64,000 bases of DNA from [Phialemoniopsis] sp. UDSM-2020 (taxonomy: Eukaryota; Ascomycota; Sordariomycetes; Thyridiales; Thyridiaceae): contig JAEILZ010000008.1 in NCBI GenBank assembly GCA_018873225.1, positions 3,100,001-3,164,000 of the forward strand, read 5' to 3'. The notes beneath the pieces were generated by a model. That model searched no databases and was not told where the DNA came from. It saw nothing but the letters and a program-made list of their open reading frames with translations. Positions 1 through 64,000 of the stretch are shown in pieces. The first letter of the stretch is position 1. Each line of letters opens with the position of its first letter. The translations under genes were made by a program, and so were the position numbers.

Positions 1-81
1 TCGAATGGTGGTATTATTTACAATCTAGACCAGACAGACTACCTCCTTCTACTGTTCAGACAATATAAGAAGTCGGGACCA

Positions 82-2599
82 TTACCTCCTCTCAAGCTCC
101 TTCTTCCCAAACTTGGCAGCCTGCCTCTTCTCGATGCGCGCCAGCTCGCGGTCAATCTTCTTGAAGCTCCACGACTTCCACGCGAGCGGGTACAAGAAGG
201 GCCGCAGGTCGTGACGGTGATCCTCGGGGCTGTAATCGTTGCTGTGCAGGGCTGGAGTCAAGACAGTGGACTTGTGACGGGCCACGTTGTACTTGTGGAA
301 GAACAATTTGACCTTCTCTGCGACCTGCACGGGCTGCATCCTCGGCGCGTCGTCCTCGGGGTCCTCGGCGCGGTCTTCGGACCAGTCGTGCACGAGACGC
401 AGGAACATGCCGTAGGGACCGAGCTTCTGCTCTTTCCGGAGGCGGCCGAAGATGGTGAGCTCCTTGTAGGTCATGCCCATGTCGGCCTCGTCGGACTGTA
501 CGTAGTCTTGCGTGATACTAGACTTTTGTGTTAGAAACTTCTCATAGCAGAATGGGGTGCGGGATGACTCACGGCTCGAGCTCGGCAGTCGGGATGGCAT
601 CAAGGAACTCCTGAAGGCAAGGAATCTCAAACTCAACCTCGGCCCACGCTATAAAGCGCTTGAGGTCATCCTTGTCGATACTGCCAATGGGGTTGATGTC
701 GGCGCTCGAGCAGTCGTACTTGGTCAGGTATCCCACCAGGGACTCGCCGACGTTGGCGGAACCCAGGACGAGCAAACCACCACCTCCGGGTCGTCCTCTG
801 GCGGTGGGAAGTACCTGTCCGAATTGGTACGCGGTGACCATGCGTACGCGGGCCTGGATGCACTGGAGCGTGAGGTTCTCCTGGTGGGTACCACCGTGGA
901 CCTTGAACTGGGGCGTGAAGCCGATCGTGTTGGTGATGAGGTTCTTCTGGGCATGGAACACCTCGTCAATGTCTAGGCTGATGTGGTAGGAGCCGATGGC
1001 GGTGGAGAGATCCTTGGCTCGCTGACGTGTCTCACGTGAGCTCTGCTCTCGCATACCCATGTAAATGGTCGTGAAGATCTGGCTGCACAGCTCTTGCGGT
1101 GTTTCGGGAAGCTTCTCTTCATACTTCGCGATACGTTTTACATCCTCGATGACCTGCTGGTTACCCTCCTTCATGGCCTTGATGACGATCCGGCACATGG
1201 AGAAGACAATAGTGGCCGTAGCACAGGAGTCGATGCCTCCACTCAGGGGCACCAGGTATCCTGCAGCACCGGAGCGACGAAGGTAATCCCAAAGGTAGCA
1301 GCCAGCACAGAGCGCGATTTCCTCTTCGACAGTGTGAATCCTGGGCTTGATAGGTCTTGTGGGGGCAATAGTCACGTCCATGCTGTCTTCGTCGTCGCCT
1401 ATACTGAATGGAGTTTGAATTCGCTCGTACTTTGCGGTCGACAGGGCAGCCTGCATGCCACGGCTGATCGCCATGCGGTGCGCCCTGACTTCGTCGAGGT
1501 CCACAGTGGCAGTGATTACCTCCACCTCGTTGAGGCTGAACTGCGAGCCTTGAGCAACGATGTTGCCGTTCACTATGATCATGGCACAGCCATCGTAGTA
1601 CAAGCGATCACCGTCGCAGCCTATCACATGGGAGTCAGTAAACTTCGAAAGCTACATTGGAAGGAAGTGACTATACCTTGCTGGTTAGCATAGAGGTAGA
1701 CTCCACCGCATTTTCTCGTTGCCTCTGTGATGAGCTGGAGACGGGTATCCAGCTTTCGTAGAGAGAAGTGGGAGCCGGACGAGTTGGTGAATATCTCCAC
1801 ACCATCAAGACTCATGTCAATGTGCGGAGCTTTGACGGTGAAGAGTTCCTCGCAAGTCTCGGCTCCAAGGCATGTGTCTGGCGTAGATATGATGGCGTCG
1901 CCGAAGGGAACGTGAGATACACCCACTACCTCTTGAATCGTGTCTGGGAGATGGTATAGCTCGGTCTGGCAAGGGTGCATCCATGGCGTAAAGTACCTCA
2001 TCTCACGGTAGTTGCCACTGTTATTATGTTAGCAGGGCTTCTCTAGAAAGTACCCAGTGGAACATACTCGTTGGCCAAGAACATCTTGGGTCTTATCATC
2101 AAGATTTTGCCATCCAGACAGAGAATACGGCAGTTAAATTTCCTGTTGACATCGTCAGTATTTGCCCCGGGAGGAGGATGGCTGAGCCTCATACTGGTTG
2201 CGATGTAACACGGCTGAGCAAAGTTAGTTGTTGAAAGACCGACTGCAAGAATACATCAGTGCAAACTTACGAGCTCCAAGGTCCAGAATAATACCGTCTA
2301 GTCATGGTGAGTACTTGTTAGGAGCGAACACTCATTGAAGGCTAGAATCGTGTGGGCTCACAGCAGCTTTTGTCCATCAAGATACGGCGAACCATGTCCC
2401 AAGATGTCGTGTAGGTATCGACTTCATTGAAGTGGTCCAGACAGCCGTAGCCCGTGATCTCCAGCTCGGGACCTACACGCAGCTTCGCGCCAGCCTTCTT
2501 TGCCAGCTGGATGGACTTGATGATGCGATCGCAGTTCCCCTCCCAGTCCAGAACGAACTGATTGAGCGAACAGGTCGCTACCGTCACCAAGCGCCCCAT
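82..2599 (-). CDS. QNS1: Glutamine-dependent NAD(+) synthetase
   Basis: Makes NAD from deamido-NAD, ATP and glutamine in the last step of NAD synthesis. The N-terminal nitrilase-type glutaminase domain starts [15 protein letters not shown] at 2599 and includes the E of [12 protein letters not shown] and the Cys in [10 protein letters not shown] (around 1600). The C-terminal synthetase domain carries the P-loop [11 protein letters not shown] near 1240 and ends KKELERR. At least four introns split it: one after the DKSC codons near 2362, one ending near 2297, one around 1630-1680, and one near 510-570. I chose the start at 2599 because the nitrilase domain begins there. The longer reading to 2689 adds residues unlike the family. 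Total length is about 700 residues, normal for eukaryotic enzymes. Exon borders in the 2020-2300 stretch were not all resolved. Confidence 0.95.
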
Positions 2600-5546
<2,947 letters not shown>

Positions 5547-5629
5547 AAGTCTTGATCCTACACAAATACGGAATTCAAAATCTTGATCCTATCGGTTCTT
5601 TGATAGATCACTGCCAGATGACAGAACTC

Positions 5630-6825
5630 CTAAAATTTCCAGTATAAAATGCCGCTGCCAAGCCTCAGTCGGATAATGTAAATGTAACCTAAAATATTCA
5701 GAGCCCAGAGGAAGCTCCATTTCATGTGAAACAGACAACCGCATGATAGATCAGAGGACAAGCCATATAGAAAATACAAGAGTTTCAGGAAGTCCGAAAT
5801 ACAAAATACCCAGCGTTGCAAAGGAATTTCAACCCATGTGTCTTCTTCTTTCAAGAATCTTACCGTACTCGAACTCCAGCAACCCGATCCAGCCTGTACA
5901 CAGACTCGTGTCTTCGGATAAGTATAAGGCGAGTTCCTGCGGCAAGAGCTCAAGTCCTTGTCAAGAAGCTCACTCTGATAGTCATATTTCACAACAAGTC
6001 GAATTGAGAAAGGATAGGAGATAAAGTCGACCAAATGAAGGATGATTGTGGTGAGATCAAGATCGAACGAAGCCCGGTCATGGAGAGCTACATCGCGTCC
6101 GGGCAAAGGCTCTGAGGAGTTGCTGTGGACAAGGTGTTTCAGTTCCTCGAGTTGAGACGTCAACACCACCTGCAAGGCAAGGATAGCATCAGATACCGAG
6201 TCAAGGTCCATTTTGATATGAATGAAGCCTTCTAAAACTTCGAGAATGACAGTCATCTGCTGTCTGTCATACCACATGTGCGATTTTGCTAGGTTGGCCT
6301 GTGTGGAGATTCCATCCTGGATGGTAGACAACTGTTGTAACACTTTGCTCGAATTGTCACTTGATGGTATCGTCAGCTCTGCGTCTTTCAATCATATCAT
6401 TAGGTCAGCCTATTGTAAACAGACCTATGTGATTTACTGAGCAGGAGACTCAATATGGTTGTGTGCAACGTTGCCGCTGATCGCATTGTGTCTAGATCTT
6501 GTGTCTTGAGCACAGTCTGGAGCTTTTTCCAGTATCGCCCGAAGCGCCGCTCCTCGTCACCTATTCTGAGAGCCTCGAACTTTAGGACGAAAATCTCGAT
6601 ATCCTTGACACAGATTTCGATCTGACTTTTGAAACGCTCATCGTCCATTCCGAGAATCTCTATTGTGTGAATGACGGCGAGCAGGTTTTGGATCTCACGA
6701 AGAGTGTGCTCCAGGTTGCGAGGGCCATCTTTCACTGGGCCAAGTGTATTGTACAAGAGCTTCCATCCCTTTGCTGCCACACTAATGAAAGCAATGACAC
6801 TTGCTCCCGCGCTGATCGGCTCCAT
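5630..6825 (-). CDS. PigL_N / fungal STAND N-terminal domain protein
   Basis: The N-terminus MEPISAGASVIAFISVAAKG and the helical stretch after it (LYNTL, LEHTLREIQNLLAVIH) match the fungal N-terminal domain found on STAND/NLR-like proteins and on the azaphilone-cluster protein PigL. Two exons (6825-6438, 6384-5630; intron 53 bases with a CTGACC branch site) give 380 residues. No NACHT, NB-ARC or repeat domain follows, so it is either a free-standing domain or a truncated receptor. The C-terminal 60 residues are hydrophobic and odd. A GTAAGA at about 5853 may be a further donor, so the true 3' end is uncertain. It converges with the sulfatase, 83 bases between stops. Confidence 0.65.
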
Positions 6826-7337
6826 CGCGCTGATCCAAGCTGGCGAGACAGGCGCGAGAATGGCATGAAGGTAAGGGAGAACGGAACAGGGTTCGTCAGA
6901 AGATAAAGAGAGAAGGACAGAATGATCCAGCATCAGGTTCTGCCTTGCAGAGCGCCTGGAAATGCTGCACCAATGGTGTGTCCTTGTCCCATGGTGTAAT
7001 CTGGTTCGCGCCCCAATAAGTTCGAAGAGCGGTGAAGCTGCAGCTATTTGCAGGGTTCACGCATAGGAAACGAGACCAGGAAGTTAAGTAGGCTAAGAGG
7101 CGAGACAAAAAGAAAAAGAGGATGATAAAAGACGAGTAAATGAAGGAGTCGAGCTCTCCCAGTCAGTGAAGTGAGGAGAGTCACACTTAGCTGGACATAC
7201 CAGACCTCAGGAGTCTTACCGCAACCTTGTGATATTCTCTGGACTTCTGGAACAATGCAGGGTTCCAAGTTGTGTCAATAGTCGCCCATCTTCAACAATT
7301 GTTTGAATGACCATCAGAGCAGTTCATATTACTATCC
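6826..7337. other. Intergenic
   Basis: Upstream region of the STAND-N gene and downstream region of BIO2. I see no gene or repeat in it. Confidence 0.5.
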
Positions 7338-8659
7338 TCAAGCCTTCCCCTTCTCCGCAGGAGGCGGCGTCTTCTCGAAGCTCTTCATCGCCGACAGGCC
7401 CCAGCGGCCAAACATGGCGGCGTCCTCGTCCCACCCGTTGCACTCGGTCGTCAGCATCTTCTCGCCCGTGAAGATGGCGTTGGCGCCCGCCATGAAGCAC
7501 AGCGCCTGCTTCTCCTCGGACATGGTCTTGCGGCCCGCGGCGATGCGGATGATGGTCGCCGGCATGACGATGCGCGCCGTCGCGATGGTCCGCAGCATGC
7601 TCGTGAAGGCGACGGGCTCGCGGTCGCCCAGCGGCGTGCCCTTGATGGGCACGAGCGCGTTGACGGGAAAACTCTCCGGGTGCGACGGCAGCGTCGACAC
7701 GGTGTGCAGCAGGCCGACCCTGTCGGTCGACGACTCACCCAAACCTAAAATGCCGCCAGAGCACACGTTGATCCCGGCGTCGCGGACGTGGCCCAGCGTG
7801 GCCAGGCGCTCGTCGTACGTGCGCGTCGAGATGACGCTCGGATAGAACTCGCGGCTCGTGTCAACGTTGTGATTATACGCCGTCAGCCCAGCCTCCTTGA
7901 GCTCGGCGGCCTGGTGCCCGTCGATCATGCCAAGCGTGACGCAGGCCTCCATGCCCAGGGCGCGCACGCCGCGGACCATGGCGGCGATGTTGCGCAGGCT
8001 GTTCTTGCGGCCGCGCATGTCGCGCCAGGCGGCGCCCATGCAGAAGCGCGTGCTGCCGTTGTCGCGGGCCGTGCGCGCGGCCTCGAGGACCGAGTCGACG
8101 GTCGCGACGCGCTGGGCGGCGACGCCCGTGCCGGCCTGGTAGCGGGTCGACTGCGCGCAGTAGGAGCAGTCCTCGGTGCAGCCGCCCGTCTTGATGTTCA
8201 TCAGGGTGCACAGCTGGACCTCGCCCGGGGCGTGGAAGCGGCGGTGAAGTGTGCCCTTGGGTAGATGGTGTTAGTACGGCTGGCAGCTTGCGACTGGTTT
8301 TCTTGTTGTGAGTCACTCACAGCTTGGTAGGCCAATTCCATCAGCGGCTGGTAGTAGATGGCCGAGATCTCGTCCTTTGTCCAGGTGTTTCTCGGCTTCG
8401 TGGCGGCAACGGCATCTTGAAAGATTTTTCTGGCCTTTTCCTCGCGTTCTTGCTGTTGCACGGCCTCCGGTGTGGTCTCGATCGGTGCCGGTGGCGGAGG
8501 AGAAATGCCGGAGGGAGTGCTTCGAGGAGCATCGACTTGCGTTGCGAGGGTGCGCGCGTGCCTCGATATAGGGCCAAGACTGTGTTGAGGACTCCTGGCC
8601 TCCGCCAACAGCAAGCTGGAGAACGGTTTGCGAAGTAAGCTTGTGGTCGTCTTGTTCAT
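7338..8659 (-). CDS. BIO2: Biotin synthase
   Basis: Radical-SAM enzyme that inserts sulfur into dethiobiotin, acting in mitochondria. Two exons (8659-8321 and 8255-7338, phase-0 intron of 65 bases) give 418 residues. The first about 45 residues are rich in Ser, Arg and Leu (MNKTTTSLLRKPF, RHARTLATQ) and look like a mitochondrial targeting peptide. The radical-SAM cluster motif CTEDCSYCAQS follows soon after the splice, with LMNIKTGGC before it. YNHNVDTS and ITTR-like stretches (SVISTRTYDER) are as in the family. It ends in a short Pro/Lys tail (PPPAEKGKA). Codon use is very GC-rich, so long shadow frames exist on the other strand. Confidence 0.96.
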
Positions 8660-9227
8660 GGTGGCTGCTGATGATGTAGTGGACAAACACCACGAAGCTG
8701 CATAGCGAGTGTTGGCAATAAAAGAGTCAAGAGTACATGACAGCTCATCAATGGCGAGGCAGGCCGAGAAACGCCTCGGGTATTCCACCCTCTGATGCAC
8801 ATCACTGTGACTCCTTCTCACATTATCCGCGACCCAACAGAACCCACCCCACCTCAACCACTTTCAAGACTCGAGACGGGAAGGGCGCGATCCACCCAGT
8901 GGATGCAAACCCCCACACTCGTTGGTCAATATGCCCTATCAGCAGCTTCAGATGCTAATGCTCTACAGGTACTGGCTCACCTCTTTTAGTTTTGGGTCTC
9001 GGGCTAATGGCGCTTTGCAGCTAGATTGGTGAACAGCTTAGGAAGAGACGAAGACATTGCTCCCTTCAACATATTGAGACGAAGAGCTCATTGTTGAAAA
9101 GGCGCATGTACCTTGATGTCTTCACTGATCGGCTCATGAACCGTGACTTCGAGAATGGCAGACATGACGGCTTCTAATGATTATTCTTTTATTCAAGACG
9201 CTTTGCGGACGTTCACGTGCCCAAGAC
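8660..9227. other. Intergenic
   Basis: Promoter side of BIO2 and 3' side of the aldolase gene. No gene or RNA seen. Confidence 0.5.
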
Positions 9228-10383
9228 TTAATAACCTGTCCTCTTTGCCGTGCTCGCGCCCTTGCCCTTGGCGGTGTTGAGCTGGGCAGCCATGGCCTCT
9301 CCGAGAAGACCAACATCGGTGATGACAGAAACCATATCGAAGCCTTGCTCGGCACGCATCTTGGCCTGCTCACCGGATGTGCCTATATCGATACCATGAT
9401 TAGCTCGCATGTCCTTCGCTGTTGATCTGAGGAGCTAGCTTCAAATGCCCATGTAATGCACTCACAGAAGATAGCAGCAATCTTGCCAGCATCCTTGGCC
9501 GCCTTGCGGATTCGCTCAATAGCCGCCTCGTGCTCCGGTCCGAATCGAGTGACGCCCATCTGCAGCGCGAGGTCAAAAGGTCCTGCACACACAAAAGTCA
9601 GTCAGGAAATTCGCCGGATGCCGTTTCAAAACGCAGCCCTCGCAATACATAGACATACCGATAAGCAGCATATCGAGACCCTCGACCTTTGCGATCGCCT
9701 CGACGTTGTCGACACCCGACTGAGACTCAATTTGCACGCCGATGACCAGCTCCTTGTCGGCACCGGAGTCGTACTCGGCAGCCGAGGTTCCGGAGAAGGC
9801 GTGGGTGGAGTACAGGGGGCCGTAGCCTCTGCTGCCCGTGGGCGGGTACTTGGAGTACTTGACAATCTTGGCTGCATCTTCCTGTATGGGGAGGTTACTA
9901 TGGGACTTCAATGTGGCATCTGGGCATACTGACGGGTGTGTGGCACATGGGGACCAGGACACCGTGGGCTCCGGAGTCGAGCGCGCGCTTGATCATCCAC
10001 TCTTCTCCCCACGGTATGCGGATGATGGGGCTAGCGTTCATCGATGTTACTGCTTGGTTGAGCTGTGGTTTGCGAACGTCAGATATGTGTGTTACATGCA
10101 GAACATTGACAGCAGAAGCATCCATACATCGTAGTAGTGGTTATCGGCTATCAGACCGTGCTCGGCATCGACCAGGACCCATGAGAAGCCGCCATCGGGA
10201 GCTGTGGTGCTCGAGGCGAGCAGGGTCCGGGCAACGGTCGAGTTGGCTACTCTAGATACCTCAATCTGTCAGATGAATGCTCCCAAACAGGCCCCAGGGG
10301 TTCGCCAGGACGTACGTGAGCCAGAAGCCCCAAGAGGTGCGCTGCTCTTGGAAAGCTGCGCGGATCGGAGTGTTGAACGGCAT
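9228..10383 (-). CDS. HpcH/HpaI-family aldolase
   Basis: Class II pyruvate-type aldolase that cleaves 2-keto-3-deoxy or 4-hydroxy-2-oxo acids to pyruvate and an aldehyde. Six exons (10383-10316, 10251-10128, 10062-9934, 9881-9659, 9582-9466, 9382-9228) join in frame to 271 residues, the usual family length. Visible marks: WGFWLT at the N-terminus, LVDAEHG with the catalytic-type His, IIRIPWG with the substrate Arg, and IGVQIES with the metal-binding Glu. The C-terminus is Lys-rich (KGKGASTAKRTGY). Five introns in a gene this short is notable beside its intron-poor neighbours. The exact substrate is unknown. Confidence 0.9.
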
Positions 10384-11275
10384 GGTGGGGTAATAGCGTG
10401 ACGTCTTGCCGGCGGCGGGGAATACGTAGTAGGCTGTCCGAGGGGGTTGAGGAAGTATGGGTATCTCGAGGTGTTTTAAGGTTTTCCTGTTGGAAATAGG
10501 ATTGCGAACAGAAGGATTAAAACAGGACCGGGAACTAGAATCACGAACTCGGGAGAAGTGGCGACGCCCGGGTAGGTATATGGCTCTCGGCGGGGGACGG
10601 ACTTCGTGGATTTGCCCCGATGGCGGCGACGCGGATCCAGTCTTTCGTCTTTAGCACGCGCACAACGTGGGGATGGCGTCTGTAACCCCACACCCATTCC
10701 TCTTCGTCGGCACTTCATTGCACCGAGAGTTTGGTCTTTTGCGTTGACTTCATTTGTCGCCCTCCAAATACTGTCCTTTTATCAATAACCCGGTAGCGCT
10801 GTCTTTGCTACCTTTGTCTACCATTACAAGGCTATGATGGTTGCTCGAGCGTCTCGGTCTATCTTCTACGGCCGTGAGTCCATTGTCTCTACTCATCAAA
10901 TCGAGTGAGCCACGGGTATTTACCTGAAAGTGAATCTACTCTGCAAGGCCCGATGACTCTCATCAGAAAAGCTGGATGTTAGAGGCTATTCTGCGCATAG
11001 AAGCCCTGATCTCGGTCCTGCTGGTCATCTTTTGTCTCCTATCTTCATCTCCTACAAAATCTCGAACAACACTGCGAAACATCACACATGGATGCTATTT
11101 AACTATTTGACCTCGGCTTCCAGAACGAAATGGAAATATTTGCGTTGCTCAAGGCTCGCGGAAGCGGAGCTCCAAATATTTAAAAACATCCCCGTATGGC
11201 AGTGTTTTTTGATGCTTTGTAGAAGATGAAGTTCAAGGCTTAGTATGATCCCACGTAGAGGGAAGTGATACCCCT
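10384..11275. other. Intergenic, AT-richer
   Basis: About 890 bases between the aldolase start and the Rieske stop. Reading frames here are short and I see no RNA gene. Confidence 0.5.
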
Positions 11276-11893
11276 CTAGCCCATCCTGGGCTTCCTCCTG
11301 ACCCAGACTTCTTGAGACACTGGACCACCGGGGGCGTCATCCACTGTGGGTGTGTCCTTGACATCGCGTAGTTGAACCTCCCATGTCTTGAGCTTGTACC
11401 GAGCGTGATCGGCCATGCCAGTGATCAAGTCAAACGACCAACCGTGCTTGGGACACGTCACGCCTGCGCTGAGAACCATGCCAAAGTCCTCGATGTCGAA
11501 AGGCGTTCCTCTAGAAAGGGGAAATGATGCATGTGGACATTGCTAGTCGTAGCACAACCAAGTCAGTCATTGATGAAGGTTTTATGTGATGGAGTTGACA
11601 ATGCTCACATGATCCACAGCGTAGAACTTGCCCTTGTACCGAAAGACCATTACCTGGTCCTTCAGGTCCATCGTCTCTGGGTCTTCGTCCACGAACTTCA
11701 CCTCCGAGTTGCGAGCGACGTCATCCTGAGGCACCTTGAAAACTTTGCAGCCCGGCCTCGTCTCCGCATCACTGCAGGCCCGGGGCTCGGCAAGGTTCAG
11801 CATGTCATCATCGAGGTCGGGGAACGAAGACGTGAGGCCGACTGAGACCCATCCTACGTCGGGACGCGATGCTCGAAACGGGTTCCAACTCAT
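11276..11893 (-). CDS. Rieske [2Fe-2S] domain protein
   Basis: Small Rieske-type iron-sulfur protein, probably an electron carrier or a ferredoxin-like subunit. Two exons (11893-11609 and 11542-11276) give 183 residues. The cluster ligands are split by a phase-0 intron that falls just before QCPHASF. The second pair is CPKHGWSFD about 35 residues later, giving CPH...CPKHGW. Upstream, KFYAVDH is the usual strand before the first ligand pair. There is no catalytic oxygenase domain and no membrane helix. I start at MSWNPFRAS (11893); the longer frame to 11947 begins with GTG. The tandem ABC transporter gene ends 199 bases upstream. No functional link is proven. Confidence 0.88.
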
Positions 11894-12091
11894 CACCGGC
11901 GCGACTCCTGCGAGAAGAGAGCCGGCCCCCTTATCGTTTAGTCTCACGGAGACGCGAAATGTGATTGCTAGCTTGTTCTTGGTAACTCAGAAAACGCGCA
12001 TTTTCGGGGGATTCTGCGATATTTTTTCTGTGCCTAACCTGATCACGTGCCCTGACCATCGACGACAACAACCTCGTCCGCAAAACACCCC

Positions 12092-15000
12092 CTAGCTCTG
12101 GTCCCCTACTTCTACATCCTGTGCCGAAAAGCTCATCAACGCGTTGCTTTCAATGTGCTGGATCTTTCCATCGGCCATTTTGACAACCAGATCTCTTCCA
12201 GCTCTCATATACCGCGCCAGAGGGCCGACTCTGTGCGTGACGATGAGCACCGTATGACCGTGGCCAGTGAACTCGGCATCCACGATAGCGTGCACTGCTA
12301 TCTCTGTTTCCGCGTCTACCGATGATGTGACCTCATCAAGCAGTACTATCGGACGCGATCCGGCCGCGCGAAGTCGCTCAGCTTTGATCACGGCCCGAGC
12401 AAGCGCAAAAAGTTGAGACTGGCCCGCGGAAAGACTGGGAAAGCTGTGGAGCTTTTCACCCAGCAATGCATTGGTCGTCTTGTTGTCGCCATCATGGCCT
12501 GCTGTAGCTGCGAACTGTTGGAATACTGACCACAGACCGACCTTTGTCAAAGCTTCGACAAGCTGCGAGTCTAGGGCCGATTCTGCTGCATCTAGATTGA
12601 AGCGAAGGCTTTCGTGTGGCAGGAGGAATGGATCCTGTGCAATCACGACAAAGTACTCTTTGCGCAGGACATCTTCATCCGTCGAAGCAATGTTAACACC
12701 GTCGATTTCGATGCGGCCTGACTGAAGAGGTAGCATCCGGAGCAAAGTCAGAAGGAGTGAGCTCTTCCCGCTTCGAGGTATTGAGAACTAGTCAGCATTA
12801 TTCGCATTTCGATACAGGGAGCGAAAGTGTGTGAACCTACCTTCCGGTCCTACCGATGATTACAACTTTCTGTCCCTTACCAATGACCAGACTGACCCCG
12901 CGGAGCGCAAGGGAGTTTGCACTGCATTCAATTAACGGGTGAATGGACGTGACGAACTCGTGGGTGGAAACTTACTGATACGCTGCAGTCACTTCTTTCA
13001 GGTGAATTTGACCCTCAACCCTCAAGATGTTGAGCCCATGTCTGTTCTTAGACAATGCCCTGGACTTCCAAGATGTTTTGTCTTCCAGTTTCTGTAGGCG
13101 CGCGACCGCACCCAACGAGGTCTGCACCGTGGACCAAGACTCGACGAGTCTCTGCAATGTTACAGTCGTGATAAGAAGCGTGTTGAGGACGACACCAAGA
13201 TGGCCCCCAGACATGCTCCCAGGCCGAGCCAATGCGATAAAAATCGCCACTATCCCTAGAACAGCTCCAAGCATGTCCAATACATTGTTTAACTTCCACT
13301 GTAGCTTCAGAATGGCACTGTCTGGGGCCTGAGCGGACTTCACTGCCTGCTCATTCCCTTGAATAGTATGGGAGCTCCACCCAAAAGCGCGGATGGTCTC
13401 CAGGCCGTCAATCTGTGTTCTATTAGTTTTGCTATACTGATCGTCTGTGCAAAACGCTGTTGGAGAAGAATCTTACCGACTCGAGAAAGCTCGCAAAAAG
13501 CGCTGCTTTAGACTCTAGTGCAGTGACTCTGAGTTGACGGGATCTTCGGAGGTAAAACTTCTGAACAAGATAGACAAGGGCCACCACAAGCGGGAGTAGA
13601 AATAGGATTCGAGGTTGAGTCAATACTAGAAGCCCCGTATGGAAGAAAGCCTTGCAAATCTCTGGAAGGCTCATTAGTAATGCTACTGAATCAGCTATAC
13701 GTGGACTTGGTTACTGACGAGCGGAGAGATGCTGTAGAGCCATTGGGAGCGGTTTGTCAAAAAGCTGCATGTCTTGGCTGAATCTGTTCTCATCATAAGT
13801 TCACATTCTGTATCCTCTAGTCAACATTGTAACCCACCGATTGAGTATTGAGCCTGTATCTGTTTTCGAAAAGAACAACAATGGCGCACTGTGTATATGT
13901 GAGCTCGGCCCATGACGCAACACTATAAAAGTCCTTACTGTGTAACCATGTCTAACAAGTGTGCGTGCATATCAAGCCCGGCCTTGGGAGCCAAGCGAAC
14001 GAGCGTTGCCCTGAGCTGATAAGTTGCCGCACCCATTTCAGCAGCTGGACACACTCACCAGATGATGCAACTCGTGGATGCCCAGGCCATGAAGGCTATT
14101 GCGAATTGACCCGCGGCATAGAAATGGAAGTGGTCGGACCCTGAACTTGTCCAGAGATCGAGCCAATACTGAGACAAGGCGATGAAGAAGGAGTATGATG
14201 CCGTGCAACTCACAACCATCAAGTAGTTTCGAAGTTTCGCAAATCTCAGAAAGTATCCTGCGATGATGTTAACACTTTGCCGGTCAGGGACACTCATCTA
14301 GAATAGTGACATACTCATGAGCACCAAGGAACTTTCTGGATGCATTAGTTGCTGTTCGGCTTCTTGAACTGCTTCGATCTTCGCTTGAACACCCTTGTAC
14401 TCTTTCGCGGTCGAAGGTTCTGACGCAGCTCTTCCATGCAGAGAGTGCCCAAACTTGGTAATAGCCGCCGTGCGTCCTTGGATGCGTGACCATGGGCCCT
14501 GCTCCTTCACCAAGCCGTCTTGACCCATGAGTACCACCTTGTCTGCTAAAGAGAAGTACTGCGCTGTTTTTCGTTTACTTTGATTAGACCTCTGCGCATG
14601 ATTCCAGTCGGGGATAAACTCACTGCTACTCGATACAAGAATAACTGTGGAAACTTGTCGCCTTAGTAAGCCCTCTGGCCCAAGAAGGTTCATGAAGACC
14701 TTGTGTTCGGTCACGCCGTCGAGAGCACTGAATGTATCGTCTAGTAGAACGACCTGGTTTCTGGCGAAGACGGCCCGTGCCAAGGCCTGGATGTTCTCTG
14801 GATCAGCTTTCTGTTGATGTATAGCTCTCGTCTTGCGAATCAAGTCTTACCACACGCTGTCTCTGACCACCAGACAAGTTCATACCGCGGCTACCGACTT
14901 GTGTCCTGTCATGGTTGTCTAGTGTTTCAAAATCGTGGGCTAGACGGCAAGCTTCGACAACCTCCCGGTACCAATGTCGATTGTAGTCAGATCTGGATCC

Positions 15001-16506
15001 CGTGATGATGTCACAAAGCCTACCTGCAGGGAGCCAAGGTCTCTGTGCGCAGAAGCTCATGGTTTCTCTGACCTGGCAAGTCACAGAGCCTTGAAGGGGC
15101 GGAACCTCACCCAAAAGTACCTTTAGCAACGTTGACTTGCCACATCCGACTGGGCCGGCCACAATAACAAATGAGCCGGGCAAGATCTCTAGATCAATTC
15201 CGGTGAGAACAGGGTTTCCACCATAAGCAGCCGTGACCCCGTCCAAACAGAGTGCAGTGCTGCTTCCGTTCTTTTCAGCCACGTGGACTCGCTGATCGCG
15301 CAGCTCATCCTTTGTCAAGTAAGCCTGGAGCCGCTCAAAGCTCGCCCGCGCAACAACAGCGTTGGGGATGATGGTCATGACCACATTGGCGGGATGGGTG
15401 ACTCTGCCGAGCAGAATCAGGGTCGTGAACGATGTCTCAGCGTCCAAGCTCGTCCCGTGGGCGAATTTCTGCCAGCTTGCGAAGAGGATAAGGAGGACAG
15501 CTGGCGAGAATATCCCCAGTGCGTTCGCAACAGAATTGGCGTACACAAAGGTCCACCTAACCCGCGCCGCGGTAACAATCTCCTGCTCTCGAAGCCACTG
15601 GACGCGCTGGGCAAGAGGTTCGTGGATACCCAGCATCTTGATGGTCTTGATAGAGTTGAGCAGATTGCTCGTAGCTGTCAGCCGGCGCCGCATTGCCTCG
15701 TTCCGCTCTTTCTGGCCCGGCTGCAAGTTACGAGCCACGTACCGACTCATCCGCGAGCACACTGCATGGTTGGGCGCTTGTTAGCTTATGACTGAAACAG
15801 TTGTGCAAGTAGCCACTCACGGAAGATTAGGCAAACTAGCAAAAGCCACAGCCAGCCTATTTCCTTTGCCAACAGAGCCATACCGATCACGACTTCGACG
15901 ACTTGTGCCCATGTTTCATGAAACATTTCAGCAACGGACTCCAGGCTTTCGACATCGGTGTTGACGAGTGTTATTGCCTCCCCGTCGTTGCCTTCCGAAT
16001 GTGGCAGTCTCATCATCTTGAGATGCATAACGCCGATAAGGGCGCTCTTTATGTCGAGTTTGAGTTGATTGAGTCTTTTCTGATACTCCGTAGTCGAGAG
16101 CTATGATTGCGAACATTAACCAATATCCTGGCAGCAGCCAACTAGCAGTGTTGAGCAGATCTTACTACAAGGCCAAGGTAAACAATGACAACGGCAACAA
16201 ATAGAGGCACCCTGTGACCACCCTGGCTAGTGGCCCGCAAATTTGTACTTGTCAATGACTGGATGCAGTGTCTGATTACAACTGGCTGCAAGTATCGGAA
16301 GACAATGAGGCATAATCGTGGCAGGATAGCAAGCTTGAAAGGTCTTTCAAAAGTACGGTATAGAGCCCAATGAAGTTTGAGTCCCTTTTGGTATCGCGCT
16401 TGCCTTGCTGTCAGTCATACATTCGCTGAAAGTCTAATGTTCTGGGGCCCTTACCTCGCTGCAGCCATCCTTCCAACACTTGCGGCCTAGTTTTACGGGA
16501 TCTCAT
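12092..16506 (-). CDS. ABC-C (MRP-type) transporter without a TMD0
   Basis: Full TMD-NBD-TMD-NBD exporter in many small exons. TMD1 starts around 16420 (HWALYRTFERPFKLAILPRL). NBD1 has Walker A GPVGCGKST (about 15150), signature LSGGQRQR (about 14870) and Walker B VVLLDD (about 14745). TMD2 begins near 14240 and includes FFSKTDTGSILNRFSQDM and DGLETIRAFGW. NBD2 has Walker A GRTGSGKS split by an intron, with the last exon 12770-12092, then signature LSAGQSQ, Walker B IVLLDE and VTHR. In NBD1 the expected H-loop His is replaced (VILVSSST, across an intron). The ABCC-typical TMD0 is absent. The start at 16506 is tentative: an AG at 16529-16528 could begin the same exon, with more exons upstream. 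Confidence 0.85.
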
Positions 16507-17565
16507 CGCGTTGCTGTACAGACAGGGCTAGATCAAGGAAGTGGAACAGGTCGGACGATGGTGCTAGCACAGTGCTCCAGCAATCAGGACGTCACACCGG
16601 AGAGTGAGCAGAGGAGGTAATTGCCCAATAAGCGCCTCTGGGGTGATCCCTGGTGTGATCTTGGCACATGGAGTGTCGAAGTATGAAAGCAGGACAGGAT
16701 TGCGATCAGCTAGAATGCTATTTTGGCTGATGAAAAGCGATTGGGACATTGCGGCATAGTTCTTGACCAATGCAGAAGGAGATCAGGCAGCAGTGTGGGG
16801 TATGAACAGCGGAATTGTGCAGCCAACAGCAGCGAATACGAGCTTTCGATACCTTACACAAATCTCGCTCGCTTGCCTGCCCGGCTGATAAAGGTCACAA
16901 CACTCCAGCAATCTAACAGACCAACTTTGAGCCATTCATCTCCGGTCATGGGCGGACAGCCATTCCACTCATGTAAATTTGCCTGACGCGGCGTCGGGAT
17001 CCGCTACATGTACTTGAAATGTCCGCGGTGTGCGTGCAAAGGATGACAGAGGAAAACAAACACCCACGGACTGTAATTATGGATTATTGACCCCTTCACC
17101 AGAGTTTTCCTTTCGCCTAGAAATGCTTGTATTATGTATAGATATAGCGTCCTGGTCCTGATAAGCCAGGGCCAATCGCTCAATCAAGTGGCCCAGCCAC
17201 TGTCGTGTGAATTTGCACGGTCAAAAATGTTCCATTGCTTCAGCTGCCTTATGCCTATACCTTCTATTCATGGATATGGAGAAGTGAATGATAGGAGGGA
17301 GTAAATAGCCACCTGCAAGACTTTGCATTCGACAACATGTCAAAGGCTTTGATTTCCGACGAGTAGTCGAGCTTTTGCGAGATGCGTCATACATATTGGA
17401 TGCAAGCTCTAACTGTATCTTGCTGTTAGACATTAAGTTGCACAAAAGATTATGCTACACCGTGAGGAGTGGGATAGTGGAACAAAGAGAAAGACAAAAC
17501 CAGGTAGTCTTCACTTCGACCTATGCTCGAACCCATGCGGCAAGACGTTAAAGATCAAATAAAAA
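16507..17565. other. Gene-poor spacer
   Basis: No supported coding region and no TMD0 for the adjacent transporter in any frame. It ends at the first RNA element; the B-box-like GGTTCGAGC (minus) lies at 17525-17533. Confidence 0.45.
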
Positions 17566-17617
17566 ACGAAGCCCTGGCATTGCCAGGTGCGTCCTTGGAG
17601 TGTTTTCGCTACTTCGC
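17566..17617 (-). ncRNA. Pol III-type tRNA-end-like RNA, copy 1 (short)
   Basis: Minus strand: GCGAAGT opens the element and GCTTCGT closes it, a 7-bp stem with wobble at its end. A hairpin CCTGG-CAATG-CCAGG abuts the 3' strand. It is followed at once by T6. The A-box is damaged (TAGCGAAAAC instead of TAGCTCAAC). A B-box-like GGTTCGAGC lies 27 bases after the T-run. An AT-rich GATATTATC sits 26-34 bases upstream. At 52 bases it is the shortest copy, with almost no middle insert, and may be degenerate. Confidence 0.45.
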
Positions 17618-17830
17618 TGAAAGTAATTGCACTTGTTTCGGGTGATAATATCCCTGCGTAGACTCGTGTTCTCCACATCTGGTCCGGAGTGTTGACTCAT
17701 CGGCGAGCCAGCCATCTCACTCACACACAAGGTCCTCTCCCCCTGAGTACCAGTAAAGAAAAGAGCAAAAAAGAAAGGAAGAGATCCGTTGGCGAATCGA
17801 ACCACTGATCAATTGACTGGATTGCAAAAA

Positions 17831-17906
17831 GCGAAGCCCTGGTGGTTAGCCAGGAATTGTTTTCACCCATAGAAAATGTCATAATTGACTAGTTGAGCTA
17901 CTTCGC
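17831..17906 (-). ncRNA. Pol III-type tRNA-end-like RNA, copy 2
   Basis: 76 bases on the minus strand. The ends pair as GCGAAGT with GCTTCGC. The A-box TAGCTCAACTAG overlaps the 5' strand. The hairpin CCTGG-CTAACCA-CCAGG has the 5-bp/7-base size of a tRNA T-arm but no TTC loop sequence. T5 follows directly. The strongest B-box of the set, GGTTCGATTCG, is at 17793-17803 (minus), after the T-run, and a second T6 lies at 17767-17772. CATATG-like AT-rich sequence is 25-32 bases upstream. It is tRNA-sized but has no anticodon or D-arm fold. Confidence 0.55.
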
Positions 17907-19276
17907 TTGGAAAGTATTCAGTCATATTTGGTCATATGCTCCGGATTCTTTGGTCGATGCGAGACGTGACACGTATGTATTGATGTTTTATAACTTAGGG
18001 CACAAGAGCAGAATGAACTGGCACGGGTCACCAAGATGACGTCCCCTGACAATCAAAATGATTGTGACCTCATCGACCATCGAAGCTAAGACGATATGCT
18101 TCAATGTAATGCTCTCGCATCAGTGGACCACTGTGTTCGTCATGTGGTGGAGCTTTCTCTCTTGACATGCAATGTCTGCAAGTCGACTGCTGCTCTGAGC
18201 TCCGACAGAATGCGACTCGAGAGCCCATCGTCGAGCATGACAGAAGTTCATCATCGAAGACGTAGATAGCTGCATACGACTCAAAGTTCAAGCTACGTCT
18301 TGTTCTCGCCCTTACTGTGGAGGTTTTTAATTAGTGGTGTTTCATCTTCTACGCCTGTCGTGCTCAGAGCCATCATGTTCTCTTGGATTATGAGCCGTTC
18401 CCGGCAATTTTGGACGACGATTTACTGCGTATCCTCTCAGATCACTTGCTGTTGTCACCGTCATCACTCCATCACAGTTGCATGAGTTCATATTGTAGCG
18501 CTGGTCTGGGTCCTGAGTGCCATTCCAGAGCCTTGCCAAGACACGGGACGGCTCATGACTTAACTCGCCACACGCCTCACTCGGGGCCACGCATCCTGTC
18601 AGAGTGAGACTAGCGGAGGGACTGGTCCGGGGTTTGAGCCGAAGACGCTAATCACGAGAGCCCTCTCCCGCTGACAGGGCCCTAGCCTCCGCCCCTCTGC
18701 TAGGAGTTCCTTGACACACGCAGCATATGAGTGGCTCTCTCCTCCAAGAGCACCGCAGAACGCAGGGTGACCAATTGCTCCTGCTAGTCCCAAGCTGCAA
18801 ACATAACAGAGCATCCTCAATTGAGGTGTCGTATGCCAAGACTGTCTACTGGAGCCAGTCTGAAATACACTTTGTCAACCTGTTTCATCGTTAGGTATAT
18901 TGCGCTTCGAGCCCCTTGTCCTTGGTCGAGCCTTCAAACCTTGCCCGCTGGTTCATGTCACGGCATCTGGATTCCGGCTGTAGAAAGGCCTTACTCGTAT
19001 CTTGAGACCATGATGCAACATCTTCCGATCGATAAGTCGAGACTGATCTATGAATCTAGCTTCTAGTCTGTTTTATCTTCGTGTGTACCTGCCAGTTGAG
19101 AGTTCTACGAGTCGATGACGATTCAGTATGAACTGCACAGCAATTATAAGAATTAGATCGAATCCTTCGAGTGTTGGAAGTGACTATCCTTCCCATCTAT
19201 TTGAGTTGTTGATTTGATCATCCGCGTCTGGTCTTTGTCAAAATTTACCATATTAAGCTAGCCAGATTCCATTAAG
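17907..19276. other. Gene-poor spacer
   Basis: No coding gene that I can support; the frames present are short and lack family signatures. The last 250 bases are the likely promoter of the G1 peptidase gene. Confidence 0.45.
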
Positions 19277-20158
19277 ATGCTGCTACAGGCTGCGATCCTT
19301 TCCCTCGGGCTTACGGTTCAGGCTTTCTCGAACATACCGAACGCCATTGACCTCGGGGAAAATGTCATGCTCATTCCACGACAAACAGTATCCTCCAATC
19401 GAACCCAGATGAACCGTAGGACCAATGTCCGCCAACATGCCACCGGCCGCCACGACATCGTTCTCAACTCCGAGAACATAGCGAGCGGCAAGAACATCAC
19501 GGAGACGCAATATTCGAACAACTGGGCTGGCGCTGTACTCAATGGCAAGGGCATCAAGACAGTCGAGGGCACCATCACCGTCCCTCATCCCGTGCTTCCC
19601 ATGATGGCATCGCAAAAAATACAGTATGCTGCGTCAGCTTGGGTTGGGATCGACGGCGATACATGCACAGGCGCCATCCTCCAGACGGGAATCGACATGT
19701 ATGTTAAAGGCACCACAGTCTCTTTTGACGCTTGGTACGAGTGGTTCCCCGACTACGCCTATACATTTTCCGGATTCGCCATCAGCCCCGGAAACTCTAT
19801 CAGGATGACAGTCTCGGCCTCTTCCACATCGACCGGGTTTGTCAGGCTGGACAACCTTTCCACCGGGAAATCCGTAACGCACATCTTCCCAGCCCAGAGC
19901 GCAAAGCTGTGCGAGTCCAACGCCGAATGGATCGTCGAGGACTTTGAGAGTGGAAGCTCCCTGGTGCCATTTGCCGACTTCAAAAGCATCCAGTTCCGAA
20001 ATGCCATCGCCACTACTACGGCTGGTAAGGTTATCGGGGTCAATGGAGCTCAGATTTTGGATCTCAAGCAGGGTAGTCAGGTCTTGACGGACTGTTTTAT
20101 TTCCGGATCCAGCTTGGTCACTTGCAACTACGCAACTTCGCATCGGTCATATATTTAG
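19277..20158 (+). CDS. Peptidase family G1 (eqolisin) acid protease
   Basis: Secreted acid-acting glutamic peptidase of the scytalidopepsin/aspergilloglutamic type. Intronless, 293 residues. The N-terminus MLLQAAILSLGLTVQAFS is a signal peptide, followed by a propeptide of about 50 residues with basic stretches (NRRTNVRQH). The mature part begins near TQYSNNWAGAVL, the family's N-terminal signature. The catalytic dyad is visible: Gln in AILQTGID and Glu in NAEWIVEDF. WVGIDGDTC and AWYEWFPDYAY are also typical. It ends with a Cys pair (LTDCF, VTCNY). It stands alone between gene-poor stretches. Confidence 0.92.
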   Translation: MLLQAAILSLGLTVQAFSNIPNAIDLGENVMLIPRQTVSSNRTQMNRRTNVRQHATGRHDIVLNSENIASGKNITETQYSNNWAGAVLNGKGIKTVEGTITVPHPVLPMMASQKIQYAASAWVGIDGDTCTGAILQTGIDMYVKGTTVSFDAWYEWFPDYAYTFSGFAISPGNSIRMTVSASSTSTGFVRLDNLSTGKSVTHIFPAQSAKLCESNAEWIVEDFESGSSLVPFADFKSIQFRNAIATTTAGKVIGVNGAQILDLKQGSQVLTDCFISGSSLVTCNYATSHRSYI

Positions 20159-20808
20159 GTCTTCTGCTCGCCACGGAGCAGGCCAAGTCATCCGGGCTCG
20201 GTGCTGGGCTCTAATAAGGAAAGACCTGATCTTGTGAGCATGATACACAATTTACACATCTACCGGCCGGTCACGGTTATTCTTGTCACTTTCCAACGTC
20301 ACCACCTGAGCACGTTCACCAATGTATGGCCTGTATCTGAACGGACCCTGATAATGTGTCTCAACGACTACACCGGGATAATTCTACGCATTGGGGACTG
20401 ATCTTGGAGCTGAGTAAAACGGCAGTAGTGTACCATGTAATATAAGCGGTAACGGGCGGTGTCGTCGTATTGAAGCATCATGAATATTTTTGTGCCTACA
20501 CTTCTTCTTACGGTGCCCCCTAACGTGAAATGCATCCTCCAGGAAACGTGGGGACCCGATCACATGTACCGATGAAAGCCGAGATCGACACGAGCCATCC
20601 AACTCCGCCCTGGAGTAGTGCACCACAATTGTTTCTGGTAGGCGACAGCGAGAATAGCGGCCAGCGGGTACACCTACCGCAACTGTCCTAGCGCTATGGT
20701 CTTATCTTGAAACTTCCAAGACGTGTGCCCAAACAAGCAGAGCTTCTCAATCCTGCATTCTCACCTAGTCTCATGACATATTCTACTACGAGACAGACCT
20801 AGTTGAAC
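20159..20808. other. Intergenic
   Basis: Spacer between the peptidase and the agmatinase-like gene. Nothing recognised. Confidence 0.5.
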
Positions 20809-22114
20809 ATGCAAGGATTCGGTTTCTGGACGATCTGCGCATGGGTGAGCGTGGTGTCAGCCTGTGGCTCGGACAAACATGACAGAGAATGGTCGGCACA
20901 GGAGCTGGAAGAGCTTGAGGCGAAATGGGGAACTGATGTGAGTTCGGACTGCCATGATCGCTTCTAGCCCCCAAAAGTCACGGAAACTTACCAATTGTCA
21001 ATCATCCAGTGGAGCTTTTCGGGCATCTCGACATTTGCGCACTTGCCGCACGTCAAGTGCCTCACCAACCCCGCTCAAAAGTTCGACATCGGCATCATTG
21101 GGGCTCCATTCGACACGGCCGTCAGCTACCGGCCAGGTATGAGTTCCTTCATCCCTTTTCGTCAATAAAAAGCAATTGATGAGTGACAAAGGCGCACGAT
21201 TCGGTCCCCGTGCCATCCGGGCGGCGTCCTCTCGGCAAATATCCTTTCGGGCTTTCAATCCCCGCGCGAACATCAATCCGTACCAGAGCTGGGCCAAGAT
21301 CATCGATTGCGGAGACATACCCGTAGTCCCGTTCGACAATGCTGTCGCTGTCAAACAAATGGAGACCGCATTCACCGAGCTCGGCCAGCACGATACTGTC
21401 TCGTCGTTACTCCACTATCCTAAGCTTGTGACACTGGGCGGAGATCACTCTCTATCTCTCCCCGTGCTTCGAGCGCTTCATGCGCGGTATGGTCCAATTC
21501 GTGTCCTGCACTTCGACGCTCACCTGGACACATGGAGCCCGGACAAGTACCCTTCCGCCTGGGGAAGCGAACAGTCTCGCTTCACCCATGGATCGATGTT
21601 CTGGCTGGCTGGGCAGGAAGGCCTGTTGTCGAATACGTCTAGCTCACTACACGCTGGTCTGCGTACACGTCTGTCGGGGACGGACTTTGCTGACTGGGAC
21701 GACGACGGTGCGCAGGGCTGGGTCCGCCTCACTGCCGACGACATCGACGAAATAGGTACCAAGGGCATTGTCAGCGCGATCATGGACAACTTTGGGACCG
21801 AGGATCCCGTGTACTTGAGCGTGGATATCGACGTTCTGGACCCGGCATTCGCTCCGGGGACCGGAACTCCAGAGCCGGGGGGCTGGACGACCAGAGAGTT
21901 CATCAGGATATTGCGAGGCATTGAGGACCTGAACATCATCGGCGCCGATGTGGTCGAGGTGAGCCCGGCATACCAGAACAGCGGCGAGGAGACTGCCTTG
22001 GCCGCGGCCCAAGTCGTTTATGAGATTATCAGTTCTGTTGTTAAGAGAGGCCTCAAAGACATGGGAGCACCGGAGAGGAAAGCCGAACAAGGGTCAGCAA
22101 AGGATGAATTATGA
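20809..22114 (+). CDS. Agmatinase-like ureohydrolase with signal peptide and KDEL end
   Basis: Binuclear manganese ureohydrolase fold; agmatine or another guanidino compound is the likely substrate. Three exons (20809-20937, 21010-21136, 21192-22114) give 392 residues. The metal motifs are complete: GGDHS (about 21440), HFDAHLD (about 21515) and [16 protein letters not shown] (about 21820). The substrate-loop motif [14 protein letters not shown] falls before intron 2. The protein begins [18 protein letters not shown], a probable signal peptide, and ends exactly in KDEL before TGA, the ER-retrieval signal. That combination predicts an ER-lumen enzyme. A secreted fungal agmatinase-like subfamily is known; whether the KDEL end is shared by it I cannot check. 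Confidence 0.92.
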
Positions 22115-22645
22115 GTTGAGAATGGAATAGACCCTTCGTTACGGGCTATGACTCGCTGAGAAATTTCAATCACTCTTCATATCATTAGCTTACCAGATTG
22201 CCAGACTTCACCCTGATCAGCGCCGTTATCACACTTCTCAAGCCTGTGACTAATCGTGCACCGTGAACCAGTGCAAGTAATTCTATTGACAATGTCAATC
22301 CTCGAGCGGGGTTTGGGCTTCCATTCAAGTAGATTAGCCTCACCCGGCCTAGCCTGTGGCCAGGACGCCCTTCCAAGCCCGTTAGGGTGACGCCGATGAT
22401 TACACTACCCCAGACCATGCTCCGTGGGGAGGCGCTAGCGGCTAAGACACTATCTCGCAGGAGGGGTCTCGGTTCAGTTCCGGCAGGGCAGCCCCCTTAT
22501 CTCTGGCAAGGATGCGATTGTGGAGTTCTTGGGAGTGGCGGCACATTTCTGTCTTCAATGTTGACTTCGTCCGGCTCATGCATCCTGCATACTGACTGTT
22601 TGAACCAATCGACGAGGTGTTTATTGAATACAAGACAGACTCAAG
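22115..22645. other. Intergenic
   Basis: Contains GGTTCAGTTCC near 22470, which resembles a tRNA T-arm, but no tRNA fold could be drawn around it. Otherwise promoter of the following regulator. Confidence 0.4.
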
Positions 22646-25231
22646 ATGTCACAACCCTTCTTTGCTTTGCCTACAATGCCTACAGTGCCGCTACCGCAAA
22701 CTGGCACAAGGGCAAGGAGGAGTCGGGTGTGGAGGGCATGCTTGGAGTGCCGCAAGATCAAGGTATGGGCTGACGCACAAAACTGTCATAGACAACAGCT
22801 AAGAAGTTCAGCGGAAATGTGACGGGCAGGACACATGTCGAACTTGCCGTATGCATCACAAGGAATGTGTGTACATTGAAAGCCACGACAATGCGGCCTC
22901 AAATCGCCAGTGAGTTCACCCGGTATCTGTAGCTGCTCCTGCTATTGACTAGTAATGTTTTCCAGACAATCTGCGAGCCTCGAAGGCCAGATAGACCGCA
23001 TTACGCAGGTGTGCCAGCAGCTGGCATCGCTGGTCGACAGATTTGGCTGTGCCATGGACTCATTCGAGCGAAGACTTGCAGATCCAGGCTTAACTAATTC
23101 CCGGAGTCATGTCAGTAACGCAACCTCTCAGGAAGAAGACGGTCGACGTGAGACACAGGCCATGCCAGCCGCAGACGGAGGGAATGAGGGAGCGGCGCTC
23201 GACTTCATACGACAATCAGAAGAGAGCCCGGAAGCAGAGGTATGCGAGGACGAAGATGAGATTGACTCGTGTCGAGGTGAAGAGATCAAAGAAGACGTGC
23301 AGATCATTGCTCTTGGTGGTCTGGCCACTGATTCCTCGGGACGCCCTAGGTAAGTGCAAGGAGACTTACTATCAATCTTATCCTGGCCTTTCTTCTCTGA
23401 CACTTCATAGATACGTTGGAGGAGTGTCAAACTTGGCAATCATTGAAGTTTTGACAAGTCTAACCGGGAATCACAACCCACGAGGCTCTTCAACTTCCGA
23501 GGTCGCTGTCCGCACATACCAAGGCGTGGCAGGACATCCGTTCTTCATTCCCGATCGTCACAAGACCCAACTACCATTCCTCCCAGCACCCGAACAGCTG
23601 GGAATACCGCCTATCTATATGTCAAATCTCCTCGTCAATGTGTATTTCGATAGGCTGCATCATGCGCTGCCGGTGCTCAGCAAGACTAGGTTCTTGAACC
23701 AATATCGAGACCTCGTGGCTGGCACGCAGCGAGTGAGGACAGACGTGCGGTTTCTAGCCGTATTCTACGCCGTTTGCGCGTGTGCTTCAAACATGCTGGC
23801 TCGGGATGGCTCACTGCAGTCAACATCCCCGGGGATTGAACATTATGAGAAGGCCGCACTTCTACAACTGAGCTTGAATGACGATGCCAGCATGGAACAA
23901 GTCCAATGTTTTGCACTGCTGTCCCAATGCACCGCAAGTTGGAACTCGCTCAGTCAAGCCTGGAAATACGCCGGGCAAGCTGTGAGAGCCGCTATCGACC
24001 TGGGTTGCCACGTACGTGTCTATCCATCCTGCTAAATGTACCTGTATTGACCGACTTCTCAGCAAGCGAAATTAGGGAACGGAACAAGTAAATCAGACGG
24101 TGAAATGAGCAGACTGTGGTGGAGTGTTTATGTTCTCGACAGGTTGGTGTTGTCACTACTTGCATATCATTTCGTTAGGTTGACAGGCAAATGCAGGATC
24201 CTTTCGACTTGCCTTGGAAGACCGATGGCTGTGAACGACCGAGATTGCGATCCTAGGTTTCCCCTCGATGACGACGAGAATGAGGCCAACAACGATCCTG
24301 TGCCACCCTCTTTTACACCGTCTGACGATGCCTCACCCGTGACATCGCCCATGGCTGGCTTTACAGCGATCTGCAGGCTCTGCCAGGTTCTGGGCAACGT
24401 CGTCAATTCAGTTCACTCGGTCCAGTTTCATCACAAAGGCAGATTGTGGAAGAAAATATCGAATCTTTTAATCGAGATACAAGCCTTAGACCATAACACC
24501 TTGCGGTGGGCAACAGTATCACCAGACTTCGAATCACCCTCACCGCATGATATCGAGAGCGACAAGAGCTTCACGATGCGCGTGATTGCCTCTATGATTT
24601 ACGAAGGCTCTATCATCACATTACACTGGTTCGTATCAACCTGGATCTTCGTTGTACATGTCATTTGTCCAATGGTCCAATTGCTGATTCGTTTTCATGC
24701 AGGCGCCTACTGTTCAACAGTACCGAGGGCAACGAGCCACATATCGAGACATCGCGCAGTCAATGCATCGCAGCCGCCCAGAGGTGTATCCAAACTGCGC
24801 GCTTCGTTCGTGATCACATTCCACCGTCCTTCTATCTAGCATTCTGTGTGCATTACCTGGCGCTCTCTGGCATCGTCTTGTGAGTCTTCCCTTGGACATT
24901 CTGATCTGAGTTTACCTTCTTACTCAGAATTCGCGCCAGGATTCGTCTATCAAAGTCGCTTGAGCCTGAGTTCCGTGATGACATTGAAACGTGCATCAAC
25001 CTTCTGAGCGGCCTTGAGCAGGTTTGGTCCGGCGCCCAATTCAGTCGACAAATCTTGCAAGAGTTGATGCAAAAGCGACACCAAATGGGCCTCTCCAGAG
25101 TCAACGAGGTTCATTCAGAGGATGGAAGCAACATGATGGAATACGATTTTCAACCGCCAGACTTCGACTGGTTCGACACCCAGCTTGATTTCAACCCTAG
25201 CGAGGAGCTATTGCGTGGCTTCTTGACTTGA
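22646..25231 (+). CDS. Zn2Cys6 transcription factor with fungal_trans domain
   Basis: Nuclear regulator of the Gal4 class. Exon 1 (22646-22762) and exon 2 (22812-22909) together make the zinc cluster CLECRKIKRKCDG...CRTCRMHHKEC with spacing 2-6-5-2-6; an intron falls inside it. Exon 3 (22966-23349) holds a leucine-containing dimer helix (SLEGQIDRITQVCQQLASL) and an acidic linker. From 23411 the fungal-specific regulatory domain runs on, with the hallmark EMSRLWWSVYVLDR near 24130 and GRPMAVNDRDCD after the next intron. Further introns lie around 24632-24703 and 24880-24930. The end is acidic and aromatic (PPDFDWFDTQLDF), a likely activation tail. It is a candidate regulator of the oxygenase and MFS genes next to it. 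Confidence 0.88.
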
Positions 25232-25349
25232 AACAACAAAAGCTTTGAGCATGACACAATGTTACATGTACACACGAGGCAAGGTTTCTACATGTTGCAA
25301 AGAGGGAATATTATTTGTATAATACGGTTGACATCGTTCTTCTATTGAT

Positions 25350-26351
25350 CTACTCATCCATTTCCGTCAAGGTGAACTCAAGATAGGGCACCTGTTCGCG
25401 CACCCATTTTGTCATCTCGCGCTTGATCTCTTTGGCCGGCATGTTCCCCTCCTTGATCTTAGCCCTGAGCGCCTCCGCCCTATCCATGAGTACTTTGAGT
25501 CGGTAGGTGGTCCAGTCGTTGAATAGCATGTCCAGGTTGCTGACAATCTTGACGCGGTTCAGGGTCGTCCCGTCGAGGGCCAGCGGGTCAAGTGGCCGGA
25601 ATGCTGTGACCATGGTGATGCGCTCACCCTTGCCATACTGCTTCAAGGCGGCGTGGTTGATCGACCCGCCCTGCATCATGACAGCGTAGCCCAGCTCCGG
25701 GCCCCGAACCTTCATGATAGAGCCGTCTCCCTTACGCAGGGCCGTCTCGCCGCCTCGCATACCGGTGGGATCGGAGATCATGAGCACGCACACCCACGGG
25801 TAGACGTCGTTGTGCCAGTCGCCCACGACGGCCTCATTGTTGTTGATGTCCATGTCGCGCCCGACCTCGTCGATCTGGCCTGTCTGCTTAGGCGGCTTCG
25901 GTGAGGGTAACACGGCGTAGATGTCCTCGTGCTTGGCCGCCTCGAAGTCGAGCTGAACGTTGGTGTGGGCGATGTCGTAGTCGAAGACGGGCTGAAGTTC
26001 AACACCGGCGGCTTGGGAGCAGGCCTGGCGGAGGGCCTCGCTGTTCCAGGCATCGTGGACAAAGGGTGTGTCGATGCCAGAGCCGCGGATGATGTAAATT
26101 CCCTCTTTTTGTTTCCAGCCGTGCTTGGTGACGACTTCACGGCGAAAGATATCACGACGGAGCTCCTGCACGCCCTCGTTCGTGAAAAGGGGGAATGGTT
26201 CGGTGATGGCGACTGGGGACGTGGCGGTAGGAGGGTCGAGGAGCAGGTCTTTCAACATGTGGATCTTCTTCGGCATTGTAAATCGGAGGTGCTTGTCAGG
26301 GTTGAAGCATGACCCGCAGGGGCTCTCTGGCTCTGTGATCTTCGCAATCAT
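25350..26351 (-). CDS. Fe(II)/2-oxoglutarate oxygenase-like protein
   Basis: Intronless, 333 residues, starting MIAKITEP (26351); MPKKIHM at 26274 is another possible start. The metal triad of a 2OG-Fe(II) oxygenase is visible: GDWHNDVYPW gives HxD, INHAAL gives the distal His, and ITMVTAFR supplies the Arg expected to bind 2-oxoglutarate. MRGGETALRKGDG is the turn seen between them in this fold. There is no signal peptide. The N-terminus has a Cys pair (CGSCF). It converges with the Zn2Cys6 regulator (118 bases between stops) and diverges from the MFS transporter, which suggests a small co-regulated unit. Substrate unknown. Confidence 0.75.
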   Translation of the reverse strand: MIAKITEPESPCGSCFNPDKHLRFTMPKKIHMLKDLLLDPPTATSPVAITEPFPLFTNEGVQELRRDIFRREVVTKHGWKQKEGIYIIRGSGIDTPFVHDAWNSEALRQACSQAAGVELQPVFDYDIAHTNVQLDFEAAKHEDIYAVLPSPKPPKQTGQIDEVGRDMDINNNEAVVGDWHNDVYPWVCVLMISDPTGMRGGETALRKGDGSIMKVRGPELGYAVMMQGGSINHAALKQYGKGERITMVTAFRPLDPLALDGTTLNRVKIVSNLDMLFNDWTTYRLKVLMDRAEALRAKIKEGNMPAKEIKREMTKWVREQVPYLEFTLTEMDE

Positions 26352-27089
26352 GTTGCCTTGACAAGGTTCAACGAATAGCAATCTAAGTTGAGCGATGATT
26401 GAAGGGATTTGGTTCTCGAGCTTTGCCCTTGTTGATCTCAATGCTGTAACGACCTGCTAGAAAGCCTCTGAGGTTCCCCTGGGCTCAAGGCGCGATAGTT
26501 ATAGCTGTGTCTCCTGCCATCTTGCTGAATCAGGCAGCTGCTCTCATACCAGCCACTGCGAATATACGCATCACCACTGTGATTTCCCAAAGTCAGCCCA
26601 TCATGGCCAACTGAGTGCCCTCGCAGCCCCTAACAAGGATGGCGTCTCTTCCGTATGGTGGGTGAGTTCCGCCCGCCAGTGCGGAGCCTTGGTGGCGGCA
26701 GAAGTGACCCGCTTCGGTGGAAGAGATCCGCCCGCCGCACACTAATTTCCGCCAGCAAACCGAGGAAGAGGTCCGCCCTCAAGATACTGGCAATACTCTC
26801 AAATGGAAGAACCCTGATTGGACCCAAAGATAAGCGTGAGCTCCATCGGGCGTTCCCCAGATTAGCATCGCAACTCTGGGGTATTGATAACGTATCTCAA
26901 TTGATAGCAGGTTGTGAGGTGTGGCCGAGACTTCAGCGGCGTCGTCCTTAAAAGGACTGTCGTCAACCGTTCCCTGAGCCTGTACAGACCGACAGTCAGT
27001 CAATCCCCGCTCTTTGATCTTTGCAAGACTGTGTGTGTCTTTCAAACTCACTTGACCTGATTCCCAACGAGGTTTATCACTACGAAACG
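26352..27089. promoter_or_regulatory. Divergent promoter of oxygenase and MFS genes
   Basis: 738 bases between two divergent starts, so both genes may be controlled from here. I see CGG triplets (for example around 26700-26760) that a Zn2Cys6 factor could use, but no clear inverted pair that I would call a site. Confidence 0.4.
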
Positions 27090-28882
27090 ATGGCAACGCC
27101 TGAGAGCCATGACATCGCAAAGGCGTCTAAGGCGCCCATCAACGACGTGGAGCGAGTCCCTGCTCCTTCTGAGAAGCTTGGAGATGATGACACATGCCAC
27201 GTGGGTCTAGAGAATCTCCAGGTCGCCGGCACAGATGTCGTCTTCGAGGTGCAGGCTGGCATGATCAACGAGGCTATCCAGACTATCGGGATGGGCAAGT
27301 ACCAGTGGCATCTCTTCGTCCTGGCCGGCTTCGGTTGGATTGTTGATCAGGTAAGTCTTCAAGACCTTGAAAGTCTTGATGGCTGTTCAGCTCATGGATA
27401 TCAAATAGCTCTGGTCTTCGTCTGTCTCCAACGCCCTGAATCTTATGGCTTTGGAGTTCAACCCTGAACGACCTGCCTTCCTTATCGTTGCATACTCAAT
27501 CGGGTTGACCGTTGGTGCATCATTCTGGGGCATTGGAGCCGATCTTATCGGAAGACGCTGGGCCTGGAACATCACGCTCTTCATCTCGTGTGCCTTTGGA
27601 TTCGCTATCGGTGGTGCACACAATTGGATCACGGCCTGCTCACTCGCTGCGGTCTGCGGGTTCGGTGTTGGTGGTAACTGTAAGAGCCTGACCTATTTTT
27701 GCCACACAAACATTCACCTTGCTAATCCAACTCTTAGTACCCGTTGATAGTACTGTGTTCATCGAGTTTCTCCCGGGGACACATCAGTATCTCGTGGAGA
27801 TTCTGACCGTCTGGTGGGCTCTTGGCCAGTGCATCCCAGCTTTCGCATCATGGGGTTTGCTACCCAATTTCTCTTGCCCCGATTCAACCCCTGCGGGCCA
27901 ATGCTCTAGGGCAGACAACATGGGTTGGAGATACCTTCTCTTCCTCATGGGTGGCCTGACCTTGATTGGCTGGTTGGCTCGTTTCTTTCTGTTCAAGCTT
28001 TACGAATCACCCAAGTATCTGGCCAGCCTTGGCCGATATGAGGAAGCAATCGAAGTCCTCAACGCCATTGCCGAGTACAACGGTCATCCAGAGAGACAAA
28101 GCCTGACTGTCCAGGACCTACGCAATGCTGAACAAATGTCCGGAGAAACGAGAGAGCGTAACGCACACGTCAAGCGGGCCTTTGCTCATCTAGGCAGCCA
28201 GGGTTGGAAAAACATCAAAAGTCTCTGGAGCACGAAGAAATTGGCACTGAGCTTCACATTGATTCTTCTCCTCTGGGGTATGATCGGCATGGCGAACCCT
28301 ATCTATAACAGCTTTCTCCCCGTGTATCTAAAGATACAAGGGGCTGAAGCAGGAGATGGCAGTACCCTGACCACTTATCGCAATCTCCTCGTAACCATCG
28401 TTTGCAGCATTCCTGGCACTATCCTTGGAGGTTACCTCATTACGCTGAAAAGGGTGGGTAGGAAGGGTACCCTTGGGGTCTCACTTCTGCTCACTGGCGG
28501 ATTCCTCTTCGCCTTTACTACTGCACGAACCCAAGGCACGATCCTTGCATTCAACTGTGTCATCGCCTTTACCCAATTCATGTAAGACACTCATGGCCCC
28601 TTACCCCCCAAACGGAATTTCTCGAAACTGACAGATGAATACAACAGAATGTGGGGAGCTTTGTACTGTTATACGCCAGAAGTACTTCCGTCATCGCACA
28701 GGGCTACTGGAACTGGTCTTGCTGCCGCCTTTAACAGGCTGTGTGGTCTCGGCGGAACCCTGGCTACGACTTATACCGGCTTTACTAAAGTGCCTCTGTT
28801 TCTTGGTGCAAGTCTGTGGATGGCTGGAGGTCTCATCAGTTTTATCCTGCCGTACGAGACTCGGAACAAGGCCAGTCTGTGA
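27090..28882 (+). CDS. MFS transporter, SV2/sugar-type
   Basis: Twelve-helix major facilitator at the plasma membrane. Four exons (27090-27350, 27409-27679, 27738-28581, 28648-28882) join to 536 residues. After a 65-residue hydrophilic start, GMGKYQWHLF leads into TM1. The signature loop between TM2 and TM3 is GADLIGRRWAW, and GVGGNLPVDSTVF is typical of the SVOP/SV2-like branch. SLGRYEEAIEVLNAIAEYNG lies in the central loop. The end is YETRNKASL. The substrate is not predictable; organic acids, sugars and vitamins occur in this branch. Its neighbours suggest import or export of the substrate or product of the 2OG oxygenase. Confidence 0.92.
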
Positions 28883-29698
28883 GATGGGCATAGGAGGTGG
28901 CTACTGTATGGGCGGCGAGGTTGAACGTGTCACCCGAACGCCTGGTCTAAGGCTGTATTTGTTTTGGCACACCAGACAATTGCCGGTGGTTTTGAGTTAC
29001 ATTTACTGTAATTGGTGTATTCATTGAGGTGCTGTTCGCCAAAAGAGTACAAGAGCTCTCGTCCTACTGTTGGGTGGTGGACCTTGTAATTTCTTGCAAC
29101 AGCCCACGATCGATGTAGCTCGCTGCAAAAGGAAAATGCTTGTACTCAGGTATATCAGCCTCGGGAAAGAAGCAATTCGCATGTGATGACAACTTTTGGG
29201 ACCGTGACTGAATTTCAATGCCGAGGTCTGGCGGATGCACCGGATTTACCAGGTGTGTCAGTAGCTAAACAAGAACCTGTAGGTCAGACGCAGTCTCCCA
29301 CGCATCATAGTGGAGTAGTTTGATTGGAGGCGGCAACACCAGATAATGTCCGGCGGGGCGTCAGCAACGTGGCTCTCTATTGGGTGATATCATGCGCGAT
29401 GGGGGACCAAGACATCCAAAGTCTTGCTTCTAGCTGTTGCCTGAGACTGCTTACAACTACCAGGGCGTCAACAGCGTCCAATGTGTTTTTAGTCTGCCCA
29501 TAAAAGGATGATACCCAAGTCCGAGCTGTATGCCATATTTTCTGTTCACCGCGGTTTTTGCTGACGACCATCCACCTAAATCTATTGACCTCGGCAAATT
29601 GTTTTGCATACAGTCAGAACCTGGACTGAGCTTTACTGACAGTTGCTGAAGCAGAACTCCCCACGCGCGCGTTCAGGCAAGGGTAGCTAGCTTATCTC
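28883..29698. other. Intergenic
   Basis: 816 bases with nothing I can name. Confidence 0.5.
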
Positions 29699-30550
29699 AT
29701 GATGGTCCTAGCTTCTTTCTTTCGACTGAACAAAATCGTCTGGGTCCAGCCTCCCGCTGGCGATGGGACGACTGCGACCAGAAGAACACAATCCTCGCTC
29801 CCGAGCAAAGGTCTGGCAAATGCGGGGCCTCAGACAGTATTGTTCCTCTCCTGGGGCGATGCAAATCCTCGTCACATCGAGAAGTACACACGCTTATACA
29901 AAGACCTTTACCCGGGAAGCAAGACCATCCTGGTCACCACTGGGATGGCGGACTTTTTCTACCGCCCAGAACGGACCCAGCAGAAGTTGGTAGAGCCAGT
30001 TGTGAAGATGCTGCGCGAATCGGCCGAGGATACCGTCCTCGTACATATAATGTCAAACGCCGGGTCCAAGCGATGGTGCACAATCAACAAGTCGTACTTC
30101 CAAGCCACAGGGCGCACTCTGTCTACCGCTGTCACCATCACAGACAGTGCCCCAGGACGCTCGCGATTCAGGCAGACATGGGCAGCGTTCTCACGGAGTC
30201 TACCACGCGCGCTTCTGCCAAGACTGGTTTTGGGGTTCATTTTCGGGGTTGTCTTGTGCTTGATGCATCTTTGGAAACTCATCGTGCCCAGTTCCGATGT
30301 GTCAGAGTTGGTCAGAGAGCAAATGAACGGTACTACACCAGCTGTGAAAGGGGCCCGCAGATGCTACATCTATTCCGAGGAAGATGATATCATCGGATGG
30401 GAAGACGTGGAAGAACATGCCAGGGATGCTCAGGGGAAAGGATGGGCAGTTGAACTTGTCAAATTTCCGGGGAGTACTCACGTTGGTCACTTCAAGAAGG
30501 ATCCCGAGAGATACCGGGAGACGATTCAGAGAACTTGGTCTGGCAAATAG
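29699..30550 (+). CDS. DUF829 / PaxU-like alpha/beta-hydrolase-fold protein
   Basis: Intronless, 283 residues. TVLFLSWGDANPRHIEKYT followed by LYPGSKTILVTT is the start of the DUF829 (TMEM53/PaxU) family. VHIMSNAGSKRW is its nucleophile-elbow-like motif. ARRCYIYSEEDDIIGWEDVEEHA holds the acid, and SPG-type THVGHFKKDPERY holds the His near the end. A hydrophobic segment at about residues 182-203 (LPRLVLGFIFGVVLCLMHLW) may anchor it to membrane. PaxU is named from the paxilline cluster, but no indole-diterpene genes lie here, so this is more likely one of the many free-standing paralogues. Confidence 0.85.
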   Translation: MMVLASFFRLNKIVWVQPPAGDGTTATRRTQSSLPSKGLANAGPQTVLFLSWGDANPRHIEKYTRLYKDLYPGSKTILVTTGMADFFYRPERTQQKLVEPVVKMLRESAEDTVLVHIMSNAGSKRWCTINKSYFQATGRTLSTAVTITDSAPGRSRFRQTWAAFSRSLPRALLPRLVLGFIFGVVLCLMHLWKLIVPSSDVSELVREQMNGTTPAVKGARRCYIYSEEDDIIGWEDVEEHARDAQGKGWAVELVKFPGSTHVGHFKKDPERYRETIQRTWSGK

Positions 30551-30815
30551 ACTGGCTCCACTGGCCTATCGCATTCCATCACGGGCTACCATCATACCAA
30601 GTAGGAAGAGTATGGACTCACGGACTGATCAAAACAATCTCGAGAGCAGGGGCAATTGTCATGTTTCTTGAGGCTTTGACATGCATTAAATGGTGCAACA
30701 GCTTTTCATTCATTGCAAGTGTATTCATAACAGCGCAGCCCAGCTATCAATCCGATTACTCATCACGTATAAGGCCCTGGAATCATGCCTATCGTGCGAC
30801 AGTTATCACATCCGA

Positions 30816-31906
30816 CTACTCAGCGACTGCTACCGTCTTCTTCGCGACCTTCTTCTTCACAGGCGCAGCCTCTCCATCAGCAGCAGCAGCTTTCTTGACC
30901 ACCTTCTTCTTCACGACAGGTGCTGCAGCCCCTTCCTCATCGTCCTCCGCAGCTACAGCTGTCTTCAGAGCCTTCTTGGTGCGGGTGATGGAAACAGCAC
31001 CAGGTGCGGAGGCAAGGCCAGCAACCCCAGCCCAGTCGTGCTCCTTCTCCTCGAGCTCGGCCCTCGCAACGTAGCGTGGGTCGAGCAGGTCCTCGAGCAC
31101 GTCGGCCCAGTACTCGTACTGCACCTTCCACTCAGTAACCCGCTCCTCGGTCGTGGCGGCGCTGTAGGGGAACTCGGCCGCGCGGCTATAGCGCAGGTTC
31201 CAGATCTCACGGGCGAGGTACTTGAGCCGGGACGCGAGGGGGCTCAGGTCGTTGTGAGTTTGCTCTGTATTTAAAGCACATCGATTAGTGTATGTGCTAA
31301 GATGTCAGACAATCATAATGTGCACTTACGGGACTTGGCCAAGTAGAAGATGGTGGTGATGGTCTGGTACTCGGTGATCATGCGGTGGTAGAGCCTGGGC
31401 GCGGGGAACGCAGTGATTCCTGGCTCAGCAGGTGGGGGTGCAGGGCCGACCAAGCCCTTGTCGGGTGTCTCTGTGCCGGGACCTCGATACGGATAAGTCT
31501 GCTGTGGCTGCTGTGGGTGCGATGGTGGAGGTGAGAAGGAAGGATTGCCCGGCTGGTGATGTTGAGGTGGAAACGGGGCATTGCTGGGCTGCGGAGGGCT
31601 GCTTGTTCGGCCAAGTCCCGAACCTTGGAGGTCAGAAGGGTATGGAGCAAACCCAGGGAGACCACTGCTAGAAGGCCTTCGGGGCTCTGGCTGGTTGTAG
31701 TTCGGAACCAGAGACGAGAGGTCCTGCGCGTGAGGACCGGCTTGCGGGCCCTGGGGGTCGTACTTGGTGTGGTCGTTCGCCGCCATGCTGTTCTCGATGT
31801 ACTTTCTCACCGTGTTCTTGGGGTCCAGGATAAGTTCTTGAAGTCCGTTGCCTTTCGGAAAGATTCTCCCAGTCAGCTCTGATGGGTTCTTGCCAGAGGA
31901 GCTCAT
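30816..31906 (-). CDS. Unrecognised protein, Pro/Gln-rich middle and Lys/Ala tail
   Basis: Two exons (31906-31330 and 31264-30816) give 341 residues. Residues 1-60 are ordinary. A Pro/Gln/Ser-rich stretch of about 90 residues follows (PQQPQQTYPYRGPG). Next comes a compact helical region from RLYHRMITEYQTITT through EYWADVLEDLLDPRY, which may be the functional domain. The C-terminus is low complexity: PVVKKKVVKKAAAADGEAA and PVKKKVAKKT. That KKKV-KK pattern recurs in the large gene at 36494-38143. I recognise no family. A nuclear role would fit the basic tail, but this is inference. Confidence 0.75.
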
Positions 31907-33048
31907 GATCGAACGCTTGTGCTGCTGAGATGTTGAGTATTATAGTGGTTCTCAATGCTTACGTTTTCCACTCCAGCTCGGGTCCTGCAGGTAGTCCGAC
32001 CATAAGTTCTTTTATACATGCTATCTTGTCTCTCTCGCTCCGCAAATCAGTAGGCTAATCAAGTGTCGATTCTGAAGCCTATCTTTAGTCCCCCTTATTC
32101 GTTCAGTCCGCCAGAGGTATTGTCCCGGCCACACTAGACCAATTGTCGCAACCTGGCGTCGTCGATGTCTCTGTAATCAACTGCGTAAGCGCCGACCAGC
32201 TCCGGAGGCAACTTCAAAGCCTTTACCCATTTCACGAGAAGGGTTGTGTGCTACTCGGCGCTTACCGTGAGCAGCCTCTAGCGACTAAGGGGTGCAAGAT
32301 CCCTGCAGAAGGACGGATAGGAAGTAATAATTAGTGATAATGTTGCAGCTACTGTTCAGCTGTCTTTTCCAAATACCCATCATCGCGGAAGCCCCGAGAA
32401 AGACATGGCTGGTGTTGTTACTCAGCGCCTACACCTCGGAAGCCAATGTTAGTTACTACCCAACCTCCCATAGGCTATGATGCTGACAGTACGCACGCGG
32501 CTGACAAGCCCCGCGCAAGGGTGGCGGCTCACAGTATTAACTTGATTTGTATACAAGACCTACGATACTGTGATGGTTTTGTATCAAGATGTAGCTTGCT
32601 CTTTACCCTAGAGTTTTACCTGCTGAGCTGGACAACCACCATGCCATGGAATCCGTAAGCCAGGTTCCAGCTTCAGGGACTTGGTCCTGGCTACCCGCAC
32701 TGCGGCAACGCTCGGTGAATCCCGAATACGTCTAAAATCTTTTGATGGAAAAACCGCTATTATGTGATGGGTGGCTTATCTCCGTGAACTGAAAGGCTAC
32801 GGACGTTCGAGCTTGGGGATCAAGTGTCAATAACGGAGTGTTTGAGGTCGTCCAGCATCACATAAGCAACCGGTAACGTGAAAGTGATATAACACTGCGA
32901 CGCATTCGACTTTACCAGGGTTTGAGTGTGCATAAATCGAAAGACTTTATGCTGGTTGCCTTTTTTAAGCTGCAACTGCGATCGTCAACATTAGCATAGC
33001 CGTGACTTTTACAGATCGAGATCCACAAGATCAACAACATCGAACAAG
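31907..33048. other. Intergenic
   Basis: 1.1 kb between two divergent unrecognised genes. No gene, RNA or repeat seen. Confidence 0.5.
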
Positions 33049-34210
33049 ATGAGCTTCATTCTGAAAGGTTTGTCTAGCTTCCACGTGTTTCAAACATCAT
33101 TTCTCACCATTCCCAAGGGGCTGGCGCTGTTGGCGACGTCACAGATGCTGTTGTGGACATTGCAGAAGCGGGTCAGCGCCTCGCTCAGATCGCCCGCCAG
33201 GAAGCCGCAGCTTTGAAGGAACAAGCACGCAACGACAATAACGAGTTCAACATCCGCAAGCAGTTTCTCGACAACTCTGTCGCCGCCATCAAGGACGCCA
33301 CCTATGGCCAGTACAACATTCTCATCTGCACAGACCAGGCGCATGACGACTTCCAGAACCTGGAGGGCCAGATCCTGCCCATGGACCTTATCGAGGTCGA
33401 GGTCCGCAAGGACGCCTTTGTCAACTTCCAGGTGTACGTCTTCGAGACGGGCAAATATCTCCGGCGTGGCAAATGGGAGAGGGACTTCATTTGGTACTAC
33501 GGGAACAACAAGAAGTGGACCGACATCTTTATGCACATCCATTTCGAGGTCGCGCAGCCGAAGAAGGACCTCGGTGCCGCCCAGAAGGCCATAGAGGATA
33601 AAAAGAAGGCAGACGAACAAAAAGTGGCCGAGGAGGCTGCCGCTGCTACCAAGAAAGCTGAAGAGGATGCTGCTGCCGCGAACAAAGGTGGGCATCCACA
33701 CACACTGGGCGACATCTTGTGCTGTGCGGAGAAACTAACCCTATTTCGAAAACAGCCCAGCTTGAGGCAGACGCCAAGAAGAAAGCCGAAGAGGAAGCAA
33801 AGAAGAAGGCGGAGCAGAACGGAGAAGTGTCAGTACTAGATTCCCATCTTGACCGCTCAATATCTAATATGTTGGTGTACAGTGATGATGAAGAGGACGA
33901 CGAGAACGAGGACGAGGACGAGGGCGATGAGGAGGTAGAAGAAGACGAGGATGAGGAAGAAGAGTATGTCCCACTTTATTTGACCATTGCCAAGGCACAT
34001 CACTTACACTATAACAGAGAAGAGGAAGACGAAGAAGAGGGCGAGGAGGTTGATGAAGATAAAGACGAGGAGGAGGAGCAAGACGACGAAGAAGATGAGG
34101 AGGAAGAAGAGGAGGAGGAAGATGACGAGGAGGAGGAGGAAGAGGAAGAGGAGGAAGAAGAGGACGACGAAGAAGAAGAGCCAGTCAAGCCTACGAAGAA
34201 GAGGAAGTAG
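33049..34210 (+). CDS. Unrecognised protein with a long Asp/Glu tail
   Basis: Five exons (33049-33067, 33118-33687, 33756-33828, 33883-33963, 34018-34210) join in frame to 311 residues. The first 155 residues form an ordinary folded-looking domain (VVDIAEAGQRLAQIARQE, GQYNILICTDQAHDDF, WYYGNNKKWTDIFMHIHFE). A Lys/Ala/Glu coiled-coil stretch follows (KKKADEQKVAEEAAAATK). The last about 90 residues are almost all Asp and Glu, then a basic end KPTKKRK like a nuclear localisation signal. Acidic tails of this kind occur in histone chaperones, but I cannot match the N-terminal domain to one. Exon 1 codes only six residues. Confidence 0.8.
33895..34210 (+). repeat. Polypurine GAG/GAA tract
   Basis: The coding strand is nearly all purine in two blocks (33890-33963 and 34018-34210), from GAG, GAA, GAC and GAT codons. 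Such tracts slip readily and can form triplex DNA. Confidence 0.7.
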
Positions 34211-34621
34211 CCCCCTTTCTTCGAACTGGGTTGTAATGTAGTAGGCCATGTTTACACCGTAACTGCGTTTCTTCTCTCTCATAGTCCTTCAGCTTTAATT
34301 ACTTAAAACTGCTTTCACGTTACCAGCTCAAGTCCAAGCAATTGATTCGTGTGAACTTGAGGTGTTTGCCTTGAAGAAGTGGTTTGAGATAACGTAGTAC
34401 ATACTCTTACATAATTCAAGATGGTCACAATCACTTCTTCTGGTTCATTTGATATGCAGAGGTGAAATGTCCGTCAAAAGTAAATTCACGTAACCTCAGC
34501 CCACAACTACCGGACAGCAATCTCAACTTCAATGCCTTCAACTGTCCTGTTCCGTAATTACCACAAGGTCGCAAATGTAATTCATGTCCAACTTCTTTTT
34601 CAATAATACCCAATTAACTTT
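34211..34621. other. Intergenic between convergent genes
   Basis: About 410 AT-rich bases, presumably both 3' untranslated regions. Nothing else recognised. Confidence 0.5.
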
Positions 34622-35443
34622 TCAAAATACCGCATCCAACAGCCCCAAAGCTCCCTCACCTGCCCCTGTCGCAAGATGCCTCTTTGCCTTCTCCGTCTTC
34701 TTCAGCTTCCGATAGATGAGAAAGTTTACAAATGCGAATGCAATCTTGAGACTTGTCTCGACTAGAGAGATGACCCAGGATGCCTCCTTCCCTGAGAGTT
34801 AGCACTTTCATACACAACTAAATACGTTCGAGTAACACCAGAAATGACTGACCTGTATCCCGCAGAGCCTTGAGAAGTCAACATGGATGTTCCCCTTCTC
34901 TTGTAGCTCTTTGGAGACATCCGTACACGACCAGCCCCAGAGATCGTCCAGTGCCTTCTCCCAGCGATACAGGAACGTGACGACAATCCACAGCGAGATG
35001 TGGATGCCATAGCTCACAACGATGACCTTCCAGCTGTCGGCAGCTCGCTTGAAGCAGCAACAGTAGTAGAAAGCGACCAGGATCGAAGCTATCATCGTCG
35101 CGAGGGACGCAACCAGCAGCATGACGGTAGGCCACGTCTTGGGATCCCGCGGCCAGATGGGCCGTCCCAGGGCCTCGTCATGACGCGTCGCGAGGAAGAC
35201 CGAAATGACAAAGGCCATGAACGCAAACATGAGCGTGTCAAGGAGCGCGGATATGACGCGCGAGATGGCACGGATGCGCGAGACACGGCCTTTCCATAGC
35301 TTGATGGTCTCGTGGAGCCTGCTCCCGGCTGCTGGGCTTGCCTTGTGGTCCGGGGTCAGAGGCGTCAGGGGCTGGTACGAAGCCGGGTACGGTTGCGGCT
35401 GGTAGGTGTTGGGATACTGGGGTTGATGGTATTGCGACGCCAT
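34622..35443 (-). CDS. Four-TM membrane protein (MARVEL-like topology)
   Basis: Two exons (35443-34853, 34786-34622) give 251 residues. I chose the acceptor at 34787 because the nearer AG leads to a stop after nine codons, while this one restores the fourth helix. The N-terminus is cytosolic and Pro/Tyr/Gln-rich (MASQYHQPQYPNTYQPQPY). Helices: ALLDTLMFAFMAFVISVFLA, VMLLVASLATMIASILVAFY, VIVVSYGIHISLWIVVTFLY, and WVISLVETSLKIAFAFVNFL. The four-helix plan with short loops fits MARVEL-type fungal proteins, but no signature residue proves it. A Cys triplet (YCCCF) ends TM2. Function unknown. Confidence 0.8.
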
Positions 35444-36493
35444 ATTGCGACAAGACTGCCTGTGATGGAATGTGGTTCCGTGTGTCGAGTTTGGGCTGTT
35501 GACTATAGTCGGCAGAGGGATGTCTTTGAAGAAGTCAATAACGCCGAAGTAGACGGCCAGAGGAGATTTCTTAATGAAGCCTTCCAAGTCTTTCAGCCGT
35601 GCCCGTCAGCATTCAGGCCTCCCATATCAAATGGTGACATTTCCAAGCTGCCTTATCTATTCGTCCGGTCGCATCTGATCATTTGGGGGCTGGAAAATGC
35701 AAGTTGGCCACCACACCACCAGCCAACATGCTGACCGGCTATGACTAATGGACACTTGTGGAGGGTCAAAATTGATTCGTTGTCCATAACTCATGCATTA
35801 TCCGCCCGCATAGCAACCTGACTGACCGAGTCGGCTATTAGGACGTAACGCGGCAACGCGGCTGAGGATAATGAAACACGTCGCCTATCAAATGCATCGC
35901 GGTTATGACTAAGGTTCCCGGCAGTACACCCTCCCAACAAGATGTCGCTCACGCCGACCGAGAACCCTCCGATGACCACCAACTTGCCAGACCCAACTGA
36001 ATAGGGGATTGAGGCTGCTATTGTCAGCCCGAGTTATGCGGGAGTGAGAGTAGTTACTAATCACGAGGCAGGCAACCCTCCAGCAGCTTGAGTACGTTGA
36101 CAGTACATGTTTTCAATAACTCCGTTGTACCTCAATACATCACAGTTGCCATCCTTGGTGGCATCTTACTGATGCATTGGAATGTGTGTTTGCCTTGTTA
36201 TCTTTGGGGAGAATCAGCTCGTGCTCTTTCAGCTTCTCGGAATAGCCATTGGACGTGAAGAAGCAGGTGAGAATCTCAGCAATAGTATTGCCCCTGACTG
36301 CAGTCAACATAGATGAGTGAGGGTTATAAGACTAAGCAAAAGCTCACAAATCACTCTTTAACATCACAACAACCTACTGTGCATTCACTTGTTCTCGTTG
36401 ACATATTGTGCGGGACAAATTCCACGTATCGAGATTGATCCAACCTCCTCGTTGCTTTCCCACATAGCATATCTTCCACCATCACCATATACT
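35444..36493. other. Intergenic
   Basis: Spacer of 1.05 kb upstream of two divergent genes. Nothing recognised. Confidence 0.5.
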
Positions 36494-38143
36494 ATGCCGT
36501 CCAAGGCTGTCAAGAGCGCCAAGAAGGCGGCGCCCGAAAAGGCTGAGAAGTATGAGGAAGTGGAGGAATGGGAGGAGGAAGATGTAGAAGACGAAGATGA
36601 CGCTGAGGAGGGAGACGAAGATGAAGAAGAGCAGGAAGAGGATGAGGAAGAGGAAGAAGAGGATGACGAGTACGTTGAACATCCGAACCTCCCAATGAAA
36701 TCGAGCTTGCTGTGAGATTCCTGGCTGATAGTTACTGAAACAGTGCCGAAGAGTACGAGGAGCTCGAGGACGAGGACGATGAGGACGGCGAGGACGACGA
36801 TGAGGAGGTCGAATACGAGGAAGATGACGATGAGGAGGAGGAGGAGGTTGAGGAAGATGAGGATGAAATTGACGATGACGAAAATGGTGAAGAAGAGGAA
36901 GAGGACGAGGGAGAGGAGAATGAGGAGGAGGCTGATGATGATGAAATTGAAGAGGAAGAAGAGGAAGAGGTGCCGAAGAAGTCGAAGATGTAAGTGTCAG
37001 TGTCCGTTCCATGACTTGTTGCTAACCTTCAGTAGGACGACTCTGCCAGACCGCTCAGTGGGCGATGGGAAGAAGAAGTCGAAAGACTCTAATGCAAAGG
37101 ATAGCGTCTCCGAGAGGGGCTTAAGTACTGGCAAAGGCAAAAAGCCAGGGAAAGACGCAAAAGGTGACAAGGAAGCCACTTCTGACAAAGAGTGAGTCAA
37201 CGTCCCTTTAACGTGCTTTGCCTGTCCTAAAGGTTGCTAAATCTGTGTATTAGGGCCGACGGCAAGATGCCCAAATACTATCCACGCCCCGAGCAAGTGG
37301 ATTGGAGAACTCCGGCCAAGGGGAAGCATGGAGCTGAGGGCAAAAAAGGGTCCGACAAAGAAGAGACCAACGAGCCAGAGAAGAAGAACACAACGAAGAA
37401 GGGTAAGGAGGATGCAGCTGCGCCGGCCAAAAAGAGTAAGGGTCCTTCTTTTCAGACATAGTAAAGTAGGGACTAACGAAGCACTTGCAGAGAAAGTGAC
37501 CAAGGACGGCAAGACAAAGACATCTGCTCATGAGGACGAAGAGGAAAATGAGGGCTATCAGAGCGCCGCTAACTCAAAGGCTGGGTCCGTCACTAAGACG
37601 AAGAAGACCAAAAAGGCAACTGGTCAAGCGCATGACGACGGCAGCAAAGACAGCCAGGCCGAGCACGCAAAGCAGAAGGTACCAGCCAAGAAGAAAGCCA
37701 CTGCAACCAAGAAGCCGGCTTCCACGAAGTGGGATGCTGAGGATGACGACCAAGAGGAGGATGAAAAGCCCAAGACCACCAAGCCGGCCAAGAAGGCAGG
37801 CCCAGGTACCAAGACCAAGAAGGCGGCTGGCGCAACCCCTGATCGCGACGGCGAGAATCACGAAGAGGAGGCGAAGAAGCCTCTCAAGAAGAAGGTTGTG
37901 GCCAAGAAGAGCACCACAACTGGAGCCAAGCCTGAAGCCTCTGATCATGAGGCGGAGAAACCCCCGACGAAGAAGAAGGTTGTTGCCAAGAAGACGTCCG
38001 TTGCCAAACCCAAGGCTGAGAAACACGACGAGGAGGAGGAACACGAGAAGGAAGCACCTAAGAAAAAGGTTGTCACCAAGAAGAACGGTGCAGCCAAGTC
38101 TGCTGTGGGTGCCGTGACGAAGGGTATCAAGAAGGCGCTGTAA
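36494..38143 (+). CDS. Unrecognised acidic/basic low-complexity protein (nucleolin- or H1-like composition)
   Basis: Five exons (36494-36669, 36744-36989, 37033-37191, 37254-37435, 37491-38143) join to 471 residues. After a basic start (MPSKAVKSAKKAAPEKAEK) come about 120 residues dominated by Glu and Asp. A short ordinary segment (ADGKMPKYYPRPEQVDW) follows, then a long Lys/Ala region with repeats of the type KKKVVAKK (PLKKKVVAKKST, PTKKKVVAKKTS, PKKKVVTKKN), each spaced about 30 residues apart. The composition resembles nucleolin or linker-histone tails, yet no RNA-binding or winged-helix domain is present. A nucleolar or chromatin role is only inference. Confidence 0.78.
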
Positions 38144-38313
38144 GCTTGCCGAGTAGAGGTTTGGGTTTGAGAGCACAGATCGATTTGATTTGCCATTGAA
38201 TGGTTGAAAGGTAAAAGATTGTCTCATAGCATGGATGATTTTGTAAAGGAGTAGAGGTACATCAGTTTGAATTACAGCTTTATTTTTTTCTCATTGAACC
38301 GACTTGATGCTCA

Positions 38314-39851
38314 CTACAACGATGTCTTGTTAGATCGAAGATGGTCGTATCTCAAAACTGCGTTGAGAAGAACCTGTGCTCCGTTGCCGCAATCCTCTAG
38401 TGAGCAGTACTCGGTCGGATTGTGCGTGATGCCCTCTCTACACGGTACGAAGATCATGGCCGTGGGGACTCTCGTCGAGGTATGCACACTATCGTGTCCA
38501 GCACCGCTGTACATCCTCCGGGACAGCGACGCCGCCTTTGCTCCAAACAAGGTCTCGCTGCCCTTCTCGATGCACTGGATGCACTCCTCGTCAAAGTTTG
38601 CCACCTTAGCATCAGAATCAACCTTCCACGATACGGTACAACCGCGGCCTCGGGTGCATCCCGCATTCACCGTGCCAACGGTCTCCCCCTTTGCAATATT
38701 CTCGAAGTCCCTCTTCAGAATCTTCTCCATTTCTTCAATCTTCTTGTCTTCGCTGGAGCGCAAATCGAGGGAGAAGGTGACGACTCCAGGAACCGTGTTG
38801 GTGCTTCCAGGTTCTAAAGAAATGAGACCAGTAGACGCCAGCGACGAGAACTCGGTAGCAACCTGATGAGATCTCACTATCATTTGCGCACTTGTCAACA
38901 GTGCGTCGGATCGGTTCTCAAAGTTGGTGGCGCCAGTGTGGCTGTCGCGGCCTGTGACGGTGATAGTGAACCATTTACTCGCCTGGACTCCCTGCACAGC
39001 ACCGATGCATTGGCTCGACGCCTCAAGAATTGGTCCTTGCTCTGCAATTCATTGTTAGTAGACCGTCGAATACAAAACGAAGTTCGGGCCCGCATACCGA
39101 TATGTAGTTCAAAGTGGGCCGCCATGGGTGTTGCTGTGAAGTGTGCGGGTGTCGAGCCCAAGTATCCTATCCTCTCTAGTTCTGACTTGACAGTGGCATT
39201 GGCATCGGCAACGTCGGCAATTTGATGGACTTGGTTGACGTCTGTGACACCAGCCCACACAGCCGAAGCCATCATGCACTGCGGAAACCTCGCTCCTTCT
39301 TCACTGTTTATTGTCAGCAAGTAGACTACAGTCACATTGTCGGCATAACTTACTTTGTCCAGTCCACCACTCCTACAGGGTACTCAGTCTCCAACCCAGC
39401 CTCATGCAGAGCCCTCAGGGCAGCAACTCCGGAAAGAACACCGAGGATCCCATCGTATCTCCCTCCTGCGGGTTGGGTGTCCAGGTGTGATCCCATGAAC
39501 GTGGGAAGGCCTTCCTTTTTGCCGGGCCTGATCGCGAAGATGTTGCCCATGGAATCGACATGCGTCTTACACCCACACTTCTTGACCTCCTGGATGAACC
39601 AGTCTCGGACCAGTCTATCGGAATCACTCAATGCCAAGCGAGCCATCCCAATTTCTGTCGGAGCCCTGTATTGTGTAAGCTTTGTGATTGGAGAAGTACA
39701 TCATCTATACATACTCTCCCCATCTCTGTCCCTGACCCCATTGCGCTGTATAATGGATATCATCCATCAGCTTTTGCCTGTCTATGTCCACCCTGAGAAG
39801 ATCTCCCTCAGGTTGTGAGCTTTGTGTGGTCATGGTCACCGTTGTGGACAT
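38314..39851 (-). CDS. M20 amidohydrolase (N-carbamoyl amino acid / ureidopropionase type)
   Basis: Zinc-type hydrolase that removes the carbamoyl group of ureido acids (beta-ureidopropionate, N-carbamoyl amino acids or allantoate). Four exons (39851-39715, 39665-39354, 39303-39098, 39041-38314) join to 460 residues. Metal and catalytic motifs: GSHLDTQPAGGRYDG, WTNEEGARFP formed across intron 2, HIEQGPILEA formed across intron 3, DSHTGAT, and GAGHDS near the end. The hydantoinase/carbamoylase branch of M20, which includes yeast PYD3 beta-alanine synthase, has exactly these motifs. It diverges from a Dal5-type transporter, sharing a 524-base promoter with GATA sites, so the pair probably imports and cleaves one nitrogen source. 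Confidence 0.92.
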
Positions 39852-40375
39852 GTTTGAGGGGGTTCAGATGGTCGTGTAATCCTGACTGATAGTAAATACT
39901 GGTGAGATACCGTCAACACAGAAAGGAGAAGAATACACTCAGTCCATCGAACCAACCAGGGCCGACATTATTAGTTGATTAATTCCCCGACGCTTCTCCA
40001 GCACTGTCTCGATCGCAAGGCTCCACAAATATTCGCCGAATTCATCCCCGCATTGATACGGTTGCATTCGGCGGATTTTAACCCACAAATTCGGCGAGCG
40101 TGAACGCTGATTAGCCAGCTGAATGGAACCAGCTCATCCCCACAACTTTATCACCAGTGGAACTCCGTTATCAAGTCTTAATAATGAGCTTAGCAAGTGC
40201 AACTTATCGTGAGATACGATCTCGGCCAGTCCAGTCCATATCTTCATCGAGCTTATCAACCTTTCCCGTCTTCAAAAGAGACTCAACAGACCATCTTGAT
40301 TTCTCTGGAGTTAAATACTGCAGCCAAACTCATCAAGTCGTTTTCTATCAACATCAAATTGCTACGGCTATTGTC
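39852..40375. promoter_or_regulatory. Divergent promoter with HGATAR nitrogen-control sites
   Basis: Between the amidohydrolase and transporter starts are HGATAR elements at 39887-39892 (TGATAG, plus) and, on the minus strand, 40148-40153, 40168-40173 and 40253-40258 (TGATAA) and 40204-40209 (CGATAA). AreA-type GATA factors bind such sites in fungi when good nitrogen sources are absent. The clustering is suggestive, not proof. Confidence 0.6.
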
Positions 40376-41961
40376 ATGGAGCACTCCAAGGAAGCCCCTG
40401 TCGACCCGGACTTTGTTCCAAGCAACGATGTCGACACTCCCGAGTCCAATGCGGGCGCCAGCTTGATCGTCATAGATCCAGTATTAGAGAAGCGTGCCAT
40501 TGCGAAATTTGACAAGTTCATGATGCCGCAGATGGCGCTCCTTATGCTCATTGCTTATCTCGACCGAACCAATATTGGTGAGTCAGACCACGGTTTCCCA
40601 CTGAGCGACGAGGTTATTAACATCTTTATCTCACAGGAAATGCCCGTGTGTTTGGGTTTGAAGAAGGTCTCAAGCTCGCTGGAACACAGTTTAACGATCT
40701 GTCAACCCTGTTCTACCCTACCTACGTACTCTTCGAAATTCCTTGGGTGATGGCAGTCAAGAGATGGGGAGCCAATGCTGTCCTTGCGGTTGCAATGATC
40801 GGCTGGAGCGTCATTACCATCGGAACTGGATTTATCCACACGTACCACCAGGGAATTGCCGTTCGTCTCCTCCTAGGAGTTTTCGAGTCTGGCCTCTTCC
40901 CATGCCTCGCTTTCCTGATCTCAACTGTATATTCCCGCGCCCAGCAGGCAAAGCGAATTGCAGTTCTCTATGGTGCCATCGCTCTATCCGGTGCCTTTGG
41001 TGGCCTGATCGCTTACGGCATCCAGACTATGGGCGAAAGAGCCGGCCTCGAAGCATGGCGCTGGCTATTCATCATCGAGGGGTGCATCTCCATCGTCGTT
41101 GGCCTGGCCCTGTGGGTCACGCTCCCTTTTGACTCTGAGAAGGCCTGGTTCCTCAATGCTGAGGAGCGCACTGTCATGAGTCTGCGTATCCAGCGAGATG
41201 CGGCGTACAAAGGCGAAAAGAAGTTTGAGTGGAAGTACGCCTACATGGCCTTCACGGAGCCCATCATTTACATCGCTGCCATTGGCATGTTCTGCTCATC
41301 CATTCCGCTGTTTGGGTTCACCACCTTCTTGCCGACTCTCATTGTCGGATTTGGGTATGTTCTTCGTTCAATTCCACTACCACTACGTCTTTGTCTAACG
41401 CGTTCCAGATATTCTTCCCTACAAGCGAACTACCTGTCCATTCCCGTATACGTCTTTGCTTGCTTGTTCCTGTGTGTCATCGCCTGGCTCTCGGACAAGC
41501 TCAACAGACGCGGTATCATCGCCATGATCGTCCCCATTCCCGTTCTGATCGGCTATGCAATTGCCATAGGCACTGGCAATCATGGTGCAGACCTATTCGC
41601 CATGTTTCTAGTAGCTGCTGGTAAGTCAACTTTTGCTCAGCGAGATGGCCGATCACTTCTCTGACTTGACACAGGAGTTTACCCGTACAACACCCTGGTC
41701 GTCACCTGGGTGACAAACAACCTACAGAACGACCACGTCCGCTCCGTCGGCATCCCTCTGCTCATCTCGATTGCCAACGCATCTGGTATACCATCGTCCC
41801 AGATCTACCCCAAAAAGGATTCACCAAGGTACATCATGGGAAACGCGGTGTCGCTGGCGACCGAGGCTGTTGCCTTGGGCGCAGTCGCCTTGATCTATCT
41901 CGTGGTGCGCCGGAGAAACGCAAAGGCCGCTGTTGGTGGTCAATTTCAATATGCTGTCTAG
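40376..41961 (+). CDS. Dal5-type MFS transporter (anion:cation symporter family)
   Basis: Plasma-membrane importer of the allantoate permease (ACS) family. Four exons (40376-40577, 40637-41354, 41409-41620, 41675-41961) join to 472 residues. Family marks: LIAYLDRTNIGNARVFG formed across intron 1, LFYPTYVLFEIPW in TM2, LLLGVFESGLFPCL in TM4, YGAIALSGAFGGLIAYGI in TM5, and WRWLFIIEGCISIVVG in TM6. NNLQNDHVRSVGIPLLI lies before TM11. I start at MEHSKEAP (40376). An upstream in-frame ATG at 40184 would add residues foreign to the family. Together with the divergent M20 enzyme it probably handles a ureido or carbamoyl compound. Confidence 0.92.
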
Positions 41962-42280
41962 ATGAGACTCGAAGCAGCCATGATGCAGTTATAACTAGAT
42001 TGGAGAGGCCTCCAGTAAGGCCTGTGGATATTGATAATAGTTCTGTACTGCCTGGTGGAACAGAAGTCTCAAGCATCCGCCGGGATATCCACCGGAATGT
42101 GTGTGACTTAGACCTCCACAACTGTACGCGGACTCCGGATCTCAAGATACTGCCGAATGTTGAATAAATACGCTCTACCAAATACTAAATGAAGTCTGTT
42201 CAATCACTTGTCATTTCTCCTCGATCCTTGCATCAGTGCCGCGGCCATCACAACTCCACACGAAACACCTATCGTGCGCG

Positions 42281-43163
42281 ATGCACACCCACGGTCCCAT
42301 CGCCGTGGTAGGGCTCTTCGCCGTAGCCGGAGTCTCGGCTCAGAATACTACGCTCAGCTGCGTCAGCGGCCTTAAAATGTTTGTGTCCCGCGGCACTTAT
42401 GAGCCCATGGGTCTAGGAATCACCGGGAATCTTGTCAAGGCCATCGCCGACCAGATCGAGGGCTCTGACTACGAGGCGATCCTGTACCCGGCAGTCCAGA
42501 GCGACCCTGACTACTTCACCTCTGTTGCCAATGGCACTATGCTAGTGAGGCAGGCCGCGATGAGCTACGCCAAGGCCTGCCCGGAGTCCAAGATGGCGTT
42601 CTTTGGCTATTCTCAGGTACGGACTGGTTGATTCCCTGAAGCTTGAAGAGAACCTCAACACTGACCTCGAACGATACAGGGTGCTGTGGTTACATCTAAC
42701 AACTTCTGTGGCATGCCTCCCATATGGGCGGCAGAGACTGGCGTGAAGGATGAGACTGAGATCTTGGAATTGGCACAAGGGTTGACCCCAGACGTCACAA
42801 AGAACGGTACACTTTCCATTACGTCGACATGATCTTAGTTTTACCTATTCACTAATATTACCATGTCTAGTCATCGCCCTTGTCCTCTTCGGCGACCCAA
42901 GTAGCAACAAAGATCTTCCCTTCCTTCGAGGCACACGTGCCACCAAGAACACCGGCAACGGCATCTTCTACAAGGCCAACTATTCCGCATGCGGGGCTTT
43001 GGGTAGCCGCGTCCGCTCCTATTGTGATAGTGGAGATCCGTATTGCGATGTTGGACTCTATTTCAACCCCAGTGCACACCTCAATTATCACGACATATAT
43101 GGCCAGGAGGTCATCGACTTTGTCGTCGAGCAGTACCGTGCATCACGGGCCGCATGCCAGTAG
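42281..43163 (+). CDS. Cutinase-family esterase (CE5)
   Basis: Secreted serine esterase that cleaves cutin or acetylated xylan. Three exons (42281-42616, 42680-42806, 42871-43163) give 251 residues. The signal peptide is MHTHGPIAVVGLFAVAGVSA. The catalytic Ser lies in FFGYSQGAVV, formed across intron 1. The acid is in SGDPYCD and the His in AHLNYHDIYG near the end. Cys residues are placed as in the family (CVSGL, NFCGMPP, ACGAL, YCD). The length is close to cutinase/acetylxylan esterases with little extra. The 319 bases before it hold no other gene. Confidence 0.92.
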
Positions 43164-43298
43164 TTAATAGAATGCCCCCACGTCGGCTGTATATGCTTCA
43201 GGGGCCACTAAGCAGCCTCCATAAAGGCACTTGTCTTTGTCAATGATCATAGATTTGAGTTCCAGTGTCTTCCGCTTTCAACTCAACTTCTCCAGATT

Positions 43299-45125
43299 TT
43301 ACGCATAGGTGTATGGTGAAGGAGGATCCGGACCGTAGGCATATTCCTCGTACACGTGCGGCCAGATCTGCCATCCGCCTGGCGCAAAAACCGGACCTTC
43401 TCTACTCTCACCAGCGTTCCATATCCTGGGCAGGCGGACCCATTTCCCTCTACCCGTAGAGTCATAGTCTGGACCGAGCACCTTCCTTTCCAGCTCGGCA
43501 GAGTAACGGACTGCTTCGCCGTGTCTCGTGTGATATGACCACTGTATGTATATGAACAGTTCTCGAAGATCTCGTGCAACTTCCTCCAAGACTTGCACCG
43601 GCGGATGATACACCGAAGCTAACATGTGCGGAGGATCTCCCCCAGGACGGCCGAATTCCACAAGGTGGCCCATAAAGAGTGCCAGGCTAAGAGTTTTGGC
43701 ATTGCAGATAGTGAAGAGATGGCTGATGGCAGATCTCCATTGCGTCAATAGCCGATCATATACGGCGCCTGCTGCAATCTCGGGAAGCGAGACAACAAGG
43801 CCCATTGAGCGGATGTGCCGCGCAGCACCCCGTGGGAGCCTCTGAAGAAAGTCCATCAGTGCCGGAAAGCCTGGACGACAAGCAGCTAGCTTGTCCACTC
43901 GGCAGTCCTTCGGCACGATGATGAAATGATTCTGCTGGTAGAAAATTCTCGTGGCGATATCGTGGACTTGGTGACTGGCGAGAAAGATGGGCAACGGCAT
44001 CCTCCAGCACGTGCAGGTGGCAGAATAGGCGCCATGATAACGAGAACACATGCAGGTGTCCAGTGCCGCTGTGCATTTTCTACAGCAGTCAAAAGGTACA
44101 AGGCCACGCCCAGGGCTCCATTCCAGATCGAACGGCGCAATCAGCTCCGAATATTGAAGGATATGCGAGATTATCTCTGGTGGCAAGCTTTGAACTTGAG
44201 GCTTTGGCTTGTCATCCTGGGATATCTGCTCCGACAGAGGGCTCACAAGTCGAATAGCCGCCTGTCGGGCGAGCACAGAGTATTCCTCATTGTATTCCCG
44301 ACTGAGACGAATCGAGCAGGCGCCGAGACCTTGGAGAGGTGAAAGGTATTCGATGACTTGGTGGGCCGTCTCGGTGTCCCTAGTGTCGCAGACCAGGTCA
44401 AGGCGCAAGTCTCGAAGTCGGCAGCAAGTAGCTAGTAGTTCAACAACCTTCTGCAAGTCCCGGAAGACGGCTATATGCTGCCTCGCCTGATTCCCCAGGG
44501 GCTTGTCGTGGAAGCCGTATTCCGCGCAGAGGTGATGGCACTCGAATAGCCCCTGTAGCTCTAATGACTCAGGTTCGTCCAGGCGTTGGAATGCGCTATG
44601 CAGGCACTCGCAGGTGTTCAGGCGGATGGTCAGAGTCCGGAGGGATTCCAGTGCAGACGTGCTGAGGTTTATCAGTGGTCTGAAACCCCACACGTCGCTT
44701 CTGGCGACAGTGAACGAGTTCTCAGAGTAGAGGATGTGCGAAACCTCTTCTGAAATGGCCCGAGAAACGAGCAGCAAGGTGAAGGGCAAGGGTGGACATT
44801 GGCACGCAGGTCTGCTCGTAATCGTGTACCACCAGCCCATGAATCTTTTCGATTCGTAGAAGCAGCCGTAGCTGTTAAGCGGGTAACAACCGGTACGGCT
44901 GGCTTTGACGAGCTCGAGATACCGGCGGGCGCGAGGCCCTTCTTGATTGATGTTGATCGGGCAGAAGCGGACCAGGTCAAGTAGAATGTAGATCCGGTAG
45001 CGCACTGAGCGGGGAAGATCCAGGAAGGTCAAGGTGCACGGTGAGGACGATGTCGAAGAGGACGAGGATGGCTGACTTGGCTGGACGGAGCGTTGGAAAT
45101 AATAGTCAATCTTGCGCTGAAACAT
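43299..45125 (-). CDS. F-box-like fungal protein with two F-box-type segments
   Basis: Intronless, 608 residues, starting MFQRKIDYYFQRSV. Two segments look like F-box helices: FLDLPRSVRYRIYILLDL near residue 35 and SLPPEIISHILQYSEL in the middle (about 44130). Each is followed by a similar pattern with a Cys-rich stretch (ACQCPPLPFTLLLVSRAIS and CTCWRMPLPIFLASHQVH), so the protein reads as an internal duplication. This fits fungal F-box/DUF families that recruit targets to SCF ubiquitin ligases, but the call rests on short motifs. A Ser-rich run (SQPSSSSSTSSS) sits at the N-terminus. It is the 3' neighbour of the cutinase; no link is implied. Confidence 0.7.
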   Translation of the reverse strand: MFQRKIDYYFQRSVQPSQPSSSSSTSSSPCTLTFLDLPRSVRYRIYILLDLVRFCPININQEGPRARRYLELVKASRTGCYPLNSYGCFYESKRFMGWWYTITSRPACQCPPLPFTLLLVSRAISEEVSHILYSENSFTVARSDVWGFRPLINLSTSALESLRTLTIRLNTCECLHSAFQRLDEPESLELQGLFECHHLCAEYGFHDKPLGNQARQHIAVFRDLQKVVELLATCCRLRDLRLDLVCDTRDTETAHQVIEYLSPLQGLGACSIRLSREYNEEYSVLARQAAIRLVSPLSEQISQDDKPKPQVQSLPPEIISHILQYSELIAPFDLEWSPGRGLVPFDCCRKCTAALDTCMCSRYHGAYSATCTCWRMPLPIFLASHQVHDIATRIFYQQNHFIIVPKDCRVDKLAACRPGFPALMDFLQRLPRGAARHIRSMGLVVSLPEIAAGAVYDRLLTQWRSAISHLFTICNAKTLSLALFMGHLVEFGRPGGDPPHMLASVYHPPVQVLEEVARDLRELFIYIQWSYHTRHGEAVRYSAELERKVLGPDYDSTGRGKWVRLPRIWNAGESREGPVFAPGGWQIWPHVYEEYAYGPDPPSPYTYA

Positions 45126-45439
45126 ATTTGCGACCTCGGTGCTCGCCGAAGGACTCTACAGAGTAAGAGCCAAGCGGAATCAAGCTAGTTGTTGAACCTC
45201 GGATTAGTTATCTGTAGACGATGGTCAGGAAACGAATTGATGTCTCGCCACGGTTGATGTCAGACCAACAAGTTCGGCAACCCATGAAACCCCCACTAGG
45301 TTGACTCCTGCAAGAAATATGTTGCCTAGGTTGGTAAACACAGCATTCGGCGCTCGAGTCGCTCGCTCACCGCCAGATCATCAGCATGGGCAACAAAACA
45401 CAAAAATTGACAACACGTAATTATTATGAAGCCTCGACT
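45126..45439. other. Intergenic
   Basis: 314 bases between tandem minus-strand genes; promoter of the F-box-like gene. Nothing else seen. Confidence 0.45.
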
Positions 45440-48044
45440 TCATGTCGAGTCTTTGATTACCTGAGCTACATGTTTGTTGATCTTGAATATCTTGTTCATG
45501 TCCGACCAGTACATGGCGTCCAGTCGAAGGATCCCCAGGCTCATATCCTCAAAGCTTTGCGACTGGTGTCTCAGTATCTGTCGCCACCTGTCAATGAGCG
45601 TCTTGCAAGTCTTTGCGTGTTCCACGCTCGGCGACTGGACAAAGAGCAGAGCGAGAAAGCTCGAGGTGATCGCCCAGCCGATGCGAGACCCTAGAACAAC
45701 CAACCATACGGATTAGATCTATGCACTTCGAACATACTGGGGATACTGGGGAAGGAGCACACATACAAGAGTACCAGAAACCGGCAAAATCCCAAGACAT
45801 CAACTCTACTGTGAAAGTGCTCACAATCCTTGCACAATTCTCGGCGGCGCCTATGATCGCTTCGATTTCGGTTCGCAGAGTTGCTTGTGATTCTTGTTCG
45901 TTCATGTTGGAGATAGAGCCAGAACGAAATGTGTTCGGCATAGAATACTCCTGCTCACTCACGCCTGGCATGAAAGGTCCCGTGTGGTGGTCATTGGAGA
46001 TATCTTCCAGGTTGACATTCCCAAGCGGCCGTAGCAACGCGCGATAAAGCAACACCTCAAGGGTAAGGTAGGCAAACTTCAAGCACGCTGCCGAGCTGGG
46101 CGCCGCGGGAGCGGCCCTGTCCGAGTCCGCTCGATGGGTCTTCAGAGATGCGGGGAGACTCGCATACCACAGCTTCAGCTCTTCGCGTAGAGGCCTGATG
46201 GTCTTGATAGACCCAGCCAAGTCATTGGCAAGCTTCTCCGTAGCCCGTATTGTACTGTGTCACGATCAACACGTGTTAACTGTCAAATGTAGTTGCCAGC
46301 TTACTATAGACACCGATAGATGTTATCGGCAATGGTGGCCAGTCCTGCGAGCCGGCGTGAGATCATGCCTTTGTCGGATTCCGCTGCTACCTCTCGCAGC
46401 TTCTTAGTAAAGCTTGACACTCCCGAGACTTCATCATCTTTGATGGCGACTTCCTCGAACTCAAAGTCAGAAGGCAGAAGTTCCGAGACGTTCCATTGAT
46501 CTGGAGCTATGACCGACGGTCTTCCCAATAAGAGACTTCTCCATGTGGCTTCAGAGAAGGTCATCCACCATAAACGACGTCTCAAACGCCTTTCCCACGG
46601 CGGTATCGACCATGCCTTACAGTCAAGATGCAAGCCCAGACTCGTGACTAATCCGACAACAGAAGTCATCATTGACCACGTGAAAGATGTGTCTGCCGAC
46701 ACGTGCTGAACTCCGGCTCGGGGTCGGTTCAGGTACAGCAAAGCTGCCGAGATGGTGGCCAAGCGTGGGGTATGTAGGTTCGCCTGCACGCCGTCATACA
46801 CCATTTGCCATAATCGCTCAGCAGATGGCTTTTTATAGACGCTAGAAACACACAGTATGTCGTCGTATGCAGTGAAGGGAAGTGCGGCGGCATATATAGC
46901 AGCCAGAAGATAACTTGGTAGCGAACTATTGTCCGATGATGGTGACCTGTAGTGGTGAGTAAGGCCTGCTACTATCTGTGATCGAGAAATAACTGGAAAT
47001 GCTGGAAAGACGTATTGGACAAACCTGACCTGTTAGCAATGCATTGGCAAGGGTGGCCGTAGAAACGTACAATAAGACCAGTCTCTGCCCAATATCTTCG
47101 CTCACCAGATCGTTCAGCTCCTCCCGTACGGACTTGGAGTCGTATAGGTGGTTTGTGGGCCCGATGCGCTTCAGCTCTTCACCGAGCTCGTTCGAGGTCA
47201 GTAGGAATTGTACGGGCACATCTTTCCTGTCATGCATAGTTGGGTGGTCACCGCGAGGGGGCATGCCGTGTTGAGTTCTTCGATAGATAACCCGGAGGAA
47301 AGGGAACTCGTCGACTTCGTTATACAGGTAATGCCGAAGCAGATACGGGTCCGACTCCCCCGAGAGACCAAAATGGGTGCTTTGATAGTCCGGTCTGTGA
47401 TCAATGCTGAAGGTGGCACCGTCCGTAACAGCTAATGGTTCTTGAATAGTTTCCGAGTTCGGAAGACCAGAAATAGGCTTTGAAAGCTGCGTAGTAGATA
47501 GGGCCTCAATTTGTTCATGTGACGCGAAGAGGTCATCATGGGCATCTCGAGATGTCGTAGAACCAACTCCATCAAAGTGCAAGAGGTCTGCGTCGATGGC
47601 ATCAAGCGTGTTGCCCACAGACTGTGGCCGATCTGATGGGGGGCTGGTCCAGATCCTTGCGTCGGTAAAATCCCCATACATCGCCTCCATGTCCACAGGG
47701 TAGGTGTGGAAGCGATCGTGCAACTGCGCTTCATCAAAGCCGGGCTCCGCGTTCTCTGCCATCAATGATGAGGGAAGGTTGTTCCCGGGCTCTTCCAATT
47801 CATCCAAGACGCCGTCATCATTGGGACTTTGCCCAGGACGAGCAGCTGAACCCATGATCTGCGTCGGATCATCGAGGAAGCTGCATCGCTGGCCTCTCTT
47901 TCGGCATGTGGTGCACGAGACCTCGTTCTCGACTCGGCGGCATGACGTCTTTCGCGCGCGGCAGAGCGTGCAAGGCCGATTCCTCCTCGACCGGTATGGC
48001 CGACGTTGCAAAGAGCCGGAAGAGCGAGCAAAGTTTGGGTCCAT
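45440..48044 (-). CDS. Zn2Cys6 transcription factor, TamA/Dal81-like
   Basis: Nuclear regulator. Exon 1 starts MDPNFARSS and carries the zinc cluster CTLCRARKTSC...CTTCRKRGQRC with spacing 2-6-8-2-6 (about 47990-47880). After a long linker and an intron near 47071-47029, RFVQYVFPAFPVISRSQI opens the fungal regulatory domain. RRLRRRLWWMTFSEATWRS is its core motif and LLLGRPSVIAPDQW follows. Further introns lie near 46310-46240 and 45760-45690. The C-terminus (TLIDRWRQILRHQSQSFED, LGILRLDAMYWSDMNKIF) resembles the end of TamA/Dal81, a co-activator of secondary nitrogen-source genes. It is probably a paralogue, since the true TamA is a conserved single gene. It could act on the transporter/amidohydrolase pair nearby. 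Confidence 0.82.
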
Positions 48045-48989
48045 GTGTCAGACCTCAACAAACTGCCCTACCGGATTTTAGATGGACTGGAGAACGGCAA
48101 GCGTACAGCACAGCCACCACTTCCATGAAACGCAAGGCTCTCGGCTCTTGTTAAGTTCGGATGAGTGTATCAAGTGGTGCAGGTCATGAGGAATGTTGAA
48201 TCAAGTATCTGGTAGGTACACATCGCGCGCGCGCGTGACGTGAGGCAGTAGATCTCCCCATGGGGGGACAATTGCCGCCGCTAGTGAAGACTCCACTGAT
48301 AGGCAAATTTATTTTCCGTCATCGCTCACGCCAGGAGTCTTAACTCTCGCGTCGACCCGCGATTGAAGCGAGCCTTGCTGTATATGCTTTAAAGCCGAAT
48401 GAGTTCTTATACTACTGACCAGACAGCGGTCCGCAAGAACGGCATCTGACAGCACTTGGATGAGCTTGCCGCTGACAACCAGAACTAGAGCGAGACCTTC
48501 TCTACTTCCGCCTCAGTCGCACATTTTCAGTTCCAATCGTTTGCAATAAATGATCTAAATGACAAGGCTGCGGGATGAATCAATAAGGATGTGGCGAGCA
48601 TGTGAACACCAAGATAGAGAGTCACGTTCAAATTCGCCAGGATACGCTGTTCAGCTCGCCATGCTTCCACATTGCATCTGATCATTCCAGTTTGGGCCTA
48701 GAAAGCTTTCAGCTGCATGTATGACAGGGAGCCATTGCACGGGAAATAGCGAATCAGTATCGTTGCGGCCCATCTATCATTCGCCAGACCTGAGTTGGGG
48801 GCCACTGTACTCCGCGAACGGGAACCCTGGAACAGTCCGCCCTTCGCGACCCCTGTCCAATGTGCGTTGGCGACGCGACATCCTGGTCTATCTATCCGAG
48901 ATTTGAAATCCGTGCTTGCTTCTCACTATCTTGAGAATGCTTCAGCTCACAAAATCTCATGATATTCTGCAAAATGCGAACGCCCGACG
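48045..48989. other. Intergenic
   Basis: Divergent upstream region of the regulator and the HET gene. A CG-alternating run with TGACGTGA follows at about 48226-48243. No gene seen. Confidence 0.45.
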
Positions 48990-50831
48990 ATGGTCGGCTC
49001 TCTGGTGCACGTCCAAGGCTTACCACCACGGCCAGATGTCGAGTACGTCTACACTTCACTACCAAAGAATGACTCTATCCGGTACTTCGTCCTGGACGAG
49101 GGGCAACGCGATGACCCCGTTTCCGGTAGACTCTGCACGGCGGAGCTCCGGGATATGTCGGATGTGGAGGCCATATCCTATGTGTGGGGCGACGTGAACG
49201 ACATCGATGTAGTCTCGTGCAACGACAGACTCGTCTACGTGACGCGCAATCTCAGACAGGTGCTACAGCAAATCCGACTACCAGATGCAAAACGCAAGAT
49301 CTGGGCCGATGCTTTATGTATAAACCAGAGTGACCTCGCAGAGCGAAGTCAACAAGTGTCCCTCATGGGAGAGATCTACAGCCGGACCAAGAATATACTA
49401 ATCTGCTTGGGACCTGACGAGTTCGACGACGCTTCTTCTGCGGTGGGCCTCTTCCGGGATATGGATGAGATTATCAAGAACAAGCTCAGAGAGATTGAGA
49501 AGGAATGGAATACCTTTCCCTGGCCTGAGAAAGACGACCCACTTCTCCTCGACGCGAGGTGGTCGTCCGTCGAGGCCTTGTCACAAAATCCCTGGTTCAC
49601 CCAAGGCTGGGTCATACAGGAGGCTGCTTTGGCTAACACAGCCTTGGTCGTGTGGGGTGACTACATCATACAATGGGCGTCGCTCGTGAGGACAATGCTC
49701 TGGGTGATGACGAGGGGCGCCGTCCTGCACACCCAGTTCACGTTTGGCATTTGCGGGCTGCACCTAGCCTCGAATCAAATGCTGTTACCCAACGCGACCT
49801 ATGCTATGGGCTACCGCGCCGTGCCGACTATGCTCTTTTTACTACATGAAGCGCGTCATCTGAGCTTCACCGACGAGAGGGATCGGATATACGCCTTCTT
49901 GGAACTGGCGAAGCGGCACTCGAAGAAGCATCTCGGTATTATACCCGACTACGAGCGGGCGTTCCTCGATGTATATCGTGACTTCTCCTACATCTATCTG
50001 GCAGTCGAGCAAGACCTGGATCTCATCAGCTACGCGATAAACGACGAGTTGACCGATGGCGTAGGAGGGCTGCCTTCCTGGGTGCCGCGATGGGACACAC
50101 CTCCGGCGTGGGATCTCACGCGGTTCGCCCCAGACAGGCTCACTTCCCGAGCCGGGCATACTTATGCCCCGCTCGTGGATCAGAACGGCGATCTTTACGT
50201 GCAGGGCGTGGTCATTGACACAGCCGCGCTGGTCAGTGACAGACTGACACATGCGGCTACCGACACCGCTCGCGTCACAGCGAGGCTGTGGAATGAGGTC
50301 ATGAGCTTCGCAGATGGGATCGCTTACTCGCCCGAAGCCTCACTACCAGCATTCATTGAGTGCTTGACGGCGGGTTGCGTGCCGCGAGTCCGGTTCGAGG
50401 AATGGGCCGACGTACGGACATCGTTCCTGCAAGGGCTTCAGACCGAAGGTGCTCATTTTGGACCGCACATCGTTGGAACGCTGGGCGAGAGCTCTTCTGG
50501 CGATGCGCGGGTTTTAGGCGGTGATATCCACGGATACTGCCTGCGGAGACGCTTCATAGTGACGCAGCGCGGGTACTTTGGGCTGGTCCCTGACGCGGTG
50601 CGAGCGGGCGACCTCTGCTGCATCGTCTTCGGGGCCCGTATACCGTTTATCATCCGACCGACAGAGTGCCAGGGTAGGTTCAAGCTCATTGGACCAGTCT
50701 TCCTGGTCAGCAAGGAGCTGTGCAGTATTGGCGAGAGCTCGGAGTTTACCTACTGCCCCTTGCTCGGATCTACAGATGGGAAAGACTGGATCGGCTGGGA
50801 CGTCGACGAGCAAACTATTACCCTTTGTTGA
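48990..50831 (+). CDS. HET-domain (heterokaryon incompatibility) protein
   Basis: Intronless, 613 residues. The HET domain occupies about residues 55-215: EAISYVWGDVND, then RLPDAKRKIWADALCINQ, ERSQQVSLMGEIYSRTK and NPWFTQGWVIQEAALA, the four classic blocks. The C-terminal 350 residues hold GLPSWVPRWDTP and YFGLVPDAVRAGDLCCIVFG, the usual end region of stand-alone HET proteins. No WD, ankyrin or NACHT part is present. Such proteins can trigger cell death on non-self contact, though most are uncharacterised. Its stop lies 200 bases from the left edge of the RNA element array. Confidence 0.93.
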   Translation: MVGSLVHVQGLPPRPDVEYVYTSLPKNDSIRYFVLDEGQRDDPVSGRLCTAELRDMSDVEAISYVWGDVNDIDVVSCNDRLVYVTRNLRQVLQQIRLPDAKRKIWADALCINQSDLAERSQQVSLMGEIYSRTKNILICLGPDEFDDASSAVGLFRDMDEIIKNKLREIEKEWNTFPWPEKDDPLLLDARWSSVEALSQNPWFTQGWVIQEAALANTALVVWGDYIIQWASLVRTMLWVMTRGAVLHTQFTFGICGLHLASNQMLLPNATYAMGYRAVPTMLFLLHEARHLSFTDERDRIYAFLELAKRHSKKHLGIIPDYERAFLDVYRDFSYIYLAVEQDLDLISYAINDELTDGVGGLPSWVPRWDTPPAWDLTRFAPDRLTSRAGHTYAPLVDQNGDLYVQGVVIDTAALVSDRLTHAATDTARVTARLWNEVMSFADGIAYSPEASLPAFIECLTAGCVPRVRFEEWADVRTSFLQGLQTEGAHFGPHIVGTLGESSSGDARVLGGDIHGYCLRRRFIVTQRGYFGLVPDAVRAGDLCCIVFGARIPFIIRPTECQGRFKLIGPVFLVSKELCSIGESSEFTYCPLLGSTDGKDWIGWDVDEQTITLC

Positions 50832-51030
50832 CAGTCGTGGCTTCTGTGGGTATTCACTTGATATCAGTGTGTGTCGTTGTAAATAGAGAGTACCAGGCAA
50901 ATAGCCTACATCGTCAGGCAGACAGGGATATTGTACGAGAACAAGAAAGAGGATAAAAAATACAAGATGAAGAGGATGCAGGGCTCGAAGGCATGTCTGC
51001 TTACTTTCACAAACCAGAAACGGCAAAAAA

Positions 51031-51111
51031 GCGAAGGCCTGGCTTGCCAGAGCAAGCCAGGCGGATAATTCCATAGAAAGAACCCCGAAGGTGACTGTTG
51101 AGCTACTTCGC
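51031..51111 (-). ncRNA. Pol III-type tRNA-end-like RNA, copy 3
   Basis: 81 bases. The ends are GCGAAGT and CCTTCGC; only the seventh pair is mismatched. The A-box TAGCTCAACAG is intact. The hairpin is extended to a perfect 10 bp (CCTGGCTTGC / GCAAGCCAGG, loop TCTG). T6 follows. A B-box-like CCTTCGAGCCC lies at 50981-50991 and another T6 at 50955-50960. TTCTATGG in the middle recurs in copy 2. Confidence 0.55.
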
Positions 51112-51501
51112 TTGATGAACACAGGCAACCAAGTGCACTTATGAACTAATTGCATGGCTGGCTAGGCCGACGTTTGCTCACCCTGTGCACACTTGCCAGG
51201 GTCAGAGAAGGTCGAACCTTGGCAGAGAGGCATGACAGACATGAGGGAGGATAGCATAATCCCCAACATTCACATTAGTTGTTTCTACGGAGCAGACAAG
51301 CAAGATCAATTAAGCAAAGGCTGAATTAGGGGAATGCCAGTTGCACATTACAGCAGCTCTACGATCAAATCACAAAGTAATTGTACCACAACACTTGAAA
51401 CCAAGGACAAAAAAAAAAGACATGAAGATAATTCAAGCTGTTTTCGAAAGCCAGTACAGGCCAATAACAAAACCAAAAAGAGAAGGACGACCAGCAAAAA
51501 A

Positions 51502-51563
51502 GCGACGCCCTTGTAAAGGCCGGAAACCTGAGGTAAGATCTTTGTATTGTTGAGCTACGCCGC
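51502..51563 (-). ncRNA. Pol III-type tRNA-end-like RNA, copy 4 (covariant stem)
   Basis: 62 bases. The acceptor-like stem has changed on both sides: GCGGCGT pairs with GCGTCGC, so the usual A-T at pair 5 is C-G and pair 4 is G-T. The hairpin is CCTT-TAC-AAGG, again changed on both sides. T6 follows. The A-box TAGCTCAACAA is kept. The upstream block CTTAAGCGAATTAG matches the TATA block of copy 7 with changes. A weak B-box-like CTTTCGAAAAC lies near 51441-51451. Confidence 0.5.
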
Positions 51564-51809
51564 TGAAAGCTGTGACACTGCTAATTCGCTTAAGGCACTG
51601 CCTAGACTAAGTTGTACTTTACCCCCTGACGCCACTAGCCAGCCAGGCAGCAGAGCGCCGACTGAGTCACACCGGCAAACACCCTCAGCTTTCACCACGT
51701 CCCTAGTCGATGCCCTGGTCAGACCAGAGGTGCCAAAAAAGAAATAGAAGTGATTATACACCGAATCGAACGTGTACACTCTGGTTTCCGAGTTTATGAT
51801 TGCCAAAAA

Positions 51810-51875
51810 GCGAAGTCCTGGTCGTCACAGCCAGGGGTTTTTCTACCACAAGAAGTTTTGATTGAGCTACTTCGC
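51810..51875 (-). ncRNA. Pol III-type tRNA-end-like RNA, copy 5
   Basis: 66 bases. GCGAAGT pairs with ACTTCGC over all 7 positions. The A-box is TAGCTCAATC. The hairpin CCTGG-CTGTGACGA-CCAGG abuts the 3' strand, and T5 follows. CTTATAAG lies 26-33 bases upstream (51901-51908). A B-box-like CGTTCGATTCG is at 51762-51772 (minus) after the T-run, then T6 at 51735-51740. This is one of the two best matches to the full unit plan. Confidence 0.58.
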
Positions 51876-51985
51876 CTGGACGAAGATTGCCGTTATATGG
51901 CTTATAAGTCCTTGTCTTGTATAAAAGACGGAACATGTAGAGCATAAGTGATCAGCTTGGATATTGCACAGGCAAATGGCAAAAA

Positions 51986-52054
51986 GCGAAGCCCTGGCAA
52001 GCCAGGTTAATTCTTTTGGATCAGTCAAATAGATTATCAATTGAGCTACTTCGC
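51986..52054 (-). ncRNA. Pol III-type tRNA-end-like RNA, copy 6
   Basis: 69 bases. GCGAAGT pairs with GCTTCGC. The A-box is TAGCTCAATTG. The hairpin CCTGG-CTTG-CCAGG has the very stable G(CUUG)C tetraloop. T5 follows. GTTATAAGC is 24-32 bases upstream (52078-52086). No B-box is seen downstream, and no second long T-run. Confidence 0.55.
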
Positions 52055-52209
52055 TGAAGGGCGAGTACGGTATTGTAGCTTATAACCGTTCACCCTAACC
52101 AGAGCGAGTCCTAGGCAATGCCTAAACCTGCTTAGGTATCGCGTCTTACTGGAAAATGGATGTCCAAAAAAGAAACACAAAAACGGACAGACATCGCCAA
52201 TGGCAAAAA

Positions 52210-52291
52210 GCGAAGTCTGGCAAGCCAGAGCATCTCTAAATCAACGGATTTAAAGTCGTTACGCAAACGAAAGACAGTTGAGCTACTTCGC
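52210..52291 (-). ncRNA. Pol III-type tRNA-end-like RNA, copy 7
   Basis: 82 bases. GCGAAGT pairs with ACTTCGC. The A-box is TAGCTCAACTG. The hairpin is CTGG-CTTG-CCAG (CUUG tetraloop). T5 follows. GTTATAAGC lies 25-33 bases upstream (52316-52324). No clear B-box, but T6 occurs at 52166-52171. The middle insert is about 50 bases and unlike the other copies. Confidence 0.55.
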
Positions 52292-52507
52292 TGGAAGTTC
52301 TGAACCCACTAATTGGCTTATAACACCACCCCAGACCAGTGCTGTGCCACCGGAACCTCGGCCTGTAAGCTGCCAAGGTCTCTCCGCTGTTGACTCACTC
52401 CGGCGAGCATATCCTCTCCGAGGGAGTGACCAAAAAGAAGAAGAGATATGTAAAATGGCAGGACTGTGGCTCGAATACATGACTGCTGGACTTGCAAAAA
52501 GGTAAAA

Positions 52508-52594
52508 GCGAAGTCCAGGCAAGGCCTGGTTAGATTGAATTTGAATCAATTTCCTGTGTTGCCACGGGGTACCTAGATGGTTGAGCTACTTCGC
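52508..52594 (-). ncRNA. Pol III-type tRNA-end-like RNA, copy 8 (covariant hairpin)
   Basis: 87 bases, the longest copy. GCGAAGT pairs with ACTTCGC. The A-box is TAGCTCAACCAT. The hairpin is CCAGG-CCTTG-CCTGG, where the central pair is flipped on both sides relative to other copies. The run after it is broken (TTTTACC then TTTTT at 52496-52500). GTCATAAG lies about 23-30 bases upstream. A B-box-like TATTCGAGCC lies at 52468-52477 and T5 at 52432-52436. Confidence 0.55.
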
Positions 52595-52793
52595 TGGAGA
52601 TGAAGCCTGTAACTTGAACTTATGACACTGCGGATGTACATCCTGTTTCGCTGTTGCATTGCTTGAAGTACGTATCTCATAGTATTTGTAAATGGTCTTT
52701 CAAGAAATATGAACAAGAAATCGTCTTCCATAAGACTACACCCCATCCCAAAGAAAGGTTGCTTTTCATCATGCCTCTTTCCAACTCACTCCC

Positions 52794-54378
52794 TTACATA
52801 GCCATAACCAGCCCAGCAACGCCAGCGACAACCACAGCGCCCAGCCCGGCCACAGTTCGCCCCTGAGCGCCATTGGGCTTCCCCGTCGCCGTGACGATGC
52901 TGCCGCTCGTCGTCGCCGTCGGTGTACCGGAGCTCTTGCTCAGCACGTAGATCTCGCCCGTCGTGTCCGACGTGACAAACAAACGCCCGCTCATGCCCCA
53001 GGCGAGACCCACGGGCCGGAAGCAGTTGCCCGGGCACTGCGCCTTCTGGCCCGGGTTCGACATGATGTCGGTCAGTGCGTCGGTGCTGCTCGAGGGCTCG
53101 ACGGGCGAGCCGCGCTCCTTGTCGAAGGCGATGGTCGAGACGCGGTAGCCCTCCGGGTTGGTCTTGTCGACTGCGCGCGCGACGGGGTTAGCGGCTGCTT
53201 GTGTTGGGGGAGGGGAGGGGGGAGAAGGGGAAAAGAAACTTACAGCTTCCGTGGAAGGTGACGTACGCCAGCGCGCCGTCGTCGCTGAACTTGATGTCGA
53301 GCGGCGCGTAGTGCGCGGGCAGCGTGAGCCGGGGAGCGACGTAGTCCTCGGCGCAGGTGGTGTCGTTGAGCGTCGAGTTCTGCGTCAGGCTGAACTGGTC
53401 GCCGACGTGCAGCGTGCCCTCGGTGCTCGCGGGTCCCGGCAGGTTCGTGTCCCAGACCGCAAAGCAGTTGGGGTAGCCGTAGTTGCCGCCCTGGTTGTCC
53501 GTCGTGGAGTTGAGGAAGCCGTGATAATTCAACTCCTCGCCCGGGTTGGTCTTTTGCACGTCGGAGCCGTCGCGCGTGACGCCGTCGATGCTGTTCTCGA
53601 CGCTGTAGATGCCGCCCGTGACGGGGTGCTCGCCGATACCGACGGAATTGCGCAGGCCCCAGCCCATGACGCGCCCGTCGGTGGCAAAGTTGTAGGCGGA
53701 CTGGCCGTCGAGCAGGCGCGACAGGTCAAAGGCGCGGATCTGCGACAGGCCCGAGTCGCGGTCGAGGGCGTCGATGTCGTAGTTCTCGGCGGAGCCGCGC
53801 GAGACGAGGAGCTGGCCGGGCACCTTCTTCGACATGAGCAGGGTGCGCGTGGTCAGGTCGTTGTTGCTCATGTTGCCGACGACGGTGCGCGGGTTGCCGC
53901 TGATGGTGCCCTTGGCGGCGTCGTAGGCCCAGGCGTAGACGGCCTCGACGTTGGAGGCGTAGAGGGTCCTGCCGTCGTCGGACAGGGTGAGGCCGTGGTT
54001 CAGCTGTGGTGGGCGGGTTACAGATTAGCAATTGCTCTTCGTACGTCGGGGGCAGCTTGGAATTTGGCATTGACTTACAGTCGTATCGGCGACGACGGTG
54101 GTGGCCTGGTCGACAACGAGACAGGTGCCGCCATTGTCCTTGAAAGTGAATCGGGTAACACCCTTGCCGCTCTCGACGACGAGCAGACCACCGGCGCTAT
54201 CGAACTGGATACTCCGAGGCTTCTTGAGGCCATTGACGACCAGCTGGGCGCTCCAGCCGGGCGCGACAGAGGGAGGCGAGTAGGCCGGGACGAGCACGGA
54301 CGAGCAGGCCGTCTGCGCAGCGACTCCGGCGGCGAAGAGCCCCGCTCCGATGGCCGCACTGGCGAAGCTCGACTTCAT
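52794..54378 (-). CDS. Sorbosone/glucose dehydrogenase-like (PQQ-type propeller), probably GPI-anchored
   Basis: Beta-propeller protein of the soluble glucose/L-sorbosone dehydrogenase fold, secreted. Three exons (54378-54079, 54003-53244, 53170-52794) give 478 residues. The signal peptide is MKSSFASAAIGAGLFAAGVAA. Family stretches: LKKPRSIQFDSAGGLLVVE, LNHGLTLSDDGRTLYAS, GLRNSVGIGEHPVTGGIYS, GGNYGYPNCF, and PLDIKFSDDGALAYVTFHGS before the last intron. The C-terminus is Thr/Ser-rich and ends in a hydrophobic run (VAGLGAVVVAGVAGLVMAM), a likely GPI-anchor signal. Fungal members often act on the cell surface in carbohydrate oxidation. Cofactor use is not proven here. GC-rich codons create a 444-residue shadow frame on the other strand. 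Confidence 0.88.
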
Positions 54379-56558
54379 GTTGGCGATTGGTGTCTCTACG
54401 CAAGGCAAAAGGGCAAATGCAAGTCAAGGCAAGTTGTGATCTGCTGCTTGCTTCACTTCACCACACCTAGAGCTACGAAGGAAGAGGAGTAAACGGAGAG
54501 AAGCGGCCGGCCAGACAATATTCAAAGGGTCCCTCCTCCTCGTCTTCTCTCTCCTCCCAAAGATTGTCCCGCTAGTGTGGGTATTGGGGGACTAGGGCCG
54601 CTGGCGCACATGCAACCTTTACGAGAAGAAAGGAGCTCGCAGCACCATTGAACACTTTGACGACGAGCATGTGGTGGGGCGGGACAGGACGGGCTTCTAG
54701 CTCGAAGCAACATTGGGCTGGCTCCCGCCATCTTGGATGCACCGAGTGGGCGCTGGATGGAGCTTTCCAGACCATGACAAGAGCGAGAAAGCGCTCCAGG
54801 GCTGCAGATAGTGGAGACCCTGGCTGCTCGCCATCGGGCCATCAGCTCAAGCTAGATCAGGGACCAAGCACAAAGTAGACATGTAGATATTGGCTTGGCC
54901 GTTGAGCGGTTTTGTTGGCTCAACCTCGCCAAAGTAATTATGTGTGATGCCGAGGATTGGGAAGCGAGAGCTGCTCTCCCGACGTCGGTGCAGTGGTGTG
55001 CAGACAGACGAGATCAGCTGCAATATCGCCATCCCATTTCCGGGGACGGTGACTTCTTGGCGAGCGCTGAACTGACAAGACGGGCCATGGTGTACCAAGC
55101 TCTCAGCACACCAGGGCCGGCAAAATGGCACGTTGGAACGCATGATCAAGCTCCCAACAATAGCACTCAGAGGCGGGGGAACTCAGCTTCGGGTTTTGCC
55201 ATTTGTCAAAGTTGTCATGGCATCCCACCCTCCCATCGCCGCGAGGTGTCATTCTGTGCCGTGTTCCCCGCTCTCGAGCTGTCATGCCAGCGGTGCGACT
55301 GCCGGGTAGGCAGCAATGGCGCCGGCACCGGCCAATGATTCCAGGCGGCGGACTCTGCTGGCGTAGAAGATTGATATGGCCACCCGGAGAAGAGGCCACG
55401 GGCTGCCCAGCCTTGCCAACCTCTTTGCTGGAAGACGGAGGGGATCCTGTGCCTCTTGGTGTGGGGGTTTGTGACCGTGCTGAAGGGAAGATGGATTTAT
55501 TCTGCGCTTAAGGCGGGGTTTCCATGAATCTTTTCCATTGACTCAAGTCTGACGAGACTGGACTGCTCGATCCCTTCTTTGCAGTCTCGCCTTCCCCATT
55601 GACTCTCTGACGTGAGCCAACTTTGCAATATGCGAGGCTGGTTTCTCAGTCAGAAATCAAAAAACATCGAAGCGTCTTCTTCACTGACATGGGCTCGGGC
55701 GATCATTGACCTAAGAAAAGAGGGACTCTGCCCCGATGGGGTAAGTCGAGTCCCCAGTAAAATCGATAATGCCATCTCGTCCATTTTGCCCCTCCATGAT
55801 CCATTTCCACAACCGCATTACGCCCATCATAAGCCCCTCTTCTTTTTTTCTTCGTCCTCGTCTTTTTTGCCTTGTCTTCGCTATGGTGGGGGGTTTCCCA
55901 TGGGTGAAGGAGACCATGACTTCACGGGAACCACCCAGAGTTTCCCCGTAAGACAGAAATGGCTGGGAGGGGTTTATTGCTGGCATTGTCACAAGTGAGC
56001 ACGTTTTCCACCACTCTGATCCATCCGTGGTTCTCTTGCTTTTACCCACCGAAACCCAGCCCAGTCCAGCCCACGCTTGCAGAAGCTCTTCCGTTCATTA
56101 GCCTTGGCGTGCTCTTGGGATTGGACAAATGCAGTTCCCGCTGCCGATGGCTGGCCGCACTACACACCACCACACACACATGCACATCCGCCGCCAACAT
56201 GTACCTACACCTCGTGTAGAGAGCAGGACAGAAGCCATGACTTGCAGAGTAGAAAACGGGTGCCATTCTTTAGCTTCCCCACGTAGCACACCAGAGCTAG
56301 TCAGAATCTTGTAGTTTCGTGCTGAGCCTATCTCGGGGACCGGCTCATTGTAGCTATTCTTCGTCGTCAACTTTGTCTACCTCTCAAACTTGCATCCCAT
56401 TGCTTCTTGATTTTGTGCTTCATCTTGGATTTGAAGCTGGTGTGCCTGTTTCCCAGACCAGGTATCTGTCTCTTCTCAGTAGGAGAATTGACTCCCTCCA
56501 AGTGCACTTACACACACACTTGACATCGGCGCTTTCACCCCGCCCGACCTCGCCCACG
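54379..56558. other. Long intergenic region
   Basis: About 2.2 kb between two divergent starts. Frames are short. Pyrimidine-rich stretches near 55840-55880 and 56150-56190 (CA-rich) are simple sequence. I can support no gene; long 5' untranslated regions are possible. Confidence 0.45.
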
Positions 56559-57664
56559 ATGCGATCCTCCCTCCTCGCCGCCCTCGCCGCAGCAGCAGCC
56601 TGCGCCCGCGCCGCCGCCGCCGTCGTCCCCCGCGACGACGCCAGCCCGGACACGCCCTGGGTCTCGGTCGACGCCAGCGGCGCCCCGCACACCGTCACGC
56701 CCTCCGTCACCCGCATCAACGGCGCCGCCAGTACCGTCTCGGGCCCGCCAGCGCAGCTGACCAGTACCGCGGCGTACACCCTGACCGTGTCCGGCACTCC
56801 CACGACCGTGACGGGCCAGCCGCCCGTCGCCAGCGCCACGGGGGCCTCGGGCAGCCCCGAGGGCGTGTTCATTACGTGCGACAAGTACGTCGGGCAGGAC
56901 AAGCCTTTCTGCCTGCCGCAGAGGGGCAGCGCTTTGTACCCCGGTCGGACGTACTACAGTGAGTCCTTCCCCTTTTCCCTCCACCCACTACCCCTACTCC
57001 CTTTTCTACTGCTAACCGATTGTCCGTCCTCAAAGTCACATGGAACCCAGCCTACTTCGCCAACGACCGCACCGTCATGGACATCGACATCGTGTACGAC
57101 AACGGCCAGGGCGTGACGTTCCAAAACCTCGCCGCCTCGCAGGGCTTCTACGCCTGGAAGCTCGACGACGACTTCCTCTCCAAGCAAGGCGTGTCGCAGA
57201 TGAGCAACGTATCCATCGGGCTCTCCTTCTTCGAGCGGCCCGGCGACAACGCCTCGGACATGCAGGTCGCCGGCCCGCAGGTCTTCATCGTGCCGGCGCC
57301 CAAGAGCTCCGGCAACTCCGGCCCCGGCACGGCGGCGATCATCGTCATCGTCATCGTGGTCGTGGCGGTCCTGGTCATCGCCGCGGTGCTCGTGTGGTCG
57401 TGGCGTACAAGAGGCCACCCCTTTGCGCTGTGCATGGGCGGGCTCAAGAGGCGGTCCACCGGCGGGGGGCAGGGATACGGCGTGCGCAAGAGCCACTCGG
57501 AGCGCACGGGCGGTCTGGACGTCGGCGGCGGCGGCGCTGGCGGCGACCCGGACAGCAAGGCGCGGGGCGTGGGCATCCAGCTCACGGACCGGGACAGCTG
57601 GTCGCCGACGCAGGGGCGCAACGTGTTCCGCGAGGAGGTGCAGCGCCAGGACAACGAGAGGTGA
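56559..57664 (+). CDS. Single-pass surface membrane protein, unknown function
   Basis: Two exons (56559-56958, 57036-57664) give 342 residues. The signal peptide is MRSSLLAALAAAAACARAAA. The ectodomain is Thr/Ser/Pro-rich at first (TVTGQPPVASATGAS) and then a folded part with GVFITCDKYVGQDKPFCLP and TWNPAYFANDRTVMDIDI. The membrane helix is AAIIVIVIVVVAVLVIAAVL, followed by a basic cytosolic tail with Gly-rich parts, ending NVFREEVQRQDNER. The plan resembles fungal wall sensors (Mid2/Wsc style), but there is no WSC domain, so this is only topology. It is well conserved in look rather than low complexity. Confidence 0.8.
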
Positions 57665-58324
57665 TGAAGGAGAGTTGACGCTGCTTTGAAGACGGTTGAG
57701 TGGTGCACAGAGCAGTAGAGGGTGAACGGCAATGGATGGAGGTAGGTGTAGCGAGGATCGGTTCAGACTGCAGAAGGTGATAGGGGCGCTTTTCTCGAGT
57801 ACATATTAGATCATTCTTCAAAAAGCGGCCTTTAGGCTTGCTAGGTAGGCAAGCAGTTGGGAAGTGTGGCTTGCATGCCGTCTAATGAGTTACGTATCTG
57901 TCATTTTCATCAAGACTTACGCAAATAAAGTACAAAAGCATCATCATCTGAAGATAGCAGCGTATCGATTAGCAGTTCCAAATCATGATATTGGTAGGCA
58001 TCTAATCTACGCGACTCCTTGTGAATACACACCCTGAAAGTGAGACACTGGCAACCCTCCTGGACACTCTGAAAAGGTACATCAGGTCATCTTGTAAACT
58101 TTTTATTGGGTATAATCTTAACATAAGCCGCAGGACCAGCCAGCTAATGGCAGGTCCAGTCAACTCTTCGCTAGCCACAGCGATATAAAATGCTTGAGCA
58201 CATGCAAATCCAATGCTTGCGACCTCCGAGAAAACTCCTCCCCAAAAACGCCAGGCACCTTGTCGTTCGTAAATCTGAAAACGCATCGTAATCTCGAATA
58301 AGAAGCAGTCACCTTCTCACCAGA
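57665..58324. other. Intergenic between convergent genes
   Basis: 660 AT-rich bases. I see no gene. Confidence 0.5.
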
Positions 58325-60071
58325 TCATGCCTTGCCAACCCAACCCGCGTTGATGAAGAACTCAAAGATCCTCCCGCCCTTCTGTGTGTCTAACCTGCAG
58401 ATCTCCTTGGCCTGCTTCTTCTTCAAAGTGCCATTGCCCTTGAGCGCCTCCTTAAGGATCTGCTCCTTGATCATCAGGTACGGCTTGGGTTGCAACCGGA
58501 CTACCTCGCACAGCTTGGCCTCTTCCGGCGTGAGGAGGTGCAGGTCCGGCGCGTTGTCCTGGGTCAGCTGCAGTGGCTGGACGCCCGAGATGGGCTGTGG
58601 CATGAATTTCTCCCGCTTGGGGATGGCGGTGCCATTGGCAACAACCACGCTACCCCCATTTGCCGTACCGTTGACGCCATTGGTGAGCGCCGGCTTGGCT
58701 TCCTCGCCGTCTGCAGTACCGTTGAGGGCGGTTGACTGAGTCGGCAGCTCGGGGGCAAGGAGCTGAGCAGCGCCGCTCGGAGGGTCCGGCGCGGGCGGCT
58801 GCTTACTCCGCTGCGCCGAGGCCAGCCTATCGCGGTCCATCGAGCCCATGGGTATGGCCTTCTGTATCCGGTTCGCCTTTTCCTGCTCGTACTTCTCGCC
58901 ACTCTTGAGGTCTCCGATGCGGTTATCCCGCCAATCCTGCAGCTGGGTAATAGCCTGGCGCAGGTTAAGCTCGTCGATGAGACCCTGGCAGAACTGCTCA
59001 AAGTCGTCGTGATTCATCATGCGGGCAAAAGGCTTGGCTTTGTTCAACACATCTCTTTCCTCCTTGGACCGGCCCTTCTCCACCTTGGTGTTGCTTCTGT
59101 AGTCGAGCAGGTTGTGCTCGAAGATGACCTTCTTCCTATCTACTCGCTGCGTCAACCTGCAGTTGTAGATATCCATGACGGTGAGCTTGAGCTCCATCTC
59201 GGGCTCAAGTTGGCCAGTGTGCGGGCTGATGCCATCACCTGGGTCAAACTGCATGAGTTGCACCGCCTCCTCGGCCTCGTTGGCGTATTCCGTCTCGAAT
59301 TCGAGACGGCCAGGCATGTACCCTTGAATCTCGTGGCATGACGGTACTGAAGCTGTAGGCTTGGTCTTGGGCTGTAGCGCGGGGGCGTTCTTGGCGGTCT
59401 CTCTGCGCTCTTCGATGCGTCGCTTTTTCCTTGACTGAAATTCCTCCCTAGAGATTTCGTTCGCAAGTTCCATATCATGCGGACTGCAACGCTTCGGGAG
59501 AGGGAAGGCTGGAGAGCCGACAAATACTTCGAGATAGTGGTCGCGAACTTCGTCCTTGCTCCGGTACCCGCCGATGTGGTCAGCGATATCAGCCCATGAT
59601 CCGAGACCGTAAATCTCAGCGCCCTCCAACAACAACAATTCCTCATCTGCACCCCATTCTCGGTCGAATATGGGGAATGAATTCTGTTCGATGACGCGGT
59701 AGGGATGGGTAGCCGGCTGGTGGTTGTTGCTCGACTGGCCGCTGGAGAAGCACTGAACGCAGAGGTCATATTCGTTGCAAGCGCTATGCGCGCAGCGTAT
59801 CCGAACCTTGGCGCATTGTTAGAATTAACTTTGCCAACATCGGGTCGGACATTTCGGGCGTTTGTGTGGGAAGGACCGATGGAGGAGAGTTATATGGGGT
59901 GTGCGACCGACAGGCAGCGCTGAGGGCGTGACTGTATGAAGATGACAAGAGGGAGGCCATTGAGAGGCAGCAACTTACAGTAGATGTGATGTCGGCGCTG
60001 CAAACGTCGCAGACGTACTTGACGCCACCTTCTCCGCCTCGCGCGGCGGTTTTCTTTCTGATCACACCCAT
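58325..60071 (-). CDS. ADA2: SAGA complex subunit Ada2
   Basis: Transcriptional adaptor that stimulates the Gcn5 acetyltransferase in SAGA/ADA. Two exons (60071-59979 and 59806-58325) give 524 residues. Domain order: a ZZ zinc finger ([11 protein letters not shown], then [17 protein letters not shown] across the phase-0 intron), a SANT domain ([21 protein letters not shown]), the central ADA2 region ([35 protein letters not shown]), and a C-terminal SWIRM domain ([20 protein letters not shown]). A Pro/Ala-rich linker before SWIRM contains a poly-basic patch. Length is normal for Pezizomycotina. Confidence 0.96.
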
Positions 60072-62482
<2,411 letters not shown>

Positions 62483-62661
62483 CGGGCTTCTGCATAAACA
62501 AGAAAAGAAAAGTCGGGTTCTGGGTATGGCGTACGTAGTATAGCGTTAGAGGGGAGCAGGGGCGATCCGTCGAATCTATAGATCTGAAATCTTAATCATC
62601 TCATATTAACATTATAAAGACAAGTATATTTGCTCAAAGAGCCTCTCGCCCTTCCCCTCTT

Positions 62662-63270
62662 CTATCCCATATAGTGCGCCCACTGCAAGCTCATGTAGAT
62701 CAGCCCGCTGACGCCGCCCATCATCGGCGCCAGGAGCTCGCGGCTCGGGAGCATCGTCTTGTACACGAGCACCTCGCTCGTGAAGTGCACGACAGCGATG
62801 GCGTGCGTAAAGAAGGCGAGCTGGTACAGCGCCGGGTTGGTGATGTCGTAGGCGGCGTAGAGCCGGATCACGCCGGCCACGATGGTCCACACGCCAAAAA
62901 TGCGGCCCGCGAGCGGCGTCACCTGATCGCGTGCCTTTTCGACGTCCTTGCCCGTCGCCGAGGCCGGGACCAGCTTGTCGACGCGATCCTCCAGGTTGCT
63001 GTGCTTGCCGGCGGAGCTGCCGGGACGGTTGAGGGCAGGGTTGGGCACGAAGGTGCCGTTGTAGAGGCGGCGTGTGTAGTGCAGGGTCACGAGGTTCTGG
63101 ACGGCGTTGCCGATGGCGGCCGTGGCGACCTGGTTGGAGGTTCATTAGTGCCCGTTGCGAAGTCAATTGGGATATCTGGATCGATATCCGGGGTTCAGCC
63201 TTACCAACATCAGGTAGTAGGGCAGGTAGCCCTTTTCCACGGAGGGGAGGTAGCCGGCGAAGTTGTCCAT
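62662..63270 (-). CDS. ERG28: Erg28 ergosterol scaffold protein
   Basis: ER membrane protein that tethers the C4-demethylation enzymes (Erg25-26-27) of sterol synthesis. Two exons (63270-63205 and 63129-62662, phase-0 intron) give 177 residues, slightly longer than yeast Erg28. The start MDNFAGYLPSVEKGYLPYY opens TM1. VTLHYTRRLYNGTF, AGRIFGVWTIVAGVIRLYAAY, ALYQLAFFTHAIAVVHF and SEVLVYKTM are the family blocks. Four hydrophobic helices are visible. A hydrophilic loop (PGSSAGKHSNLEDRVDKLV) after the first block accounts for the extra length. It diverges from the 3-ketoacyl-CoA reductase gene. Confidence 0.94.
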
Positions 63271-63718
63271 ATTGAGCAGTATCGAAGTGACGATAAAGGA
63301 GATGACGAATGGCGTGCGAACTCTGATTCTCATATGAATCTGGCTAGATTGAATTCTGAAGCTTGGGGCGCGTCAAAAAGCCAGAGATGGGCAAAGGTTG
63401 TGAGCTGAATGGTCTCGAAAATCGACCTCAAGCTTGATTGGATGATGGGCCAAGAAAATTCAGGGGTTCTTTCAGAGCTTGTTGGCTGGGTCAGACCCAC
63501 TGAAGCTCCCGGTCGCGGCACTGAAATTCGATTGATGGAGCCCGGTCCAGGGGTGCCGAGGCCTGGTGCTGACCTAATGTCAGCACGAGCTCAACATTTC
63601 TCAAATGCGGGACGAAGAAACCAGAAACATCTCCAGCCTGGTTCTCCTCTTCTTCTCTTCCCACCCCAAGGAAAAGCAGAAACTGTGTACGATAGGAACA
63701 TCGCTGCTCTACCCAACA
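63271..63718. promoter_or_regulatory. Divergent promoter of ERG28 and 3-ketoacyl-CoA reductase
   Basis: 448 bases serve both starts. No sterol-regulatory element that I can name confidently is seen. Confidence 0.4.
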
Positions 63719-64000
63719 ATGGAGGCCATTCGATCCTTCTTCAACCAAATTCCCCAGCCGGCTCAGTGGTTCCTGGCCGGCGTGGGAGCTCTCTACGTAT
63801 CCAGCAAGGTTCTCGCCTATGTCGAGATTCTTTTCAAGCTGTTTATCCTCAGCGGCACCAATGTAAGGCCGAGCTACCTACTATACCTTGTTGAAATCTG
63901 CATTCACTGATACGTCACTATTTCCAGCTTAAGAAGTATGGCAAGAAGGGCACCTGGGCCGTGGTCACCGGCGCCTCGGACGGCCTAGGCAAGGAGTTCG
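63719..64000 (+). CDS. IFA38: Very-long-chain 3-oxoacyl-CoA reductase (partial, cut by window end)
   Basis: Second step of microsomal fatty-acid elongation, NADPH-dependent, on the ER. Exon 1 (63719-63862) codes a membrane-anchoring start, [18 protein letters not shown] then [20 protein letters not shown]. After a 65-base intron, exon 2 begins at 63928 with [24 protein letters not shown], the TGxxxGxG cofactor site of the short-chain dehydrogenase fold. The arrangement (anchor, KKYG, then Rossmann motif) fits fungal Ifa38/KAR enzymes. The remainder, including the YxxxK motif, lies outside the window. Confidence 0.85.

Follow-up and report, generated by a model that had tools for sequence, protein, structure and literature searches.

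Vault RNAs and Y RNAs are Pol III transcripts in which a closing end stem accompanies a variable middle. Among fungi, the Pol III transcripts of which we know are nearly all housekeeping RNAs. An exception is provided by the Neurospora milRNAs, for which Pol III transcription, elements resembling a TATA box and a stretch of T immediately following the RNA are described (PMC3547838). A pertinent promoter arrangement is that of the yeast U6 gene, SNR6, with TATA at -30, box A and an extragenic box B beyond the terminator, box A and box B being 202 bp apart (PMC9136082). The nearest published RNA plan is that of the dictyostelid Class I RNAs, which are encoded by clustered intergenic genes, many followed by a T run; a 6-bp stem with compensatory changes joins their ends, those of Dictyostelium discoideum are 42-65 nt long and have the upstream element DUSE about 60 nt upstream, and the class is reported from dictyostelids only (PMC7919456).

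The family considered here lies partly in a 64-kb stretch of fungal DNA, the whole of which is called the window, within a genome of 44.18 Mb in 11 contigs. Eleven members were found, eight of them in the window and three elsewhere in the 44.2 Mb, spread over four contigs. An earlier note had described a tandem array of six minus-strand elements, and all six are present where it had placed them: e1 at 52508-52594 (87 nt, with hairpin CCAGG/CCTGG; 55 bits with the covariance model dealt with below), e2 at 52210-52291 (82 nt; 45.1 bits), e3 at 51986-52054 (69 nt; 58.4 bits), e4 at 51810-51875 (66 nt; 50.6 bits), e5 at 51502-51563 (62 nt; 46.8 bits) and e6 at 51031-51111 (81 nt, with an 11-bp hairpin; 51.8 bits). 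Six was nevertheless too low a count, and the note's own mention of eight copies agrees with two more near 17.6-17.9 kb, also on the minus strand and outside the reported span, e7 at 17831-17906 (76 nt; 53.2 bits) and e8 at 17566-17617 (52 nt; 49 bits). The members beyond the window are e9 (contig 11, 1991756-1991823), e10 (contig 7, 2258509-2258569; 39.3 bits) and e11 (contig 1, 1650259-1650328; 26.9 bits), the last two being absent from the model's training set.

In all of them the 5′ strand of a closing stem (GCGAAGT with xCTTCGC) is adjoined by a UAGCUCAA-type motif, followed by a free middle of 16-51 nt and then a hairpin sitting on the closing stem, the eight window copies being 52-87 nt in length overall. 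The ends that the earlier note had given hold for its six elements, the opening GCG(A/G)(A/C)GTAGCTCAA being GCGAAG in five and GCGGCG in one, and the hairpin adjoining a closing (A/G/C)C(T/G)TCGC in each. T5-T6 follows the stem directly in five of the six, the exception, as had been noticed, being e1, where TTTTA follows and a T5 run comes 7 bases past the stem; over the whole family a T4-T6 run directly follows the stem in 10 of 11 copies. Eight copies carry the motif as TAGCTCAA, two as TAGCGAA and a single one as TAGCTCCA; e8 has TAGCGAAA in place of TAGCTCAA.

How members were found matters for what their likeness can mean. Uniform base counts predict 0.33 occurrences of the exact 14-mer GCGAAGTAGCTCAA in 44.18 Mb; the observed number is 7, of which 6 fall in the window. 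Allowing one mismatch gives 26 matches against 21 for the reversed pattern, so that the excess sits in the exact matches, and a two-mismatch pattern gives 14 against 9 reversed. The gapped pattern GTAGCTCAA-30..60-TCGCTTTT has 5 matches in the genome, all of them family elements, and none when reversed; in the collection viral_contigs, which is not expected to contain fungi, an exact gapped pattern matches no stretch. Two gapped patterns with GCGAAGTAGC and CTTCGC ends return 9 of the 11 members together with one locus, L051, that was judged false (their reversed controls give 3 and 0 matches), and do not reach e5 and e8, whose ends are altered. A covariance model of the kind that the earlier note had suggested was built from nine copies with their middles masked, and run on the window, on locus L008 and on 27 new loci from the one- and two-mismatch patterns. 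The nine training copies score 45-58 bits, the two non-training copies 39.3 and 26.9 bits, and the other loci in that run at most 14.4 bits. For the two non-training members one end was required by the search pattern, the other end, hairpin and flanks being independent of it. The model was also given 13 loci from the surroundings of e9-e11, from the three U6 matches mentioned below and from L051; besides e10 and e11 it returned 20.9 bits for L051 and three further matches at no more than 11.3 bits. L051 is not counted (E 0.00023; by eye, neither hairpin nor T run), though this chance-looking match is not far below e11 in score. L039 (14.4 bits) was also left out, as were L038, L032 and the remaining loci, at 12.1 bits or less. 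Because members were found by their ends, some of the resemblance among those ends is built in, and any members with quite different ends would be missed.

Two further loci were set aside. L070 (contig 10, 32263-32351, plus strand; 113-201 of the locus) has GTAGCTCAA and GCTACTTCGCTTTT with a hairpin between, at 11 bits and with the 5′ strand of the stem broken; it lies near the other end of the array's own contig and is possibly a decayed copy. L069 (contig 6, 1406571-1406615, minus) lacks the closing stem; it has GTAGCTCAA and a hairpin with a T run at its end, past which lies a TTTCGAGGG site, and may be a distant relative.

The array is flanked by a plus-strand HET-domain frame (48963-50831) and by a minus-strand frame for a TrAA12-like protein extending to about 52794. 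No frame of at least 150 codons lies between 15795 and 19262, around e7 and e8. A coding explanation was considered for the 215-codon stop-to-stop frame at 50514-51161 on the minus strand, which covers e6 and is largely opposite the HET-domain frame, and was rejected. The window's ADA2 has 95% identity to that of Thyridium curvatum, with the next named species at 85%, among the matches listed; going by this one protein, the host would be T. curvatum or a relative.

In 11 of 11 copies the best TATA-like match starts from -30 to -33 of the presumed RNA start. On the minus strand these are CATAAG for e1 (52619-52624, from -30), TATAAG for e2 (52317-52322, from -31), e3 (52079-52084, from -30) and e4 (51901-51906, from -31), CTTAAG for e5 (51589-51594, from -31) and CATAAG for e6 (51138-51143, from -32); weak matches with 4 of 6 letters, a level reached by 64% of random places, are CATATG for e7 (17933-17938, from -32) and TATTAT for e8 (17645-17650, from -33). 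At least 5 of 6 letters fit in 9 of 11 copies (P 4.9e-7) and all 6 in 4 of 11 (P 2.3e-7). Of the 11 copies, 8 have a B-box-like TTCGA within the 70 bases scored downstream of the stem, at offsets of 27-53 (P 3.5e-6 against 11.4% after the window's 70 runs of T5 or longer); random places give 7.6%. Past the terminator on the minus strand it is found for e1 at 52471-52475 (offset 32), e4 at 51766-51770 (39), e5 at 51444-51448 (53), e6 at 50985-50989 (41), e7 at 17797-17801 within GGTTCGATTCG (29) and e8 at 17527-17531 within GGTTCGAGCAT (34), and it is absent from the 70 bases past the stem of e2, e3 and e10. The P values for both words are optimistic, because the words were picked after looking at the copies. 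The full 11-letter box B word tells less: five copies score 9 or 10 (14% of random stretches reach 9), five score 8 (70% reach 8) and one scores 7. In 9 of the 11 copies a second run of at least 4 Ts occurs, 58-83 bases downstream of the stem.

Between these signals, 6 bases inside the presumed start, is the motif. In every copy it agrees with the box A word TRGCNNARNNG at 9 to 11 of the 11 positions, an agreement without a chance control. Box A in tRNA genes sits farther from the start than that. As the last G fits in only 3 of 11 copies, the motif may be a site in the RNA rather than box A. The order of TATA-like box, candidate box A and TTCGA beyond the terminator is, as read from these signals, the layout of the Pol III gene SNR6, and points to the elements being, very probably, transcribed by Pol III. 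The earlier note had called them Pol III-type, and the upstream boxes and the TTCGA, neither of which it had cited, bear this out as a prediction.

The closing stem has six or seven pairs in 11 of 11 copies, with 97.4% of cells paired and a seventh pair that is U-G or U-A in 9 of 11. Otherwise it varies little: in e5 (GCGGCG with CGTCGC) one A-U pair has become C-G and another G-U, and in e8 the outermost pair has gone from G-C to G-U. Changes on both sides of a pair are seen in both helices, the closing stem having only one such pair, in the one copy e5. The hairpin helix has 79.4% of cells paired and two-sided changes at three pairs in the model-fitted alignment, in which several hairpins are out of register; in a hand register, where pairing is by construction, hairpin pairs 2-5 alternate C-G/U-A, U-A/A-U/G-C, G-C/U-A and G-C/U-A. 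With both helices taken together, the share of paired cells is 89.3%, compared with 84.8% in shuffled controls, pairs with two-sided change number 4 against 0.9, and the covariation score is 0.168 against 0.093 shuffled and 0.025-0.053 with the partner slid. Slid structures pair in 35-49% of cells, but one of them, shifted by -2, exceeds the real structure in two-sided changes, with 5 such pairs. The hairpin beside the stem outdoes those of shuffled middles (the 11 copies give a combined P of 8.6e-8, the 0 of 1000 of e6 being entered as 0.001), though taken alone six of the eleven fall short of p 0.05 (e2, e3, e5, e7, e10 and e11). Folding energy, for the nine copies folded, is moderately low (z -0.70 to -4.35).

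Two minus-strand pieces between elements, 52103-52130 and 51705-51735, have the hairpin-plus-stem-like TTTAGGCATTGCCTAGGACTCGCT and CTGGTCTGACCAGGGCATCG and could be remnants of dead copies, and by eye the spacer between e1 and e2 (52320-52460, minus) has more inverted repeats (GTCACTCC...GGAGTGAGTC and CCTTGGCAGC...GCCGAGG).

The middles are unrelated: 1 of 55 pairs among the 11 copies reaches p<=0.05, about 3 being expected, in keeping with the earlier remark that sequence between the fixed ends differs freely. Of the same 55 pairs, which are not independent of each other, 9 reach this level in the 60 bases upstream, 8 from -120 to -61 and 10 in the 70 bases past the stem. Flanks in general thus keep some likeness, which fits duplication. 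Between e2 and e5 the likeness is 77% over a 44-nt stretch that begins ahead of the TATA-like box and reaches into the start. The 14-nt start has a mean identity of 90%, the copies having been found by this start. The simplest account, judged from such comparisons, is that these would be paralogues that kept ends and promoter through a turnover of their middles.

Taken together, the features argue, with somewhat better than even confidence, for an undescribed family of Pol III small RNAs in which a fixed frame would be bound by protein and the middle would be exchangeable. Confidence in this reading as a whole is lowered by the slid-structure control and by the members having been found by their ends. 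Mechanistically, the TATA-like box about 30 bases upstream would place TFIIIB; the box-A-like motif and, in most copies, box B beyond the terminator would bind TFIIIC, as at yeast SNR6; and transcription would end at the T run after the closing stem. In the resulting RNA a short helix would join both ends and stack on the hairpin, with a copy-specific stretch of 16-51 nt left over. A shared protein may take hold of the RNA by its ends and the UAGCUCAA-type motif, and La by the U tail (the La motif has two matches in the genome), with the middle as the part differing in what it contacts. That the middle has a targeting role is a guess, and on balance a doubtful one. A more specific version, tentative and put forward by analogy, is that of a Class I-like fungal RNA, one protein reading the stem-and-motif frame and the fast-changing middle giving each paralogue its own RNA or protein target, with new specificities arising by gene duplication and middle replacement.

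An alike frame with unrelated middles is also what would be seen if these were guide RNAs, each middle pairing with its own target RNA; the spread of middle lengths from 16 to 51 nt speaks against this, and it is considered unlikely. Slightly less probable still is that the DNA itself is what matters, the elements being docking sites for TFIIIC and TFIIIB that act as chromatin boundaries, with any transcript a by-product. Promoter-like signals and flanks that are alike beside middles that are not would then be natural, but the paired closing stem, and the hairpin beside the T run, would be left unexplained.

Precursor hairpins of the milR type are much longer than those seen here, and hairpins of 4-11 bp are short for a Dicer substrate. 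Pol III units making microRNA-like precursors, to be cut by Dicer with an arm loaded on Argonaute as for Neurospora crassa milR-1 to milR-4, would nonetheless account for TATA-like elements and a direct T stretch, both of which are described, together with Pol III, for those fungal small-RNA genes (PMC3547838), Pol III being predicted for the present family; Neurospora is also among the best ADA2 matches. Against this, the hairpin stem has 4-7 bp in every copy but one, which has 11 bp, the nine copies folded have no long stem, and what is alike is the ends and not a hairpin arm, so a Neurospora-type precursor was rejected and that origin is regarded as improbable.

At gathering cut-offs Rfam 15 has no match in the 64 kb, in line with the earlier statement that they are unrecognised; a relaxed search of 50900-52800 gives one sub-threshold match, on the plus strand across e2 and not on its sense strand, and of loci L042, L015 and L007 one sub-threshold match, off e10. 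The Rfam U6 model matches three other places of the genome and none in the window, by which U6 identity is ruled out; by eye, two of those U6 copies are preceded by TATA-like sequence and a box B is not clear. At locus L049 (contig 9, 709155-709246), a U6 match of 47.9 bits has its 5′ part replaced by sequence with GTTCGATTCC, perhaps a chimera or retrocopy, and ARAGORN finds no tRNA there. ARAGORN reports no tRNA gene in the window, in the 27 pattern-hit loci or in 10 further loci. The 'tRNA-like ends' of the earlier note hold only for the box-A-like 5′ end: ARAGORN sees no cloverleaf in the window, and by eye a D-arm partner is absent and a plain hairpin is where a T-arm would be. That the elements are relics of decayed tRNA genes or of a SINE, a mobile element derived from tRNA, as a box-A-like start, a T run, 11 places on four contigs and the T-arm-like ATTGATTCAAATTCAAT in the middle of e1 might suggest, is very unlikely, since dispersed copies share no body, uniform decay would hardly leave starts about 90% alike (in copies found by their ends) beside unrelated middles, 11 copies were found in 44 Mb, and ARAGORN has no tRNA in the window or the 27 loci. 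As neither Rfam nor ARAGORN sees the family, standard annotation misses it; RNA genes combining a fixed frame, unrelated middles and a promoter of U6 type would be a class overlooked in this way. The text string gaagtagctcaa gave literature matches that are unrelated by title, and, besides the Neurospora milRNA paper, no earlier fungal description appeared by title among the papers searched (in part the best 20 of 79), most of them outside the subscription literature.

The known systems can now be set beside the family. From vault and Y RNAs it differs in that there is no Rfam match in the window and no match in the genome to Ro60 (TROVE), in a six-frame search by exon to which 1 of 14 control genomes, a bacterium, responded. 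With the Neurospora milR-1 to milR-4 genes it shares TATA-like elements and a T stretch, and differs in having no long hairpin. The TATA-like box and the TTCGA past the terminator are shared with SNR6, and the motif between them may correspond to its box A; the differences are that the RNA is not U6 and that the motif and TTCGA lie about 80-116 bases apart, versus 202 bp for the two boxes of SNR6 (PMC9136082). Closest is the plan of the dictyostelid Class I RNAs, in view of which the claim of the earlier note that no described family has this layout was too strong (PMC7919456). Shared features are the short end-joining stem, a fixed motif beside its 5′ strand, a variable remainder, intergenic clusters and the T run. 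By contrast, the present family is 52-87 nt long, carries a hairpin on the stem, and has a TATA-like box at -30 to -33 and, in 8 of its 11 copies, a TTCGA downstream of the terminator. In a comparison by eye with the Class I 11-nt motif (T3, C6, C9, A10, A11), T3 and C6 coincide with AGTAGCTCAA and CAA is one base nearer here, so that the family does not follow that motif. Because motif register, length, promoter and lineage differ, the Class I RNA is taken as an analogue and not as a member of the same family; it is the nearest published plan. If transcribed, the elements would provide a second lineage in which to test the Class I RNA plan as a general solution.
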